Positions 1 through 64,000 of a stretch of 64,000 nt of DNA are shown piece by piece. The notes beneath the pieces are model-generated. The model was not told where the DNA came from, ran no database searches, and saw only the letters and a list, made by a program, of their open reading frames with translations. The translations under genes were made by a program, and so were the position numbers. Source of the DNA: Halosolutus amylolyticus (GTDB taxonomy: Archaea > Halobacteriota > Halobacteria > Halobacteriales > Natrialbaceae); NCBI RefSeq assembly GCF_023566055.1, contig NZ_JALIQP010000008.1:124001-188000 (forward strand), in the 5' to 3' direction. The first letter of the stretch is position 1, and each line of letters starts with the position of its first letter.

Positions 1-327
1 CGCTTTCCCGATCGCTTGTAGGATCGTTGCCCCGAGTTCGACGTATGCATAGATGATGGTCTCGACGTTTTCAGTCCACTCGCCACGGTACAATTTCGCC
101 TTTTCTATTTCATCAATCCGAACAATGTTTTTCACGGATTCATCGTCCTGAAACGCCTCTTCAAACTTCGCGTGATTACCACCACTCACCCAGAAATACG
201 GCATAAGTCGATCTTCCATCGTTGCCACGACTTGCTCGATCTCGTCGACCATCTGTGGGGCCGCTGTGAGTGCATGATTCAATGCGAGATCATCCGATTT
301 GACGGAAAACTCGGCAATAATGCTCAT
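1..327 (-). CDS. Bat-like HTH-10 transcriptional regulator, N-terminal part (runs off window)
   Basis: The first 109 codons of a gene reading leftward out of the window. The visible protein begins MSIIAEFSVKSDDLALNHAL and continues with a beta/alpha segment typical of the N-terminal domain of haloarchaeal bacterioopsin-activator-like (Bat, HTH-10) regulators. The DNA-binding helix-turn-helix expected at the C-terminus lies outside the window. The start is fixed by an ATG at 327 with a TATA-like box (CTTATAC on the minus strand, 350-357) about 25 bp upstream, which suggests a leaderless transcript. Family assignment rests on recognising the N-terminal pattern only; the effector and targets cannot be predicted. 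Confidence 0.75.
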   Translation of the reverse strand, partial: MSIIAEFSVKSDDLALNHALTAAPQMVDEIEQVVATMEDRLMPYFWVSGGNHAKFEEAFQDDESVKNIVRIDEIEKAKLYRGEWTENVETIIYAYVELGATILQAIGKA

Positions 328-328
328 A

Positions 329-357
329 CCTCCAATTGGAGGTCAGACGTATAAGTC
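329..357 (-). promoter_or_regulatory. Promoter and 14-bp palindrome before the Bat-like gene
   Basis: A perfect palindrome CCTCCAATTGGAGG (329-342) lies between a TATA-like box (350-357) and the ATG at 327, covering the expected transcription start. This is a typical place for a repressor or autoregulator; function is inferred. Confidence 0.5.
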
Positions 358-845
358 GCAGTCGAAGCGCCTGTGCTATCCAGATAGAGTGGCAAGTCCA
401 TCACCTGTACTGACCGACCCTCACACCTTGTCATCGACCTGTATCTCGTACCACATTCGCGCACTGAATTCACCCGGATTCTGTCAGTGCGGTCGGTTGT
501 AGCTGTCATCCAGGAGCAGGATGTCCGCACTGTAGTGGATCAGTGACGAGTTCGGCGTCGAACTTTTCTGGCCTCTCGATTTCGTGGAGGACGTTTAGAA
601 CGTGTCTGTCAATAGTTTTCGGACCGATCGTTTCTAGGAGAACGAACCCCAATTCTGTATAGCCGCATACGATTCATCGATTTTGAATCCATACCACTGC
701 TGGATTGCTTATTTCAGTTGTCTCATGCAGACAACTGAGTTAGCAGTAGTTTTATGAGACTGTCACGACTACCGAAATGGACGACCATGACGATCGCAGA
801 ACGTGCCCGGATCGAAGCGAACGACCTTCTCGATCGGACGAGTAC
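343..845. other. Intergenic stretch with a hairpin and a possible gene remnant
   Basis: No complete gene is convincing here. A perfect hairpin occupies 714-738 (TCAGTTGTCT, 5-nt loop, AGACAACTGA). On the minus strand 506-673 is open for 55 codons and reads plausibly (includes the segment LLETIGPKTIDRHVLNVL) but has no start codon of its own, so it may be a decayed gene. A TATA-like TTTATGA at 751-757 probably serves the recombinase gene downstream. Confidence 0.35.
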
Positions 846-2114
846 ATGAGCCAACAGGACACGATCAACTGGTCGCGCAAGTCGCTCGCCGAACTCCAGG
901 CGATCTGGAACGCCCACATCGAACCCGACCTCGCGCGAGACGGCCTCGCACTCGATCGCCGCCCGACCTACGAGGAACTCGTCGACGCCGGCTACTCGGG
1001 GATCGCCTACGCACTGCGTGAACACCACGAGCTCACGCTCGGCCAGTTCCTCACGACGGTCGGCTACCCGGAATCCGATTCTGACGGCGCGTACCCGTGG
1101 GGGATCGACGACGAAACCACCATCCACGAACTCGAGTTATACCTCGACACAAATCTTCCGCGGAAGGGACTCGCCGAGAGCACGATCGATTCGAAGCGAT
1201 CGCGACTGGCCCGCTACGTCCGCACCTACGCCGATCGCTTCGGGCCGGCCGATATCGTGACTCGCGTCCGTGAGGACGCCGTGACCCCGCGGGGCGAAAA
1301 ACAGCGCGTGCGAGCCGTCTTCGATACGTTCGACCAGGAACTCGACAGCGCCGAGTCGAAACACAAGCACCTGACCGACGTCCGACTATTCTACGAGTGG
1401 CTGGCCGGCGATCGCGACGCCGAGTTCAACCCCTCCCGCGGCGCGCCCCACGAAACGCGCTGGAAGGGCGCGACGCCCGACGAGGACGATCGCGACCCGC
1501 CGGCACTCGAAGCGGCGCACGTCCGTTCGCTCGTCGAGGCCTGCGAGTCACCGGCCGAGCGCCTGCTCGTCGTCGCCGCGTGTGCGTGGGGCCTGCGCCG
1601 GGGCGAGATCGCCGCCCTCTCGATCGACCAGTTCGAACCGTCGTCGGACGGCCGGATAGACGTCGACGCCGACGACCCACGGATCGTATTCGGCGACGAG
1701 CGAAAGAACGGCCCCGGACGCGTGTCGGTACACTACGGCCTCGAGACGCTGGCCGATCGGGTGTTACAACTGGCCGATCGCGAGGACTGGAACGGCTACC
1801 TGTTCCCGAGTTCGGCCGCTTCGAGCGGCCACGTCACGCCGGATACGATCACCGCTCGCTTCAAACGACTGGCAGAGCGGGCAGATATCTGCGTGCGTGG
1901 CGAGACGCCGACGCCGCAGTACGGGCGCCGGTTCTGGTACCGGACCTACGCCGACGCCGTCGAGACGCTCGCCGAACGCGTCGAGGCGATCGCGGACGAA
2001 CAGGGCAGCGACGACGCCAGCGTGGTCGTCGAAAACTATCTCGGCGAGGGGGACGCACGAAAACGGCGGCGAAAACTCATGCACGATCGGCTCGCAGAGC
2101 CGTTCGAAGCGTGA
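846..2114 (+). CDS. Tyrosine recombinase/phage-integrase family protein
   Basis: A 422-aa protein with an N-terminal SAM-like DNA-binding half and a C-terminal tyrosine-recombinase catalytic half. The box I arginine lies in ACAWGLRRGEIAALS and a beta-hairpin lysine in DERKNGPGR. The box II region TPQYGRRFWYRTYADAV has Gln where HxxR normally has His. A Tyr in ENYLGEGDARKRR near the C-terminus is the likely nucleophile. It would cut and rejoin DNA at specific sites, although the altered box II makes activity uncertain. The start is chosen at ATG 846 (MSQQDTINWS); an in-frame ATG at 777 lies 20-26 bp after a TATA-like box and is a real alternative. No attachment-site repeats were seen nearby, so it may be a resident chromosomal gene. 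Confidence 0.72.
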   Translation: MSQQDTINWSRKSLAELQAIWNAHIEPDLARDGLALDRRPTYEELVDAGYSGIAYALREHHELTLGQFLTTVGYPESDSDGAYPWGIDDETTIHELELYLDTNLPRKGLAESTIDSKRSRLARYVRTYADRFGPADIVTRVREDAVTPRGEKQRVRAVFDTFDQELDSAESKHKHLTDVRLFYEWLAGDRDAEFNPSRGAPHETRWKGATPDEDDRDPPALEAAHVRSLVEACESPAERLLVVAACAWGLRRGEIAALSIDQFEPSSDGRIDVDADDPRIVFGDERKNGPGRVSVHYGLETLADRVLQLADREDWNGYLFPSSAASSGHVTPDTITARFKRLAERADICVRGETPTPQYGRRFWYRTYADAVETLAERVEAIADEQGSDDASVVVENYLGEGDARKRRRKLMHDRLAEPFEA

Positions 2115-2127
2115 ATCGCCGGTCGAG

Positions 2128-3126
2128 CTACGGCCCAGTTTCGGGGGACTGGAATTCCCCGCCGGGTGCCATCTCGTCACCGCCGCCGAGATCGACGGAC
2201 GGTTGCTCGCCCGTCACCAGGAAGTCGGCGACGTTGCCGACGAGCACGTCGTTGTCGGCGCGGTGAGCGTTCTCGGGCGCCATGAAGCTCGAGTCGCCGA
2301 TCATGGCGACGTTATCGTTGACCGCGGCGACTCCGTAGGTGCCCGCTTCCCGGGTCGTCGAGTGTCGCGTCCCGTCGGTGGTCTCGAGCACTGTCGTTCC
2401 CTGGCTCGTGCCGACCGGGGATGCACCGCGGAGGACGGCCTCCTCGACGCCATCCGTCAGCGGATCCACGCCCGACGGGCCGGTGAAGACGCCGAGATAG
2501 TTGTTGTCGTTCTCTACGAGGTTGTAGACGTAGCCGGCCTCCGTGTACAGCCCCTGACTCGACGCGATCTCGTCGATGTCGTCCGAGCTTCCGGGATCGG
2601 CAGCGATTACGGTCCGACCGCCGGCGTCCGCGAACTCGGTAATCGCGTCCCGTTCGTCGACGGACAGGCTCGCAGTGCCGAGCGCGACGAACGCGTCGGC
2701 CTCGTCGAGTTTGTCGGCGAGCGGGCCGTCCTGGCGCTCGTCCTGGTAGTAGACGACCTCGTGGCCGTTCGCGACCAGGGCAGATGCCAGTGGGCCGACG
2801 CCGCGTTCCGGACCATCCATCGACCCGACGGACAGCTGCGGACCGGCGGGCTGGTCTCGAATGGGCAACGGCTGGCCGACTCCGATCCCCGCCGCTGACG
2901 CGGAGCCAGTGTGGATCACGATCGTATTCTCCGGCTCGTCGCTCTCCATCGTGATCTCGCCACCGTCCTCGGTCTGGTCGGCGATGAGCGAGCTGTCGAT
3001 GTGGTCGTGGTCGACGTCCGACGTGGGCGTCCCGTCGTCGAGGATCATGGCACCACCGGTGAGGGTCCCGACGGTGAGCGCGAACACGAGGACGAACGTT
3101 CCGAACAGGATTTTGACGGAACTCAT
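2128..3126 (-). CDS. DUF4350-like membrane-anchored protein
   Basis: A 332-aa protein with one N-terminal hydrophobic segment (residues about 5-28) followed by a soluble extracytoplasmic domain. The body resembles DUF4350 / ThuA-like Rossmann-type domains that bind no obvious cofactor: blocks such as ALVANGHEVVYYQDE, ADAFVALGTAS and GRTVIAADPGSSDDIDE alternate strands and helices. The C-terminal tail is Gly/Pro/Ser-rich. It starts with an ATGA overlap on the stop codon of the SppA gene upstream, so the two are co-transcribed and probably translationally coupled. A role in membrane-protein or envelope processing follows only from this pairing. Confidence 0.6.
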   Translation of the reverse strand: MSSVKILFGTFVLVFALTVGTLTGGAMILDDGTPTSDVDHDHIDSSLIADQTEDGGEITMESDEPENTIVIHTGSASAAGIGVGQPLPIRDQPAGPQLSVGSMDGPERGVGPLASALVANGHEVVYYQDERQDGPLADKLDEADAFVALGTASLSVDERDAITEFADAGGRTVIAADPGSSDDIDEIASSQGLYTEAGYVYNLVENDNNYLGVFTGPSGVDPLTDGVEEAVLRGASPVGTSQGTTVLETTDGTRHSTTREAGTYGVAAVNDNVAMIGDSSFMAPENAHRADNDVLVGNVADFLVTGEQPSVDLGGGDEMAPGGEFQSPETGP

Positions 3127-4094
3127 GGCGCCTCACCTCCGGTGTGGTCTGCAGACGAGTTCGACGGCTCGTGCCCGTCCGACCCGGTTCCCGAGCGTTC
3201 GGCCCCGGCGTGGGTCTCGAACTGGGTTCCGAACAGATCGTACCACAGCTCCTGCGTGACTAGCAGCGGCTGGTACGGACTGAGTTCGGTTTCGGCCGCC
3301 GTGACGACGACGTCACCGTCGGTAGTCGCCTGGAACAGCGGCGGCATCGACTCGCCGTCGGGTCGGTGGGTACTGATCTCGAAGGAGTCCAGTCCGGCCC
3401 GATCGGCGACCTCGTAGATCGCGTCGTCGACCGTTCCGATCTCGTCGGCGTAGCCGTTCTCGACGGCTTCGACGCCGGTGTACGTGCGAGCGTGAGCGAC
3501 CTCCTCGCGATCCAGTTCGAGTTCGTCACCGCGGTTTTCCATCACGCTCTCGAGGAAGACCTCCTGTATCGTCTCGGTCTGGGCGCGGTCGTCGTCGGGG
3601 TGGAACGTTCCCTTGTCGGGGGCGCTGTTGCCCTCGTTCGGCCCGCTGGGCATCGGAGCGGGACCGGCGACGCCGACGCTCCCGACCTGTGCGGTCGGCG
3701 CGACGTAGATGTCGTCGGCCGTTAGCATCGTGTAGTACGCGCCCGAGGCACCGATCGAGTCGACCGCCGCGATGACCGGCATCTCCTGGGCGGTCCGCTC
3801 GACGGCTGTATACATCCGTTCGCTCGAACCCGGTGAGCCACCGCCGCTATCGACGTCGAGGACGACGGCCTCGATCGAGTCGTTGTGGCGCGCTTCCCTG
3901 AGTTCGTCCTCGACGAACTGTGACGTTCCCGAGTGAATGATCCCATTGACTTCGATAACGGCGACCGTTCCATCGTCGTCGCTCGTCTGTCCGTACACCT
4001 GTGGTGCCACGAGTGCACCCACGATGACGGCAACGAGCGCCACGACGGCGAGTTGCTGTCGGCGTGGAATTTTATCGATTGGCCATAACGTCAT
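3123..4094 (-). CDS. sppA: S49 family peptidase, SppA-like
   Basis: A 323-aa membrane-anchored serine peptidase related to signal peptide peptidase SppA, which degrades cleaved signal peptides in the membrane. One TM segment lies at residues about 14-32. The ClpP-like fold follows: VIEVNGII, the oxyanion region VLDVDSGGGSPGSSERMY and the nucleophile Ser117 in DSIGASGAYY. The Lys general base of the KSGxxKD motif appears as His165 in DKGTFHPDD, with Lys161 four residues earlier, so the Ser-Lys dyad may be altered. The length suits a single-domain archaeal/Bacillus-type SppA. It is first in a two-gene operon with the DUF4350-like gene (ATGA overlap). Confidence 0.82.
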   Translation of the reverse strand: MTLWPIDKIPRRQQLAVVALVAVIVGALVAPQVYGQTSDDDGTVAVIEVNGIIHSGTSQFVEDELREARHNDSIEAVVLDVDSGGGSPGSSERMYTAVERTAQEMPVIAAVDSIGASGAYYTMLTADDIYVAPTAQVGSVGVAGPAPMPSGPNEGNSAPDKGTFHPDDDRAQTETIQEVFLESVMENRGDELELDREEVAHARTYTGVEAVENGYADEIGTVDDAIYEVADRAGLDSFEISTHRPDGESMPPLFQATTDGDVVVTAAETELSPYQPLLVTQELWYDLFGTQFETHAGAERSGTGSDGHEPSNSSADHTGGEAP

Positions 4095-4612
4095 GTCAAT
4101 CGTAACTCATTCTCTCGTGATAATAGTCCCGTACCCGTGTTTTCTCCCTCAGAAAACGCATCCACGGGATCGGTACCACTATATGGCTACAGTATTTATC
4201 GATCAGGTTCGTGCCGGAAACATCCGGCCTCTATGCGATTCGAAGCGGTCCGTTCCATTGGTCCGCCGAACTCTCTAGGATGTCAGTGCTTGAATTACGG
4301 ATCCGTGACACGACGAAAGCGTTCCCGTGACCTCGATCGTCACGAACCGACTTCCGTCTCCGTTCCGGACGACTATGTTATAAATTATATTTTGCTATAT
4401 ACAAATCGACTCCGGACCTGCCACAACTTCTGGATGTGGATCTCTACAAACCACTAGCCAGCTACTACGTCGAAGTTACAGCAATTAAGAACGAGATTAA
4501 ATAGCTCACGCTTAGAGTGGCGCGATCGGGCGGACGAATATGATATATAAATAAGGGATTGTGTGCAGAGAAAAGTTTTAAACAGCCCGCCATTGACACT
4601 GAATCTCACGGT
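4095..4612. other. Intergenic region with nested hairpin and promoter of the heme-copper operon
   Basis: No gene seen. A hairpin with stem GTTTTCT/AGAAAAC (4139-4145 and 4151-4157) is nested inside CCCGTG/CACGGG arms (4134-4168). AT-rich TATA-like boxes lie at 4541-4551 and at 4576-4582 (TTTTAAA). The second is 31 bp before the ATG at 4613 and is the best promoter for the operon. Confidence 0.5.
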
Positions 4613-4759
4613 ATGAGCAAGCAAGACTCCGAGGATATACCAGTCATGCAACGGCTATACAACCGAATATGGCTATTGGCAGTGGCTGGCATCATCTTTT
4701 TCTTCATCACATATGTGGGATGGGGACTGGTAGATGTCCTGTCGGTGCCTGCGGGGTGA
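4613..4759 (+). CDS. Small membrane subunit of heme-copper terminal enzyme (CbaD-like)
   Basis: A 48-aa protein with one transmembrane helix (about residues 19-41, WLLAVAGIIFFFITYVGWGLV). It is first in a four-gene operon, three bases before the CuA subunit gene. In haloarchaeal cytochrome ba3 operons the same position holds a one-helix subunit called CbaD, comparable to subunit IIa of B-type oxidases, which packs against subunit I. A TATA box at 4576-4582 supports the ATG at 4613. The assignment rests on size, topology and position rather than on a diagnostic motif. Confidence 0.65.
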   Translation: MSKQDSEDIPVMQRLYNRIWLLAVAGIIFFFITYVGWGLVDVLSVPAG

Positions 4760-4762
4760 CCC

Positions 4763-5308
4763 ATGGCGGGACCATTCGATGAACCCGAGGGCAACTGGTG
4801 GGACGAACCGGTCAATCGGCGTGAGGCCGCCTGGCTCGGCATCGCGGGGGTGTGGTCACTGGGCATCTTCGGCTGGATGAGCGGCTTCACCCGCTTCGGC
4901 GACCAGAACCCCGTCGGCGAGACGTACGCGGTCGATCCAGACGAGTACCAGGAGACGGTCCAGGAGTACAAGGAAGAAGCCGAAGAGAACGAGGAGGGAC
5001 ACCTCATCCCGCCGGGAGACTCGGTCTACATCGGCGGCGTGCGGTTCAACTGGGACGGCCTCCCGGTGGTCCTCGAAGCGGGCCGGGAGTACGATATCCA
5101 CATGGGCGCCTACGACGTCCAGCACGGCTTCTCGATCCGTCCGGAAGACAACCTGAGCCAGCAGATCAACCTCCAGATCCTCCCGGACACCGAGTGGGTC
5201 GTTCCGATGACCTTCGATGATCCGGGGACGTACCACGTCATCTGCAACGAGTACTGTGGCCAGGGTCACTACAGCATGCACGGCACGCTCTACGTGGAGG
5301 AACCGTAA
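4763..5308 (+). CDS. Heme-copper enzyme subunit II with CuA centre (CbaB-like)
   Basis: A 181-aa subunit II: one N-terminal TM helix (about 22-41) followed by an exposed cupredoxin domain. All CuA ligands are visible: His121 (DVQHGFSI), Cys161 and Cys165 (CNEYC), His169 and Met172 (GHYSMHG), so it can take electrons from a soluble copper or haem carrier and pass them to subunit I. The sequence between helix and cupredoxin is strongly acidic, as expected for a halophile. The stop codon directly abuts the subunit I start. Its short one-helix form is typical of B-type (ba3) enzymes. CuA-containing nitric oxide reductases have the same subunit, so it does not decide the reaction. Confidence 0.88.
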   Translation: MAGPFDEPEGNWWDEPVNRREAAWLGIAGVWSLGIFGWMSGFTRFGDQNPVGETYAVDPDEYQETVQEYKEEAEENEEGHLIPPGDSVYIGGVRFNWDGLPVVLEAGREYDIHMGAYDVQHGFSIRPEDNLSQQINLQILPDTEWVVPMTFDDPGTYHVICNEYCGQGHYSMHGTLYVEEP

Positions 5309-7039
5309 ATGGTATCGACTGTCTCACAGCTGTTCGACAACGACTACGACGACGAAGGGTTCCGGACCTGCTCGGTGACCGGGCTCGAGATCCATCGCTC
5401 GGCCGAGAATCACGTCAAACTCTTCGGACTGACGGCCGTCATCGCGCTCGTCGTCGGTGGATTCTTCGCTATCTCCGTCGCGATGACTCGCTGGGAGGTT
5501 ATCGGGTTGATGGACGAGGCCGACTACTACCGCCACCTCAGTATGCACGCCTGGAACCTCCTCATCTTCTGGCTGGTGTTCATGGAGATCGCCATCCTCT
5601 ACGTCGGCGGCCCGATGGTGCTCGGTCGACGACTGCCGCTGACGACGGTCGCGAAAGCCGGCTGGCTCCTCATGGTCGCCGGTGCCATCGGCGTCAACTA
5701 CTTCATCTGGACGGTGTCCGGAGCCGAGGTGGAACCGCTGCTCACGGCCTACGTCCCCCTGAACGTCCCGACGGGATTCTACGCCAGCGCCGTCGTCTTC
5801 CTGCTCGGAGCGACCGTTGCCGCAGTGCCGTTCTTCGCCACGATCTGGAAGGAGAAGCGCTGGGGGACGAGGAAGACGCTCCCGCTCGCGGCCTTCGGTG
5901 CGTTCGTCACGGGCATCATTGCCGTCCAGGCCATCCTCGGCGGCATCTCCGCCTTCAGTTACGCCCTCGTCTGGAAACTCGGTATCATCGAGACGATCAA
6001 CAGCGGCGCCTATCGGACGCTCTTCTGGACGATCGGTCACGGATCACAGCAGATCAACCTGCTGGCGATGATCACGGTGTGGTACTTCCTGACGCACGTC
6101 GTCGGCGGTGCGGTGGTCGTCAGCGAAAAGGTCTCGCGATCCGCGTTCATTCTCTACCTGTTCTTCATCAACCTCGGAGCGGCCCACCACCTGATGGCGG
6201 ACCCGGCGCTCGGCGTCGGCTGGAAGCTCTTCAACACGTCGTACGCGTTCTACGGTGCGGCGTTCGCGAGCATGATACACGCCTTCGCAATCCCGGCGGG
6301 GCTGGAGGCTGGCCGTCGCCAGCGGGGCCTCGGCGGCGGCCTGTTCGGCTGGCTCACCTCCGCTCCCTGGCGGAATCCAGTCTTCTCTGCGACGATCTTC
6401 AGCATCATCCTGTTCGGGTTCGTCGGCGGTATCACCGGCGTCTTGATGGGCCAACTCCAGCTCAACATGACCTGGCACAACACCTTCGCGACGGTCGGGC
6501 ACTTCCACGCCACCGTCGCAGTGGGGACGACGCTCGCCTTCATGGGGCTGGTCTTCTTCGTCGTTCAGACCATGTTCCGCCGGGACTTCGTCTCCGGTGT
6601 GCTCGCGTCCCTCGTACCGTACTTCTACGCCGGCGCGATGGGCATCGCGACGCTGGTCATGATCTACCTCGGCATCCTCTACGGCGTGCCGCGACGGACC
6701 TCGAGCGTCGTCCGGAACATCCCCGGAGCCGACTTCAGCATCTCCGCGGCCGCACCACTCATGTCCCTCTTCGGCGTGTTCGCCGTCCTGGCGATACTCG
6801 CCGGTGCCCTGTTCATCCTCGTGACGCTCGGGTCGCTGCTGTTCGGTGCCCGCCTCGACACGGGCGAGGACGCCGGCTTGCGTCCCGACGGCGGACTGAA
6901 ACCGGACGGTGGCGAGTCGGTCCACGCCGTCGACATGCGCGGTACCTTCGCCATGTGCCTGATCTTCATGGCGACGTTCGTCGCCCTCTACGTCATCAAC
7001 TGGTTCCTCCTCGTCCAGTTGTGGTCCATCGGCGCTTGA
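5309..7039 (+). CDS. Heme-copper catalytic subunit I (ba3-like; possibly eNOR-type nitric oxide reductase)
   Basis: A 576-aa polytopic protein of the heme-copper superfamily. Haem and copper ligands are visible: His80 in helix II (HLSMHAW), CuB ligands His244 (TIGHGSQQIN) and His293-His294 (AAHHLMADP), and the helix X pair His398/His400 (GHFHATV). Oxygen reductases carry HPxVY in helix VI, where the Tyr is cross-linked to the CuB His; here the equivalent position is Gln248 (HGSQQ), so that Tyr is missing. Loss of this Tyr marks the NO-reducing families, and Gln here fits the eNOR group known from euryarchaea. Homologues are usually annotated cbaA / cytochrome ba3 subunit I. The fold and membrane location are certain, but the reaction (O2 or NO reduction) is not. 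Confidence 0.9.
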   Translation: MVSTVSQLFDNDYDDEGFRTCSVTGLEIHRSAENHVKLFGLTAVIALVVGGFFAISVAMTRWEVIGLMDEADYYRHLSMHAWNLLIFWLVFMEIAILYVGGPMVLGRRLPLTTVAKAGWLLMVAGAIGVNYFIWTVSGAEVEPLLTAYVPLNVPTGFYASAVVFLLGATVAAVPFFATIWKEKRWGTRKTLPLAAFGAFVTGIIAVQAILGGISAFSYALVWKLGIIETINSGAYRTLFWTIGHGSQQINLLAMITVWYFLTHVVGGAVVVSEKVSRSAFILYLFFINLGAAHHLMADPALGVGWKLFNTSYAFYGAAFASMIHAFAIPAGLEAGRRQRGLGGGLFGWLTSAPWRNPVFSATIFSIILFGFVGGITGVLMGQLQLNMTWHNTFATVGHFHATVAVGTTLAFMGLVFFVVQTMFRRDFVSGVLASLVPYFYAGAMGIATLVMIYLGILYGVPRRTSSVVRNIPGADFSISAAAPLMSLFGVFAVLAILAGALFILVTLGSLLFGARLDTGEDAGLRPDGGLKPDGGESVHAVDMRGTFAMCLIFMATFVALYVINWFLLVQLWSIGA

Positions 7040-7109
7040 CTCTCCACTCTGTCCACCATTCGACACCGTCAGACTACCGGTTTCATGCCATCTACGTAAT
7101 ACACCCAAG

Positions 7110-7793
7110 ATGTCAGATCAACGCACTTCGAGGTCGCTTCGATGGTATCTCGGTCGACTGTGGCGCGACCTGTTGAGCGTGTACTACGCCAACACCCCAA
7201 TCTGGAGATGGCTGAAGAGCGGTGCGTTGGTCTTTTTCGGCTTCTTCGCCTGGATGAGCGGCACCGTCCTGTTGTCCGTCCGGCCGGAGTGGGGGTTCCT
7301 CACTTACGTGATGGCGTACGGCTTCCTGTTGCTCTTCTGGGGACCGTTCACGCACTTCGTCGTCGTTCCCGTCTCGATACGGCTCCGACGGACCGCCGAA
7401 CACCCGACCGTGCGGGCGGTGAACCGACACGCGGGCAAGATCAACCTCTCGATCTTCTTCACGCTCGTACTCGTTTTCGGAACGTTCACACCGGGTATCA
7501 TGATGTTCGAGTTCGATCCGGGCCTCGGGGACGGAGAGCAGGACGACGTGCGTGGCACTCTCGTCTGTGACGTAGACGACGACGTCGTCTCCTGTCACGT
7601 CGACGGAGCCCAGGGAATCGACCACGTCGTCGCCACCTCCGGCGGAGAGGTCGTCGCAACTGTCGACGAGCCCCCGTTCGCGTTCGAGGTGCACACGGAC
7701 GAACTCCAGGAAACCAGAACGGGGAACGAACTCGTCGTGGAGTATCGGGACGAGTCCGGAGAGTTGCTCCGTCGTCAGGTCAGAACGTTCTGA
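7110..7793 (+). CDS. CbaE-like fourth subunit of the heme-copper complex
   Basis: A 227-aa membrane protein with three hydrophobic helices (about residues 36-56, 63-83 and 109-129) and a C-terminal extracytoplasmic beta-rich domain containing a Cys pair (LVCDVDDDVVSCHV) that could form a disulphide. It is last in the operon, 70 bp after subunit I, the place of cbaE in the four-gene haloarchaeal ba3 operon. No cofactor ligand set is evident, so a structural or assembly role is likely. Its stop lies 18 bp from the stop of the convergent copper ATPase. Confidence 0.65.
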   Translation: MSDQRTSRSLRWYLGRLWRDLLSVYYANTPIWRWLKSGALVFFGFFAWMSGTVLLSVRPEWGFLTYVMAYGFLLLFWGPFTHFVVVPVSIRLRRTAEHPTVRAVNRHAGKINLSIFFTLVLVFGTFTPGIMMFEFDPGLGDGEQDDVRGTLVCDVDDDVVSCHVDGAQGIDHVVATSGGEVVATVDEPPFAFEVHTDELQETRTGNELVVEYRDESGELLRRQVRTF

Positions 7794-7811
7794 CGACGCG
7801 GCCCGAGGGTC

Positions 7812-10259
7812 TCACCGGATCACGGTCCGTCGCGAGTTGGAGACCACGATGATACTGCTGGCGGCCATCGCCAGCGCAGCGAAGAAGGGATTGATGAGGC
7901 CACCGACGGCGAGTGGGATCGCGACTGCGTTGTAGAGAAACGCCCAGCAGATGTTCTCGCGAATCCGCCGCCGCGTCCCCGTCGCGAGGGCGAAGACGTC
8001 GTCAACCGCCGTGAGATCGCTGTCGGTAACCACGACGTCGGCAGCGTCGGCGGCGCGAGCGGTCCCGTCACCCATCGCGATCCCCAGGTCCGCCGCCGCC
8101 AGCGCCGGCGCGTCGTTCGTGCCGTCGCCGACCATCACCGTCGTTCCGGTCGCGGCGAGGCGGCGGACCGTCTCCACCTTGCCGTCCGGTGGGACGCCCG
8201 CGAACACGCGATCGACGGCCTGATGATCGCGAAACCGTTCCGCGCTCGCCCCGTCGTCCCCGGTGAGCACGGCGACCTCACAGTCTTCGAACGCGTCGAC
8301 CGCGGACTCCCACTCGGCTCGTTCTCGATCCGCTATCGTGACGACGCCGCGGGCCTGGCCGTCCCACCCGACGACGACCGGTAACTCGCCCCGGCGATCG
8401 ACCTCGGCGATGCGAGCGGCGAGTTCCTCGGGGATCGCCCCCACTTCTCGCTCCACGAGGCCCGGCGTCCCGACCACGATCCGGCGCGACCCGACGATCG
8501 CCGAAACACCCTCGCCGGGATGCCGGCTGAACTCTCGCGCGTCGGGCAGTTCACGTACAGCAGCGGTGTCATCCGGAGAGCCGGACGCTCCGTCCGAAAC
8601 GCCGCCGTCAGGTGTCAGCTCCGATTCGCCTTCCGAACCCGGGATAGTCGCGTCCACTATCGCATCCGCGACGGGGTGACTGGCGAACCGCTCGACTGCC
8701 GCCGCAAGCCGCAAGCACTCGCTCGACCCAGTGACGTCGGTCACGCGCATCTCGCCGGCCGTCAGCGTCCCGGTTTTGTCGAAGACGACGACGTCGGCGG
8801 CAGGTGCGGTCTCGAAGACCGACTCGTTCGTGACGACGACGCCCCGCTCGAGTGCGTCACGTAAACCGGCGGAAATCGCGAGCGGCGTCGCCAGTCCCAT
8901 TGCACACGGACACGAGACGACCAGGATCGTCAGGCCGGCGAGCAAGGCGGCAGCGACGGTGCCGCCGGTCAGGAGTTGCCAGAGCGCGACGGTCGTCCCG
9001 AGGACGAGTACCAGCGGGACGAAAATCGTGGCGAGCGCGTCCGCCAGTCGCTGGGCGGCCGGCGACTGGCTCTGGATCTCCCACAGTGCCGACGCGATAC
9101 GGTCGACGGTGCTCTCCGCCTCGGGGCCGACCTCGACGACGAGGGCGTCGTCGGCGACGACCGATCCGCCGACCACCTCGTCACCGGGTGCTTTGGTCAC
9201 CGGCAGCGACTCGCCGGTCAAGACGGACTCGTCGACGTCCGCTACCCCCTCGACGACGGTGCCGTCCACGGGAACGCGTCCTCCGGGCGCGACGACGAGT
9301 CGATCACCCGGCTCAACCGAATCGACGGGGACGGTCTCTCTGCCGTCGGCGGTGAGTCGCGTGGCGTCGCTAACGCGGGCGGTCGTGAGCGTCGAGATGG
9401 CGTCCGTCGCGCGTCGTCGAATCCGATCCTCGTAGTATCGGCCGACCGTGACGACCATGATCACCGCGACGCTGACGTCGTAGTACAGGTGCGTGCTGCC
9501 GGTCGCGAGTGCGACCGTACTGTACGCGTACGCCGACAGCGCCGCGACCGACACGAGCAGGTCCATGTTCGGCTGTCGCGTCTCGATGCTTACCCAGGCA
9601 CCCCTGAGTACGGGAAAGCCGGTATAGAAGAGTACGGCCGACGTGAACAGGCCGATGAACACCATCGGGAGGTAGAGTGTGAGGGGGGTCGTCGTGTCGA
9701 CCGCAATCAGGCCCGTGTCCATACCGAGGTAGCTGGGATAGAGGAAGAAGAAGTACCACGGCATCACGAGCATCGTGAAGAATCCGCCGACGATCAGTCG
9801 CTGGACGGTGTCGCGCTGGCGCTCCCTGGCAGTATCGTCGACCCCAGGCCCGCCGGCGTCGTCACGAAACCGGACCGTGTAGCCGTGCCCCGACAGGAGC
9901 TCCGGGAGGGCGGTCTCGGATACCCGCTCCGGGTCGGAGACGACCCGAGCCATCCCCATCGCGTAGTTGGCGTCCACCGCGTAAATCCCGTCGACGTCGT
10001 CGGCGTGCAGCCCGAGAAACGCCTCGCAAGTCGTACAGTGCATGCCGTCCACGGCGAGATACGTCTCGACCGCGCCGTCCGGGCGTTCACGCTGTCGCGT
10101 GTCCTCGTCGAGCGACCCGGTAGCGGCTCCGGCCGATCGGTCGATCTCGTCGAGTCTCGCGGCGACCTCGCGACAGCCCCGACAGCAGAAGGCCCCGTCG
10201 TCGTCGCCCCGCACGGGCGGGTCGGGCGTGGGGAGGTCACAGAGGTCGCAGGAACTCAT
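7812..10259 (-). CDS. Copper-translocating P1B-type ATPase
   Basis: An 815-aa heavy-metal ATPase. Domain order: an N-terminal Cys-rich metal-binding segment (CDLCDL... FCCRGC, residues about 4-30), an HMA domain (GMHCTTCEAFL), membrane helices, actuator (VLTGESLPVTK), the ion-channel motif Cys450-Pro-Cys452 (CPCAMGLATPLAI), the phosphorylation motif DKTGTLT and the hinge GDGTNDAPALAAADLG. The N-terminal Cys-rich plus HMA layout resembles CcoI/FixI/CtpA-type ATPases, which deliver copper to cuproenzymes rather than only detoxify. It lies tail to tail with the operon whose product needs CuA and CuB, so supplying copper to that enzyme is a reasonable inference. Length and motifs are complete. 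Confidence 0.9.
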   Translation of the reverse strand: MSSCDLCDLPTPDPPVRGDDDGAFCCRGCREVAARLDEIDRSAGAATGSLDEDTRQRERPDGAVETYLAVDGMHCTTCEAFLGLHADDVDGIYAVDANYAMGMARVVSDPERVSETALPELLSGHGYTVRFRDDAGGPGVDDTARERQRDTVQRLIVGGFFTMLVMPWYFFFLYPSYLGMDTGLIAVDTTTPLTLYLPMVFIGLFTSAVLFYTGFPVLRGAWVSIETRQPNMDLLVSVAALSAYAYSTVALATGSTHLYYDVSVAVIMVVTVGRYYEDRIRRRATDAISTLTTARVSDATRLTADGRETVPVDSVEPGDRLVVAPGGRVPVDGTVVEGVADVDESVLTGESLPVTKAPGDEVVGGSVVADDALVVEVGPEAESTVDRIASALWEIQSQSPAAQRLADALATIFVPLVLVLGTTVALWQLLTGGTVAAALLAGLTILVVSCPCAMGLATPLAISAGLRDALERGVVVTNESVFETAPAADVVVFDKTGTLTAGEMRVTDVTGSSECLRLAAAVERFASHPVADAIVDATIPGSEGESELTPDGGVSDGASGSPDDTAAVRELPDAREFSRHPGEGVSAIVGSRRIVVGTPGLVEREVGAIPEELAARIAEVDRRGELPVVVGWDGQARGVVTIADRERAEWESAVDAFEDCEVAVLTGDDGASAERFRDHQAVDRVFAGVPPDGKVETVRRLAATGTTVMVGDGTNDAPALAAADLGIAMGDGTARAADAADVVVTDSDLTAVDDVFALATGTRRRIRENICWAFLYNAVAIPLAVGGLINPFFAALAMAASSIIVVSNSRRTVIR

Positions 10260-10401
10260 CAGGGTGGCCGTTCATCGTCGACAGTCGAAAGCCTTGCGCC
10301 GCAGTACCACAGCCTGAGGCGATCGTCGACGGCTACGGCTTCGACGTCACGTACCAGTTGGGATCCGAATCGGTTTAGGATGTGTGCCGGTATCCGTCAC
10401 T

Positions 10402-10896
10402 ATGGTCGGCGATACAGCCGGAGTCTCCGAGGCTTTCGACCCGCGACGGACACGATTGCTTCGGATAGGTGCCGGTGCGCTCGCGGTCCTCGTCGCCTGG
10501 CTCCACATCTTGCACCCGGAGTACGGGTATGAACAACTCCTCCGCTACGTCGAGTTCGGGACGCTGTACGACCCGCGACCACCGCTGTTCGTCCTGTCTG
10601 GACTGGCGATCTTTGCTGGCATCGTCTGCGGTTTCAAGGGTGTTGCGAAACGGCCAGTCTATCTGATCGGCATCGGACTGATCGGTACGTATCTACTCGG
10701 GTACGTCGCCTGGCACACCGTCCTCGATCACGGCGCGTTCTGGCCACACATCGAACCACACCCCCACGAGAATGTAGGACTCGTCGAGTCGATAATCGCC
10801 CACCTCGAGGCCGATACCATCGCGATGGTCAGCAAGGCGGCAGAACTCGTACTGCTTGTTTTCCTCACAGTGCTCTACATCGTCGACGTCGAGTAA
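10402..10896 (+). CDS. Four-helix membrane protein of unknown function
   Basis: A 165-aa protein with four predicted TM helices: about residues 22-37, 58-77, 86-104 and 140-160. Polar loops contain several histidines (LHILHPEYGY, VAWHTVLDHG, PHIEPHPHENVG), which could bind metal or haem, but no known motif was recognised. The ATG at 10402 is preferred over the GTG at 10384 because a TATA-like GTTTAGG (10371-10378) lies about 27 bp before it. It is divergent from the copper ATPase and shares its 142-bp promoter region, so a link to copper or respiration is possible. Confidence 0.6.
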   Translation: MVGDTAGVSEAFDPRRTRLLRIGAGALAVLVAWLHILHPEYGYEQLLRYVEFGTLYDPRPPLFVLSGLAIFAGIVCGFKGVAKRPVYLIGIGLIGTYLLGYVAWHTVLDHGAFWPHIEPHPHENVGLVESIIAHLEADTIAMVSKAAELVLLVFLTVLYIVDVE

Positions 10897-11002
10897 CTCG
10901 TCGAACGGCAGCAGGGATGACTGGCCGCCAGTACGTCCCCGCACGTAGCATCGGACCGCGGACAACTCTTTATACGATCCTCGGCGTGCTTCCAAGCACG
11001 CA

Positions 11003-11329
11003 ATGATCGAACCCGGCCGCATCGTCACGGGACTGTCACAGGGGCGCGTCGTGGAGACGGAGTTAGGTACCGAACCGACCCGTGAAGAGATTCGAGAAGA
11101 GGTATTGCGGTTCAAGCAACAGGGGCTCTGCGGGCGACGGATCGCCGAACAATACCTCGTCCCGTATTTCATCGCGAGTAGCGACTACGGCGATCGAGAG
11201 GTCGACATCCTCGACGACGTACTCGCGGAGGAATACCGAGACCTGGATCTTTGCGTCGACGAGCGAAGTCCAGAGTGCAGTCGCTTTCGTGGCGGTTGTA
11301 AGGAATACCAGTCGGGCTCGAAGAAGTGA
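11003..11329 (+). CDS. Conserved-looking hypothetical protein, 108 aa
   Basis: A soluble, charged protein with no recognised family. The N-terminal half is an EPxREEIREEVLRFKQQG-type helical segment. The C-terminus carries three Cys (LDLCVDERSPECSRFRGGCKEYQ) that could bind metal. It begins at an ATG 28 bp after the TATA-like TTTATAC (10971-10977), with a small GTGCTT/AAGCAC inverted repeat just before the start, so the gene is probably real and leaderless. Copy 1 of the 84-bp palindromic repeat follows 163 bp after its stop. Confidence 0.5.
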   Translation: MIEPGRIVTGLSQGRVVETELGTEPTREEIREEVLRFKQQGLCGRRIAEQYLVPYFIASSDYGDREVDILDDVLAEEYRDLDLCVDERSPECSRFRGGCKEYQSGSKK

Positions 11330-11778
11330 ACGAGGTTCAACGACGCTCGCCTGCCGGTAGAGGCGGCCGGCGTTGATCCGATGGCCCTCCCGCTCGATAC
11401 GAATCCGTCGATCCCGACGCGCTCGATCGTCTATTCCCCCGTCATAGCGGAACCACAGATGCGAATGCACTCCGTAGCTTCAAAGTCGAAACTATAGTAA
11501 CGACTAGAACTGTTCACACACCCGATCGCACGACGGCTGTGCGATCGGGTGTGCACTGACTTTCAGTGGCTACTATTGGAACGTGTTCCGCCGTGAGGTC
11601 GGCCGTATCTGCGTCTGTGACGGAACCCGACCCGCCGACCCAAACCCGGTCTTCGAATCAACCCGGCCTATAGTACGGTACGTAGTTTCGTTTGACGATC
11701 GGTCTACGGAAGTCTGATCGGCGGAGAATCCACGACCAGACTCCGTTGTGCTCCCGACGAAACGTCGCCGTCTAACGG
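11330..11778. other. Intergenic stretch containing repeat copy 1
   Basis: No gene supported. It contains the 84-bp palindromic repeat at 11493-11576, described separately, and otherwise ordinary GC-rich sequence between convergent genes. Confidence 0.4.
11493..11576 (+). repeat. 84-bp palindromic repeat, copy 1 (MITE-like)
   Basis: Starts TATAGTAAC and ends GGCTACTATT. Internally a 15-bp stem CACACCCGATCGCAC / GTGCGATCGGGTGTG flanks a GACGGCT centre. It has the same length and layout as the copies at 20906-20989 and 44390-44473. Its left terminal arm is diverged while the inner stem is perfect. Confidence 0.8.
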
Positions 11779-11976
11779 TCAGTCGTACTTTCGAAAGCCC
11801 ATATCGCGGGCCATCTCTCGAAACGACTGCCGACACAGCCAGATATCGTACTTGCCGATCAAGCCCTGTTCGCGGCCAGTGTCTCTGCAGACGCGCTGGT
11901 TCCCGGTACGCCCACCCGTTAGGTCGGTTCCGGCGTTTGATTCGCTCGTGGCGTTGGTCGTCCCGCTGTCGGTCAT
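11779..11976 (-). CDS. 30S ribosomal protein S14 paralogue with half the zinc ligands lost
   Basis: A 65-aa protein whose C-terminal 36 residues match archaeal ribosomal protein S14 (uS14): [17 protein letters not shown] then [14 protein letters not shown]. Normal archaeal S14 has a CxxC...CxxC zinc ribbon. Here the second Cys of each pair is replaced (Cys30-Arg-Asp-Thr33 and Cys48-Arg-Gln-Ser51), so zinc binding is probably lost. In bacteria such C-minus paralogues of zinc ribosomal proteins replace the zinc form when zinc is scarce. This gene sits last in an operon headed by a COG0523 GTPase (ATGA overlap with the gene before it), which supports the same role. The normal S14 gene should lie elsewhere in the ribosomal operons. 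Confidence 0.85.
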
Positions 11977-12266
11977 GCCAGCGCCTCCGCTCTCCGTCTC
12001 AACGACGGGTCGATCGCCGTGTCCTCGGCGAGTTCCTCGAGAACCGTCGTGGCGTTACAGTCGGCGAGTTCCTCGAGAACCGTCGTGGCGTTACAGTCGG
12101 CGAGTTCGCTGAGAGCGTGCCGACGGAACTCGCCGCGGAGGCCGCCCATTCGGACGAGAATTGCGAGATTCGTCGTCTCGCATTCCCGGACGAGTGCGTC
12201 GATCGCGTCGTAGCGTTGCGTTCGCGAAACGTTCTTCTTGACTGCCGTTTGAAATGTCGTAGACAT
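11973..12266 (-). CDS. Hypothetical helical protein with a duplicated 12-residue unit
   Basis: A 97-aa, mostly alpha-helical protein with no recognised family. Its centre contains the 12-residue unit [12 protein letters not shown] twice in tandem, encoded by an exact 36-nt direct duplication (12025-12096). Because the duplication is exact and in frame, it is recent and the frame is under coding constraint. Each unit carries one Cys. The gene lies between the DUF7511 gene and the S14 paralogue, overlapping the latter by four bases, so its product probably acts in the same metal-limitation response. Without the duplication the protein would be 85 residues. Confidence 0.6.
12025..12096. repeat. 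36-nt tandem duplication inside a coding region
   Basis: Two identical 36-nt units, beginning TCGGCGAGTTCC, at 12025-12060 and 12061-12096. A third partial unit starts at 12097. The reading frame of the 97-aa protein is preserved. Confidence 0.9.
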
Positions 12267-12277
12267 CGTTCAGTGGA

Positions 12278-12463
12278 TTATCGTGCGTCCTCGAGTGTGC
12301 AATACGATCCTTCTCGGGCCGAGATCCACGCCGTCACCAGTGAGTCTTCGGGGGCAATCGAGTAGATCGTACACAGATCCGGCTCCGAATCCGTGGATTC
12401 GACGATCGCGAGACACTCCGGCGCTGGATGCTCGACGGCCGGTGGTGATCCCGTTTCGGTCAC
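12278..12463 (-). CDS. DUF7511 domain protein
   Basis: A small haloarchaeal protein whose core, PDLCTIYSIAPEDSLVTAWISAREGSYCTLEDAR, matches the short DUF7511 domain seen across Halobacteria; its function is unknown. The start is uncertain: GTG at 12463 gives 61 residues, while a TTG at 12490 would overlap the GTPase stop by four bases and give 70. It is second in the operon GTPase, DUF7511, 97-aa protein, S14 paralogue. Two Cys are present (one in DLCTIY, one in GSYCTLE), but no metal site is obvious. Confidence 0.65.
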   Translation of the reverse strand: MTETGSPPAVEHPAPECLAIVESTDSEPDLCTIYSIAPEDSLVTAWISAREGSYCTLEDAR

Positions 12464-12486
12464 GTGGTCGTTCGAGCGCTCGTGAG

Positions 12487-13761
12487 TCAATCTGCGATGC
12501 CGATCTCTTCCTGGCCATCGTGTTCGGGATCCTCTGTCACGTCTTCGTCGGTTTCTTCGGGTGGCTCGAACGTCGGGAACCGATCGTCGAACGCGTCCCA
12601 GTCGGCATCCATCTCCTCGTCGGTGAGCAGACAGAGTTCGAGGCGTTCACGGATCGACTCGTGGTCCATCTCGGTCCCGATGACGACCAGTTTCGTTCCG
12701 CGGTCACCCCACTCGTCGTCCCAGGTCTCCTCGAGTTCGGGGTACGCTTCGAACTGGTCCTCGCGTTCCTCGGGCGGGAGGGTCGCGATCCAGTTCCCGG
12801 CGGGTGCGACCCGAATCGACTGTCCAGCGACGTTCACCATGAGCGCCATCTCCTCGCGGCCGGCGAGCCAGAAGTGGCCTTTCGATCGGACGACGGGCTC
12901 CGGGAACGCGTCGAGTAGTTCGGCGAACCGTTCGGGGTGGAAGGGACGTCGCGCCTCGAAGACGAACGAGGTCACGCCGTGTTCTTCTTCGGCCGATTGG
13001 TGCGGTTCCTGGAGTTCCTGCATCCAGCCGGCCGATCGGCTCGCTTCCTCGAAGTCGAACCGGTCAGTATCGATGATCTCGTCGACGTCGACTCGGCCGT
13101 GAGTCGTCCGGACGATCTCCGCCCGGGGCTGCAACATCTCGAGCGTCGCTTCGATCTCGTCGAGCGTCGCATCGTCAACGAGGTCGCACTTGTTCAACAG
13201 GAGGACGTCACAGAACTCCACCTGTTCGACGAGCAGGTCGCCGAGGTGTTTCTTCGTCCCGTCGTCGTCGAGGATCTCGTCCGACTGCATCGCCTCGTCG
13301 AACTGGTGGGCGTCGACGACCGTCACCGTCGTATCGAGGTGACAGTTCTCGAGCGGTTCGATGCCCGTCTCCTCGTAGAACTCGGTGGGATCGAGATCCG
13401 ACTGATCGAACCCGAGCGTCAGCGTCTGTGCAACGGGCAGTGGTTCGGCGACGCCCGTCGACTCGACGACGATGGCGTCGAACTCCTGATCGCGGGTGAG
13501 TCCGCCGATCGCGTCGAGCAGGTCGCCGCGCAGTTCACAGCAGATACAGCCGTTCGAGAGCTCGACCAGCTCTTCGTCCTCGTCGGCGATGTCCGAGGAT
13601 TCGGCGACGAGGTCAGCATCGACGTTCACCTCGCCCATGTCGTTGACGAGCACGGCGAGATCCCGGTCGTCGCTCTCGCGCAACACGTGATTGAGTGTGG
13701 TCGTCTTGCCGGCGCCGAGCGTCCCGGAGAGGACCGTTACGGGGATCGTTTGCTCTCCCAT
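12487..13761 (-). CDS. COG0523 (CobW/ZNG1-type) metallochaperone GTPase 1
   Basis: A 424-aa G3E GTPase. Walker A is GTLGAGKTT, the family metal motif is GCICC (SNGCICCELRGD), the base-recognition motif is NKCD, and the C-terminal CobW_C domain begins near FVFEARRPFHPERF. COG0523 proteins insert or deliver metals, often zinc under starvation, to client proteins. The tail is very acidic. It heads a four-gene leftward operon that ends with the S14 paralogue. A TATA-like CTTATAT lies about 27 bp before the ATG, next to a TTATTATC motif that recurs in this cluster. Metal specificity is inferred from context as zinc; cobalt or nickel cannot be excluded. Confidence 0.88.
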   Translation of the reverse strand: MGEQTIPVTVLSGTLGAGKTTTLNHVLRESDDRDLAVLVNDMGEVNVDADLVAESSDIADEDEELVELSNGCICCELRGDLLDAIGGLTRDQEFDAIVVESTGVAEPLPVAQTLTLGFDQSDLDPTEFYEETGIEPLENCHLDTTVTVVDAHQFDEAMQSDEILDDDGTKKHLGDLLVEQVEFCDVLLLNKCDLVDDATLDEIEATLEMLQPRAEIVRTTHGRVDVDEIIDTDRFDFEEASRSAGWMQELQEPHQSAEEEHGVTSFVFEARRPFHPERFAELLDAFPEPVVRSKGHFWLAGREEMALMVNVAGQSIRVAPAGNWIATLPPEEREDQFEAYPELEETWDDEWGDRGTKLVVIGTEMDHESIRERLELCLLTDEEMDADWDAFDDRFPTFEPPEETDEDVTEDPEHDGQEEIGIAD

Positions 13762-13785
13762 GTGTTAGTAATATCTCTTCCAATA

Positions 13786-13824
13786 GCAATATAAGTTATT
13801 ATCTTGTTCAAAGATCTTATTATC
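13786..13824. promoter_or_regulatory. Divergent promoter with two TTATTATC boxes
   Basis: Between GTPase 1 (leftward) and the FAD protein (rightward). TTATTATC occurs at 13796-13803 and 13817-13824, 21 bp (two helical turns) apart. It overlaps the leftward TATA region. A related inverted pair lies before the NikR-type gene. Candidate binding site for that regulator. Confidence 0.4.
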
Positions 13825-13865
13825 GTTCGGGGAGTGTCTTCGGACACTGACGCGACCGATCCCGT

Positions 13866-15134
13866 ATGACGACACGCAACTCAACCCGGAAATTCGGCTG
13901 TACCATCGTCGGGGGCGGAATCCACGGCACGTACCTCGCCCAACGTCTCCTCGACGACACTCCGATCGACAGGTCCGACGTTTGCATCGTCGATCCCCAC
14001 GACCGATTGTTGGCATCGTTTCGCCAGAAGGCGAGCGCCTGCGGCATGGAGGCACTGCGATCGACGTTCGTTCACCACGTCGGAACCGAACCGTTCGGTC
14101 TCGAGAGTTACGCCGAAGCGAACGATCGGGAGGACGAACTCGTTCCGACGGTCGACTATCCCGACCGGCCCTCTCTCGATCTCTTTCTGGACTACTCGGA
14201 ATACGTAATCGAACGGAAGGATCTCGGCTCGCTGCACTATCGAGCCGTCGTCGACGGGATTTACGAACACCCCGACGCGACGGGGCTTCGGCTCGAGACG
14301 ACCGCGGGACCGATCGATACCGACCACTGCGTCCTGGCGATCGGCCACGGCGGTCGGTACCACTGGCCCGACTGGGCGGCCGATCTCGACGGCGTCGAAC
14401 ACGTCTGGGAGGGATTCGATCCCGACGCATCGGTCGATCGAACTGTCGTCGTCGGCGGCGGGATCACGGCCGCGCAACTCGCGTGTGAGTTGAGCGAGAC
14501 GCAGTCGGTGGCCCTGCTCTCCCGTCACCCGATCGAGTGGGAGGTCTCCGAGGCGGATCCGCCGTGGATCAACTGGTCGCACATCGAACGGACCCTCCAC
14601 GTCCACCCGCCGGGTTCGAGCGACCGGTTCGAGGTGGTTTCGGACGCCCGACACACCGCGACGGTGCCGCCGTATCTGTACGACGAGTTCGAGGACCGAA
14701 CCGACGACGGCGTGCTCGTGCTCACAGAGGGGACCGTCGACTCGGCGTCGGACGACGACGAATCGGTTCGGCTCTCCCTGGACCACGGGTTGCAGTTGCT
14801 CGGCGATCGCGTCGTCCTCGCGACCGGATTCGAACCGGTGTTCGAGCACCCGTTCGTCGATCGAATCGCCGACGAACTCGAACTGGCCCGGGGATATCGG
14901 GGAACGCCCGTTCTCGACGACGACACGCTCGCCTGGCAGCGCGACGACGGACGATCCGTTCCGCTGTACGTCTCCGGGGCGCTTGCCCTCGGGACGGTCG
15001 GTCCGTACGCGCCCAACGTTCCGGGAGCCAGGCGGGCCGGCGATCGGATTGCGCCCGCCATTGCACGGCGTCGTCGCCGCTCCGGAGCTGGCAGTGCGAG
15101 CGAATCGGTGCACGGAACGGAAGTGTCCGATTGA
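13866..15134 (+). CDS. FAD/NAD(P)-binding oxidoreductase
   Basis: A 422-aa flavoprotein-like enzyme. The N-terminal dinucleotide-binding motif is CTIVGGGIHGTYLAQ. A second Rossmann motif, VVVGGGITAAQLACEL, lies near residue 195, and ATGFEP occurs near residue 320. This two-nucleotide-domain layout is shared with flavin monooxygenases of the SidA/IucD/PvdA and COG4529 types, which oxidise amines or amino acids in metallophore synthesis, but no substrate motif was identified. It is divergent from the metallochaperone operon, and both share the promoter with TTATTATC boxes, so a role in metal acquisition is plausible but unproven. The C-terminal tail is Arg-rich then polar. Confidence 0.72.
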   Translation: MTTRNSTRKFGCTIVGGGIHGTYLAQRLLDDTPIDRSDVCIVDPHDRLLASFRQKASACGMEALRSTFVHHVGTEPFGLESYAEANDREDELVPTVDYPDRPSLDLFLDYSEYVIERKDLGSLHYRAVVDGIYEHPDATGLRLETTAGPIDTDHCVLAIGHGGRYHWPDWAADLDGVEHVWEGFDPDASVDRTVVVGGGITAAQLACELSETQSVALLSRHPIEWEVSEADPPWINWSHIERTLHVHPPGSSDRFEVVSDARHTATVPPYLYDEFEDRTDDGVLVLTEGTVDSASDDDESVRLSLDHGLQLLGDRVVLATGFEPVFEHPFVDRIADELELARGYRGTPVLDDDTLAWQRDDGRSVPLYVSGALALGTVGPYAPNVPGARRAGDRIAPAIARRRRRSGAGSASESVHGTEVSD

Positions 15135-15382
15135 TCCGGCAGGGGTGGCAATGAACGGGTTCGGCTCCGTTCGCAGCTGGGCGTCTCACTTCTCGGCGTC
15201 GAGTTTGGATTTGAAATACCCGACAATCGGATTATCCGACCGGCCGGCCCCGATCACGTTCCGAGTGAACGGACCAGGGGTCTGCTGTGTGACGGCGCTC
15301 GAACCCACAGTAGCGAGGACCCCGACGGTTGTCCTGGAGGAGGCGCGAGTAATCGAGGAAGATACGGGACCGACTGAATCGA

Positions 15383-15793
15383 CTACGCCACTTTCGACTG
15401 ATCGGCCGAGAGAATCGAATGCTCGACGGTTCCGACACCGTCGATGGCACGCAGGCAAGCGACGTACGAACCGATGTCGTCGACGGTTCCTTCGACGACG
15501 AACAGATCGAGACAGGAGTTCCCGGCGTGACTGTGAACGTTCGACGTGACGAGGTCCTGGTTGGCGTGGCGAAGTTCCGAGAGTTCCGCTTCTGCTCCGG
15601 AGTCGTGATCGAACGTGGTCGTGATGACGCAGATTACGTGCTGACCCTCGAGCGTCTGCTGGTCGAACTCTCGTAGCAGTCCTCGCACACCTTCTCTGAT
15701 CGCTTCACTCCGTCCGCTGTATCCGTGTTCCTCGATGAACGTATCGAGTTCGGTTATCAGTGAGTCCGGCATCGAGACGCTGATGACCGTCAT
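15383..15793 (-). CDS. NikR-type metal-responsive ribbon-helix-helix regulator
   Basis: A 136-aa protein. The N-terminal ribbon-helix-helix domain (ISVSMPDSLITELDTFIEEHG..GRSEAIREGVR) binds DNA as a dimer; the C-terminal ACT-like domain binds metal. The NikR ligands are all present at nearly the numbering of the E. coli protein: His76, His87, His89 (VHSHAGNSC) and Cys94. Classical NikR represses nickel uptake. Here the neighbours are COG0523 GTPases and a zinc-free S14, so it may sense zinc or another metal. It is divergent from GTPase 2, and the 102-bp gap between them holds an inverted repeat that could be its operator. Start ATG 15793. Confidence 0.85.
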   Translation of the reverse strand: MTVISVSMPDSLITELDTFIEEHGYSGRSEAIREGVRGLLREFDQQTLEGQHVICVITTTFDHDSGAEAELSELRHANQDLVTSNVHSHAGNSCLDLFVVEGTVDDIGSYVACLRAIDGVGTVEHSILSADQSKVA

Positions 15794-15824
15794 GTGTCAC
15801 GGATGGGGTTCCAACGAAAAAGGA

Positions 15825-15858
15825 GTTATTATGATATTGGGGCTGGTGCCGTAATAAC
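15825..15858. promoter_or_regulatory. Inverted repeat GTTATTA-N20-TAATAAC, candidate operator
   Basis: Half sites at 15825-15831 and 15852-15858 in the divergent gap between the NikR-type gene and GTPase 2. Symmetric 7-bp arms with a long spacer resemble the NikR operator architecture (two half sites about two turns apart), although the bases differ from the bacterial GTATGA consensus. Confidence 0.45.
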
Positions 15859-15895
15859 TAACAATTTAGTGTGTTGGGTTCATAAGTACGTCTCG

Positions 15896-17104
15896 ATGAG
15901 CGATACCATCCCAGTAACCGTGCTCTCGGGTGCGCTCGGTGCCGGCAAGACGACCACACTCAACCACGTCCTGACCGAAGATCACGGTCACGAGGTCGCC
16001 GTCCTCGTCAACGACATGGGCGAAGTCAACGTCGACGTCGAACACGTCGAACGACAGTCGGAGCTCTCACAGGCCAACGAAGAGATCATCGAGATGTCCA
16101 ACGGCTGTATCTGCTGTCGGCTCCGCGGCGATATGCTCGACGCCGTGGGTGCGCTGGTCGAAAACCGCGAGTTCGACTACCTCCTCGTCGAGTCGTCCGG
16201 CATTTCCGAGCCGATCCCGGTCGCACAAACGTTCGCACTCGGCTTCGAAGATTCCGAGTACGATCCGACCGACGACTATCACCTCGACACGATGGTATCG
16301 GTCGTCGACGCCCACGCGATGTTCGAGGGATTCGATTCCGGGACGGCGCTCACGAGCGACGAAGCGGCCGGCGGGACCGATCGCATCCCCGAAGAAGTGC
16401 TACTCGACCAGATCGAGTTCTGTGACGTCCTCCTGCTCAACAAGTGTGATCTCGTCCCCGACTCGGAACTCGACGAAATCGAAGCCGTGTTGAAGACGCT
16501 CCAGCCGCGTGCGGAGCTCGTCCGCACCGAATTCGGGCGCGTCGAGCCGGATGAAATCCTCGACACGGGGCGGTTCGATTTCGAGGAGGCGCAGAACTCA
16601 GCCGGCTGGAAACACGAACTCCAGGACGGTCACCATCACGACGCTGCCACCGCGGAACACGGCGTCGAATCGTTCGTCTTCCGGGCAGATCGCCCGTTCC
16701 ATCCGGAGCGATTCGCGAACCTCCTCCGGAACCTCCCGTCGGCGATCATTCGCGCGAAGGGCTTTTTCTGGTCGGCCGGTCGCGAAGACGTCGCGATGGG
16801 CCTCGACAAGGCGGGTCAGTCGGTACGAGCCGGCCCCCAGGGTCAATGGATCACGACCCTCCCGGAGCAACAACGACAACGCTACTTCCAGGCGATGCCC
16901 GGCCTCGAAGACGACTGGGACGACCAGTGGGGTGACCGCAGCGTCGAACTCGTCTTCATCGGCCGTGACTTCGAGGCAGACGAAATGAAAGCGTGGCTCG
17001 AGGACTGTCTGCTCAGCGATACCGAGATGGACGAGGACTGGGGTACGTACCCCGACCCGTTCGGGGTCGACGAGCAACGGGAACTCGCACTCGCGGACGA
17101 CTGA
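15896..17104 (+). CDS. COG0523 metallochaperone GTPase 2
   Basis: A 402-aa paralogue of GTPase 1, closely similar along its length: Walker A GALGAGKTT, SNGCICCRLRGD metal motif, LLNKCDLV, and a C-terminal CobW_C domain starting FVFRADRPFHPERF. A short His-rich stretch (DGHHHDAAT) precedes the C-terminal domain, as in many zinc-related members. The start is taken at ATG 15896 (MSDTIPVTVL) because it aligns with the other two paralogues; the upstream in-frame ATG at 15794 would run through the operator. It is followed 13 bp later by GTPase 3, so the two form an operon divergent from the NikR-type regulator. Confidence 0.88.
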   Translation: MSDTIPVTVLSGALGAGKTTTLNHVLTEDHGHEVAVLVNDMGEVNVDVEHVERQSELSQANEEIIEMSNGCICCRLRGDMLDAVGALVENREFDYLLVESSGISEPIPVAQTFALGFEDSEYDPTDDYHLDTMVSVVDAHAMFEGFDSGTALTSDEAAGGTDRIPEEVLLDQIEFCDVLLLNKCDLVPDSELDEIEAVLKTLQPRAELVRTEFGRVEPDEILDTGRFDFEEAQNSAGWKHELQDGHHHDAATAEHGVESFVFRADRPFHPERFANLLRNLPSAIIRAKGFFWSAGREDVAMGLDKAGQSVRAGPQGQWITTLPEQQRQRYFQAMPGLEDDWDDQWGDRSVELVFIGRDFEADEMKAWLEDCLLSDTEMDEDWGTYPDPFGVDEQRELALADD

Positions 17105-17117
17105 GAGGGATCGAACA

Positions 17118-18404
17118 ATGGGAGTCCCAGTAACGGTGCTTTCCGGGACGCTCGGTGCCGGAAAGACGACGCTGCTCAATCACGTCCTCACACGCGAGCA
17201 CGACTACGACGCCGCAGTGGTCGTCAACGACGTGGGTGAGATAAACGTGGACGCGAACCTCGCCGAGCGCCGCGTCGATGGCGATACGGACGTCGTCGAA
17301 CTCACGAACGGCTGTATCTGCTGTGGGATCCAGGACGAATTCGGCCGAGCGCTCGTCGAACTCGCGCTCGCGGAGGAATTCGACTACCTCCTGGTCGAAC
17401 CGTCGGGGATTTCCGATCCGGCACCGGTTGCACAACAACTCGTCCAGAGCCGCGCATCGACCTTCTACGACCTCAGCAGCGTCACCACGGTCGTAGACGC
17501 ACGCCGGTTCTACGACGCGTTCAGTGAGGGCGAGGTGCGGCGTCGCGGTTCGACCGAGGACGGGACGCGACCGCTCTCTGATCTCATCGTCGACGGCGTC
17601 GAGTTCTGCGATACGCTGGTGGTGAATAAGACCGATCTCGTCACCGACGCGGAACTCGACTACGTGGTCGAAACGCTTCGAGCGTTGCAACCCGAAGCAA
17701 CGGTCCTCACGAGCACGTTCGGGCAGGTCGATCCCGGAGCCGTGCTCGATACTGGCCGGTTCGACGTCGAGACTGTTTCCGATTCGCCAGGATGGAAACG
17801 AGCGCTGAAACAGTACGCGGACCACAGCACGGACCACAAGCAAAACAGGGCACGGGAGCACGATCGCGGGCCGAATCACGGTCACGACAGTGTGGATGCC
17901 CCCGTCGCTGACGGCGATGTGGATCACGACGATCGATCCCACGAAACGCACGGACACGTACACCCGCCGGACGAGTACGGGATCGATTCGTTCGTCTACC
18001 ACCAGCGACGACCGATGCATCCGGAACGGTTGGCCGATACCCTCCAGAAATTTCCGACGAGCGTCGTTCGAGCCAAAGGGTATCTCCACGTCGCTGGCCG
18101 CCCCGACCACGCGCTGGTGCTGTCGCGGGCAGGACGGCAAACCCGCATCGAGGGTGTTGGCCGGTGGATCGCCTCGTTGCCCGAGGACCGACGCAAATTC
18201 TATCGGCGGTCACGGGAGTCCGGGTGGGACGACGACTACGGTGACCGGAAGACGGAGCTCGTGATGATCGGACGGGATATGGACGCTCGAGTGATCGAAC
18301 GGTCGCTCGAAGCGTGCGTCCTCGCGGACGCAGAGCTGGATACCGCCGACAGCAACTTCGAAAACCCATTTCCGAACCGGGAGGGAGAAGAGATCCGGCT
18401 CTGA
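17118..18404 (+). CDS. COG0523 metallochaperone GTPase 3 with His-rich insert
   Basis: A 428-aa member of the same family, more divergent: Walker A GTLGAGKTT, TNGCICCGIQDE, VVNKTDLV and a CobW_C domain at FVYHQRRPMHPERL. Between the GTPase and C-terminal domains (residues about 230-285) lies a His/Asp-rich linker with many HxH and HxxH patterns (DHSTDHK, NHGHDS, HETHGHVH), a likely metal-storage or loading segment. It is second in the operon with GTPase 2. Three paralogues within 6 kb suggest division of labour between client proteins or metals. Confidence 0.87.
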   Translation: MGVPVTVLSGTLGAGKTTLLNHVLTREHDYDAAVVVNDVGEINVDANLAERRVDGDTDVVELTNGCICCGIQDEFGRALVELALAEEFDYLLVEPSGISDPAPVAQQLVQSRASTFYDLSSVTTVVDARRFYDAFSEGEVRRRGSTEDGTRPLSDLIVDGVEFCDTLVVNKTDLVTDAELDYVVETLRALQPEATVLTSTFGQVDPGAVLDTGRFDVETVSDSPGWKRALKQYADHSTDHKQNRAREHDRGPNHGHDSVDAPVADGDVDHDDRSHETHGHVHPPDEYGIDSFVYHQRRPMHPERLADTLQKFPTSVVRAKGYLHVAGRPDHALVLSRAGRQTRIEGVGRWIASLPEDRRKFYRRSRESGWDDDYGDRKTELVMIGRDMDARVIERSLEACVLADAELDTADSNFENPFPNREGEEIRL

Positions 18405-18503
18405 AGGGCACGACGAAATAGCCGTCAGTTGCAACGCGGTGCATTCTCTCGGCCAGAAAAACCGGGATGCTTTTCATATTTATGCCGGAACGATCCGATA
18501 GCA

Positions 18504-18851
18504 GTGAGTGAGGAGACCGACCTGTCGACGGTGCTCGCCGTTCTCGACGACGATTACGCGCGGCAAATCCTCACCGAAACGAGCGTCGAACCCATGTCTG
18601 CTAGCACATTGAGCGAACGGTGTGACGCCTCCCTGCCGACGATTTATCGGCGTCTCGACCGTCTCGAGGAGTGTCAACTCGTAAGCGAAGAGACGGAACT
18701 CGCCCCGGACGGCAACCACTACAGCATTTACAGTGCGAACCTCGATCGGCTGGAACTGTCCCTGGAGGACGGATCGTTCGAACTCGAACTGTCCTACCGG
18801 GAGGAAGACGTCGCGGACAGGTTCACACGGATGTGGGAGGGGATGCGATGA
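18504..18851 (+). CDS. Winged-helix (ArsR-like) transcriptional regulator
   Basis: A 115-aa DNA-binding protein. The winged helix is visible as DLSTVLAVLDDDYARQILTE, PMSASTLSERCDASLPTIYRRLDRLEECQLV and a wing at residues about 62-75. Proteins of this form in Halobacteria are commonly paired with a small DUF7521 membrane protein, as here. The GTG at 18504 is chosen because it begins the conserved region and lies about 25 bp after a TATTTATG box. It overlaps the next gene by ATGA, so the regulator and membrane protein are translationally coupled. Its ligand is unknown. Confidence 0.8.
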   Translation: MSEETDLSTVLAVLDDDYARQILTETSVEPMSASTLSERCDASLPTIYRRLDRLEECQLVSEETELAPDGNHYSIYSANLDRLELSLEDGSFELELSYREEDVADRFTRMWEGMR

Positions 18852-19159
18852 GCCGCGAGGTCGTCCGGATCGGCGAGGCGTCGGTGTTCGAACTCCTGAC
18901 CATCGCTACCCTCTTTCTCGTCGCGATAATGGGGACGGTCATCGCCTACCAGGCCTACCGGGGGTACCGCCGCAACGACGCCCGATCGATGCTCTATCTC
19001 GCTGTCGGTCTGCTGTTGCTCACCCTGTGTCCGTTCGTGATCAACGTCGCGATCAACACGCTCGCAAGCCCCGAACAGATCGTCACCGTATTCTTCGAGA
19101 ACGTGAGTCGGCTGTTCGGACTGGCCGCGATCATGTACTCGCTGTACGGCGGGCACTAG
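18848..19159 (+). CDS. DUF7521 family membrane protein
   Basis: A 103-aa protein with three hydrophobic helices (about residues 14-34, 49-71 and 79-100) separated by short basic loops (YQAYRGYRRNDARS). It matches the small haloarchaeal membrane family DUF7521, which is regularly encoded just after a winged-helix regulator. It may act as a membrane sensor or anti-regulator for the upstream HTH protein; this is inferred from the coupling only. Confidence 0.75.
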   Translation: MSREVVRIGEASVFELLTIATLFLVAIMGTVIAYQAYRGYRRNDARSMLYLAVGLLLLTLCPFVINVAINTLASPEQIVTVFFENVSRLFGLAAIMYSLYGGH

Positions 19160-19926
19160 CGAGGCGGAGCGAGCGGCGTCGATCGACGGGTCTGGCGACG
19201 ATCGACGAGCGCCAGTCCCCTCCAGCGAAGAGACGGGCTACTGACAGACAGTGCTGGTACGACCGCGAGCAATCCTGCGGTCGCGCCGGTAACTCGGGAC
19301 AGCAGACCGTATCGTCACGACGTCCGGCGTGAATCGGGATCGGGATAACGGTGAATCGGAATCAAAACGGCGAGACCGATCGGAGGGCCGAAGCGACCGG
19401 AAGAGGAGACGACGGCGGGATGACGTCACGGGAGAACCGTGACATACGCGTCGTGGATCATTCAGGCGGTATCGAGTGAGGGGGAACCGTAGGGTGGGAT
19501 TCGGATTCTATCGTTCCCCACAGCACTCGTCTCGCGGACCCCTCTTCAACCCGTCCGCGTGTTTTCTGGGTCGGAAAACACGACCCGGTCCCTCGTGTCG
19601 AGGCCGCCACCCCGGGGAGACCGACCGTGAGTCCTTGCCCGAACGAGTGCGATCGGACCATCGAGCCCCGTTCCCGGGAACGTCGATCGACGCGCCACGA
19701 CTACCGATCGATCCGTAGAAGACAGTCCGGTCCCGATCGCGAGATCCTGTCAGTTACGAACTAGAATCCGTCGCCTAGACGCGTTTCGTAACGCGAACGG
19801 TGCCCGGGCGACACGACTGTTCGGTCACCCTACCGTCCGTTCGAGCGCCTGACCGTCATCGAGAGCGAGGGGAAAGAAGACCATTAACAATGCGCATACC
19901 CATTAGAGGGTGGACAACGCCGATCG
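19160..19926. other. 767-bp intergenic region with a strong hairpin
   Basis: No convincing gene on either strand; the open frames are Arg-rich shadows. A hairpin CGTGTTTTC (19558-19566), 7-nt loop, GAAAACACG (19574-19582) shares its GTTTTC stem with the hairpin at 4139-4157. The TATA-like CATTAAC near 19883 and ATTAGA near 19903 may serve the glycosyltransferase. Confidence 0.4.
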
Positions 19927-20892
19927 ATGGATGTGCTCGCCCTTACGACGTACGACGACGCCCCGTTTATGGATCAACAGATCACCGAACTCGAGCGACG
20001 CGGCGTGTCGTTCGAGCGACTCACCGTTCCGGGAGAGGTGTCGGCGAGCGAGTCCCGGAGCGCGAGCGACTATCTCCGATTCGTTCCCCAGGTGATCCGG
20101 GAGGCCCGCAACGGGTACGACCTCGTGCACGCCCACTACGGACTGACGGCCCCGATGGCGCTCGCACAGCGTCGACTCCCGGTCGTGCTCACCCTGTGGG
20201 GATCCGACCTCAACGGGCCCGTGAGCCCCCTCACGCGACTGTGTGCGCCGCGCTGTGACGAGGTCGTCGTCATGAACGAGGCGATGAAACGAACCCTCGG
20301 ATCGGACTGTACGGTGATCCCGTTCGGAATCGACCTCGATCAGTTCCAGCCGCGGGACCGCCAGCGAGCGCGGGCCAGCGTGGGCTGGGCGGCCGACGAA
20401 CACCACGTCCTGTTTCCCTACTCCCCGGATCGAGGCGTCAAGAACTACCCGCGGGCGAAACGGATCGTGGCGGCCGTCGACGGTCACCTCGATCGGCCCG
20501 TCAACCTGCAGGTCGTCCACGGCGTCGATCACGGGACGATCCCGACGTACATGAACGCCGCCGACGCCCTGTTGCTCACCTCGGACAACGAGGGCTCCCC
20601 GACCGCCGTCAAGGAGGCCCTCGCGTGTAACCTCCCCGTCGTCTCGCTCGACGTCGGCGACGTCCGACGGCGACTCACGGGCGTCGACCCGTCGACCGTT
20701 GGGACGACCGACGCCGAACTCGTTCGCGGACTGGTCGACGTCCTCGAGCGGGGCGATCGATCCAACGGCCGCGCCGCCGTCGCGGAAGTGAGCCAGTCGG
20801 TGACGATCGATCGGGTACTCGACGTCTACGAACGAGCAGTCGGACACGCGATCGACGTCGATCGGCCGGAAGCGGCCGCCCGGCGGCAGTGA
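19927..20892 (+). CDS. Glycosyltransferase family 4 (GT-B fold)
   Basis: A 321-aa glycosyltransferase. The N-terminal acceptor half contains DLVHAHYGLTAPMAL and LTLWGSDLNGP. The C-terminal donor half contains VIPFGIDLDQFQP and the family signature MNAADALLLTSDNEGSPTAVKEALACNLPVVS, in which the E-x7-E pattern binds the nucleotide sugar. It would transfer a sugar from a nucleotide donor to a glycan or lipid. No other glycosylation genes are nearby, so the acceptor cannot be named. It ends 13 bp before copy 2 of the 84-bp repeat. Confidence 0.85.
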   Translation: MDVLALTTYDDAPFMDQQITELERRGVSFERLTVPGEVSASESRSASDYLRFVPQVIREARNGYDLVHAHYGLTAPMALAQRRLPVVLTLWGSDLNGPVSPLTRLCAPRCDEVVVMNEAMKRTLGSDCTVIPFGIDLDQFQPRDRQRARASVGWAADEHHVLFPYSPDRGVKNYPRAKRIVAAVDGHLDRPVNLQVVHGVDHGTIPTYMNAADALLLTSDNEGSPTAVKEALACNLPVVSLDVGDVRRRLTGVDPSTVGTTDAELVRGLVDVLERGDRSNGRAAVAEVSQSVTIDRVLDVYERAVGHAIDVDRPEAAARRQ

Positions 20893-20905
20893 CGACCACC
20901 GCCGC

Positions 20906-20989
20906 TATAGTAACCACTGAAAGTCACTACACACCTGATCGCAGGACGGCTTTGCGATCAGTGTGTAAATCGTTTCAGCGGCTACTCTA
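20906..20989 (+). repeat. 84-bp palindromic repeat, copy 2
   Basis: TATAGTAACCACTGAAA at the left and TTTCAGCGGCTACTCTA at the right form terminal inverted arms. The inner stem is GATCGCA / TGCGATC around a GGACGGCTT centre. It has the same orientation as copy 1 and is the reverse complement of copy 3. Its last three bases are the stop codon of the convergent EF-1 alpha gene. Confidence 0.85.
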
Positions 20990-22252
20990 CTTCTCGGTAA
21001 CCGAGAGGACCTTGCCGGCGGCGACGGTCTGGCCCATGTCGCGGATGGCGAAGCTTCCCAGTTCGGGGATCTCGTCCGACGGTTCGATGCTGAGCGGTTT
21101 CTGTGGCCGGACCGTGACCACGGCGGCGTCTCCCGACTGGATGTAGTCGGGATCCTGTTCCGCGACCTCGCCGCTCGAGGGGTCCATCTTCCGATCGCGC
21201 GACTCGATCGTGCCGGCGACCTGGGCCGTGTGGGCGTGAAAGACCGGCGTGTAGCCGGCCGTGATCACGCTCGGATGCTGCATCACGACGATCTGGGCCT
21301 GGAACGTCTCGGCGACCGACGGCGGGTCGTCGGCCGGGCCGCAGACGTCGCCGCGGCGGATGTCGTCCTTGCCGATGCCGCGGACGTTGAATCCGACGTT
21401 GTCGCCGGGTTCGGCGAGATCGATCTCCTCGTGGTGCATCTCGATCGTCTTGACCTCGCCGCCCACGTCGCTGGGCTGGAAGGAGACTGAATCGCCGGTT
21501 CGCATCTGGCCCGTCTCGACCCGTCCGACCGGTACCGTACCGATCCCGGAGATCGTGTAGACGTCCTGAATCGGCAGGCGAAGCGGAGCGTCGGTCGGCG
21601 GTTCCGTCTCCGGCAGGTCGTTCAGGGCCTCGAGGATCGTGGGGCCGTCGTACCACGACGTATTTTCGGAGGAGTCGGCGACGTTGTCGCCCTCGAACGC
21701 CGAGATCGGGATGAAACTCGCGTCTTCGGTGGCGAAGCGGACCTGGTCGAGGAGTTCTTTGACCTCCGCGACGACCTCGCGATACCGGTTCTCGTCGTAG
21801 TCGACGAGGTCCATCTTGTTGACGCCGACGATCAGTTCGTCGATGCCGAGGGTGCGGGCCAGGAAGACGTGTTCCTGGGTCTGGGGCGCGACGCCGTCGT
21901 CGGCGGCCACGACGAGGACGGCGTTGTCCGCCTGCGAGGCCCCCGTGATCATGTTCTTCACGAAGTCGCGGTGGCCGGGCGTGTCGACGACCGTGAAGTA
22001 GTACGTGTCCGTCTCGAACTCCTGGTGGGCGATGTCGATCGTCAGGCCGCGCTCGCGCTCCTCGGCGAGGTTGTCCATCACGTAGGCGAACTCGAAGCCG
22101 CCCTTGCCCTTCTCCTCGGCTTCCTGGCGGTGCTGCTCGATGATGTGCTCCGGGACGCCCCCGGTCTCGAACAGGAGGCGTCCCACCAGCGTGCTCTTCC
22201 CGTGGTCGACGTGACCGATGATGGCCAGGTTCTGGTGGGGTTTGTCCGTCAT
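20987..22252 (-). CDS. tuf: Translation elongation factor EF-1 alpha (aEF-1A)
   Basis: A 421-aa translational GTPase that brings aminoacyl-tRNA to the ribosome. The G motifs are complete: [31 protein letters not shown] and SAFEGDN, followed by the two beta-barrel domains. The length is normal. In Halobacteria tuf usually sits in the str cluster with rpsL, rpsG, fusA and rpsJ. None of these is present here: upstream is a quinone reductase and downstream a glycosyltransferase. It is therefore either a relocated or a second copy. Its stop codon coincides with the end of an 84-bp repeat. Confidence 0.95.
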
Positions 22253-22407
22253 GGCTCTTCACTGAAATCTACGTGGCGATCCCCCAAAGTTCTTGGTGGC
22301 AGTTAGCACACGACAAACGCAATAGCAGCGGCCGAAATCGAGTCTCGTCACGTCGACCGGTACCGACTCCGCCGGAGGAAAACGAGACCGCAGTGCGGTC
22401 GCGTCGA

Positions 22408-23373
22408 CTACGGTTCGACGACGAGTTTCCCGAACACGCTGTCTTCGATCACGGTCCGCTGTGCCTCGCCAGCCTCCGCGAGGTCGTACGTCTCCGCGAC
22501 CTCGATCGAGAGCGCGCCGGTCTCCATGAGGTGTGCCACGCCCCGCAGCGGGACGCGGAGGTCGGGCGTGTTGAACATGCTCATGAACTGGTAGGAGACG
22601 TCCTTCGATCGGGCCGCACCGTCGTTCGTGAACCCCGGATCCGGCGAGTTCTCGCCGATACCGACGACCCGGGCACCGGTCGCGGCCACGTCGGCGTCGA
22701 ACTGGAGGTAGTCGTCGAGTCGGTGGTCGAGGACAACGTCGACGCCGCCGTCGGAGGCCTCGAGGACCGCATCGGCGAGGTCGTCCCGATCGTAGTCGAG
22801 CACGGTGGCCGCGCCGTACTCCTCGAGGGCATCGTGGTAGTCGGGCGAGGCGGTGGTAAGGACCCGCGCGCTCACCGCGGCCCCGATCTGGACGGCGGCG
22901 TGGCCCACGCCACCGGACCCGCCGTGGACCAGGCAGTACTCGGCCGGGTCGAGGTTCGCGTGATCGATCAGCGCCCGCCAGGCGGTGACGGCGACGACGC
23001 CGGCCGCCCCCGCTTCCGTCACGTCGACGCCGTCGGGGAGGTGGACGACGCGATCGGTCGGGACGGTCGCGTACTCGGCGTAGCTTCCCTGGAGGGAGCC
23101 GTTGCCGATCCCGGTCCCGAAGACGCGATCGCCCGCGGAGAACGCCTCGACGTCGTCGCCGACATCGGCGACGGTCCCCGCGAAGTCGACGCCGGGGGAG
23201 AACGGAACGGCGACGGGTTCGTACGATCCGTCCCGGAAGTAGGTGTCGACGGGGTTGACCCCCGCGGCACCGACCTCGACGAGGAGTTCGTCCGCGCCGG
23301 GGTCGGGTCGATCGACGTCGTCTACCTGCAATACGTCCGGGCCGCCGTGCTCGTGAAGGCGTACGGCTTGCAT
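22408..23373 (-). CDS. NADPH:quinone reductase-like zinc-type alcohol dehydrogenase family (MDR)
   Basis: A medium-chain dehydrogenase/reductase of about 320 aa. The N-terminal GroES-like domain (MQAVRLHEHGGPDVLQV) lacks the structural and catalytic zinc Cys/His set, as in quinone oxidoreductases. The NADPH-binding motif is VHGGSGGVGHAAVQ. It would reduce quinones or enones with NADPH. The start at 23373 matches the usual N-terminus of the family; GTG/ATG possibilities up to 23403 would add ten residues. It is divergent from the VOC protein gene, sharing a 150-bp promoter region. Confidence 0.85.
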   Translation of the reverse strand: MQAVRLHEHGGPDVLQVDDVDRPDPGADELLVEVGAAGVNPVDTYFRDGSYEPVAVPFSPGVDFAGTVADVGDDVEAFSAGDRVFGTGIGNGSLQGSYAEYATVPTDRVVHLPDGVDVTEAGAAGVVAVTAWRALIDHANLDPAEYCLVHGGSGGVGHAAVQIGAAVSARVLTTASPDYHDALEEYGAATVLDYDRDDLADAVLEASDGGVDVVLDHRLDDYLQFDADVAATGARVVGIGENSPDPGFTNDGAARSKDVSYQFMSMFNTPDLRVPLRGVAHLMETGALSIEVAETYDLAEAGEAQRTVIEDSVFGKLVVEP

Positions 23374-23524
23374 GTCGTGTGGGCTCACGCTCCGAACCGT
23401 CATAAGAATGCAGATCGCTGGCGACGGACGGACTGCGGACGGTCACGACGGGACGCGATCGGACCGGCCGCTACTCCACTGTCGCCACGGAACGATTTAA
23501 CTGGTCGGCGCTGGACCCACTGCT

Positions 23525-23902
23525 ATGGATATTCATCACACCGCGATCGAGGTCTCCGATCTCGACGCGACGAGGGCGTTCTACGAGGACGGCATCGGCC
23601 TCGAGTACAGTTACGACTTCCACGTCGACGGAACCCACAACTACTACGTGACCGGCGCGGACCTCGACACCGAGATCCAGTTCGTCCACGACCCGGACGA
23701 CGACGCGCCGATCGACGCCGCGGGAATCGTCCACCTCGCGATCCTCGTCGACGACGCGGACGAGACCTTCGATCGGGTGGTCGACCGAACCGACTGCCCG
23801 ATCGTGCGGGAACCGACGACGATCGAGGCGGCGAACGCCCGGGCCGCGTTCGTCGAGGATCCGGACGGGTACGAGGTCGAACTCTTCTCGCGTCTCGAGT
23901 GA
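23525..23902 (+). CDS. VOC (glyoxalase/dioxygenase-fold) family protein
   Basis: A 125-aa protein with two beta-alpha-beta-beta-beta modules of the vicinal oxygen chelate fold. Candidate metal ligands sit at the expected places: His4/His5 (MDIHHTAIEV), Glu and His near IQFVHDPDDD, His in GIVHLAILVDD and Glu in DGYEVELFSR. The pattern is closest to lactoylglutathione-lyase-like proteins; the substrate is unknown. A TTTAA box about 27 bp before the ATG supports a leaderless start. A mobile cassette has inserted 34 bp after its stop codon. Confidence 0.82.
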   Translation: MDIHHTAIEVSDLDATRAFYEDGIGLEYSYDFHVDGTHNYYVTGADLDTEIQFVHDPDDDAPIDAAGIVHLAILVDDADETFDRVVDRTDCPIVREPTTIEAANARAAFVEDPDGYEVELFSRLE

Positions 23903-23935
23903 GGGCGGGGGACGGAAAGCCGCTGTGGCTGGTCA

Positions 23936-24742
23936 TCGCCCACGGCCTTGTTGAAACCCTCAATCGAGGATATGTTTTAGGAGTCGTGCTGAATACACAG
24001 CGCATGTGGTACAGGCTGAGAACTGATCTGGGAAGGGAAGTGATTGGTGAGTACAGAGAGTTCACGTAGCATATTAAGGGATCGATGGTTTACTGCCAGT
24101 CCGTATTTTTCACATATCAGAATAGTATGTTATATTACCGTCACTAGTTTATATACGAGTTTGGCCTTCGATAGTGTGAGTCGGTCGCGGCAGGTCCGCC
24201 GCGCACGGCGCAAGAGAGACAACTGGACATGAGCAACCAAGACCAACCCCCCAAGACCGAAACCGAATCCGAACCCACGCGGGCGACGCGCCGAACCGTC
24301 CTCCGTGGAGCAGGTGTCGCCGGACTCCTCACCATGGGCGTCGGTACGGCCAGCGCTCAACAATACTCGACTGAACAGACACAAACACAGGCCACTAAAA
24401 AACCACCACATACGAGGAAAACTCCAAAGGGTATTGAGAAAGCAAAATCGAAAGTCCCATCATTTGTGAAAGACAAACTCGACATTAAATTCCCCGGTAC
24501 TGGCGGCGGTGGTGGCGATAACGGGGACGGAATCAGCGGCTAAGTAGCTGAGCGGGCGACGTCGGTTTCATTCCGGTTTCGGCGTATCCACAGCAATGCA
24601 GCGATATGTTCGCCTCTGCATCCCTCGGTTGGTACTATTCTAAACGAGTGAAATAAACGACTCCCGCTGTGCTGCATCCATCCTCTGTATTCAGCACGAC
24701 GGTTCTATCAATTGTCAAGAATTTCAACAGAGCCTCGCCCAC
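23936..24742. mobile_element. Passenger-carrying mobile insertion cassette A with IS6-like ends (no transposase)
   Basis: The element spans 23944-24734 (791 bp) and is flanked by a perfect 8-bp direct repeat TCGCCCAC (23936-23943 and 24735-24742), the target duplication. Terminal inverted repeats are GGCCTTGTTGAAA (left) and GGCTCTGTTGAAA (right, read inward), close to the IS6-family end GGCACTGTTGCAAA; 8-bp duplications are also typical of IS6. Subterminal copies of GTCGTGCTGAATACA (23983-23997 and, inverted, 24686-24700) extend the symmetry. Instead of a transposase it holds one gene for a TAT-exported protein. It must be moved by a transposase encoded elsewhere. Confidence 0.88.
24229..24543 (+). 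CDS. Small TAT-exported protein, cassette A passenger
   Basis: A 104-aa protein with a twin-arginine signal: a polar acidic N-terminus, TRRTVLRG, a hydrophobic core AGVAGLLTMGVGTASA, and a likely cleavage after ASA. The mature part (about 60 residues) is unusual for a haloarchaeon: rich in Gln, Thr and Lys (TEQTQTQATKKPPHTRKTPK, then KAKSKVPSFVKDKLDIKF), ending in a Gly/Asp tail. The mature domain is thus basic where host secreted proteins are acidic. It is the only gene of the mobile cassette, downstream of an AT-rich promoter region. A small secreted basic peptide could be a bacteriocin-like (halocin) molecule, but no such motif was recognised. Confidence 0.65.
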   Translation: MSNQDQPPKTETESEPTRATRRTVLRGAGVAGLLTMGVGTASAQQYSTEQTQTQATKKPPHTRKTPKGIEKAKSKVPSFVKDKLDIKFPGTGGGGGDNGDGISG

Positions 24743-24774
24743 AGGTTCTTGAGGAAACTCCTCCTGCAGCCGGT

Positions 24775-25158
24775 ATGCAGTATCTCGTCGGCACCGAGTC
24801 GGTCCACACGACGGCAGCGATCTGTGACTACCTCGACGATCGAGCGACGGTCGACGACGAGGTCACGGTCGTCTCCGTCGCCCCGTCCGAGTCGCCCGCC
24901 GCGCAACGGGACAGTCGGGAGGCCCTGAACGTCGCCCCCGTCAGGCTGGCGGCGATCGGATCGGTCGAGACCGAACTCCGCGAGGGCGAACCGGCCGCGG
25001 AACTGCTCGCGGCCGCCGGCGAGATCGGCGCGGACGAGATCGTGATCGGGGCGCACGGCGGCACTCCGGGGGCGACAGTGGACGTCGGATCGACGGCGGA
25101 GGAGGTCCTCGCGAACGCGGCACGGCCCGTCGTGGTCGTCCCGATCCCCGACCTGTAG
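24775..25158 (+). CDS. Universal stress protein (UspA) family
   Basis: A 127-aa alpha/beta protein with the Usp C-terminal signature ADEIVIGAHGGTPG...STAEEVLANAARPVVVVP, where the GxxG-9-G(S/T) pattern binds nucleotide, although the first glycines are shifted. The start is taken at ATG 24775 (MQYLVGTES). Cassette A has landed 32 bp upstream, so the original promoter has probably been displaced; transcription may now begin inside the cassette end. It is shorter than typical Usp (about 140). Confidence 0.78.
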   Translation: MQYLVGTESVHTTAAICDYLDDRATVDDEVTVVSVAPSESPAAQRDSREALNVAPVRLAAIGSVETELREGEPAAELLAAAGEIGADEIVIGAHGGTPGATVDVGSTAEEVLANAARPVVVVPIPDL

Positions 25159-25249
25159 CGGCGGATAGCGGGTGCCGATCGCGATTCAGCAAGTCGTTCT
25201 CGAGGGTCGGCGGATAGATTTATGACCGCCGAGCGAACAGGCGTGGGAA

Positions 25250-25702
25250 ATGGTTTCGCCGCACGAGAGCTGGGAGGACGTCGAGGAGGGGTATCGGACG
25301 GAACGCGTCGGCGTGTTCGTCGAGCCGAGATCGATCGGGGGCGGCGACGGACCGACGCGATCGAAGATAGAACCCGTGGAATCGGCCGCGATCGTCTACG
25401 CCGTGACGATGTGCCGGCCGCTGGGAAGCGCCCTCGAATCGGAAACCACGCTGGTCTCGTTCGACGACGGCAGGACAGCCTGGGAGTACGCGAACCTCGT
25501 CACGCACTTCGTCGCGGAATCCGCCGACGCGAACTTCGCGGAGTCACAGCTCCGGGGCCGCGTCGGACCGCCGGCCGATCGGTGGGAGCCGGACGAGCTA
25601 GTCTCCGACCGCGGCGCATTTGCCGTGTTGCGCGAACAGGTCGGCCACCACGTGGACAAGATCGAGCACCTCGTGAACGGGACGCCGGCGCTGGTGGAGT
25701 GA
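25250..25702 (+). CDS. Hypothetical haloarchaeal protein, 150 aa
   Basis: A soluble acidic protein with no recognised domain. Segments such as VESAAIVYAVTMCRPLGS and AWEYANLVTHFVAESADANF look like ordered alpha/beta structure, and codon use matches neighbouring genes. A TATA-like ATTTATG (25216-25223) about 28 bp before the ATG supports a leaderless start. It stands alone between a Usp gene and the convergent MATE exporter. Confidence 0.6.
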   Translation: MVSPHESWEDVEEGYRTERVGVFVEPRSIGGGDGPTRSKIEPVESAAIVYAVTMCRPLGSALESETTLVSFDDGRTAWEYANLVTHFVAESADANFAESQLRGRVGPPADRWEPDELVSDRGAFAVLREQVGHHVDKIEHLVNGTPALVE

Positions 25703-25750
25703 GCGGGGCGATCGGCCGACGTGCACTCGAACGGATCCTGTGCCCCCGAG

Positions 25751-27265
25751 TCAATCGTCGCTCGGCGTCGTCTCCGGCCGGTAGCCGCGGCTGATGACCT
25801 TCCAGCGCCCGGTCGCGAACCGGTAGTAGTTGATCACCGCTGGCGTCGCGGTTTCCGCGACGAACGCGAGGTAGAGCCCCGCAATCCCGAACGCCGGGAT
25901 CGAGATACCGGGAACCGCCACGCCGAGGAGCGGGATCGTCCCCGGCGAGGGGATCGAGAGGCCGACGGCGCCGAGATACGCGATCGGGATCGCGAGCCCG
26001 AACATCCCGAGTAACTGGCCGTAGAACGGCCACCGCGTATCGCCGCTGGCCTTGAGCGCACCCGCGGCACCGGTGTAAACCCCCTGCAGGACCACCGCCA
26101 CGCAGGCCGCGTGGACGAGCGAGACCGCGGTCGGGACCGACAGTTCGGCCGGGTCGTTCGTGAACGCGAGGACGATCGGTTCGGCGAAGACGGCGACGAT
26201 CGCGGCCGAGACGAGGTAGACGGCGACCGAGAACCGGACGATTTCGCGCCCGTACTGCTCGGCACCGCGCTCGTCGCCGGTCCCAAGTTCCTGCCCGACG
26301 AGGCTCGAGGCCGCGAGGCCGAACCCCCAGCCGGGCGTGTTCATCAGCCCCCAGATGCGCCGGGCGATGACGTAGGCCGCGACGGTGTCCGACCCGAAGA
26401 CGTCGACGATCGCGAGCATCGGGAACTCCGCGACGGTCCAGACCAATTTCGTCCCCATGACGGGGAGGCCGATCGTCGTCAGGTCCCGGACCGTTCCGGC
26501 GTGGACGTAGCTCCCCAGCGGATCGACGCTGACGGGGAACGGACCCATTCCCGGGAGCCGGCCCGCGGCGAGCCCGGTCGCGAACGTCGCGGTGACGACG
26601 ACGTTCGAGAGGACCGTCCCCATCGCCGCCCCGGCGACACCCATGTCGAAGCCGAAGATGAGCACCGCGTTGAGGACGATGTTGGCGATCGCGCCGCCCG
26701 CGCGGACGACCATCGGCGTCCACGCGTCGTCCATCCCGACGAAGGTGCGGCTCCCGATCAGGTTGAGCCCCGCGAAGGGAATCCCGAAGCCGACGATCCG
26801 CAGGTACGTCGCGCCGAGGTCGATCGCCTCGGGATCGGAACTGAGAAGCGAGATCAGTTCGGTCGGGTACGCCCAGAAGACCGCGGTGATCGGCACCGAC
26901 AGGAGGACGACGAGCAACGCGCTCGATCGAATCGCCTGGCCGAGCTGGTCGAACGCCTCCGCGCCGTAACGCTGGGAGACGAGCGCGATCGTCCCGCCGG
27001 CGACGCCGCCGCCGATGGTGAACGCGAGGCCCCAGAACGGGGAGGCGAAGCCGACGCCCGCGATCGCGGCCGGGCCGACGGCGATCCCGACCATCGCGAC
27101 GTCGACCGCGTTCTTCGACATCCGCGCGAGCCCGGTGACGATGCGCGGCCACGCGAGATCGGCGGTGCGGCGCGCTCGCTCGGCCTCGATGAGGCCGACG
27201 CTGGCGAGCGCGAGCCCGATCCAGAGGATGCACAGCCGGATCGGGTTCGGCGGGCGAGAGACCAC
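25751..27265 (-). CDS. MATE family efflux transporter
   Basis: A 504-aa polytopic protein with the two-fold repeated 12-helix layout of MATE exporters, which extrude drugs or organic cations in exchange for Na+ or H+. Characteristic blocks are MSKNAVDVAMVGIAVGPAAIAGVGFASPFWGL in the first half and the related PVMGTKLVWTVAEFPMLAIVDVFGSDTVAAYVIARRIWGL at the start of the second half. The start is a GTG at 27265. Conserved haloarchaeal MATE proteins have the same length. Regulation is not evident. Confidence 0.9.
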   Translation of the reverse strand: MVSRPPNPIRLCILWIGLALASVGLIEAERARRTADLAWPRIVTGLARMSKNAVDVAMVGIAVGPAAIAGVGFASPFWGLAFTIGGGVAGGTIALVSQRYGAEAFDQLGQAIRSSALLVVLLSVPITAVFWAYPTELISLLSSDPEAIDLGATYLRIVGFGIPFAGLNLIGSRTFVGMDDAWTPMVVRAGGAIANIVLNAVLIFGFDMGVAGAAMGTVLSNVVVTATFATGLAAGRLPGMGPFPVSVDPLGSYVHAGTVRDLTTIGLPVMGTKLVWTVAEFPMLAIVDVFGSDTVAAYVIARRIWGLMNTPGWGFGLAASSLVGQELGTGDERGAEQYGREIVRFSVAVYLVSAAIVAVFAEPIVLAFTNDPAELSVPTAVSLVHAACVAVVLQGVYTGAAGALKASGDTRWPFYGQLLGMFGLAIPIAYLGAVGLSIPSPGTIPLLGVAVPGISIPAFGIAGLYLAFVAETATPAVINYYRFATGRWKVISRGYRPETTPSDD

Positions 27266-27395
27266 GAGAATCGGCTTGAGCTATCCAACTGCGACAAAAA
27301 GACCTTCCCGACGCGGCAGAGGCCACCGGTTTCGAAACGAAACAGCTGGTTCGATCTGCCGGACCGCAGAGCGAACGCAGCGCGGACCCCGGTCG

Positions 27396-27797
27396 TCACT
27401 CGACGACGAGGACCGGGATCGACGACTCGGTCGCGACCTGCTCCGAGACGCTCTTTCGCAGGAATCGTTCGAGTCCCCGGTTCCGACCCATGACGATCAG
27501 GTCCGCCCCCGCCTCGTCCGCGTAGTCGAGGATCGCCCTGTGTCGCAGCCCGTGCGTGACGGTCGTTCGGACGTCGTCGACGCCCGCCTCCCGCGCCCGG
27601 TTCGCGACGAACGTAACGGCCTCCTCGCCGATGGGTTCGAGGTCCTCGAAGTCGATCCCGGGCGCGATTTCCGCGGAGTTGATGACGTAGAGCGCGTGCA
27701 GCGTCGCCCCGTGGACGGACGCAAGTTCGACTGCCTCGTCGATCGCCCGCTCCGTGTTGTCCCGTCCGTCGGTCGGGATCAGGATGTCGTCGTACAT
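27396..27797 (-). CDS. Universal stress protein (UspA) family
   Basis: A 133-aa Usp with a start typical of the ATP-binding class (MYDDILIPTDGRDNTERAIDEAVELA). The nucleotide motif is degenerate: GADLIVMGRNRGLERFLRKSVSEQVATESSIPVLVVE has GRNRG in place of GTHG, while the S-V/S-E-x-V element is kept. Such proteins bind nucleotides and help cells survive stress. It lies between the MATE exporter and the thiolase on the same strand, with gaps over 100 bp, so it is probably transcribed alone. Confidence 0.88.
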   Translation of the reverse strand: MYDDILIPTDGRDNTERAIDEAVELASVHGATLHALYVINSAEIAPGIDFEDLEPIGEEAVTFVANRAREAGVDDVRTTVTHGLRHRAILDYADEAGADLIVMGRNRGLERFLRKSVSEQVATESSIPVLVVE

Positions 27798-27906
27798 GGG
27801 GGTACCGTTCGACCACGCGCGTAAAAAGTGCTGAGATGAGCGAGAGAGGCCTCCCGACGCGATCCGCCCCGGCGATCCGTCCGGGGATCGAATCCCCCGA
27901 CGCCGG

Positions 27907-29082
27907 TTACAGCCGTTCGACGATCGTCGCCACGGCCTGTCCGAACCCGATACACATCGTACAGAGCCCGTACCGATCGCCGCGACGATCGAGTTCGTGG
28001 ACCAGTTTCGTCAGCAGCGCCGACCCGGTCGCGCCCAGCGGGTGGCCGTGGGCGATCGCGCCGCCGTTGACGTTCGTCCGGTTCCAGGGCGCACCGGTCT
28101 CCGCGAGCCACGCGAGCACGACCGAGGCGAACGCCTCGTTGATCTCGAACAGGTCGACGTCGTCGATCGTCATGTCGGCCTTCTCGAGGACGTTCTCCGT
28201 CGCCGGGATGGGTCCCGTGAGCATCGTGATCGGGTCGACGCCGACGACCTCGGTCTGGACGATGCGCGCCATCGGCTCCCAGCCGCGTTCTTCCGCCGCG
28301 TCCGCGCTCGCGACGAGCACCGCGCTCGATCCGTCGACGATTCCCGAGGAGTTGCCCGCGTGGTGGACCCCCTCGCCCTCGGGTCGGAACGCGAGGGGTA
28401 ACTCGGAGAGCGTCTCCGCCGACGTGTCGGGCTTCGGGTGACCGTCCTGCTCGACCGTGATCGACTCGCCGTCGAGGGTCGTCTCGACGGGGACGATCTG
28501 GGAGTCGTACCGACCCGCCTCCCAGGCCTCGGCCCAGCGTTGCTGAGAGTCGACCGCGACGCCGTCCACGTCGTCCCGCGTCAGGTCCCACGCCTCGGCG
28601 ATCCGTTCGGCCGACTCGCCCTGGCCGATCGCCTCGTCGTAGTGATCGAAGTAGGTGTCGGTGAGCGCTCTCCGATCGATCACGCCGGTCTCGGCCTCGC
28701 CGTCCGAGCCCATCGGGACGCGGGTCATGTGCTCGACGCCGCCGGCGACGATCACGTTCTGGAAGCCCGCCCGAATCTCGCTGGCCGCCCAGTTGACCGC
28801 CTGCTGGCCGGAGCCGCACATCCGGTTGAGCTGGACCCCCGGCACCTCGTCGCCCCAGCCGGCCACGAGCGGCGCGAGCCGACCCACGTTCAGCCCCTGC
28901 TCGCCGACCGGCGTCACGCAGCCGTAGACGACGTCGTCGACGATCGCCGGATCGAACTCGGTGCGCTCCTCGAGCGCCCGGAGCGGTTCGGCGGCGAGAT
29001 CCTGCGGGTGCGTGTCCCGGAACGCGCCGCCGCGGTCGCCAAACGGTGTCCGCACTGCGTCGACGATCACTGCGTCATCCAT
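27907..29082 (-). CDS. Thiolase family protein (acetyl-CoA acetyltransferase)
   Basis: A 391-aa thiolase. The acyl-accepting Cys is in QLNRMCGSGQQAVNWA. The conserved NEAFASVVLAW and GGAIAHGHPLGATGS blocks supply the Asn and His, and the second catalytic Cys is in LCTMCIGFGQ. It condenses or cleaves acetyl-CoA units, feeding beta-oxidation-like or mevalonate pathways. Length and motif order are normal. No partner genes of fatty-acid metabolism are adjacent, so the physiological direction is not settled. Confidence 0.92.
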   Translation of the reverse strand: MDDAVIVDAVRTPFGDRGGAFRDTHPQDLAAEPLRALEERTEFDPAIVDDVVYGCVTPVGEQGLNVGRLAPLVAGWGDEVPGVQLNRMCGSGQQAVNWAASEIRAGFQNVIVAGGVEHMTRVPMGSDGEAETGVIDRRALTDTYFDHYDEAIGQGESAERIAEAWDLTRDDVDGVAVDSQQRWAEAWEAGRYDSQIVPVETTLDGESITVEQDGHPKPDTSAETLSELPLAFRPEGEGVHHAGNSSGIVDGSSAVLVASADAAEERGWEPMARIVQTEVVGVDPITMLTGPIPATENVLEKADMTIDDVDLFEINEAFASVVLAWLAETGAPWNRTNVNGGAIAHGHPLGATGSALLTKLVHELDRRGDRYGLCTMCIGFGQAVATIVERL

Positions 29083-29179
29083 ACCCGAAGGAGGTCCGTC
29101 TCACGATATCAAAGTACGGGATCGGGCCGTTCGCGACGTCTATTCGTCGGAGCCGATCGTGGGGCGCGATCGTCGCCGC

Positions 29180-29902
29180 TCAGACCCGATCGAGGGCCGC
29201 GAGCCACTCGAACAGTCGATCGAGGACGCGCTCGTCGGCGTCGTCGGTGAAAACGTGGCCCTCTCCCACGAACGCCTCGAGCACCACGTCGATCTCGAGT
29301 GCGCTCGCGGCGTCGAAACTGTGTTCGATCGGGACCGACTCGTCCGCGCGCCCGTGGAAGATCGCGATCGGGACGTCCTCGATCGCGTCGACGACCTCGT
29401 CGAACGGGAACGACGCCAGGTCGTCGAAAAACCGTCGATCGATCCACCTGTCGTCGTCGAACCGACAGGCACCTTCCTCACGGACCACCGCCTCGTACTC
29501 GGCGAACGCGTCGTTTCGCGTGACCGGCGCGCGGGTCGCGATCGCCGCCGGGGCGACCCGATCGCGGGCCGTCGCGTGGAACGCGACCTTGCCGCCGAAA
29601 CTCGACCCGAAGAGGACGAGCGAGTCAGGATCGAAATAGTCGGCGACCGCGGAGAGATCGGCGATTTTAGCGCCGAGCGGCTGGTCGGCGAAGACGCCGT
29701 CCGACTCGCCACAGCCCCGGAAGTCGAACCGGACGGCGTTGAAGCCCTGATCGACCGCCCGCAGGGCGCGTCGTTCGTAGCTCCCGGACTTGTCGCTCAG
29801 GAAGCCGTGACAGAACACGAGCCAGCGGTTCGAGGGGGCGGCGTGGTGGACGGCAGCGACCGATTCGTCGTCGGTAACCGCGATACGGTGTCGCTCGGCC
29901 AT
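29180..29902 (-). CDS. Alpha/beta hydrolase
   Basis: A 240-aa serine hydrolase of the alpha/beta fold. The oxyanion region is VFCHGFLSDKSG, the nucleophile elbow is GSSFGG (residues about 98-103), the acid is probably Asp in HGRADESVP, and the catalytic His is in GEGHVF near residue 217. It resembles small acyl-peptide-hydrolase/esterase-like proteins; the substrate is unknown. It stands alone, 97 bp from the thiolase start. Confidence 0.85.
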   Translation of the reverse strand: MAERHRIAVTDDESVAAVHHAAPSNRWLVFCHGFLSDKSGSYERRALRAVDQGFNAVRFDFRGCGESDGVFADQPLGAKIADLSAVADYFDPDSLVLFGSSFGGKVAFHATARDRVAPAAIATRAPVTRNDAFAEYEAVVREEGACRFDDDRWIDRRFFDDLASFPFDEVVDAIEDVPIAIFHGRADESVPIEHSFDAASALEIDVVLEAFVGEGHVFTDDADERVLDRLFEWLAALDRV

Positions 29903-30100
29903 ACCGCAGGCTAGCCCGGCGGAGCAGTATAGTCGTACGGACCGGAGAACGATGGCTCACGGTCGCGATCGAAGCGAGTGAGAAGAGGGCGGTGAGAGCA
30001 CCCTGTCGGACGCGTCGATCGCGCCCGCGAAGACGTGCGTTCGACGATAGCCGGTGTGGGGGTGTTCGACACCGGGGCCCGGTCGAACGACTCGTCCGCG

Positions 30101-30403
30101 TCAGTCTTCGACGTAGATTTCGGGGTCGACGACGGAGTCAGTCGAGAGACCGCCGTGGTTGACGATCGTCACGTCGGCCACGTCGCCGGAGAACCGGAAG
30201 CGCTGCGTATCGGCTTCGACGGCCCCTTCGGCGGTCGTGCCGGAGACGATCGTCGCTTCCTCGGACGCGACGGCGTCGATCATCTCGATTTCGCCGTCGA
30301 CGGTGATTTCGAAGCTGGCTGGCGTTCCCTGACCGTCGACCGTGATGACGTTCGGGAGGGCTGTTTCGTCGTCCGTGCGCTGGTCCGTGTCGAGACCTTC
30401 CAT
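30101..30403 (-). CDS. Hypothetical protein, 100 aa, beta-rich
   Basis: A very acidic protein of about 100 residues that appears to be mostly beta strands (NVITVDGQGTPASFEITVDGEIEMID, RFRFSGDVADVTIVNHGG). No family was recognised; it resembles small haloarchaeal proteins of unknown function. The ATG at 30403 is preferred to a TTG at 30412 because a GCTTATGC box lies about 28 bp before it. It is divergent from the SPW-type P-type ATPase. Confidence 0.6.
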   Translation of the reverse strand: MEGLDTDQRTDDETALPNVITVDGQGTPASFEITVDGEIEMIDAVASEEATIVSGTTAEGAVEADTQRFRFSGDVADVTIVNHGGLSTDSVVDPEIYVED

Positions 30404-30562
30404 ACCGGGCAACTCCGGCAGTTGGGCATAAGCTTTACCCTCTCATTATCACTAGTAATTGGCGAATGTGTCCCTCGGCAAAACGAATCGACCGGGACCG
30501 GCGACGTGGGCGACGCAGGCAGGTATCCACGCTTATTGCGCTGGGGGGCGAACCCCCGGCGC

Positions 30563-33211
30563 GTGAACGCCGATCACCGGGGTGAGGATCGCTGCTCGCT
30601 GTGTGGGACACCGATCGGTCCGACGACCGGGGACGGACCGACCGCGTTCTGTTCGTCCGGCTGCCGAGAGGTTCACCGGGCGCTCGGGGAGGCCGAACAG
30701 GATGCTGACGACGGCGGTCGGACGGCAGAGACGGCCACGCAAGCGTCGAAGGCGCCCGATCGAGTAGCTGAGGCGGCCGATCGATCCGGTCCTGCTGACC
30801 CAACCGGGACAGCGGCTGATGACGGGGACAGCGACGACGACCGCGACGAGACCGGGGCGGCGACCGAACGGGCGTACTTCCGGATCGACGGGATGCACAC
30901 CGCCTCCTGCGAGGCGTTCCTGGAATCGATCGCCGAGGCCCAGGACGGCGTCACCAGCGCCGCGGCGAGTTACGTGACGGAGTCGATCCGGGTCGACCAC
31001 GACCCCGATCGCGTCTCGAAGACCGCCCTCCGCGACGCGCTGAGTACGATCGGCTACACCGCCTACCCCCGGGACGAGGCGACGAACGAGACCGAGGGCG
31101 ACGGCGGATCGACCCGGCGCGATCGCGAGATGACAGGGATGCGGAAACGGCGCAGCGAAGACATGCTCGAACTCCGCTACGTCGTCGGCATCGTCTTCGG
31201 GTCGTTCCTGCTGGTGCCGTACGTCACGATCTTCTACCCCGTCTACCTCTCCGCGTTCACCGACTGGTGGATGCTCTCCCTCTACGAGGACGCCTTCGGA
31301 AGTCTCGAGGGGCCCCGCCTGTTGCCGCTGTTCGCCGGACTGACGGCCGCGATCCTCTACCTGACCGGGCGGCCGCTGTTGCGCGGGGCGTACGTGAGCC
31401 TGACGCTCCGCCGGCCGGACACCCGATTGCTCGCCGCGCTCACCATCGTCAGCGCGTTCCTGTACGGGACGGTGGCGTTACTGCTCGGACGGAACGACGT
31501 CTACTTCGACCTCACCATCCTCGTCGCCGTGCTGGTGATGGGCGCGACGTTCTACGAGACGATGGTCAAGCGGCGCGCGATGAACCGGCTCACGGACCTC
31601 ACGGTGTCCCAGGTGGACGACGCCCGACGGCTCGAGGGCGACGGCACGACGACCGTTCCCGTCGGCGACCTCGACTCGGGCGATCGCGTGCTCGTCCGCG
31701 AAGGCGAGCGCATCCCGGTCGACGGCGTCCTCGCCGAGGGGCCGTGTACGGTCGACGAGGCGATCGTCACCGGCGACTCGCTGCCCGTGACCAAACGGGC
31801 CGGCGACGAGGTCGTCGGCGGATCGATCGTTCGGGGAGACGCCGCCGTCGTCGCGGTCGGCGATCGGACGACGAGCAGCATCGATCGCCTCACCGAAACC
31901 GTCTGGGACGTCCAGAGCGCGGATCACGGCGGGCAACGCGTCGGCGATCGGCTCGCCACCGTCGCGCTCCCGATCGTACTCGCCGTAGCCGCAATCGTCG
32001 GACTCTACGGCCTCACGCGCGGCGCGACCGCGACGACGACGGTGCTTCCCGCGTTGCTCGCCGTGATCGTCGTGAGTCCGTGGGCGCTCGATCTCGCGAC
32101 GCGGATTTCCGTCGGCCAGCACCTCCAGGCCGCGCTCGATCACGGCATCGTCGTCTTCGACGAGAGCATCTTCGAGCGGATCCGGGGCGTCGACACGGTC
32201 GTCTTCGACAAGACCGGGACCCTGACGACGGGCGAAATGACGGTACTCGAGAGCCACGGTCCGGCCGACCTGATGCGCACGGCCGGCCGCCTGGAACGGC
32301 GGAGTACCCACCCGATCGCGGCGGCGATCGAGTCGGCGTTCCTCGACGACGCGGGTGACGGGAGCGAGAGTGGTGGCGAGGGAAGCGGTCGATCGGATCG
32401 CCACCTGGCCGATGGAGGACAGGCCGATTGCGGTCGGACGGAGGGCGGGCAGGCCGATCACGAACGCGGTCACGAGATCGACGAGTTCCGGAGCCACGAG
32501 ACCGGCGTGGAGGGCGTCGTCGACGGCGATCGGGTCCTCGTCGGCCACCCGGACCTGCTGACGGATCGAGGGTGGACCATCGAGCCGTCGATCGCCGATC
32601 GGGTCGAAAGCGCCCGCGAATCGGGCCAGATACCCGTCGTCGTGGGACGCGACGGGACCGCCGAAGGCGTGATCGTCGTCGGCGACGAACCCCGGGCCGA
32701 CTGGGCGGAGACGGTGACGACGCTCCACGACCGCGGCGTCGAAATCGTCGTGCTCACCGGCGACGATCGGGCGGCCACCGACGTCTTCCGGGACCATCCC
32801 CACGTCGACCGGGTCTTCGCGGGCGTCCCGCCGAACGGCAAGACGGCCGCGATCCGCCGGCTGCGCGCCGAGGGCCGCGTGGCGATGATCGGCGACGGGA
32901 CGAACGACGCGCCCGCACTCGCCGCGGCCGACCTCGGACTCAGCCTCGGCAGCGGCACCGCGCTCGCCGCCGACGCGGCCGACGTCGCGATCGTCGACGA
33001 CGACCTCTCGGCCGTCGATCGCGCGTTCAGGCTGGCAGCGGCCGCGCGCACGCGACTCAAACAGAACCTCGGGCTGGCGCTCGTCTACAACGCCATCGCG
33101 ATCCCGATCGCGCTCGCCGGCGTCCTGAACCCGCTGGTCACGACCGGTGCACTCCTCGTCTGTACGGGACTCGTCGTGGCGAACGGGTGGCGGCCGTTGC
33201 TCCGGACGTAG
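30563..33211 (+). CDS. P1B-type ATPase homologue with SPW in place of the CPC motif
   Basis: An 882-aa protein with the full P1B layout: N-terminal Cys cluster (CSLCGTPI...FCSSGC, residues 11-34), an acidic low-complexity linker, an HMA-like domain (GMHTASCEAFL), membrane helices, actuator (IVTGDSLPVTK), DKTGTLTTGEM and GDGTNDAPALAAADLG. The sixth-helix motif that binds metal in transit, CPC in the paralogue at 7812, is Ser505-Pro-Trp507 (VVSPWALDLATRISVG), and the HMA CxxC is TASC. Catalytic phosphorylation motifs are intact, so it should hydrolyse ATP, but copper transport by the usual route is unlikely. The start is GTG 30563, about 27 bp after a TTATTG box. A His/Asp/Gly-rich insert lies in the nucleotide-binding domain. 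Confidence 0.88.
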   Translation: MNADHRGEDRCSLCGTPIGPTTGDGPTAFCSSGCREVHRALGEAEQDADDGGRTAETATQASKAPDRVAEAADRSGPADPTGTAADDGDSDDDRDETGAATERAYFRIDGMHTASCEAFLESIAEAQDGVTSAAASYVTESIRVDHDPDRVSKTALRDALSTIGYTAYPRDEATNETEGDGGSTRRDREMTGMRKRRSEDMLELRYVVGIVFGSFLLVPYVTIFYPVYLSAFTDWWMLSLYEDAFGSLEGPRLLPLFAGLTAAILYLTGRPLLRGAYVSLTLRRPDTRLLAALTIVSAFLYGTVALLLGRNDVYFDLTILVAVLVMGATFYETMVKRRAMNRLTDLTVSQVDDARRLEGDGTTTVPVGDLDSGDRVLVREGERIPVDGVLAEGPCTVDEAIVTGDSLPVTKRAGDEVVGGSIVRGDAAVVAVGDRTTSSIDRLTETVWDVQSADHGGQRVGDRLATVALPIVLAVAAIVGLYGLTRGATATTTVLPALLAVIVVSPWALDLATRISVGQHLQAALDHGIVVFDESIFERIRGVDTVVFDKTGTLTTGEMTVLESHGPADLMRTAGRLERRSTHPIAAAIESAFLDDAGDGSESGGEGSGRSDRHLADGGQADCGRTEGGQADHERGHEIDEFRSHETGVEGVVDGDRVLVGHPDLLTDRGWTIEPSIADRVESARESGQIPVVVGRDGTAEGVIVVGDEPRADWAETVTTLHDRGVEIVVLTGDDRAATDVFRDHPHVDRVFAGVPPNGKTAAIRRLRAEGRVAMIGDGTNDAPALAAADLGLSLGSGTALAADAADVAIVDDDLSAVDRAFRLAAAARTRLKQNLGLALVYNAIAIPIALAGVLNPLVTTGALLVCTGLVVANGWRPLLRT

Positions 33212-33373
33212 TCCGGCCGATCGTGGCACGTGAGCGCGACGCCGTGATCGAGCGAAAACCGGTGGAACCGATCGGGAGCAACCGATGGAATCGTACGGAC
33301 TACTGGAAGTCAGTTCCGGCGCAACCGCCGCCCGGATCGCGGTTCCACCGATACCTCGGTACAGCAATCCGTA

Positions 33374-33571
33374 TCAGTCGCCGTCAGCGAGCGAACGCGA
33401 TACGAACGCCGCGTTGTGTTCGTCGACGAGGTTCTGGAGGCGGGTCGTCTGTTCGGCGGCGAACGTCACGGGTGCCTCGTCCGTGATCGATCGCGTCGTC
33501 CCGCCGATCGGCTCCGACTGCGGTGGGGGCGCAGTCGCGGTGGATCGCGGCTTCGTGTGTCGGATGCTCAT
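33374..33571 (-). CDS. Small hypothetical protein, 65 aa
   Basis: A small polar protein (MSIRHTKPRSTATAPPPQS... then FAAEQTTRLQNLVDEHNAAFVSRSL). Its Pro/Thr-rich N-terminus looks disordered and its C-terminal helix amphipathic. A TATA-like TTTATTATG about 35-40 bp before the ATG supports expression. No family recognised. It sits in the gap between the ATPase and the methyltransferase-associated gene. Confidence 0.45.
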   Translation of the reverse strand: MSIRHTKPRSTATAPPPQSEPIGGTTRSITDEAPVTFAAEQTTRLQNLVDEHNAAFVSRSLADGD

Positions 33572-33774
33572 TGCTGGATCGGTCGCTACTTTCCCTTTCC
33601 CACCAAAACATAATAAACGTTCATTAAGGTATGTGAGCGCGGCCCACGATCTTCGTCGGTGGCCCGCCGAGCGGACCGACCGCCGAGCAGGACACAATCG
33701 CGGACGGTCACCAACTGGCGACTGTCACGACGTATGCGAAAGAAATAGGACCACCACTCGTCTGGGTCCGGCGT

Positions 33775-35706
33775 ATGGACGACTACTTCGATCGGAAACT
33801 CATCTCGATCCACGACGACGAGGATCTCACCGAAGCCGAACTCATTCTCAAGGGGACTCTCCACACGACCGTCCGGAAACTCCCGCTCGCGACGTTCCGA
33901 CAGCACGAGAAACAGGGCGGCGAGGACGACGATGCCGACGCGACCGACCAGCTAACGAACCAGAGCGTCGGTGGCGTCCAGCGAGCACGGCAACTGGCCG
34001 AGACGAACAGCGACGATACGCTCCCCGCAGTGTACGGCGGGCTGTTCACTGTCGCAGAGTACTTCACCCGGTCGTTCGACGCCATCAAGGGCAAGTTTTT
34101 CGAGAAAGTCATCGCGGCGGAAGATCCCGCCCGGCGCCTCGACGTGGACCGAAATCTCGGAAAGCTCCCGCAGTACCTTCTGGAGCCGGACCTCTGCTGG
34201 AAGGATCTCAGTTACACACGCGAGTCGTTGGCCGAGGACGAACGGGACCGTCTCGATGCGCTCTCCTCCCTGACCCTCGATCTCGCGCAGAACAACCAGC
34301 AAGCGAACGCCGACGCGACCCTGTTCACGGGGAATACGCTCGTCTTCGGGGAACACCGAACGAGCGTCGTCTCCGGCGGGACGACCGCGCGCCCGTCCCT
34401 GATGCGAAAGCCCCGCGCTCTGGTCAAGGAACTGGCGAAATCGGAGACGGTGGTTTCGATCGATCGCGACGTCGCGGACGAGTACGGGATCGACGCGGGA
34501 TCGTACAGCCTCTCCGCGCTCCTGAAAGCCGTCGGCGTCGACAACATCCACGTCCACATCGGGATTCTGTTCGACGAAGATCGCCGCCCCGCGACGTGGG
34601 AGAACGACCCGCAACAGAGCACCAGCCACCGGCTCATCGAGGAGTTCGAGGACGATTTCCTCGGGCAGGAAACCGGCCACGTCCGGAACGTCTCGCTCGA
34701 CTCGGAGAACCTTCGCCTCGAGTTCGACGTGCCGGTCGAATCCGGGAGCGAGGAGGAGATCCACATTCACCTCTCGTTCCTGTACGGCGACAACTATCTC
34801 AACACGCTCTACACGGGGTCGCTCGACGCCGTCGGAAAGAACGGCTCTCACGACGCGTTCGAGGACGCCACCGGACTCAGGGAGATCATCAGCGACAACG
34901 AGGCCGACGACCTCTGGCTCGGGTTCAGCGTCGCCGAGCGCGAGAACAAGGTGTTCGAGATGAGCGCCGAGGGGAGCAACAACGCGATGGAGATCGCGGA
35001 CATGATACTGGCCGACGAGGACCTCTCCCAGCGGCTCGTTCGATTCCGCGAACTGTGCCGCACCGGGGAGCGATCGGAGATCGACGACGAACTGCTCTCG
35101 TTCGCGACAGCCCTCGCCGAGCGCTACGACGAGGAACGAGACAACGAGTGGGCCGAGTGGGTGTACGGTTCCGACGCCGTGCAGTACCTCCGGGACGTCG
35201 CCCTGGAGGTGCTCGTGTACGACAGCATCTCGCGACCCATCTTCCTCCGGCGGTTCCCGGACGCGACCGCCCCCGAACCGATCGAGGACGGAGAAGACCA
35301 ACCCGAGCCGACGCTTTCGGACGCGCGCTACACCTTCGAACAGTACCTGTTCGACATCGACGGCGACACCACGAAAAAGCAAACCATCTACCGCGTCGTT
35401 CGGGACGGGACGACGTACCGGCAGAGCGGGACCAACATCCCCGCCGGTCCCGACGACGAAATCGACTGGGCGCGTGCCCCCTCGAAGTCCGAAATCGGCG
35501 ATCGGCTCGATATTCGCACGCCGACGCGGACGCTGAAGTCGATGACCGACGGCACGTCGAATACGAACGGCGGAATCCTCGTCCAGCGGGGAGACACGTT
35601 CGCCGTCCCCGCGCCGGTCGCCCACCGGATGGGCCAGTTCATGCAGACCGTCCCCCAGCAGGCTCGATCGAAGGAGTCCGCCAAACCGAGCGCACTCGAC
35701 TTCTGA
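33775..35706 (+). CDS. 643-aa protein of unknown family paired with a DNA methyltransferase (candidate endonuclease)
   Basis: A large soluble protein without a recognised domain. It ends 59 bp before a DNA methyltransferase gene in the same orientation. The segment Asp180-x12-Glu193-His-Arg195 followed by SGGTTARPSLMRK (residues 200-212) is reminiscent of PD-(D/E)xK restriction enzymes, where an acidic residue, E-x-K and a nearby SGG-type turn form the active site; here the Lys would be Arg. C-terminal blocks include an acidic linker (EPIEDGEDQPEPT) and TKKQTIYRVVRDGTTYRQ. It could be the restriction partner of the methyltransferase, but that is inferred from position and a weak motif. Length and composition give no other clue. 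Confidence 0.6.
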   Translation: MDDYFDRKLISIHDDEDLTEAELILKGTLHTTVRKLPLATFRQHEKQGGEDDDADATDQLTNQSVGGVQRARQLAETNSDDTLPAVYGGLFTVAEYFTRSFDAIKGKFFEKVIAAEDPARRLDVDRNLGKLPQYLLEPDLCWKDLSYTRESLAEDERDRLDALSSLTLDLAQNNQQANADATLFTGNTLVFGEHRTSVVSGGTTARPSLMRKPRALVKELAKSETVVSIDRDVADEYGIDAGSYSLSALLKAVGVDNIHVHIGILFDEDRRPATWENDPQQSTSHRLIEEFEDDFLGQETGHVRNVSLDSENLRLEFDVPVESGSEEEIHIHLSFLYGDNYLNTLYTGSLDAVGKNGSHDAFEDATGLREIISDNEADDLWLGFSVAERENKVFEMSAEGSNNAMEIADMILADEDLSQRLVRFRELCRTGERSEIDDELLSFATALAERYDEERDNEWAEWVYGSDAVQYLRDVALEVLVYDSISRPIFLRRFPDATAPEPIEDGEDQPEPTLSDARYTFEQYLFDIDGDTTKKQTIYRVVRDGTTYRQSGTNIPAGPDDEIDWARAPSKSEIGDRLDIRTPTRTLKSMTDGTSNTNGGILVQRGDTFAVPAPVAHRMGQFMQTVPQQARSKESAKPSALDF

Positions 35707-35732
35707 GCGGGGCAGCGCGCCCAATCCCATAG

Positions 35733-35758
35733 TTTAAATGGGGATAGTGGCACTATCC
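35733..35758 (+). promoter_or_regulatory. Methyltransferase promoter with perfect palindromic operator
   Basis: TATA-like TTTAAAT (35733-35739) is followed at once by GGATAGTG-G-CACTATCC (35742-35758), a perfect 8+1+8 palindrome ending 7 bp before the ATG at 35766. It overlaps the expected transcription start of a leaderless mRNA, so a bound dimer would block transcription. Autoregulation by the methyltransferase or a controller protein is plausible. Confidence 0.65.
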
Positions 35759-35765
35759 TCGGTAG

Positions 35766-37580
35766 ATGAGTAACGAGGACCCATCTGGGGTAGCACGGTC
35801 CCGTTATACCCAGCATGGAGACGTCGAAATGGAGCGACGAGGAGACACGGTGTTCCCCGACTTCCGGTTCGCGGACAATCCCGGCATGGACGAGGTCCCC
35901 GACGAGGAGATCGGGTACCCGCTCGGTCCCGTCCCAAAGGGCGACGGCGTCGAGTACGCGTTTCCGGGCGAACCGGAGGAGTATCCCGAGATGGATTTCC
36001 GACGGCTCGCGAACGACCTCCCCGACGGCCGCACGATTCCAAACACGACCTATCTGACCCACGCGATTCACAAGCACCCCGCGATCTTCATCCCGCACAT
36101 CCCGAGTTACATCATTCGCCAGTTCACGACGCCGGAGAACGCGGACGGGGATCGGCCCCTCGTACTGGACCCGTTCTCCGGAAGCGGTACGTCGGGCCTC
36201 GAGGCCAAAGTCAACGGGCGCGACTACCTCGGCGTCGAGATCAACCCCCTGTCCCGCCTCGTGTCGGAGGTCTCGACGTCGCCCATCCCCCCGACGACGC
36301 TCGATCGCGCCGAGGACCGGTACCTCGACCTGCTCGACGAGACGGACGACAGGCGCTACGAGGAGTACGACGCGGAGTTCCTCGATCGGACGGGCAAGGA
36401 CCACTGGTTCGAACCGGCCGCCATCCGCGGCCTCACTCGCGTCCGCAAGGCGCTCGCAGCGTTCAAGGGGAGTGACTTCGATCCGTTCGAGGGCCTTTCC
36501 GACGGCGAGCGGGCGGCGGTGGACGACCTCGATCTCGATCGCGACGAACTCCACGAGCGAGTGAACCGCTGGCTCACGCTCCTCATCGCGAATACCGTGT
36601 TCGAGGTCTCGAACGCGGACCCCGGCGTCTCGAAAGCCTACAAGTCGAAGAAGATGCGGCGGAAGATCGACGCCGGCGAACACCCGCCGGACGTACTGGA
36701 GACTCACCGGGAACAGATCGCGGAGACGAAAGGCAATCTCGTCGCGCTCTGGAACGACGTCTACGGGACGAACTACAGCGGCGGGACCGTCCAGCGCACG
36801 CTGGGTGGCTACGCCGAGGACGGCCAGTCGCGCGGGGAGCGGATCGACGGCAACGACGCACACGCCGCCGAGGTGGACATCCGCCTCGGCGACGCCCGGA
36901 CGTTCAGTTTCGAGGAGTACGACGAACAGGTCGACCTCGCCGTCACGTCCCCGCCGTACATCAACGCGATGAACTACTACCGCGGGTCGAAGCTTCGCCT
37001 GTTCTGGCTGTACGACTTCCTCGAGGAGGACGAGAAGTTCGACGCGACGGAACTCCGGAAATCGATCGTCGGCACGAACTCCGTCTCGATGAGCACGGTC
37101 GACCGCGACCTGCCGGCGACGCTCCGGAGTATCTGGACGGGAACCGACGCGGAGTTCGAGGCGACACGCCTGCCCCACCTCGACGAGGACATCGAAGCGA
37201 TTCACGCACTCGACCACAACGAGGCCGAGCGGAAGGCCTACGTGACGTGGTCGTTCTTCGGGGTCGACATGCTCCAGAACCTCGCACGAGTCTACGAGCA
37301 CCTGAAGCCGGGCGGCTACTACTTCTTCGTCATCGGCGAGAACACGATCGGGGAACGGCTCATTCACTCCCACAAGTACGTGGCCGACATCGCCCAGCAC
37401 CTCGGGAAGTTCGAGGGAACCGGCGGGGACTTCGACGCGGACGAGGGATTCAGGCTGGTCGGGTCCGCGTGGGACGAGATTACCAATCGCGACCTGTTCA
37501 AGGGCCGCAAGCACGAAGGCGGCGTCATCGAGTGCGAGTGGGTGACGATTTTGCAGAAACCGCCACGCGAATCCGAGTGA
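35766..37580 (+). CDS. Site-specific DNA methyltransferase (N4-cytosine/N6-adenine type)
   Basis: A 604-aa S-adenosylmethionine-dependent amino-methyltransferase. The cofactor motif I is DPFSGSGT (residues 135-142), with the acidic loop GVEIN following. The catalytic motif IV is TSPPY (394-398), in VTSPPYINAMNYYRG. TSPPY is most often seen in N4-cytosine enzymes. Motif I precedes motif IV by 250 residues, with a long insert between them that may be the target-recognition domain. It probably methylates one strand of a specific DNA site; together with the 643-aa gene upstream it may form a restriction-modification or related defence pair. A palindromic operator covers its promoter. Confidence 0.85.
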   Translation: MSNEDPSGVARSRYTQHGDVEMERRGDTVFPDFRFADNPGMDEVPDEEIGYPLGPVPKGDGVEYAFPGEPEEYPEMDFRRLANDLPDGRTIPNTTYLTHAIHKHPAIFIPHIPSYIIRQFTTPENADGDRPLVLDPFSGSGTSGLEAKVNGRDYLGVEINPLSRLVSEVSTSPIPPTTLDRAEDRYLDLLDETDDRRYEEYDAEFLDRTGKDHWFEPAAIRGLTRVRKALAAFKGSDFDPFEGLSDGERAAVDDLDLDRDELHERVNRWLTLLIANTVFEVSNADPGVSKAYKSKKMRRKIDAGEHPPDVLETHREQIAETKGNLVALWNDVYGTNYSGGTVQRTLGGYAEDGQSRGERIDGNDAHAAEVDIRLGDARTFSFEEYDEQVDLAVTSPPYINAMNYYRGSKLRLFWLYDFLEEDEKFDATELRKSIVGTNSVSMSTVDRDLPATLRSIWTGTDAEFEATRLPHLDEDIEAIHALDHNEAERKAYVTWSFFGVDMLQNLARVYEHLKPGGYYFFVIGENTIGERLIHSHKYVADIAQHLGKFEGTGGDFDADEGFRLVGSAWDEITNRDLFKGRKHEGGVIECEWVTILQKPPRESE

Positions 37581-37713
37581 GCCGCTGTCAGCGCTCCGCC
37601 GATCGAATAGGGCCCCCTCGTCGATCCCGGGGAAATCGTTCGGATCACGACACCGTCACGGGCGGCCGTGATACACTTCTTTACCCCTGGTTCGTGAGAG
37701 ACGCGTCTGTATT

Positions 37714-38613
37714 ATGGGAACCGTAGACGTTGCGATCGGCGTCGACGCGGACTGTGTCGCCGGCTGGCTCGGCTCCTACGGCGGAGCGGACTCCCCCGCG
37801 GACCTCTCCCGGGGACTGGCCGCCGGGAACGAGGGGATCCCGCGGATGCTCGCCCTCTTCGACGACCAGGACGTCGAGACGTCGTGGTACGTCCCCGGCC
37901 ATACGATCGAGACCTTCCGCGACGAGATCGAGGCGGTCGCGGCCGACGGCCACGAACTCGGGGTCCACGGCTACTCCCACGAGAACCCGACCGACCTCTC
38001 GCGGGAGCAGGAAGACGAGATCCTCGAAGTGTCGATCGATCTCATCGAGGACGTCACCGGGTCGGAGCCCGTCGGCCACCGGGCGAGCTGGTGGGAGTTC
38101 AGCGAGAACACGCCGGACCTGGTCGAGAAGCACGGCTTCCTGTACGACAGCAGCCTCATGGAGCGGATGTTCGAACCGGGCTGGATGCGCAAGGGCGATA
38201 GCTGGGAGAAGATCGACTACGACAAGAGTCCCGAGACGTGGATGGAGCCCTACCAGTACGGCGAGGAGACCGACGTCGTCGAAATCCCGATCAGCTGGTA
38301 CCGGGACGACATCCCCCCGATGCTGTTCATCAAGCAGCCGATCTACCACGCGGGGTACAAGGACCCGGAGATGATGTACGAACAGTACTACAAGCGGCAG
38401 TTCGACTACCTGTACAATCGCCGCGGCGCGGGGGTCTACACCTTCACGATCCACCCCGACATCCACGGCCTGCCGCACATGATCCCCCTGTTCGAGGAGT
38501 TCATCCAGTACGTCAAGGGCCACGAGAACGCCCAGTTCGTCACCCTCGAGACGATCGCCGAGAAGTACAAAGACGATCCGTCGGTGTACGAGAGCGAGAG
38601 CGACTACGTGTAA
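37714..38613 (+). CDS. Polysaccharide deacetylase family (carbohydrate esterase 4-like)
   Basis: A 299-aa NodB-homology protein. The metal-binding Asp is near the N-terminus (GVDADC, residues 10-15), with the His pair in GVHGYSHENP. The motif RASWWEFSENTPDLVEKHGFLYDSSLME is typical of the allantoinase/PuuE-like subgroup, in which a metal hydrolyses an amide or N-acetyl bond. Archaea lack murein, so the substrate is more likely a small amide or an exopolysaccharide. A CTTTACC box lies about 29 bp upstream. Its stop codon overlaps that of the convergent asparaginase by 10 bp. Confidence 0.85.
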   Translation: MGTVDVAIGVDADCVAGWLGSYGGADSPADLSRGLAAGNEGIPRMLALFDDQDVETSWYVPGHTIETFRDEIEAVAADGHELGVHGYSHENPTDLSREQEDEILEVSIDLIEDVTGSEPVGHRASWWEFSENTPDLVEKHGFLYDSSLMERMFEPGWMRKGDSWEKIDYDKSPETWMEPYQYGEETDVVEIPISWYRDDIPPMLFIKQPIYHAGYKDPEMMYEQYYKRQFDYLYNRRGAGVYTFTIHPDIHGLPHMIPLFEEFIQYVKGHENAQFVTLETIAEKYKDDPSVYESESDYV

Positions 38614-39608
38614 TCGTCAGGGAACGACGAGCGGTCGGGAGCGGCGAACGACTCCCGGATCGCCGCCGCGTCGTCGAACGCCGCGAGCGCGAGTGCGAGT
38701 CGAAGCCTGGCCTGCTGGGCGGACAGATCGCCGGCGAAGATCGCGCCGTATTCGCGCAGGCGTTCGCCACCCCCGTCGCCGCCGTAGACCGGGGTGACGC
38801 GGCCCTCGAGACAGCGGGACGTGACGACGACGGGGACGCCCGAATCGATCGCCTCACGAACGGCGTCGGCGAGTCCCGCCGTCGCGTTTCCCAGCCCCGT
38901 GCCTTCGACGACGAGGCCGTCCGCGTCGCGATCGAGCGCGGCCCCGACCAGATCGCCGGTGACGGCGCTCCCGCTCGTGATCGTGAAGACGGTCGCCGCG
39001 AGCGACGTCGCGTCGATCGATCGCGTCTCGCTCCGCGGCGGGCGGTGAACCGCGACGCCGGCCCGATCGACGGTCGCGACCGGGCCCGCGGTTCGCGATC
39101 GAAACGCGTCGAGCGCGGACGTGTGGGTCTTCGTCACCGCCCGCGCGCCGTGGATCGTCCCGTCGAACGCGACGAACGTCCCGCCGGCGTCGCGCTCGGC
39201 GAACGCCCGTCCGGCCCGAACCGCCGTCAGGAGATTGGCCGGCCCGTCGGGGCTCACCTCGTCCGGACGGCGCTGGGCACCCGTCAGCACCACCGGCGTC
39301 GCCGGGTGTGCGGTGACGTCGAGGTAGTAGGCCGTCTCCTCCATCGTGTCCGTTCCGTGGGTCACGACGACGGCGTCGACCGCCGGCTCCGCATCGAGTT
39401 CGGTCACCCGTTCGCCGATCGATTCAAGCGTCTCGCCGTCCATCTCGTAACTGGGGACTCGCGCGACGTCCTCGACCGAGAGCGTGGCGATCGACTCGAG
39501 TTCAGGGATCGACTCGAGGAGTTGCGCCCCCGTTCTGGTCGGCTTTGCGCCGGTCTCCGCTTCTGTACTCGCGATCGTTCCGCCGGTGCTGAGAAGGGTG
39601 ACGTTCAT
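38604..39608 (-). CDS. L-asparaginase
   Basis: A 334-aa asparaginase/glutaminase family enzyme that hydrolyses asparagine to aspartate and ammonia. Both Thr active-site motifs are present: LLSTGGTIAST near the N-terminus and VVTHGTDTMEETAYYLD near residue 90, followed by VLTGAQRRPDEVSPDGPANL. There is no signal peptide, so it is cytoplasmic. The start is taken at ATG 39608 (MNVTLLSTGG) rather than 39623. It is convergent and overlapping with the deacetylase gene. Confidence 0.92.
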   Translation of the reverse strand: MNVTLLSTGGTIASTEAETGAKPTRTGAQLLESIPELESIATLSVEDVARVPSYEMDGETLESIGERVTELDAEPAVDAVVVTHGTDTMEETAYYLDVTAHPATPVVLTGAQRRPDEVSPDGPANLLTAVRAGRAFAERDAGGTFVAFDGTIHGARAVTKTHTSALDAFRSRTAGPVATVDRAGVAVHRPPRSETRSIDATSLAATVFTITSGSAVTGDLVGAALDRDADGLVVEGTGLGNATAGLADAVREAIDSGVPVVVTSRCLEGRVTPVYGGDGGGERLREYGAIFAGDLSAQQARLRLALALAAFDDAAAIRESFAAPDRSSFPDDYT

Positions 39609-39846
39609 AGGGGCCGCTTTCACGCACGCGACCGAAAAGCCAGGTGGGTATCCCGACTGCGACGATCGGGGATCGTGGTGTGATCGATCGGGTGGTTCAG
39701 GTTACGGAACCGACTCACCAGTTCGCATGTCGGGAGGCCGATCGTGGGGCGAAGCGCGATCGGACGGCGGGTGTTCTCTCGCTCAGAAGTCCGTAGACGC
39801 CTTTTAAGCTCCCGCAGTACCGAGAGACGGGTACCGAGGGAAGAGG

Positions 39847-39942
39847 ATGGACGAAGCGACGCAGGAAGAGGTCACCGAAGCAATTCGAGCGATCGAGGAG
39901 GAGGACGCGGAGTCCGACGATCTGATTATCGCAGACGGGTGA
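39847..39942 (+). CDS. Tiny acidic protein, 31 aa
   Basis: A short frame reading MDEATQEEVTEAIRAIEEED..., an amphipathic acidic helix ending DDLIIADG. It is preceded by a TTTTAA box (39802-39807) about 40 bp upstream and a purine-rich GAGG just before the ATG, so it may be translated. No family recognised. It lies at the left edge of the AT-rich island. Confidence 0.4.
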   Translation: MDEATQEEVTEAIRAIEEEDAESDDLIIADG

Positions 39943-40232
39943 CTGAGGGTTAGGTCAACGGCCCAAATCAACCGTCCCGCTTCCGCACTGTCGCCAAGGC
40001 GACAGCGCCAAAAAATTACACTGCCCCGCCTCCGTCTTCTTGCGCAGAACTCCAGTTGAAGCACACGAAACGAGGGTGCTGTTTTCACGAGGGTTTATTA
40101 GTGAAGTCGGGAGCAAACACAATGTCATGCGACACCTCAAGACGACCTACTGATTGTCTACACGCTTCTATTGCTCTATCAAGAGTTACGTAACCAAATG
40201 CATTATTAGCATCCTCACAAAACAACAATCTG
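39943..40232. other. Left junction of the AT-rich island
   Basis: No gene supported. A hairpin CTGTCGCC-AA-GGCGACAG lies at 39988-40005. Base composition drops sharply from about 40090 onward. The ATTATTAG box near 40200-40208 is about 27 bp before the zinc-ribbon gene and is a likely promoter for the island operon. Confidence 0.45.
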
Positions 40233-40358
40233 ATGCCAATCTGTCCAGAATGCAAACCTGGCTCAGATATAGACGAATATACTAAATCCAACGGGCCAAA
40301 AACTGGGGGGCTAAGATGGGAAACATGCAGTGAATGCGGTGAACTTTTCATCCCATAA
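40233..40358 (+). CDS. Small zinc-ribbon protein (first gene of island operon)
   Basis: A 41-residue protein containing CPEC (Cys4, Cys7) and, 24 residues later, CSEC (Cys32, Cys35): a complete four-Cys zinc ribbon ending GELFIP. An ATTATTAG promoter box sits about 27 bp before the ATG. One base separates its stop from the next ATG, so it is co-transcribed with the membrane and Ntn-hydrolase genes. Zinc ribbons this small often mediate protein or nucleic-acid contacts, so it could be the regulator or sensor of the operon. A longer frame on the opposite strand (40085-40351) has poor composition and no promoter. Confidence 0.65.
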   Translation: MPICPECKPGSDIDEYTKSNGPKTGGLRWETCSECGELFIP

Positions 40359-40359
40359 T

Positions 40360-40917
40360 ATGGGTGGAGAAACGGACACAGATCAGGAGAACGAAGCCAT
40401 CAACCCTGACGAGTTCAGTTCAGCCAATATCGGACTTGAGGAAACACGGAGGCGCTTTGATCTAGAAGAAAAAAGAAGCGATGTGATAGAAACTAAAGCA
40501 GGGACTATTTTTGCACTTAATGCTATCATAATATCTGCTATATCGTTACTTGAGGACATATATACTACATCTAAAATAATCATAGTGGTCTTGGCCATGA
40601 TTTCAGCTGTTCAGGCACTTCGGGTGCTAAGAACCCACAATTATCAGAGGCCGATGCAACATTCAAGAAACATATCTCGGTACATTAGTCTATCTCAGAA
40701 AGAATTTGAAAAGAAATTCATTGAACTGTATATAGAATCTATCGAGAATAATAAGCGGATTAATAATGATAGGATTGGGAAGTACCAGTGGGCCTTGTGG
40801 CTTACCGTACTTACTATCTTAATATTTGCAATTGTGTCAATCGGATCACAAATACCTCCGTTGTCAGATGTAAGTCCCGAGTCTTTATATTCGATCTGTG
40901 ACTATAACTACCCATGA
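40360..40917 (+). CDS. Three-helix membrane protein, Pycsar-TM/SLATT-like
   Basis: A 185-aa protein with a charged N-terminal helix (LEETRRRFDLEEKRSDVIETKAG), a tight pair of TM helices (about residues 48-65 and 71-88), a soluble helical segment (about 90-140) and a third TM helix (143-163). The layout and the pattern ETKAGTIFALNAIII resemble the small membrane effectors found in nucleotide-signalled defence systems (DUF5706 Pycsar effector and SLATT groups), which damage the membrane when activated. The match is by pattern only. Codon use is AT-rich, unlike the host. It overlaps the Ntn hydrolase gene by ATGA. Confidence 0.68.
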   Translation: MGGETDTDQENEAINPDEFSSANIGLEETRRRFDLEEKRSDVIETKAGTIFALNAIIISAISLLEDIYTTSKIIIVVLAMISAVQALRVLRTHNYQRPMQHSRNISRYISLSQKEFEKKFIELYIESIENNKRINNDRIGKYQWALWLTVLTILIFAIVSIGSQIPPLSDVSPESLYSICDYNYP

Positions 40918-41705
40918 CAATATGTATCTCTCTCCTGTGTGAAGATCAAGAAGTTGCACTTGTTGGTGCAGATCGAATGGTGACAGATAGATCGCTACCG
41001 ATTGAATTCGAATCTAGTGACCCAAAATATAGTCAATACCGTTCTGACCAGCTTGGATTAGTAGTTTCAGCAGCAGGACCTGCACTGGCACCAGCCACTA
41101 TTAATCATGCTGTCGAACAATGTATTAACGAAATTGGAAACGTACGTGAAGGTGTTGAATTAGTGAAGGATGCATACATATCTATGAAGCAAAAGAAATT
41201 TGAAGAAGAGATCTTAGAGCAGCGTGGAATTGACTTTGATGAGTTCTACAGTTCTGGCATGTACAATTCTGGAAGAGGTGAACAATGGGATAAGATGTAC
41301 AGTGAATTTGAGCTGGGCTTAGATGTTATGATATCTGGGTTTGACGAGAACGGGGCACACTCATACAGAGTATCTGATGGAAGTGGTTTTAATGGACTTG
41401 TAGAATCTTTTTCAAATATTGGGTTTGATGCTGTTGGTTCTGGATCAAATCTCGCTCGGGATACTCTTACTAGCCGATATTCAGGGGATCTGTCTGTGGA
41501 GGAAGGCCTATATGTATTATATGCGGCATTGAAAAATTCTTCACAGGCACCTGGTGTAGGAAACGGATTTGATTTAACGGTTATTGACGAAGGTGGGCCG
41601 CGAGAGATTACGGAGACGACTCTAACAACACTACAAACATTATTCTACGAGACTGAAGAAGCAAATGCTTACCCAGAAAGCATCAACGATGAAATAAATA
41701 TTTAG
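40914..41705 (+). CDS. Proteasome-beta-like Ntn hydrolase
   Basis: A 263-aa protein with the fold signature of the proteasome beta/HslV family. After removal of Met1 the new N-terminus is Thr (TICISLLCEDQEVALVGADRMVTD). The Asp of GAD (residue 20) and Lys38 match proteasome Asp17 and Lys33. The later block AVGSGSNLARDTLTSRYSGDLS (about 173-194) plus GNGFDLTVIDEGG parallels the conserved GSGS and GDGIDV regions of beta subunits. It is longer than housekeeping beta subunits, with an insert at residues about 90-135. It is likely a self-processed or N-terminally exposed amidase/peptidase. It is coupled to the membrane-protein gene by ATGA overlap, in an AT-rich island. Confidence 0.75.
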   Translation: MTICISLLCEDQEVALVGADRMVTDRSLPIEFESSDPKYSQYRSDQLGLVVSAAGPALAPATINHAVEQCINEIGNVREGVELVKDAYISMKQKKFEEEILEQRGIDFDEFYSSGMYNSGRGEQWDKMYSEFELGLDVMISGFDENGAHSYRVSDGSGFNGLVESFSNIGFDAVGSGSNLARDTLTSRYSGDLSVEEGLYVLYAALKNSSQAPGVGNGFDLTVIDEGGPREITETTLTTLQTLFYETEEANAYPESINDEINI

Positions 41706-41848
41706 GAACTGAACGGCTTTTCGTCAGAATCTGCAAGCGGATTCTCTTCTTCTACAGCAAGAGTATCCGCTTCATCATCTGCGTCTTCATGACGCAATTC
41801 CCGCAGGGACTTCCCATCAGTATGCCCCTCTGGTACCGTTCTGTTCAT
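41702..41848 (-). CDS. Small acidic protein convergent with the island operon
   Basis: A 48-aa protein (MNRTVPEGHTDGKSLRELRH... then acidic EDADDEADTLAVEEENPLADSDEKPFSS). A TATA-like TTTATTAG (41873-41880) about 27-30 bp before the ATG supports transcription. Its stop codon overlaps that of the Ntn hydrolase by two bases, so transcripts from the two sides converge. No family recognised. It could be an inhibitor or regulator of the island enzymes, by position only. Confidence 0.5.
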   Translation of the reverse strand: MNRTVPEGHTDGKSLRELRHEDADDEADTLAVEEENPLADSDEKPFSS

Positions 41849-42323
41849 GACGTCTGGATACTATGAGACCAAGCTAATAAACCTTAGTACATTACGCAAC
41901 TATTACTCTCACCCAATACCCGTTAGAGAGCCATTGTAGTATTTTTCGACCGGAGTATAGAACCGCTCTACTCTGAGTTAGAGCTAATGGACCACAGAGT
42001 AAATAGTGAACTCTAACGGCAAGAGTCCTAACTGAGATCATGCCACCCCAGGTCCTCGCGCGTCTCGAATCTCAATCCACCGTATATGAACACGAGTTCC
42101 GGAAATCGGTGTTCACATTCGCTGGTGCCGTTCAGAGTAGATATACGGAACCCACAACCCATTTTATGCCATGATTCGGTTTTAATATAGTACAACTATT
42201 TTCGCATCATATTCGATCGTGTACATACTACCGATAAGAAGCGAATAGCGATCGACACAAACAGATCACGCGTGAGTGACCCATCGACGACCCCGATCGA
42301 AAGCCGAACCGGAACGCACCCGG
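41849..42323. other. Non-coding right part of the AT-rich island
   Basis: No gene seen. It contains short inverted repeats CGTTAGAG (41921-41928) and CTCTAACG (42011-42018), and AT-rich sequence to about 42210, after which the composition returns to that of the chromosome. Confidence 0.4.
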
Positions 42324-43166
42324 TCAGTAATCGCCGAGCACGCCGAGTCGTCGCGCCCGTCGCGTCGCGTACTGGAAGACGACGTAGCCAAGTGCCACGT
42401 AGCCGGCCGCGATCGCGACCAGCAGTCCCACCTCGATCGGCGTGAACTCCCAGAGGCGGGTGCCGTCTATCATCGCGCGCTGGAGGAGGGCGCTCCCGTG
42501 GGCGAGGGGGAGGTATCGCATCCAGCCGAGGTCGAACGCGGGGGCCGAGATGAGCACAATGAACCCGAACTGGAGCAGGTTGAGCCAGTTGCCGATCTGC
42601 TTGTAGAGGACGGTGACGCCGCCGGCCGCGAGGCCGAGGCCGAGCACCGAGACGATGCTGAGCGTCGCGACGACGACGATCGTCAGGAGCGGCAGTTCGA
42701 GCGTCGTCCCGCTGATCGCGATCATCACCGCCAGGATGATCGTCGAGGTGACGAACGTCCGGACGATCTTCGCGACGCCTTTCAGCAGCGCGACGGGCGC
42801 GAAGCCGAACGGCGTCATCACGTGGCGCTCGAGGGTCCCCCACTGCACCTCGCTCGCGATGTCGTTCGAGATCGAGGAGTACGCGCCCACCGAGAGCGTC
42901 CAGAGGAAGTAGCCGACGATGATCCCCTCGAGCGAGTCGGTGAGCGCCTGGCCGGCGACCATTCGCCCGCCGTAAAAGAGGACCCCGAAGAAGAACAGCG
43001 AGACGACGATCCCGCCGATCGCGTTCGCCGGATACCGGACGAAGATCAGGAACTCCCGGTAGAGGACGGCCCGCGCAAGGTGATAGTAGCCGGCGGTGCG
43101 GGGCGTCTCACCTGCGCCGCCAGCCGTGCGCGGCGGATCGCTCGCGTCGCGACGCCGTGCGGTCAT
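42324..43166 (-). CDS. ABC-2 type transporter permease
   Basis: A 280-aa integral membrane protein with six predicted helices and the ABC-2 layout: a cytoplasmic basic N-terminus, helix 1 at about residues 46-66 (AIGGIVVSLFFFGVLFYGG), a cytoplasmic coupling segment (SEVQWGTLERHVMTPFGFAP) between helices 2 and 3, and helices 4-6 after it. It forms the channel for export of a lipid, polysaccharide or drug. The start at ATG 43166 overlaps the ATPase stop (ATGA), so the two subunits are made together. Confidence 0.86.
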   Translation of the reverse strand: MTARRRDASDPPRTAGGAGETPRTAGYYHLARAVLYREFLIFVRYPANAIGGIVVSLFFFGVLFYGGRMVAGQALTDSLEGIIVGYFLWTLSVGAYSSISNDIASEVQWGTLERHVMTPFGFAPVALLKGVAKIVRTFVTSTIILAVMIAISGTTLELPLLTIVVVATLSIVSVLGLGLAAGGVTVLYKQIGNWLNLLQFGFIVLISAPAFDLGWMRYLPLAHGSALLQRAMIDGTRLWEFTPIEVGLLVAIAAGYVALGYVVFQYATRRARRLGVLGDY

Positions 43167-44128
43167 CGGTCCTCCCGTTCGATCGACGTCAGGTCGACGA
43201 ACACGTCCTCGAGGTCCGGTTCGATCGTCCGCACGCGATCGAGCCTGACGTTCTCGGCGCGGAGGTGGCCCAGCAACTCGTACAGTCCGTCGCCGTCCGT
43301 CGTCACGTCGATCCGGGCACCGCTGTCGCGTGGGTCGACGCCGATCGTCTCGAACCGGTCCCGGAGGGTCGACACGATCGCCGCGTCGAGGTCGCGACTC
43401 GTGATCTGCACGCGGTGTCTGTCGGTCCCGGAGAGCAGGGCGTCGACGGAATCGTCCGCCACGATCTCCCCGTCGGACATGATGAGGACGCGATCGCACA
43501 CCGTCTCGACGACGTCCATGTCGTGGCTACTGAGGACGACGGTGAGCCCCTCTTGCTCGACGAGGCGTCGCAACTCCCGCTGGAGCGTTCGCGAACTCTC
43601 GACATCCAGACCCAGCGTCGGCTCGTCGAGGAAGACGACCGCTGCGCCGCCGGCGAGGACGCTGGCCAGCGACACCTTCTGTTTCATCCCGCGCGAGAGG
43701 TCGCGGACGGGGACGTCCGCCCTGTCGGCGAGCCCCAGCTGGGCGAGCAGTCGCTCGTGGCGATCGCGTACCGAGGCCGGGTCGACGCCGCTGATCGTGG
43801 CGAAGTACCGCAGATTCTCCCGGACGGTCAGGCGCCAGTAATCGTTGCGCGCACCCTCGAGCATCGCGTCGACGGACGCGTAGGCTTTCCGGGGTCGATC
43901 GTAGACGTCGACGCCCCGGATCCGAACGGAGCCCGCGTCCGGCAGGACCATTCCGAGAATCGACTTGATGAGCGTCGTCTTCCCGGCCCCGTTGGGCCCC
44001 AGCAGTCCGACGATCGATCCGGTTTCGACGTCGAAACTGACGTCGTCGACGGCGGTAATCGCGTCCGGGCCGTCGCCGAACCGCTTGCACAGCCCCGTAA
44101 CGGAAACGGCGACGTCGCGACCCTCCAT
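43163..44128 (-). CDS. ABC transporter ATP-binding protein (ABC-2 exporter)
   Basis: An ATPase of about 321 aa that powers the adjacent ABC-2 permease. Walker A is GPNGAGKTT, the signature is LSRGMKQK (LSGGQ-like), Walker B is VVFLDEPTLGLD and the switch His is in SSHDMD. After the nucleotide-binding domain there is an extra C-terminal domain (about residues 225-321), as in Nod/DrrA-type exporters. ATG 44128 (MEGRDVAVSV) is chosen. The frame stays open to a GTG at 44302, but the only TATA-like box (CTTAAAC, 44304-44310) is too close to that GTG, and the extra 58 residues are low-complexity. Confidence 0.86.
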   Translation of the reverse strand: MEGRDVAVSVTGLCKRFGDGPDAITAVDDVSFDVETGSIVGLLGPNGAGKTTLIKSILGMVLPDAGSVRIRGVDVYDRPRKAYASVDAMLEGARNDYWRLTVRENLRYFATISGVDPASVRDRHERLLAQLGLADRADVPVRDLSRGMKQKVSLASVLAGGAAVVFLDEPTLGLDVESSRTLQRELRRLVEQEGLTVVLSSHDMDVVETVCDRVLIMSDGEIVADDSVDALLSGTDRHRVQITSRDLDAAIVSTLRDRFETIGVDPRDSGARIDVTTDGDGLYELLGHLRAENVRLDRVRTIEPDLEDVFVDLTSIEREDR

Positions 44129-44389
44129 CGTCGACGTCTCGCCACTGCCGGAGGCGTTGCGGGTCGGTTCGGATCCCTCGTCGACGGCTCTCTTCTCGGC
44201 CGGGGACCGACTGGAGGCGTCCGCAGCCACGTCCTCGCCGAGCGGGGTGCCGGCACCCTCCCTGCTCGTCGGCCTACGGGTGTCTCGCACGGTCACGGTC
44301 ACGGTTTAAGTGAGCCAGCTACAAAAACGCGAGGTCGCCGTTACACCCGCCGGATCACGGTACAACGGGCCGCTGGTGGACCGCAGTGA

Positions 44390-44473
44390 TATAGTAGCCA
44401 CTGAAACGACTTACACACTGATCGCAAAGCCGTCCTGCGATCAGGTGTGCATTGACTTTCAGTGGCTACTATA
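44390..44473 (-). repeat. 84-bp palindromic repeat, copy 3
   Basis: Terminal arms TATAGTAGCCACTGAAA and TTTCAGTGGCTACTATA are perfect inverted repeats. The centre holds GATCGCA / TGCGATC arms. Read on the minus strand it is nearly identical to copy 2. It reaches into the neighbouring methyltransferase gene, providing its last codons and stop. Confidence 0.88.
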
Positions 44474-45253
44474 GGGCGATGGATCCAGCTGGATGGGCAG
44501 TTGCAACGCGAGACTGTACATCTCCCCGACCGCCTCCTCGCCGATCGCCGTCGCGAGGTCGTCGGCCGCAGCTGACAGGGGTTCTCCCAGTTCGCTCGGC
44601 GCCTCCGACGCCGCAGTCCGCGCCAGGTCAGCGTGGGCCTCGAGGTGGCTCGCGGTCCAGGGAACCGGGTCCAGCAACGTCCGCGTCCGATCGAACTGCC
44701 ACCCGTAGCCGACGAACAGTCGCCGGAGCACCGCCGCCGGATAGAACGTCAGCGCGGGTCGGCCCGCAGCCAGTTCCGTCGCGGCGTTCTCGAGCGCGAA
44801 GAGTTCCCGGACCGCGGCGTCGTCGGGGAGCGGTTCGTAGTCGTCGACGACGAGATGACACCCGGGGGCGGCGACGCGAGTTAGCTCCGCTGCGACCGGT
44901 TCAAGCGACGCTGGCGGAAGCACGTTGAACAGGCCGTGAGCGGTGATCAGTTCGATCGAATCGGTCGCCAGCGGGAGGCTTCGCACGTCTGCCTCCAGTA
45001 CGGCGGTCCGGTCGGCGACGTCACCGTCCACTCGATCGGTGTCGTCGCCGTCGCCCCGTTCGGCGTCGTCCTGGATTCGCTCGCGAACGATGGTCGCGTG
45101 GTCGCGGTCGTTCGTGACGGCGTAAACGTGGCTCGCACCGGCCGCGAGCAGGCCGGCGGTCGTGTTGCCGACGCCTGCACCGGCTTCGAGGCACACCCGC
45201 CTCGTGACGGGACGATCGGCGAGCGCGGTCGTAACCGTTTCGGGGACGTCCAT
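44459..45253 (-). CDS. SAM-dependent methyltransferase (class I)
   Basis: A 264-aa Rossmann-fold methyltransferase. Motif I is CLEAGAGVGNTTAGLLAAGA, followed by the acidic position VTNDRD, motif II/III near VLEADVRSLPLATDSIELITAHG and VAAPGCHLVVDDYEP. The substrate is not identifiable. The C-terminal residues YSSH and the TGA are encoded by the edge of an 84-bp palindromic repeat, so the original end of the gene has been replaced. It is followed on the same strand by the ABC exporter, about 330 bp away. Confidence 0.82.
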   Translation of the reverse strand: MDVPETVTTALADRPVTRRVCLEAGAGVGNTTAGLLAAGASHVYAVTNDRDHATIVRERIQDDAERGDGDDTDRVDGDVADRTAVLEADVRSLPLATDSIELITAHGLFNVLPPASLEPVAAELTRVAAPGCHLVVDDYEPLPDDAAVRELFALENAATELAAGRPALTFYPAAVLRRLFVGYGWQFDRTRTLLDPVPWTASHLEAHADLARTAASEAPSELGEPLSAAADDLATAIGEEAVGEMYSLALQLPIQLDPSPYSSH

Positions 45254-45289
45254 CGCTGTGATCGTGGTGCTGGGACCCGCTCCCCGAGC

Positions 45290-46174
45290 TCAGTGGTGGA
45301 GTTGCTCGGGAACGGGACTCTCCTCGTGGCGCAGTCGCTCGACGAGCGATCGCTGTGCCGGTTCGGCCATCCCGTCGTAGCGGTCGGCCGCGTCGAGGAC
45401 CATCGCGACGAGTTTCGGGTCGCCCGGACTGACGACGCTCGTCAGCCCCTGCGAAGCCGCGAAGTCGAATCGCTCCTCGATCTCGGCGGGCGTATCGACC
45501 GGTTCGTACCAGTTGGCGTACGGGCGGTCGGCCTCCGGCAGTTCGTCGGTCGATGGCCACGGTCCGTTCGTGAAGGCCTTGATGCCGAGCGTCCCGACGT
45601 CCAGTTCGTTCGCGCGCTCGAGCACCGCCTCGTAGTCGTACTCGTCGTCGTCCTTGCCGACGACGACCGGGTTCAGCGGGAACATTACGGTCTCCAGGTC
45701 GTCGATGCGGTCGAGGGCGTCCAGGATGAGCCCCGGATCGCCGTGGCTGGTCAGCCCGATGTGATCGACGAGACCCTCGTCTCGGGCCTCGCGAAAGGCC
45801 TCGAGTGCGCCGCCCTCGCCCGTGATCGTCTCGAGTTCGTGTTCGTACTCGAGCCCGTGGATCTGGTAGAGATCGATCGTCTCGACGCCGAGGCGGGTGA
45901 GCGACCGCTCGAGTTTCCGCTTTGCGCCCTCGTACTCCCGTTCCTGCGTCTTGCAGCCGAGAAAGATCTCCTCGCGGTGCTGTCGAAGCTTCGGGCCCAG
46001 TTTGCGTTCCGCGTCCCCGTAGGTCGGGGCGACGTCGAAGTGATTGACGCCGTGATCGAGCACGAGTTCGACCAACTGGTCGGCGCCCTCCTGCTCGAGC
46101 CAGTTGAGCGCGATCGCGCCGAAAGTCATTACGGTGCTATCGTGGCCGGTGTCGCCCAGCGCGCGCGTCTCCAT
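45290..46174 (-). CDS. Aldo/keto reductase 1
   Basis: A 294-aa (beta/alpha)8-barrel oxidoreductase. Catalytic residues are visible in order: Asp (HFDVAPTYGDAE), Tyr within that block, Lys (IFLGCKTQ) and His (YQIHGLEYEH). It reduces carbonyls with NADPH. The short form and the start METRALGDTG place it near the YajO/Fe-S-lacking branch. The ATG at 46174 is chosen over upstream in-frame codons because it begins the conserved fold. It lies 36 bp upstream of the methyltransferase start on the same strand and may share its transcript. Confidence 0.86.
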   Translation of the reverse strand: METRALGDTGHDSTVMTFGAIALNWLEQEGADQLVELVLDHGVNHFDVAPTYGDAERKLGPKLRQHREEIFLGCKTQEREYEGAKRKLERSLTRLGVETIDLYQIHGLEYEHELETITGEGGALEAFREARDEGLVDHIGLTSHGDPGLILDALDRIDDLETVMFPLNPVVVGKDDDEYDYEAVLERANELDVGTLGIKAFTNGPWPSTDELPEADRPYANWYEPVDTPAEIEERFDFAASQGLTSVVSPGDPKLVAMVLDAADRYDGMAEPAQRSLVERLRHEESPVPEQLHH

Positions 46175-46320
46175 ACCGCGATAGTCGGATCCGGCGACCA
46201 TAAGTGTACATTCCGACGGCCCGGGACGCCGAACACGGGCGCGGGTCACGGGCGGTTCCCGCAGGACCGATCACCGGCCGACTGGACTCGACTGCGAGCG
46301 AGGTCCGGGTGCTGGTGGCG

Positions 46321-47334
46321 TCAGAGCCCCTGATAGGGGCCCGCCTTCGCCGTCGTCAGCCGATCGACCTGGTCCGCGGAGAGGTCGATTTCAGCGGCGG
46401 CGAGGTTCTCTTCGAGCTGGTCGACCGTGCGCGCGCCGACGATCGGCGCGGTGACGCCGTCGCGGTGCATGAGCCACGCGAGCGCGACCTGTGCCGGCGA
46501 CGCGTCGACCTCCGCGGCGACCGCGTCGAGTTCGTCGTGCAGGTCGAAATTCGCCTCGGTGAGGTACGACTCCCTGAATCGACTCGATTCGGCTACCTTC
46601 GACTCCTCCGGGAGGTCCTCGTCGCGCGAGTACTTGCCGGTCAGGAAGCCCTGGCCGAGCGGACTCCACGGACAGACCGCGAGGTCGCGCTGGCGGGCGA
46701 ACTCGAGGTAATCGCCCTCGATCTCGCGATCGACCAGGTTGTACCGCGGCTGAAGAACGGTAAACGGCTCCCAGCCGTGCGCGTCGGCGATCGCGTTCGC
46801 ACGCGCCACCTTCCACGCGTTCGGCCGCATGGTCGACGCGCCGAGGTAGTGGACCTTCCCGGATTCGACGATCCCGTTCAGCGTCTTCATCAGTTCGCGG
46901 GTCGGGGTCGCGTCGTCCCAGCGGTGGATGTAGAGCACGTCGACGTACTCGACGTCGAGTCGATCGAGAATGGCGTCGACGCGGTGGCGAACGTTCTTGC
47001 GGTTCGTCCCCTTGCTGTTCGGATCGCCGTCGCGAATCTGCCAGTACAGTTTCGAGGCGATCGTGTAGCGCTCCCGATCGCGATCGGCGAGCCAGTCGCC
47101 GATCCACCGCTCGCTGTCGCCGCCGCCGTAGACGTCCGCGGTGTCGATGTACCGGCCGCCGGCCTCGGCGTAGGCGTCGAGCAGTTCGTGTGCGCGCTCC
47201 TCGGAAATTTCGAGACTGCCGTCCTCCGTGGTCCGGCCGAACCGCCACGTCCCGAACTGGAGTTCGCTCGTCTGGATCCCGGTGCGCCCGAGCGGGACGA
47301 AATCGAGATCGATCTCCGCGAGTGAGTGAGCCAT
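46321..47334 (-). CDS. Aldo/keto reductase 2
   Basis: A 337-aa aldo/keto reductase with the full catalytic tetrad: Asp and Tyr in YIDTADVYGGGDSE, Lys in TIASKLYWQ, His in LYIHRWDD. The NADP-binding C-terminus is ASPAQVALAWLMHRDGVTAPIVGARTVDQLEENL. It belongs to the YajO/Kv-beta-like group of stand-alone reductases and is distinct from the neighbouring AKR. The start is ATG 47334 (MAHSLAEIDL); the frame remains open to 47532 but the extra residues are Arg-rich. It reads leftward from a 220-bp gap shared with the multicopper oxidase gene. Confidence 0.88.
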   Translation of the reverse strand: MAHSLAEIDLDFVPLGRTGIQTSELQFGTWRFGRTTEDGSLEISEERAHELLDAYAEAGGRYIDTADVYGGGDSERWIGDWLADRDRERYTIASKLYWQIRDGDPNSKGTNRKNVRHRVDAILDRLDVEYVDVLYIHRWDDATPTRELMKTLNGIVESGKVHYLGASTMRPNAWKVARANAIADAHGWEPFTVLQPRYNLVDREIEGDYLEFARQRDLAVCPWSPLGQGFLTGKYSRDEDLPEESKVAESSRFRESYLTEANFDLHDELDAVAAEVDASPAQVALAWLMHRDGVTAPIVGARTVDQLEENLAAAEIDLSADQVDRLTTAKAGPYQGL

Positions 47335-47556
47335 CCGGTAGTCCTTGGCGAGTATCGGGGAAAAAAGATACAGAAAGCGGCGAGCGATCCACCCCGATCG
47401 AAGTACGAGTCGGTTGACAGTATCGGACACGCGCCGCCAGTGGGAGGGCCACGCGGCGGCCTTTAAGTGATTCCCGGGAACATGTTCTCGTCCCTTCCCG
47501 GTCCCTAAGAAGTGGCTCGACCCGTTATACATCGGCTATTCTTACGTCGAATCGTT

Positions 47557-48714
47557 ATGAGTGATCGTATCGGCGCTCCTGGACTCGGACTCTCACGACG
47601 TGAATTCGTTGCCGCCACGGGCGGCATCGCGGCAGTAACCGGCCTGGCCGGCTGTACGAGTCAGGGGGCCGTGCAGGACTCCGAGGCGGCGAATTCCGCG
47701 GACGATTCCGACGACTCGGACGAATCCGATCTGCCGTGGACGAGTTCTCCCGAGGTCGTACAGGTCGACGAGCAGGGCGGTAGCGTGACGCTGCGATCGG
47801 TGACGTCCCGGCACGCCGTCCACCCGATGGACTCGATGGGTGGACCGGTGGAACTCCCGCAGGTCTGGGCGTTCCAGGCCGACGACCGCGACCCGAGCGT
47901 TCCGGGGCCGATCCTCCGGACGACCGAGGGCAACGACATCGAGGTCACGCTGGACAACACGGACGCCGATATGCCCCACACGCTCCACTTCCACGGGGCG
48001 AACAAGACCTGGGAGAACGACGGCGTGCCGACGACGACCGGAATCACGGTCGAACCCGGCGAGAAACACACCTACACCATCCCCGCGAACGTTCCGGGGA
48101 CGCACCTCTATCACTGTCACTACCAGACCCATCGCCACATCGACATGGGGATGTACGGCATCTTCCGCGTCGATCCGGAGGGGTACGACCCGGCGGACAA
48201 GGAGTATTTCTTCACCCTCAAGGACTGGGACTCGCGCGTGAACCGGCAGATGGCCGGCGAGGACGTCGACTACAGTCCCCGCCAGCGCAACCCAGACGTG
48301 TTCACGATCAACGGCAAGAGCCTCCCGCGGACGCTCCACCCCGAGGAAGGGTCGCCGATCATCGTCGATCACGGCGACACGGTTCGCCTCCACATGGTCA
48401 ACGCGGGCTACATGTCCCACCCCATGCACACGCACAACCACCGGTTCCGGCTCGTCGAGAAAGACGGCGGCCAGATTCCCGAAGCCGCCCAGTACGAACA
48501 GGACGTGACCAACGTCGCCCCCGCGGAACGCCACACCGTCGAGTTCGAGGCGAACGCCGACCCCGGTATCTACCTCATGCACTGTCACAAGGTCGACCAC
48601 GCGATGAACGGGAACTCCTACCCCGGCGGGATGGTCAACGGCATCGTCTACCGCGACGCGATGGATACCGACGTCTTCGCGGATCTCATGGCCCACGCGG
48701 GCTACGAGGGCTGA
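47557..48714 (+). CDS. Two-domain multicopper oxidase, TAT lipoprotein
   Basis: A 385-aa secreted cuproenzyme. The N-terminus has a twin-arginine lipobox signal (SRREFVAATGGIAAVTGLAGC), so it is exported folded and lipid-anchored at Cys. An acidic Ser/Asp linker follows. Four copper-binding motifs are present: HFHG, HCHYQTHRH, HPMHTHNH and HCHKVDH, matching type 1 and type 2/3 copper sites of two-domain laccase/nitrite-reductase relatives. It probably oxidises phenols, Cu(I) or nitrogen species outside the cell. A TTATACA box 26-33 bp before the ATG supports the start. Confidence 0.88.
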   Translation: MSDRIGAPGLGLSRREFVAATGGIAAVTGLAGCTSQGAVQDSEAANSADDSDDSDESDLPWTSSPEVVQVDEQGGSVTLRSVTSRHAVHPMDSMGGPVELPQVWAFQADDRDPSVPGPILRTTEGNDIEVTLDNTDADMPHTLHFHGANKTWENDGVPTTTGITVEPGEKHTYTIPANVPGTHLYHCHYQTHRHIDMGMYGIFRVDPEGYDPADKEYFFTLKDWDSRVNRQMAGEDVDYSPRQRNPDVFTINGKSLPRTLHPEEGSPIIVDHGDTVRLHMVNAGYMSHPMHTHNHRFRLVEKDGGQIPEAAQYEQDVTNVAPAERHTVEFEANADPGIYLMHCHKVDHAMNGNSYPGGMVNGIVYRDAMDTDVFADLMAHAGYEG

Positions 48715-48823
48715 TCGATCGAAGGGAGCGCACCGACGCATCCACGATCGGACGACTGCCGTGCGATCGGGAAAGAACGGACATAGCGTCGCCTCCCGAG
48801 GGCTCACACTGGTAGCGGCACCG

Positions 48824-50029
48824 TCAGGTCGAGAGACGGGATTCGAGTTGCGACGAAAGCCCGGACCGGGCCACGGTCTCCGTTCGGACGGCCTCCGTCC
48901 CGGTACCCATCTCCTTGAATCCCGTTCCAGTCGGAACGAGCACGACCGACTCGTCCCGATCGATCGCGCCGCGCTCGGTCAGTTGGGCGACCCCCGCGAG
49001 CGGTGCCGCCGACGCCGGTTCGACGCAGAACCCGCTCCGCCGTGCGAACTGGCGCTTCGCCGTCCGGATCTCGTCGTCGGTAACGGAACACACTGCACCG
49101 CCCGTCTCCCTGACTGCGGTTAGCGCCCGAGTGCCGCTGGGCGGGTCCGGGTTCCCGATCGAGTGGGCGATCGTCTCCCCGACGTCCTCGGGTGGCAGCG
49201 CCGAGACCGCGTCTCGATCCGCCTCGAACGCGCGGGTGATCGGATCCGACGCGGCCGTCTGGACGAGATACAGTCGCGGCGGATCGTCGATCACCCCGGC
49301 GGTCTGGAGGTCGAGGATCCCGCGCCAGATCCCGCTGGCGAACCCGCCCGAACTGGCCGGGAGTGCGATCGCATCGGGCGTCGCGGGAGTCATCGCCTCG
49401 TAGATCTCGAACAGCGCGGTCTTGTAGCCGCTGATCCGACCTGGGGCATCGCTGAGCAGGAACGAGACCGGCAGTTCCCGGCTCAGTTCCAGTACCTCGT
49501 CGTACAGCCCCCCGTAGTCCCCCTCGACCCGCAGGATCGTCGGATCGTACTGGCCGATCAGTTCCAGACGGCCGGGCGGGATATCGTCGGGCACGAGGAC
49601 GACACACTCGCGGCCACGGCTGGCAGCGTGGGCGGCGGTACTCATCGCCATGTTCCCGTAGGAGACCGTCCCGACGGCGTTGTCGCTCCGGTCGAGCGCC
49701 CGCGAGACCGCGATCGCACTTCCCCGATCCTTGTACGAGCCGGTCGGATTTCCCCCCTCGTCCTTGACGAACACCCGACAACCGGCGACCTCGTCGAGCG
49801 GCTGGCTTCGGATCAGCGGCGTGTTTCCGGCGGCCGTGGCGAGCCCTTCGAGTTCGGAGAGTGGGAGAGCCCCCGCGTAGTGCGACAGCCCACGTCCGTC
49901 CCCGCGGTCATTTAGGTCGAACCCGTGCGAGTCGATATCGAACCAGAGCGGTTCCCCACAGTCGCACCGAACCCGATCGGTGTCCCGATAGGTCCGATCG
50001 CACCGATAGCAGACCGTCGACGGAGTCAT
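48824..50029 (-). CDS. Threonine synthase-like PLP enzyme
   Basis: A 401-aa fold-type II pyridoxal-phosphate enzyme. An N-terminal zinc-finger-like segment (CYRCDRTYRDTDRVRCDCGEPL) is typical of archaeal threonine synthases, which convert O-phosphohomoserine to threonine. The PLP Lys is in NPTGSYKDRGSA, the phosphate-binding loop is PASSGGFASG and the C-terminal element VLVPTGTGFKEMGTG. Haloarchaea carry several such paralogues, including cysteate synthase and diaminopropionate-lyase relatives, so the substrate is not certain. It stands alone. Confidence 0.85.
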   Translation of the reverse strand: MTPSTVCYRCDRTYRDTDRVRCDCGEPLWFDIDSHGFDLNDRGDGRGLSHYAGALPLSELEGLATAAGNTPLIRSQPLDEVAGCRVFVKDEGGNPTGSYKDRGSAIAVSRALDRSDNAVGTVSYGNMAMSTAAHAASRGRECVVLVPDDIPPGRLELIGQYDPTILRVEGDYGGLYDEVLELSRELPVSFLLSDAPGRISGYKTALFEIYEAMTPATPDAIALPASSGGFASGIWRGILDLQTAGVIDDPPRLYLVQTAASDPITRAFEADRDAVSALPPEDVGETIAHSIGNPDPPSGTRALTAVRETGGAVCSVTDDEIRTAKRQFARRSGFCVEPASAAPLAGVAQLTERGAIDRDESVVLVPTGTGFKEMGTGTEAVRTETVARSGLSSQLESRLST

Positions 50030-50173
50030 GGATCGTCCATCGACCGAGACGGTGATATTCCTGCTGAATCGCGATCGATTGCTGCCGACTCGGACGCCGC
50101 GTTCGTCGACGGTCTACTTCCTCACAACCGAGATAACTGCGGTCGCTCCCCCCACCCCACCAATGCGCCCGCG

Positions 50174-50392
50174 CCAGAGTTTTTACTGGAAACGAAGCAC
50201 GTCGTGAGTGCCGACCACACCGTGATGCGAAAAGCGGGAAAACTCTCCGGTAAGCTAATCAATGGCGGCGAACGAATTGAGCGAGAAGACTGTATTATCG
50301 CTGCGACTGCGCTTCTCAACGATGAACCGCTTATCACGAGAAATACCAACCACTTCGGACGTATCGACGACCTCGAAGTACGGTCTTACTGA
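50174..50392 (+). pseudogene. VapC-type PIN-domain toxin remnant
   Basis: Only the C-terminal half of a PIN ribonuclease is present: PEFLLETKHVVSADHTVMRKAG, then DCIIAATALLNDEPLITRNTNHF and a terminal strand. The N-terminal Asp-bearing strand (the first catalytic Asp of VapC) is missing and the preceding in-frame sequence is unrelated. No vapB antitoxin precedes it. It is a decayed toxin next to an intact MazF-type pair. Confidence 0.65.
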
Positions 50393-50536
50393 GGCTTCGA
50401 TCGGGTGGGGGTATTACCTATTCTCACGCTGCTCGACCCTGTTCAGGTAGACAAAATCCATAGTACGGTTCATTGAAACCACCGTTGTGGGTAATAGTGG
50501 GCAAGGCTTATTCGGTAGTGGAATCTAGTTGGGTAC

Positions 50537-50776
50537 ATGACGAAAGTAGATGCGCGAGACCTCCAGACCAACGAGACTGACGATCGAGGTCGAATCTATC
50601 TCGGAACAGAGTATGCGAACAAACGCGTAACCGTCGCTGTCGTCGAAGTCGAATCCGACCGCCCAGACGAGGACGAACTGGCTGCCGCATATCGTGAGGC
50701 GTCTGAGAGTGCGAAAGAGCTTGCAGAAGAGTGGGACGAAGCGTCGGACGAGGCGTGGGGCGGGCTTGATAAATGA
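50537..50776 (+). CDS. Antitoxin of MazF-type pair (AbrB/MazE-like)
   Basis: A 79-aa protein. The N-terminal part, VDARDLQTNETDDRGRIYLGTEYANKRVTVAVVEVE, has the look of a swapped-hairpin AbrB/MazE DNA-binding domain. The C-terminal half is an acidic helix (DEDELAAAYREASESAKELAEEWDEASDEAW) suited to wrap around and block a toxin dimer. It precedes the toxin gene with an ATGA overlap, and a CTTATT box lies about 28 bp before its ATG. It should neutralise the MazF-like toxin and autoregulate the operon. Confidence 0.75.
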   Translation: MTKVDARDLQTNETDDRGRIYLGTEYANKRVTVAVVEVESDRPDEDELAAAYREASESAKELAEEWDEASDEAWGGLDK

Positions 50777-51126
50777 GCGAGGGTACGGAGGTTCGTCGCG
50801 GTGACGTCGTTATCGTTCGGCTCGACCCTGCGGAAGGGCACGAGATGAAAAAGACTCGTCCTGCAGTAGTCGTCCAAAACGACGTTGGAAACAAAAATGC
50901 CAGTACGACAATCGTTGCACCTGCGACGGGAACGTATCGAGGGTATCCGTTCGAGGTTCTTGTTGAGGCAGCGAAGTCGCCATTTGAGAAAGATTCCTCG
51001 ATCCGTCTCGACCAGATTCGTGTCGTTTCCATCGAAAAACGGATTCACTCAGTGCTTGGAAGCCTCGACGCAGAGATGATGGAGGCCGTGGACGAAGCGT
51101 TGAAACTTAGCCTCGGACTGGACTGA
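50773..51126 (+). CDS. MazF/PemK family toxin (mRNA interferase)
   Basis: A 117-aa toxin with the PemK/MazF SH3-like barrel: VRRGDVVIVRLDPAEGHEMKKTRPAVVVQND, in which the GDVV and RPAVV blocks are family hallmarks, then TTIVAPATGTYRG and the Asp/Arg-containing IRLDQIRVVSIEKRI. Such toxins cut mRNA at short sequences when the labile antitoxin is lost. It is translationally coupled to the antitoxin gene. The surrounding DNA is less GC-rich than the chromosome, consistent with an accessory module. Confidence 0.9.
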   Translation: MSEGTEVRRGDVVIVRLDPAEGHEMKKTRPAVVVQNDVGNKNASTTIVAPATGTYRGYPFEVLVEAAKSPFEKDSSIRLDQIRVVSIEKRIHSVLGSLDAEMMEAVDEALKLSLGLD

Positions 51127-51504
51127 CGTGTACGCTCCGATCAGTATAGGGAACAACCCGATTAGTGCTATCTACTATCCCTTTGTTCGACCTTGTTCAG
51201 GTCTCGGGCTGACGTTACAGGTTTCGTCTATCTTGCCATTTTCTTCAGAGTACAATCAGTCATCGTCGGCAGTGTACGCACTACCACGGCGCTTGATTCG
51301 GAACCACGGAGGCTGGTGGGAGCGTTGACGACCTTGTACTCATAGTCTGCTTCGCCACTCATACGCCGTCACTCGTCATGGTGTTCACGTTACATAGAAA
51401 CGTCGCGCAATGAAAATCGTTCGGTCATCTCGACCATAGCATCACCCATTCGGTCGGTTCAAAAACAGAATCTCTTGCGTGATGGTGTCTCTCAGAACAA
51501 CGAG
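51127..51504. other. Intergenic, no gene seen
   Basis: Moderately AT-rich sequence between the toxin gene and the convergent SdpI gene. Short open frames lack promoters and coding character. Confidence 0.35.
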
Positions 51505-52176
51505 TCACAGGCTCGCGTCAGGAGGTGAGTCTCCTTCTCGGGCAACTTGTTCGTACACGTAGTACGAATACCCAACGGTCACGACCGCTGTCAATAGCGA
51601 AGGCACGATGAGAAAGTAGATCGCGTACTCGCCGAATAGCAGCCCACCCAGCGCTACCAGGGCAGTGAGTTTGAATAGTTTCCCACCGAGGGCGTGCGTT
51701 CGGTTCCACACCTCCTCGTTACTGAGCGTCCACGGCGTCCGGATACCCACGAACCAGTTGCGATTGGCACGAGTCAGTACGACCCCAGAGTAGTAGAAGA
51801 GGCCTGCAACAAGCACGACAATGAGATTGATGAAGTCGAACTCGTAGCCAAGGTTGAACGCGATGATTCCGGCGTGAAGGACGAACATGAAGCCCGTAAA
51901 GAGGACGACGAACCAGTCGTACGTAGGGCGGAACTCAGCGATGTTTGCTCCGAGCGGATCGATTCGTGGGATGAGCGCGAACAAGACGAGAACCCCTGCT
52001 GATAGAGCCGGAATGAGCCAGAGGGCGAGCGGTTTTGCCATGGTGCCGTCCGGTTCACCAACGGCGTTCCAATGAGAGACGAGCTCCGCAGGGAGGTCAG
52101 GAGCCGTCAGGAGACTCACAACGATCGAGAGGACGATAAACCCGGCAGCGAGGCCGAATCGTTGATGCGTGGTCAT
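51505..52176 (-). CDS. SdpI/DUF1648 family membrane protein
   Basis: A 223-aa protein with six predicted TM helices. The N-terminal DUF1648 motif is PAELVSHWNAVGEPDGTMAK, and the C-terminal SdpI signature is WFVGIRTPWTLSNEEVWNRTHALGGKLF. In Bacillus, SdpI gives immunity to the secreted killing factor SdpC and sequesters an ArsR-type repressor. In haloarchaea the role is unknown, and no SdpR-like gene is adjacent. The start is ATG 52176. Located in the accessory segment with the toxin-antitoxin pair. Confidence 0.85.
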   Translation of the reverse strand: MTTHQRFGLAAGFIVLSIVVSLLTAPDLPAELVSHWNAVGEPDGTMAKPLALWLIPALSAGVLVLFALIPRIDPLGANIAEFRPTYDWFVVLFTGFMFVLHAGIIAFNLGYEFDFINLIVVLVAGLFYYSGVVLTRANRNWFVGIRTPWTLSNEEVWNRTHALGGKLFKLTALVALGGLLFGEYAIYFLIVPSLLTAVVTVGYSYYVYEQVAREGDSPPDASL

Positions 52177-52354
52177 AGGTTACGTAGGGTCTTCGCGGTG
52201 TATACATTGTTGATTCATGTATAACCTACTGATGAAGGGACAATTTTGACAGGAGACATCAATGGAGAATGCTGACTACTCTGGATCGATGTTTTCAGGT
52301 GGGAGAAAACAGCGTACACAGCGATACGCCACTCGGAACGGTCAGTAACCCAAT

Positions 52355-52525
52355 TTATGCTGAAGTCACGTACCCATCAGCGAACATCAATACTATTAGA
52401 ACCACGATGGGGAGGACGTACACCATCAGTCCACGGTTCGGGAATAGCCAGATGGCCGAAAGAACTCCGACGACAGCGGAAATGGTACATAATACAAGAA
52501 ATCGCCGGTCAGTAAGTGTAGCCAT
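52355..52525 (-). CDS. Small two-helix membrane protein, 56 aa
   Basis: A short hydrophobic protein (MATLTDRRFLVLCTISAVVG..., then LMVYVLPIVVLIVLMFADGY) with two likely TM helices. A TTTATC box about 25-30 bp before the ATG supports expression. It is upstream of the SdpI gene on the same strand, with about 180 bp between them. No family recognised; a longer in-frame version to 52729 would run into the chorismate mutase region. Confidence 0.5.
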   Translation of the reverse strand: MATLTDRRFLVLCTISAVVGVLSAIWLFPNRGLMVYVLPIVVLIVLMFADGYVTSA

Positions 52526-52715
52526 AGCGCAAGGTATAGTGGTAGAAATGATAAATGTACCTTCAACAAGGATAGCAATCAGTACGCAGACTCGTCCGAG
52601 CAGATAGTCGGGCCAACCTAGCGTGAAAGAAAGGAGAGAATCCACGAGTCTACAACCTCCGACCCTTCGACTGCGAGGTGCTGATCCGCAGTATCGCACG
52701 AATGTGTGTTGTGTG

Positions 52716-53036
52716 CTATCGAGATTCACGTTGCTCTACTTTGTTCAGTTCGATCAGCAGCCGAAAGATCGCCTTCACGAGGTTCGCGTCGACGTCGAAC
52801 TGTTCGGCGTTCCGTCCGGCTCGATCCATCACCTGCTGTTCCTGCTGTTCGTCCGTCGTCGGGAGGTCGCGTTCGTCTTTGACCTGCGCGATCGTATCCG
52901 CCACGTACGTTCGCTGGGCGATCAGTTCGACGATCTCGCGATCGATCGTCTGAATTTCCTGGCGGAGTTCGTCGAGGCTCATCTCCTCGGGGGTGCGATC
53001 CGGTTCGCCGGGGTCGTTCGGTGGTGCGTCGGTCAT
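52716..53036 (-). CDS. Chorismate mutase (AroQ type)
   Basis: A 106-aa AroQ-fold enzyme converting chorismate to prephenate for phenylalanine and tyrosine synthesis. The helical core is SLDELRQEIQTIDREIVELIAQRTYVADTIAQVKDERDLPTTD, with the active-site Arg and Lys of helix 1 and the loop, and the Glu/Gln pair towards the end. An acidic N-terminal tail precedes it. It overlaps the stop of the shikimate kinase gene by ATGA (start 53036), so the two aromatic-pathway genes are co-expressed. Confidence 0.92.
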   Translation of the reverse strand: MTDAPPNDPGEPDRTPEEMSLDELRQEIQTIDREIVELIAQRTYVADTIAQVKDERDLPTTDEQQEQQVMDRAGRNAEQFDVDANLVKAIFRLLIELNKVEQRESR

Positions 53037-53905
53037 GTCGTTCTCGTTCCGTCGGTTCGGGTGCGAAGTAATCGTGTCGTTCCGTCCCGGTCGTTCCATC
53101 GGTCCGCGACGGTCTCGAGCGTCGATCGATCGCCGACGGCGACGTAGCTCGGACCGGTCCCCGACAGCGACACGCCCGCGACGTCGGGGAGGGCGTCGAT
53201 CATCGGTCCCGTCGAAAACCCGAGCGCCCCACAGAAGGCGAAGCCGTTGACGGTCATCGCCTCGCCGTACCGGCCGTCGAGCGCGAGTTCCGCGACCAGG
53301 TCAGCCATCGGGGCGATCCGTTCGCAGGCGTCGACGTCGGCGTCGGCGCTGAACAACTGCTCCGGGGGCGTGTAGACGAGCACGTGCCAGTCGATCGACT
53401 CGCGAGCGAGCAGTTCGTCGCTGGTGTTGTCGGTGACCGTGACGCCGCCGAGCATGCTCGCGCTGGCGTCGTCGAACGCGCCGGTCACCGTCACGCCGGC
53501 CTCGCGGGCCGCCCGGACGCCGAGTTTGCAGGCGTCGACGCGATCGACGTCGTCGGCGACGCCGAGCGCGTCGAGCGTCGCGAGCACCGTCGCGTTGGCC
53601 GCGGCACTGGAACTCTTCAGGCCGGAGGCCATCGGCACCTCGCTATCAGTTCGAACCCGTGCGCCCGTCACAGCGGGGCCGACGCCGGCGGCGTCGGCGT
53701 ACTCGGCGATCGTCAGCGCGGCACAGCGTTCGATGAGCGTCGCGTCAGCCGCGGGCCGGTCGGCGATCGCGCCGGCGACATCGCCGTCGTCGGTAAGGTT
53801 GACCGTGGCTGTCGTCTCGAGATCGATCGCGAACGCAGAGCCGGTGCCGGTCGCGAGCGCGTTGAGGACCGTTCCGGCTGCGGGGGCGACGGCGCGGCCG
53901 TCCAT
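53033..53905 (-). CDS. Shikimate kinase, archaeal GHMP type
   Basis: A 290-aa GHMP-superfamily kinase that phosphorylates shikimate in the aromatic amino-acid pathway; it is unrelated to bacterial AroK. The ATP loop is VPMASGLKSSSAAANA. The N-terminal block AVAPAAGTVLNALATGTGSAFAIDLET and the C-terminal GVSLSGTGPSYVAVG are characteristic of the archaeal enzyme. Its operon partner is chorismate mutase, confirming the pathway. Confidence 0.93.
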   Translation of the reverse strand: MDGRAVAPAAGTVLNALATGTGSAFAIDLETTATVNLTDDGDVAGAIADRPAADATLIERCAALTIAEYADAAGVGPAVTGARVRTDSEVPMASGLKSSSAAANATVLATLDALGVADDVDRVDACKLGVRAAREAGVTVTGAFDDASASMLGGVTVTDNTSDELLARESIDWHVLVYTPPEQLFSADADVDACERIAPMADLVAELALDGRYGEAMTVNGFAFCGALGFSTGPMIDALPDVAGVSLSGTGPSYVAVGDRSTLETVADRWNDRDGTTRLLRTRTDGTRTT

Positions 53906-54023
53906 ACCGGAACGACTCAGGGCGCGTATTTACGGCTGACGGTCGCCGCGGATCTGGCCGGTGGCGTCCGGTTGGACGCGACGAAACGGGTTCCTTTTCC
54001 CCGATCCGATCGAACGACGGCGT

Positions 54024-54479
54024 ATGAGCGCGCGCAGCAACGTCGCACCCAGCACGATCGGCGTCGACCTCGTCGAGGGCGGCGTCGTCGTCCAGTATCT
54101 CGACGGGCGGGAGGTCTTCTACCACGGGCCACCCGAACCCGTCGAGGGGGCGATCACGACGCCACCCGGCAAGGAGGTCCACGTCCTCGTCACCGATCCC
54201 GACGGCGTCGAGGGCGTCATGACCTACGTGAACGATCGCAACACCCACGACGACATCCTCGAGTCGACGGGGGTCGGCCGCGTCATGCTCGAGAGCAACG
54301 ACGAGGAGGAACTGTTTCCGGGCGTCACGGTCGCGACCGAGGCCTACTCGATCCGTGTCGAGGCAGACCTGGCGGCCGTCAACGGCCGAGTCTTCGTCTT
54401 CGCCGAGGACGAGATGAGCGAACACGCGTACGAACTCGTCGCGTCGACGGACGACGGCGACGCGAACGACTCGAGCTAA
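54024..54479 (+). CDS. DUF5796 family protein
   Basis: A 151-aa haloarchaeal protein of the DUF5796 family, beta-rich: GVDLVEGGVVVQYLDGREVFYHGPPEPV, GKEVHVLVTDPDGVEGVMTYVNDRNTHDDILESTGVGRVML. No enzymatic motif is visible. The ATG at 54024 begins the conserved region. It is followed two bases after its stop by the DUF7508 gene, so they form an operon. It is divergent from the shikimate kinase operon. Confidence 0.82.
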   Translation: MSARSNVAPSTIGVDLVEGGVVVQYLDGREVFYHGPPEPVEGAITTPPGKEVHVLVTDPDGVEGVMTYVNDRNTHDDILESTGVGRVMLESNDEEELFPGVTVATEAYSIRVEADLAAVNGRVFVFAEDEMSEHAYELVASTDDGDANDSS

Positions 54480-54481
54480 CG

Positions 54482-54727
54482 ATGCCGCTCCAGAAACCGT
54501 GGCGAGACCTCGACCGGGAGACGGTCGCGAGCGCCCCCGATCGACCCGGCGTCTACGAACTCGGCGACGACAGTGGCTCGGTACAGTCGATCGGCCACGG
54601 GGTGTTGCGCGACGAGCTCAAGACGGCGCTGGCCTACGGCGACGGCGAGCGGGTCCGCTGGACCGAAACGCACACCCTCGATCGAGCACGGGAACTCGCC
54701 GCCGACCACCGCGATCGGATCGCCTGA
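54482..54727 (+). CDS. DUF7508 domain protein
   Basis: An 81-aa protein (MPLQKPWRDLDRETVASAPDRPGVYELGDDSG...). The segment DRPGVYELGDDSGSVQSIGHGVLRDELK recalls the GIY-YIG-like beta-hairpin of a compact fold, but the catalytic GIY...YIG residues are not complete. It is a small haloarchaeal family of unknown function. It starts two bases after the DUF5796 stop and ends two bases before the convergent DUF7128 stop. Confidence 0.75.
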   Translation: MPLQKPWRDLDRETVASAPDRPGVYELGDDSGSVQSIGHGVLRDELKTALAYGDGERVRWTETHTLDRARELAADHRDRIA

Positions 54728-57499
<2,772 letters not shown>

Positions 57500-57538
57500 T
57501 CTCGCGCGAAGACGGCGTTTCCCCGCCGCCGTACTCCC

Positions 57539-58702
57539 GAATATCCGACTCTGTTAAAATCTTTCAATCTTGATAGGAACGGGGTGCTGAATACAGAGCG
57601 CGAATGTTGCACGGGCGTAGGCCATTCAGCCGGCTTGAAGCGGTTAACCCAGACTATCCGAAACGGTCTTCTATAATAAAGTGTTATGATATTTAATGAG
57701 TTCCTCACCAAACACCAACGAGCGTCCGAATATCGGAACCAATTGGCTCGTTCTTTTCTTTTCAGTTACATTTATTTTCTCGTGGACGCTGTGGCTCCCG
57801 AAGGTCGCCGTGGCTTCGGGAATTGAGACAGGAATCGCGGTGGTAGACGACCTGATCGTGGGGGTCGCCCAGATCCCAGAGATCGGGGCGTTTGGCCCTA
57901 CAGTGGCAGCTGTTCTACTTGTATACTTGCACGCTGGTCGGCACGGGGTTACCCGTCTCCTCAAGCGAGCTATCGACCGTTCATTTCCCCGCTGGTGGTA
58001 CATACCTGCAGTGGTGCTGTTCCCAGTACTCGCCGTTGGTGCACTGGCTGTAGCCGTTGTCTTGGGAGTTGAACCAACACTTCCCTGGACGGGTGAAGCG
58101 TATGTGCTTCCTATCGCGTTCGTCTACATTCTGCTTCTTGGTGGGCCGATGCAGGAGGAATTCGGCTGGCGGGGGTACGCACTCGATCCGCTGATCGAAC
58201 GGTTTGGTGCATTAGCTGGAAGTCTCGGACTGGGAGTCGTATGGGGCATCTGGCATTTGCCGTGGTTCTACATGCCGTCTATGACGATGTACTATCAGCG
58301 CCCGCTTGTGGGCTTCATGATCACGATAACGCTCCTGTCCGTGGTCATGACGTGGGTGTTCCAGAATACTGGTGGGAGCCTCGGACCGATGATCCTGCTC
58401 CATGCCTCGTTCAATTGGTCGTTATGGGCGTTTCCCGCAATTGAATCCGACATCGGCGGGCAAGCGTTTATTTTGGTCGTGCTCGCTCTGACACTTCTTA
58501 TTGTTCTACGGCATGGGATAGTGGATTTCTCATCGCCCAGGTCGGCAGCACCCAGCACGCCAGCGCGATAATCGTCCAGAGAAGTCCTCCATCCCAACCT
58601 CCGGTGATTAGCACGTTTCCTCTCTGCTGACTTCATGCTCTCTATTCAGCACAGTGGTTCAAATTTATCACTCACCGAGAATTTCAACAGAGTCGTATAT
58701 CC
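57539..58702. mobile_element. Passenger-carrying mobile insertion cassette B with IS6-like ends (no transposase)
   Basis: The element spans 57547-58694 (1148 bp). Ends, read inward, are GACTCTGTTAAAAT and GACTCTGTTGAAAT. Subterminal TGCTGAATACAGAG (from 57585) and its inverted counterpart CTCTATTCAGCA (58640-58651) match those of cassette A at 23.9 kb. The flanking 8-mers GAATATCC (57539-57546) and GTATATCC (58695-58702) agree at seven of eight bases, a slightly decayed target duplication. The only gene inside encodes a CPBP-family protease. No transposase is present. Confidence 0.78.
57696..58571 (+). CDS. CPBP family intramembrane glutamic endopeptidase (CAAX-protease-like), cassette B passenger
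   Basis: A 291-aa polytopic membrane protein with about eight helices and the three ABI/CPBP motifs: EExxxR as MQEEFGWRGYAL, FxxxH-like as WGIWHLPWF, and HxxxN as LHASFNWSLW. These residues form the glutamate/His active site that cleaves substrates within the membrane; relatives process bacteriocins or give self-immunity. The GC content is lower than that of neighbours. The gene is wholly inside mobile cassette B, so it travels with it. Confidence 0.9.
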   Translation: MSSSPNTNERPNIGTNWLVLFFSVTFIFSWTLWLPKVAVASGIETGIAVVDDLIVGVAQIPEIGAFGPTVAAVLLVYLHAGRHGVTRLLKRAIDRSFPRWWYIPAVVLFPVLAVGALAVAVVLGVEPTLPWTGEAYVLPIAFVYILLLGGPMQEEFGWRGYALDPLIERFGALAGSLGLGVVWGIWHLPWFYMPSMTMYYQRPLVGFMITITLLSVVMTWVFQNTGGSLGPMILLHASFNWSLWAFPAIESDIGGQAFILVVLALTLLIVLRHGIVDFSSPRSAAPSTPAR

Positions 58703-58868
58703 CGCGTTCTACGGGATCTGAGCTACTCTTCCTGCCGGGCCGATCGCTCGAGACGTTCTGTGGCGCAAAAGGAGATCGCGTTGTTCGTTCACCGGAGGGC
58801 CCAGAGCGGCGTCCTACCTGCACGAAACGGCATCGCTGTGGCACTACAGAACACCGTCACCGGCACTG

Positions 58869-59636
58869 CTACGCGGCTTCGCTCCCCTCGGAACTGTCGT
58901 CCCCCCGATCGTCTTCGACGTCGAGGTCGAGGTCGATGCCCGACGCGGGCGGCGACTCGAGAATCACCGACTCGCCGGCAGTCGTCGACTCACCGACGTC
59001 CACCGCGACGTCCTCGAGTTCCACCGACGGCGGGAACAGCACGTCGACGCGGCTCCCGAACGCGATGTGGCCGATTCGCTGCCCTCGATCGAGTTCCTCG
59101 TCGGCCTCGACGTAGGGATGGATGCGCCGGGCGAACGCGCCCGCGATGAGCGTGACCGTGGCGTCGTGCGGCGGGACCGCCCCGTCGCCCGTCGAATCGG
59201 ACTCCGCCGTGGGTTCGGCGTCGTCGGGAGCGTCCGATGAATTGTCTAGGGCGTCGGCCTCGGTCGCCACGCGAACGTGAACCCGCTCGTTCCGATCGGA
59301 GTCCTTCGAGAACGCCGGCCTGTTCGCACCCGAGACGTGTTCGACGTCGGCCACGGTCGCGTCGAACGGTGCGCGGACGACGTGGACGTGCCAGACGTTC
59401 ATGAAGATGCCCAGTCGAACCCGGCCGTCCTCCTCGCGGAGCACCGAGACGTTCCCGTCGCAGGGTGCGACGACGCCCGTCGGCGGCGGGGTCCGATCGG
59501 GGTCGCGGAAGAACGCGAGCGCGGCGGCACCGATCGCCGCCGTCACGAGACCGGCAGTCGCGCTGATAAACAGCGCGAAGGGTGCGGCGAGCAGGGGCGG
59601 GACGGCGTACTTCCAGGCCCCCGGCGCGAAGTTCAT
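58869..59636 (-). CDS. Phosphatidylserine decarboxylase family protein (archaetidylserine decarboxylase)
   Basis: A 255-aa pyruvoyl-dependent decarboxylase of the short PSD class, which turns archaetidylserine into archaetidylethanolamine. Two hydrophobic segments lie at residues about 10-44. The conserved block MNVWHVHVVRAPF is present, and the self-cleavage site appears as FGSRVDVLFP, where Ser becomes the pyruvoyl group. An acidic insert (about 125-150) and an acidic C-terminal tail are halophilic additions. The start is ATG 59636. It is downstream of cassette B, tail toward it. Confidence 0.87.
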   Translation of the reverse strand: MNFAPGAWKYAVPPLLAAPFALFISATAGLVTAAIGAAALAFFRDPDRTPPPTGVVAPCDGNVSVLREEDGRVRLGIFMNVWHVHVVRAPFDATVADVEHVSGANRPAFSKDSDRNERVHVRVATEADALDNSSDAPDDAEPTAESDSTGDGAVPPHDATVTLIAGAFARRIHPYVEADEELDRGQRIGHIAFGSRVDVLFPPSVELEDVAVDVGESTTAGESVILESPPASGIDLDLDVEDDRGDDSSEGSEAA

Positions 59637-59915
59637 GTCCGAGGCAACGACGGGAAGTCGTATGGCCGTTACGGTGATCGGATCCGGTCAGCGGGCGGCC
59701 CGTCAGCGATCCGTCCCGACGCCTCGATACCGATAGCGGCGGCTCCGACGGGCGAATGACGGGACGAAATGGGCCGTGGTGGCCCGGAAGAGGGTGAACG
59801 GTACGGAAGAGGTGAATACGTGGAACCGCACGTGAACCTCGGGTGGCCGTCCGCGTAAGCGTGCTGGTACAGTACTCGAACGCGGGAATTCGGGATAGGC
59901 TTATTAGGAGATCGA
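59637..59915. other. Intergenic, no gene seen
   Basis: GC-rich gap between the helicase stop and the decarboxylase start, both leftward genes. A promoter for the decarboxylase should lie just after 59636, but no clear TATA box was recognised. Confidence 0.3.
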
Positions 59916-62747
59916 TCAGTCCCAGAACGACTGAGTCCGCGCGTACTCGCGTTCCTTCGAGAGGATGTCCCGGTAGAAGTCGTCCTCGTTCTCCCGGAGT
60001 TTGCTGATGATCCGGGCGGCGTTGTGTGGGCCGACGCCGCGAGCGGCCATCGCGATCACCGCCTGCTTGCCGTGGCTCTGGACCAGGCTCGCGGCCCGGA
60101 AAGCGCGCTCGGTCATCCGCTCTTGCTCCTCGTCTTTCTCCTCGGCGCGGACCGCCTGGACGACCTCGTCGGCCCACGGGTTCAGCGACGCGATCCGGGT
60201 CGATCCGCACTCGGGACACTCCGGCTGATCGCGCACGCGCTTGACCTTCGTCCGGACCTTCCACTCCGTGCAGTGCGTACAGAGCAGGATGACCCGATCG
60301 TTCTGCAGGCGCTCCTTGACCGTCTCGATGACGCTCGCGTCGGCGTTCTCCGGCGCGAGCAGTTCCTTACCCGAGGAACGGCCGCCCGTGCCGATCGGCG
60401 TCCGGCCGCGCTCGGTTACCAGTTCCAGGTCGCCGGACTGGAGGCGTTCGAGCACCCGACGCGCACCGTCGACGTCCAGGTCCTCGTGGAACACCTCGCG
60501 CACGGCCTCCTCGTACATCGGGGTGTCCTCCAGCGCCGCGAGCAGGCGCTCGTTCGACATGCGACCCGAGCCCTGCCACCGCTTGAGCGCGCCGAACTTC
60601 GCCGAGACCTGGGCGAGGCGAAAGGCGAGCGCGTCCGATCGCTTCAGCCCGAGTTCGACGATCGTCTCGACGTGGTCGGGATCGGTGTCCTCGAGCACCT
60701 CGAGCACGTCGCTCGTGGCGATCGACGTCGGCACCTCGAGTTCGATCCGGTAGGGGTCGATCTCGAGCCCGATCGAACTGCCGGCGCGCTGCCCGAGCAG
60801 TGCGGAGAGCACGCGGCCGAGCGTCTCGTTGATCTTGTGGCCGAATGAGGCGTTCAGGACTACCGATCGGCCCTGCCGTTCGAGGACGAGCCGGTCCGCG
60901 GTGGGCATCGCGACGTCGCCATCGACCTGGCGCTCGAGTTGCTCGCACGCGTCGGTGACCGTGTACTCGTCGGCGGGATACCGGCCCGAGAGTTCCCGAC
61001 CGACGGCCGCGGCGTCGGCACCCGCTCGAAACTGCGGTTCGGCGACGCCCCGGATCTCGCCGACCTCACCCGCGACCGCGGCCGGGACTGGAATCTCCTG
61101 GCCGATCCAGGACGGCACCTCGCCGCCGGGGTCCTCGATCGGGCTGACCTTCACCGTCGCTTCGTCGTCGTCGATTTCCGCGATCCGCCACATCTCGCCG
61201 CGCTGGATGAACACCTCGCCGGGCTGGGCGAAGTTGACGACGAACCGCTCGTCTAGGGTCCCGATCCGGGTGCTCGAGGCGATGTCGTGGACCTCGTAGG
61301 TCTCCTCGTCGGGGATCATCGAGAGGTTCGCGTAGACGTACTGCCAGGTCCCGCCCGTGGTCTCCAGCCGATCGGCGTCCTCGTCGACCCAGACGATCCG
61401 GTTGCGGTGCAGTTCCGAACAGATCTCGCGAATCGTCTCCTCGGCGACGTTCCGGAAGGGATACGCTCGGGTGATCGTCTCCACGGCCTCGCTCACGTGC
61501 GTCGCGCCGCGGCTCTGGACGATCGCCGGCACCTGGTTCGCGACGACGTCGAGACTGCCCTCGTGGATGGCCGTGGGTTCGACCTCGCCGGCGCGAGCGC
61601 GGCGGGCGATCGCGAGCGCCTCGAACGTGTCGTCGGGCCGGGTCGTCACGATCGTCCCGCTCGAGACCGCGTCCTGGCGGTGGCCCGCGCGGCCGATCCG
61701 CTGGAGTAGCCGCGTCACCTGTCGGGGACTCTGATACTGCACCACGTGATCGACGCGCCCGACGTCGATCCCCAGTTCCATCGAGGACGTACAGAGCAGC
61801 CCGTCGAGTTCGCCCGCCTTGAAGCGGTCCTCGACGTCGATCCGGGCCTCCTTGGAAAGCGAGCCGTGGTGGACCCCGATCGGGAGGTCGAGTTCCGTGA
61901 ACCGGGAACCGAGCGCTTCGGCAGTCTGGCGGGTGTTGACAAAGATCAGGGTCGACTCGTGCTCGGCGACGAGGTCCCGGATCAGGCGGACGTGACTGGC
62001 CGTCGAGGCGTCCGTGACGAGTTTCCCCGACAGCTCCTCGTCCGCCTCGGTGATCTCGGGGCGGCGAACCGTCACGTCGACGTTGCTCCCGACGTCGATC
62101 TCGCGGATCTCGCACGCACGCCCGCCGCTGAGGAAGTTCGCGACCTCCCGTGGCTCGCCGACGGTCGCCGAGAGGCCGATCCGCTGGAACCCGCCGGCGA
62201 GGTCGCGCAGGCGCTCGAGACCGATCGAGAGCTGGGCCCCGCGTTTCGACGCCGCGAGTTCGTGGACCTCGTCGATCACGACGTGGGAGACGTCCTGGAG
62301 GGCCTCGCGCAGTCGCTCGCCGGTGAGCATCGCCTGCAGGGTCTCCGGCGTCGTCACGAGGACGTCCGGCGGATCCTCGGCCTGTTTGCCCCGCTGGTAC
62401 TGGGTCGTGTCGCCGTGGCGGACGTCGACCTCGAGGTCGAGATACTCGCCCCACCACTCGAGGCGCTCGCGCATGTCGCGGTTGAGCGCCCGCAGCGGGG
62501 TCACGTACAGCGCGCCGAATCCTTCGGGTGGTCCCTCGCCCGCCACGAGATGGTCGAAGACGGGCAACATCGCCGTCTCGGTCTTGCCGCTCCCGGTGGG
62601 CGCGATCACGAGGGTGTTCTCGCCCGCGGCGAGCGGCGGAATCGCCAGTCGCTGTGGCGCGGTCGGCGTCGAAAACCCGCGTTCGGAGAGCGCCCCGCGA
62701 ACCGTCGATCCGAGGTGCGTAAAGGCCGCGACGTCCCCGTCGGTCAT
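59916..62747 (-). CDS. Lhr-type superfamily 2 ATP-dependent helicase
   Basis: A 943-aa large helicase. RecA-like domain 1 has the Q-motif-like TPTAPQRLAIPPL, Walker A APTGSGKTETA and DEVH in VVIDEVHELAA; domain 2 has STLIFVNTRQTAEAL and QRIGRAGHRQ. Beyond these are a winged helix, the Lhr-core region, and a C-terminal zinc-finger-like element (CTHCTEW...CPECGS). Lhr enzymes unwind DNA or RNA:DNA hybrids in repair. The start is at ATG 62747 (MTDGDVAAF), since the longer frame adds an unconserved segment. Confidence 0.9.
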   Translation of the reverse strand: MTDGDVAAFTHLGSTVRGALSERGFSTPTAPQRLAIPPLAAGENTLVIAPTGSGKTETAMLPVFDHLVAGEGPPEGFGALYVTPLRALNRDMRERLEWWGEYLDLEVDVRHGDTTQYQRGKQAEDPPDVLVTTPETLQAMLTGERLREALQDVSHVVIDEVHELAASKRGAQLSIGLERLRDLAGGFQRIGLSATVGEPREVANFLSGGRACEIREIDVGSNVDVTVRRPEITEADEELSGKLVTDASTASHVRLIRDLVAEHESTLIFVNTRQTAEALGSRFTELDLPIGVHHGSLSKEARIDVEDRFKAGELDGLLCTSSMELGIDVGRVDHVVQYQSPRQVTRLLQRIGRAGHRQDAVSSGTIVTTRPDDTFEALAIARRARAGEVEPTAIHEGSLDVVANQVPAIVQSRGATHVSEAVETITRAYPFRNVAEETIREICSELHRNRIVWVDEDADRLETTGGTWQYVYANLSMIPDEETYEVHDIASSTRIGTLDERFVVNFAQPGEVFIQRGEMWRIAEIDDDEATVKVSPIEDPGGEVPSWIGQEIPVPAAVAGEVGEIRGVAEPQFRAGADAAAVGRELSGRYPADEYTVTDACEQLERQVDGDVAMPTADRLVLERQGRSVVLNASFGHKINETLGRVLSALLGQRAGSSIGLEIDPYRIELEVPTSIATSDVLEVLEDTDPDHVETIVELGLKRSDALAFRLAQVSAKFGALKRWQGSGRMSNERLLAALEDTPMYEEAVREVFHEDLDVDGARRVLERLQSGDLELVTERGRTPIGTGGRSSGKELLAPENADASVIETVKERLQNDRVILLCTHCTEWKVRTKVKRVRDQPECPECGSTRIASLNPWADEVVQAVRAEEKDEEQERMTERAFRAASLVQSHGKQAVIAMAARGVGPHNAARIISKLRENEDDFYRDILSKEREYARTQSFWD

Positions 62748-62862
62748 CGACGGCCCTAGGATCGAATGGCGGATAAGCGCCACGCTCCCGGCACGATCGA
62801 TCGCGCCTCGCGATCGCGTTCGACGGTCGACGAACCAGGTCGATCGTCCCCCGATCGGCTCC

Positions 62863-63426
62863 TCACTGGGCGTTCGACTCGTCGTTCGCTCCCTCCTCCG
62901 CGTCGTCGACCAGTTCGTCGGTAATCTCTTCGTCGACAGTCATCTCCCCCGGTTCCGCCGGTTCCTCCACCACGTCGGACGCCGTTCGGTTCTCGAGTTC
63001 CTCGCTCGATCGCTCGTCCTCGGTCAGGTCGACGGACGTCCGTTCGTCGTCGACGACCGCATCGTCGGACGCGTCGGAATCGTCCGCGCGTGTGTCGTCC
63101 GATTCCGGACCCGATTCGTCCGCTTGCGCATCGTCCGGTTCCGACGGCACATCGTCGGAGCCGTCGCCGGTAGCCGGAACGTCGATCTCGATCGGTTCGC
63201 CGTCCGCCAGTTCGACCTCGTCCGGAACGGTCCCCTCGACGCGATCGGCGATCGCCTGGGGGAGCGGGCGGCCGTTTTCTCGGGATTCGAGGTACCGCAT
63301 CACGACGTACGCGACGCCGGCGAGACCGAAGACCACCGCGGCGTCTCGAAGGTGCTTGCGGAGCGAGGGTGACGTCGACTCCCCGTTCGACGGCTGACGC
63401 TCGTCGCCACCTGTCAGAAGAGGCAT
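62863..63426 (-). CDS. Acidic membrane-anchored hypothetical protein
   Basis: A 187-aa protein with one TM helix (about residues 29-45, AAVVFGLAGVAYVVMRY) and a very long acidic tail of Asp/Glu/Ser repeats (about 85-187) that is probably disordered. The central part PLPQAIADRVEGTVPDEVELADGEPIEIDVP is more ordered. No family identified with confidence. It lies upstream of the Lhr gene on the same strand, with 115 bp between. Confidence 0.6.
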   Translation of the reverse strand: MPLLTGGDERQPSNGESTSPSLRKHLRDAAVVFGLAGVAYVVMRYLESRENGRPLPQAIADRVEGTVPDEVELADGEPIEIDVPATGDGSDDVPSEPDDAQADESGPESDDTRADDSDASDDAVVDDERTSVDLTEDERSSEELENRTASDVVEEPAEPGEMTVDEEITDELVDDAEEGANDESNAQ

Positions 63427-63647
63427 TGCCGACGGTACGGTCGGCCGCGGGAAGTCGGTTCGGCGTGTGAAAGCAAGCCCTACCCGTTGCTCGCGGGGCG
63501 ATCGACGGATGAATAACTGCTCTCGACGCCGCTTGGCAGTCGACGGCGATGCCACACGAGTCCGCGGTCTCTACCGAGACATAGAGTGTCCCTAAAGCAC
63601 CGTATTCGGCAGTTAGATGGACTCTACTGTCCGGTACGCCGTTCATA

Positions 63648-63656
63648 GTATATATC
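63648..63656 (+). promoter_or_regulatory. TATA box for the 63680 gene
   Basis: AT-rich element (AGTATATATC region) 24-32 bp before the ATG at 63680, consistent with a leaderless transcript covering the two genes that follow. Confidence 0.55.
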
Positions 63657-63679
63657 GGTGCTCACTGACGTTCGGCCAG

Positions 63680-63856
63680 ATGACCAGTCCACACACACGA
63701 CAGTCATCGTCACCGAACGATCGGACGACGGCGACGCGAATCGAATCGCTTGCGGACGCGGACACGAGATGGTCACCCCCGACCACGGCCGAATCGGCCG
63801 CCCGACTCGGTGATCGGCGAGCGCGGATCCGTGACGACACGGGCGTGGAGGCGTAA
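63680..63856 (+). CDS. Small hypothetical protein, 58 aa
   Basis: A polar protein (MTSPHTRQSSSPNDRTT..., then a basic helix AESAARLGDRRARIRDDTG). No family recognised. It is supported by a strong TATA box at the correct distance and by close linkage: its stop lies two bases before the next ATG, so it is the first gene of an operon running out of the window. Confidence 0.5.
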   Translation: MTSPHTRQSSSPNDRTTATRIESLADADTRWSPPTTAESAARLGDRRARIRDDTGVEA

Positions 63857-63858
63857 CC

Positions 63859-64000
63859 ATGGTGGGATCGCAACTCAGTGGGTCGATCGACGGGCGCGCT
63901 CTCGCCGCTTTCGGCGCGGTTCTGCTCGGTGCGGTCGTCGTCATGGGAGTCGTCTCGGGAACCGCAACCGTTGGCGCCGAGACGACCGCGACGATGCAGG
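63859..64000 (+). CDS. Exported or membrane protein, N-terminal part (runs off window)
   Basis: The first 47 codons of a gene. The N-terminus has a short polar stretch (MVGSQLSGSIDGR) followed by a hydrophobic helix (ALAAFGAVLLGAVVVMGVVSG) and an ATVGAETTAT segment, consistent with a signal peptide or anchor. The rest lies beyond the window, so the family cannot be named. It begins two bases after the preceding small gene. Confidence 0.6.
   Translation, partial: MVGSQLSGSIDGRALAAFGAVLLGAVVVMGVVSGTATVGAETTATMQ

Follow-up and report, generated by a model that had tools for sequence, protein, structure and literature searches.

The window analysed here, 64,000 nucleotides of contig NZ_JALIQP010000008.1 from the haloarchaeon Halosolutus amylolyticus, contains an open reading frame (5309-7039, + strand) for a protein of 576 amino acids plus stop, which was identified as subunit I of a haem-copper oxidoreductase and assigned, on the basis of Pfam and phmmer searches, residues and tree, as the putative catalytic subunit of an eNOR. 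A Pfam profile search returned PF00115 (COX1) with 160 bits, and the best matches in the PDB (1e-33 or better) were B-type oxidases, mainly cytochrome ba3 of Thermus thermophilus, the next level being reached at 2e-4. Since the NCBIfam search of subunit I yielded no specific model (CtaD_CoxA alone, far under its cut-off), the naming of the family rests on residues and tree. All six metal-ligand histidines are kept. By homology to ba3, the low-spin haem would be bound by H80 (5546-5548) and H400 and the high-spin haem by H398, the latter two forming the helix X motif H398-F-H400 (6500-6508). The CuB ligands correspond to H244 in helix VI and to the helix VII pair H293-H294 (6185-6190), which is His in all 87 relatives. 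In 3 of the 87 Gln-type relatives, the second helix X histidine, which is predicted to ligate the low-spin haem axially, is replaced by lysine (VGHFKGTVV compared to VGHFHATVA); this variant was read directly in a Thermus thermophilus plasmid (L134:9001-10659) and in Bacterium HR23 (L061:6001-7689), and the third case is taken to be another Thermus thermophilus plasmid (L145:9001-10695).

Directly upstream, at 4763-5308 (+), lies the gene for a membrane-anchored cupredoxin of 181 amino acids with a binuclear CuA site, assigned as subunit II. Its residues 83-180 align with the CuA domain of T. thermophilus ba3 (2cua, 2lln; 6e-14), and every copper ligand is kept: H121 (5123-5125) and C161-x-E163-x-C165-xxx-H169-xx-M172 (5243-5278). 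A homologous subunit II occupies the same position in related loci. Downstream of subunit I, a gene at 7110-7793 (+) encodes a protein of 227 amino acids with about three transmembrane helices followed by a C-terminal extracytoplasmic domain containing a conserved Cys pair, for which Pfam and NCBIfam searches gave no match. Almost every haloarchaeal eNOR locus, like the members from Rhodothermota and Bacteroidota, has a homologue of this protein 3' of subunit I, and none was found next to the Thermus or proteobacterial members; we consider it a candidate third subunit of eNOR. Counterparts were seen at 10544-11263 of locus L102 and, in locus L049, some 1.3 kb 3' of subunit I. The next gene (7812-10259, - strand) encodes, according to profile matches, a P1B-type ATPase for copper translocation, whose N-terminal domain is Cys-rich and which probably supplies copper for the assembly of CuA and CuB. 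Homologues of this ATPase are close to many eNOR loci and also to 21 of 23 B-type oxidase loci, and its presence thus marks a copper-containing oxidase-like enzyme but not NO reduction. Elsewhere in the window (47512-48714, +), a multicopper-type protein of 400 amino acids was noted that has a signal-like stretch at its N-terminus, contains copper motifs rich in His and matched the NirK model weakly (61 bits, cut-off 296).

In the phmmer alignment to the ba3 structures, the helix VI motif GHPI-x-YFW of the oxidase corresponds to GHGS-Q-QIN in subunit I, and the segment H244-G-S-Q247-Q248 (6038-6052) therefore combines the CuB ligand with a Gln at the site of the cross-linked Tyr. This replacement and the retention of the remaining haem and CuB ligands, both pointed out in a preliminary description of the locus, were confirmed: Q247, Q248 and N250 are invariant in 87 of 87 distinct relatives, while V, Y and W are found at these sites in 30 distinct B-type relatives, the Tyr itself in 30/30. 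Because Q247-Q248 is universal among the former and V-Y among the latter, Gln248 is not explained by a sequencing accident or by chance. Internal controls are provided by the same genome, in which two B-type oxidases carry the Tyr (GHPVVY, GHSVVY) and a second copy carries the Gln (GHGTQQ). In addition, E93, Y283, Y312 and H324 (window about 5585-6280) are invariant in the 87 eNOR relatives, at sites where B-type enzymes mostly have L, F, N and T, and at the level of sequence their fixation shows a long-standing separate family. Two residues of the ba3 K-type channel, Y259 and S321, are retained in the alignment, the former being invariant in the relatives, and the T312 position is taken by His324. 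The AlphaFold model of subunit I (pLDDT 79) supports a ba3-like fold and nothing beyond; since its helix X active-site stretch 383-401 has a pLDDT below 50, distances within the site were not used.

In C-type oxidases we take the cross-linked Tyr to lie in helix VII, six residues ahead of the HH pair, an offset presumed from cbb3 structures. The equivalent residue of subunit I is I287, where 82 of the 87 relatives have Ile and the other 5 Leu, and a move of the Tyr to the C-type helix VII position is excluded by these sequences. The invariant Tyr283 is located in helix VII approximately one helical turn from this position, and may conceivably represent a relocated Tyr of eNOR. The preliminary description had also stated that all oxygen-reducing families keep the Tyr; this needs refinement for the C-family oxidases, in which the cross-linked Tyr sits on a different helix (PMC8780969), and the lack of a Tyr in helix VI is accordingly insufficient by itself.

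A scan of the genome collection identified 53 relatives of subunit I, with identities of 91% in Natrarchaeobius chitinivorans, about 60% in Rhodothermus and Bacteroidota, and 39% in Thioalkalivibrio denitrificans and Sedimenticola. In 391 haloarchaeal genomes, the matches were sharply divided into eNOR, from about 60% identity upwards, and B-type, at no more than 32% (about 28-32%), with a broad interval between the two. In a maximum-likelihood tree of 51 rows, calculated with the Gln column included and without bNOR, sNOR, gNOR, nNOR or cbb3 rows, the Gln-bearing sequences formed an eNOR clade of 36 rows (99/98) apart from the Tyr-bearing B-type enzymes (99/97), and A-type oxidases (100/100) and cNOR/qNOR (100/100) were both separate from it. 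The window protein clustered with the Rhodothermus sequences (60% identity) in a subclade with 100/100 support, and Gln-type relatives span archaea, Rhodothermota, Pseudomonadota and Thermus. The position outside the B-types, together with the Ile or Leu at the C-type site, runs against the counter-reading raised in the preliminary description, a B-type enzyme with its Tyr supplied from another helix.

The eNOR family (Hemp and Gennis 2008) is defined by a Gln at the Tyr site and a cupredoxin subunit II immediately upstream, and members have already been reported from Natronomonas and 'throughout other Halobacteria', often mislabelled as cytochrome c oxidase (PMC8756737); eNOR is ranked among the biochemically characterised NO reductases (PMC11388526). 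The same mislabelling, anticipated for this operon, was found among the named relatives of subunit I, which bear the labels 'b(o/a)3-type cytochrome-c oxidase subunit 1' or 'cbb3-type'. The literature already covers the family, the Gln as its marker, its members in haloarchaea and their misannotation, and the window protein is a further member, which shares with the family the Gln, the CuA-type subunit II directly upstream, the single clade and the common oxidase annotation. It differs in accessory features only, as haloarchaeal and Rhodothermota loci have the conserved third membrane protein and often genes for SCO, redoxin, CcdA-like or blue-copper proteins.

Cytochrome ba3 of T. thermophilus (PDB 1xme, 1ehk) resembles the window enzyme in fold, haem and CuB ligands and the CuA subunit II; since the CuA subunit and the six metal-ligand histidines are common to B-type enzymes and eNOR, they do not discriminate between the two. 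The differences lie in the context of its Tyr237, where V-Y-F-W is replaced by Q-Q-I-N in subunit I, in an identity of about 26-30%, and in the clade. Other NO reductases related to the B-family and equipped with a cupredoxin second subunit are bNOR (the CuA-NOR of Bacillus azotoformans), sNOR and gNOR, all without rows in our tree, in which the Tyr position is Asn (sNOR, CuA-NOR) or Asp (gNOR) (PMC8756737). The haloarchaeal qNOR (NorZ), also a haem-copper superfamily NO reductase and encoded in the same genome (C1:751304), is in contrast a fused single subunit with a Glu at the Tyr position (H-M-W-V-E) and belongs to a distant clade. The pattern of cNOR/qNOR, a Glu at the Tyr position together with FeB and no CuA, is not that of subunit I, which has Gln at this site, is accompanied by CuA and falls into a separate clade. 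The purification of a cytochrome ba3 of Natronomonas pharaonis, cited in PMC8305020, was considered as a potential counter-example; a haloarchaeal locus containing CbaC carries a Tyr enzyme (GHMVVY).

Four Tyr-bearing oxidases (two of the A-type, two of the B-type), a qNOR containing H-x-x-x-E and another eNOR are encoded in the genome of 4.6 Mb. Of the nirK and nos genes that the preliminary description had proposed to look for, two NirK and one NosZ exceeded the curated cut-offs, and the organism carries a pathway from nitrite to nitrogen gas. With 69% identity to the window copy, the other eNOR (C6:111764) is part of a cluster with the order nirK, plastocyanin-type blue copper protein, SCO1/SenC, redoxin, CcdA-like protein, subunit II, subunit I and subunit III; the gene for a P-type ATPase and another nirK lie further on. 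The proteins encoded by the two flanking nirK genes (G000:C6:103001-123000, L102) agree almost completely along most of their sequence, which points to a local duplication. No nirK was found at the locus of the window copy. In its closest orthologue, from Natrarchaeobius chitinivorans (L009, 91%), the genes for CcdA-like, redoxin, SCO and blue-copper proteins and nirK directly follow subunit III, with nirK 5 kb from subunit I in the same operon; this block, from the CcdA-like gene to nirK, is absent from the window locus, where the copper ATPase stands in its place. A 40% relative with the label b(o/a)3-type oxidase is located about 3 kb from nirS on a plasmid of Thermus thermophilus.

A link with nirK was also evident across the haloarchaea. 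Within 7 kb, nirK was present at 19 of 47 eNOR loci compared to 0 of 23 B-type loci, and 28 of the 47 eNOR loci had none in the flank. Among the 391 haloarchaeal genomes, eNOR occurred in 71, nirK in 210 and qNOR in 206; nirK was found in 67 of the 71 genomes with eNOR (4 had no nirK at all) relative to 143 of the 320 without it (odds ratio 21), and in the family of the window organism in 35/35 with eNOR relative to 23/66 without. The association held within genera (Mantel-Haenszel p=4e-6), and eNOR was more common in nirK genomes lacking qNOR (25/57) than in those containing it (42/153; p=0.03), all co-occurrence p-values being approximate given that the genomes are not independent. Both nirK and eNOR without qNOR were thus present in 25 of the 391 genomes.

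Taken together, genes 4763-7793 very probably encode a haloarchaeal eNOR, a NO reductase with CuA whose origin lies on the B-type side of the haem-copper superfamily. That subunit I would reduce NO, as the preliminary description had considered probable for an operon with a CuA subunit, is strongly supported by the Gln next to a full set of ligands, the eNOR clade, the complete CuA subunit at 4763-5308, and the ties to NirK in the genome, in the operons of relatives and in the class. We infer that a small blue-copper protein of the halocyanin type would reduce the CuA of subunit II, from which electrons would pass to the low-spin haem (H80/H400) and on to the high-spin haem (H398) and CuB (H244, H293, H294), where two NO may be coupled to N2O and water; any energy coupling is likewise a matter of inference. 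Gln248 stands where oxidases have the cross-linked Tyr, the electron and proton donor for O-O cleavage. NO reduction involves two electrons and no O-O cleavage, which fits the loss of the Tyr, and the weak NO reduction known for ordinary ba3 oxidases (PMC8780969) indicates that this chemistry is within reach of a ba3-like fold. NirK would be the source of NO, and NosZ could take away the N2O. As the window copy has no adjoining nirK and the genome contains a qNOR able to carry out the NO step, this copy may be redundant or specialised.

The fold, the nearest solved structures, the CuA subunit and copper ATPase shared with oxidases and the invariant Y259 and Y283 would also be compatible with a functional O2 reductase of the B-type (cytochrome ba3) which either lost the cross-linked Tyr or uses Y283 or Y259 instead. 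However, the fixation of Gln in 87/87 relatives from archaea to Thermus indicates a selected trait, the clade is its own and outside the Tyr-bearing B-types, nirK is missing within 7 kb of all 23 B-type loci, and four Tyr-bearing oxidases are already encoded in the same genome, which makes such an oxidase very improbable. A three-subunit eNOR of haloarchaea and Rhodothermota, including the 7110-7793 membrane protein as a hitherto undescribed subunit, in which Tyr283 partly replaces the role of the Tyr and which handles both NO and O2, is very improbable.

It is very improbable that the enzyme uses another substrate, with the Gln as the mark of a non-NOR haem-copper family, given the nirK/nirS context and the subclade shared with Rhodothermus, the source lineage of eNOR biochemistry (the characterised eNOR, from the 2024 PNAS work of Murali and colleagues cited in PMC11388526, is reportedly the Rhodothermus marinus enzyme). 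Assays of NO or O2 consumption by a haloarchaeal eNOR were not found in the literature searched, and alternative eNOR substrates have been allowed for (PMC8756737). That the enzyme reduces both NO and O2, or serves as a NOR for detoxification under oxygen instead of for denitrification, is rather unlikely but deserves more weight: eNOR reduces NO under microoxic conditions (PMC11388526), the qNOR in the genome makes a second role plausible, and the window copy has no adjoining nirK, although the strong nirK linkage of the family, closest orthologue included, argues against it. Such a role and the eNOR assignment are not exclusive, because the physiological function and not the chemistry is at issue.

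While the concept is published, the association of haloarchaeal eNOR with nirK is quantified here. Nitrite is respired to N2O by a bacterium that has NirK and for which an eNOR homologue is the sole NO reductase listed (PMC13274419). In a survey of haloarchaeal denitrification, qNOR (NorZ) was given as the only class of NO reductase (PMC8400030), a statement that fails if eNOR counts as a NOR. Since eNOR genes carry oxidase labels, surveys based on gene names miss probable N2O producers.
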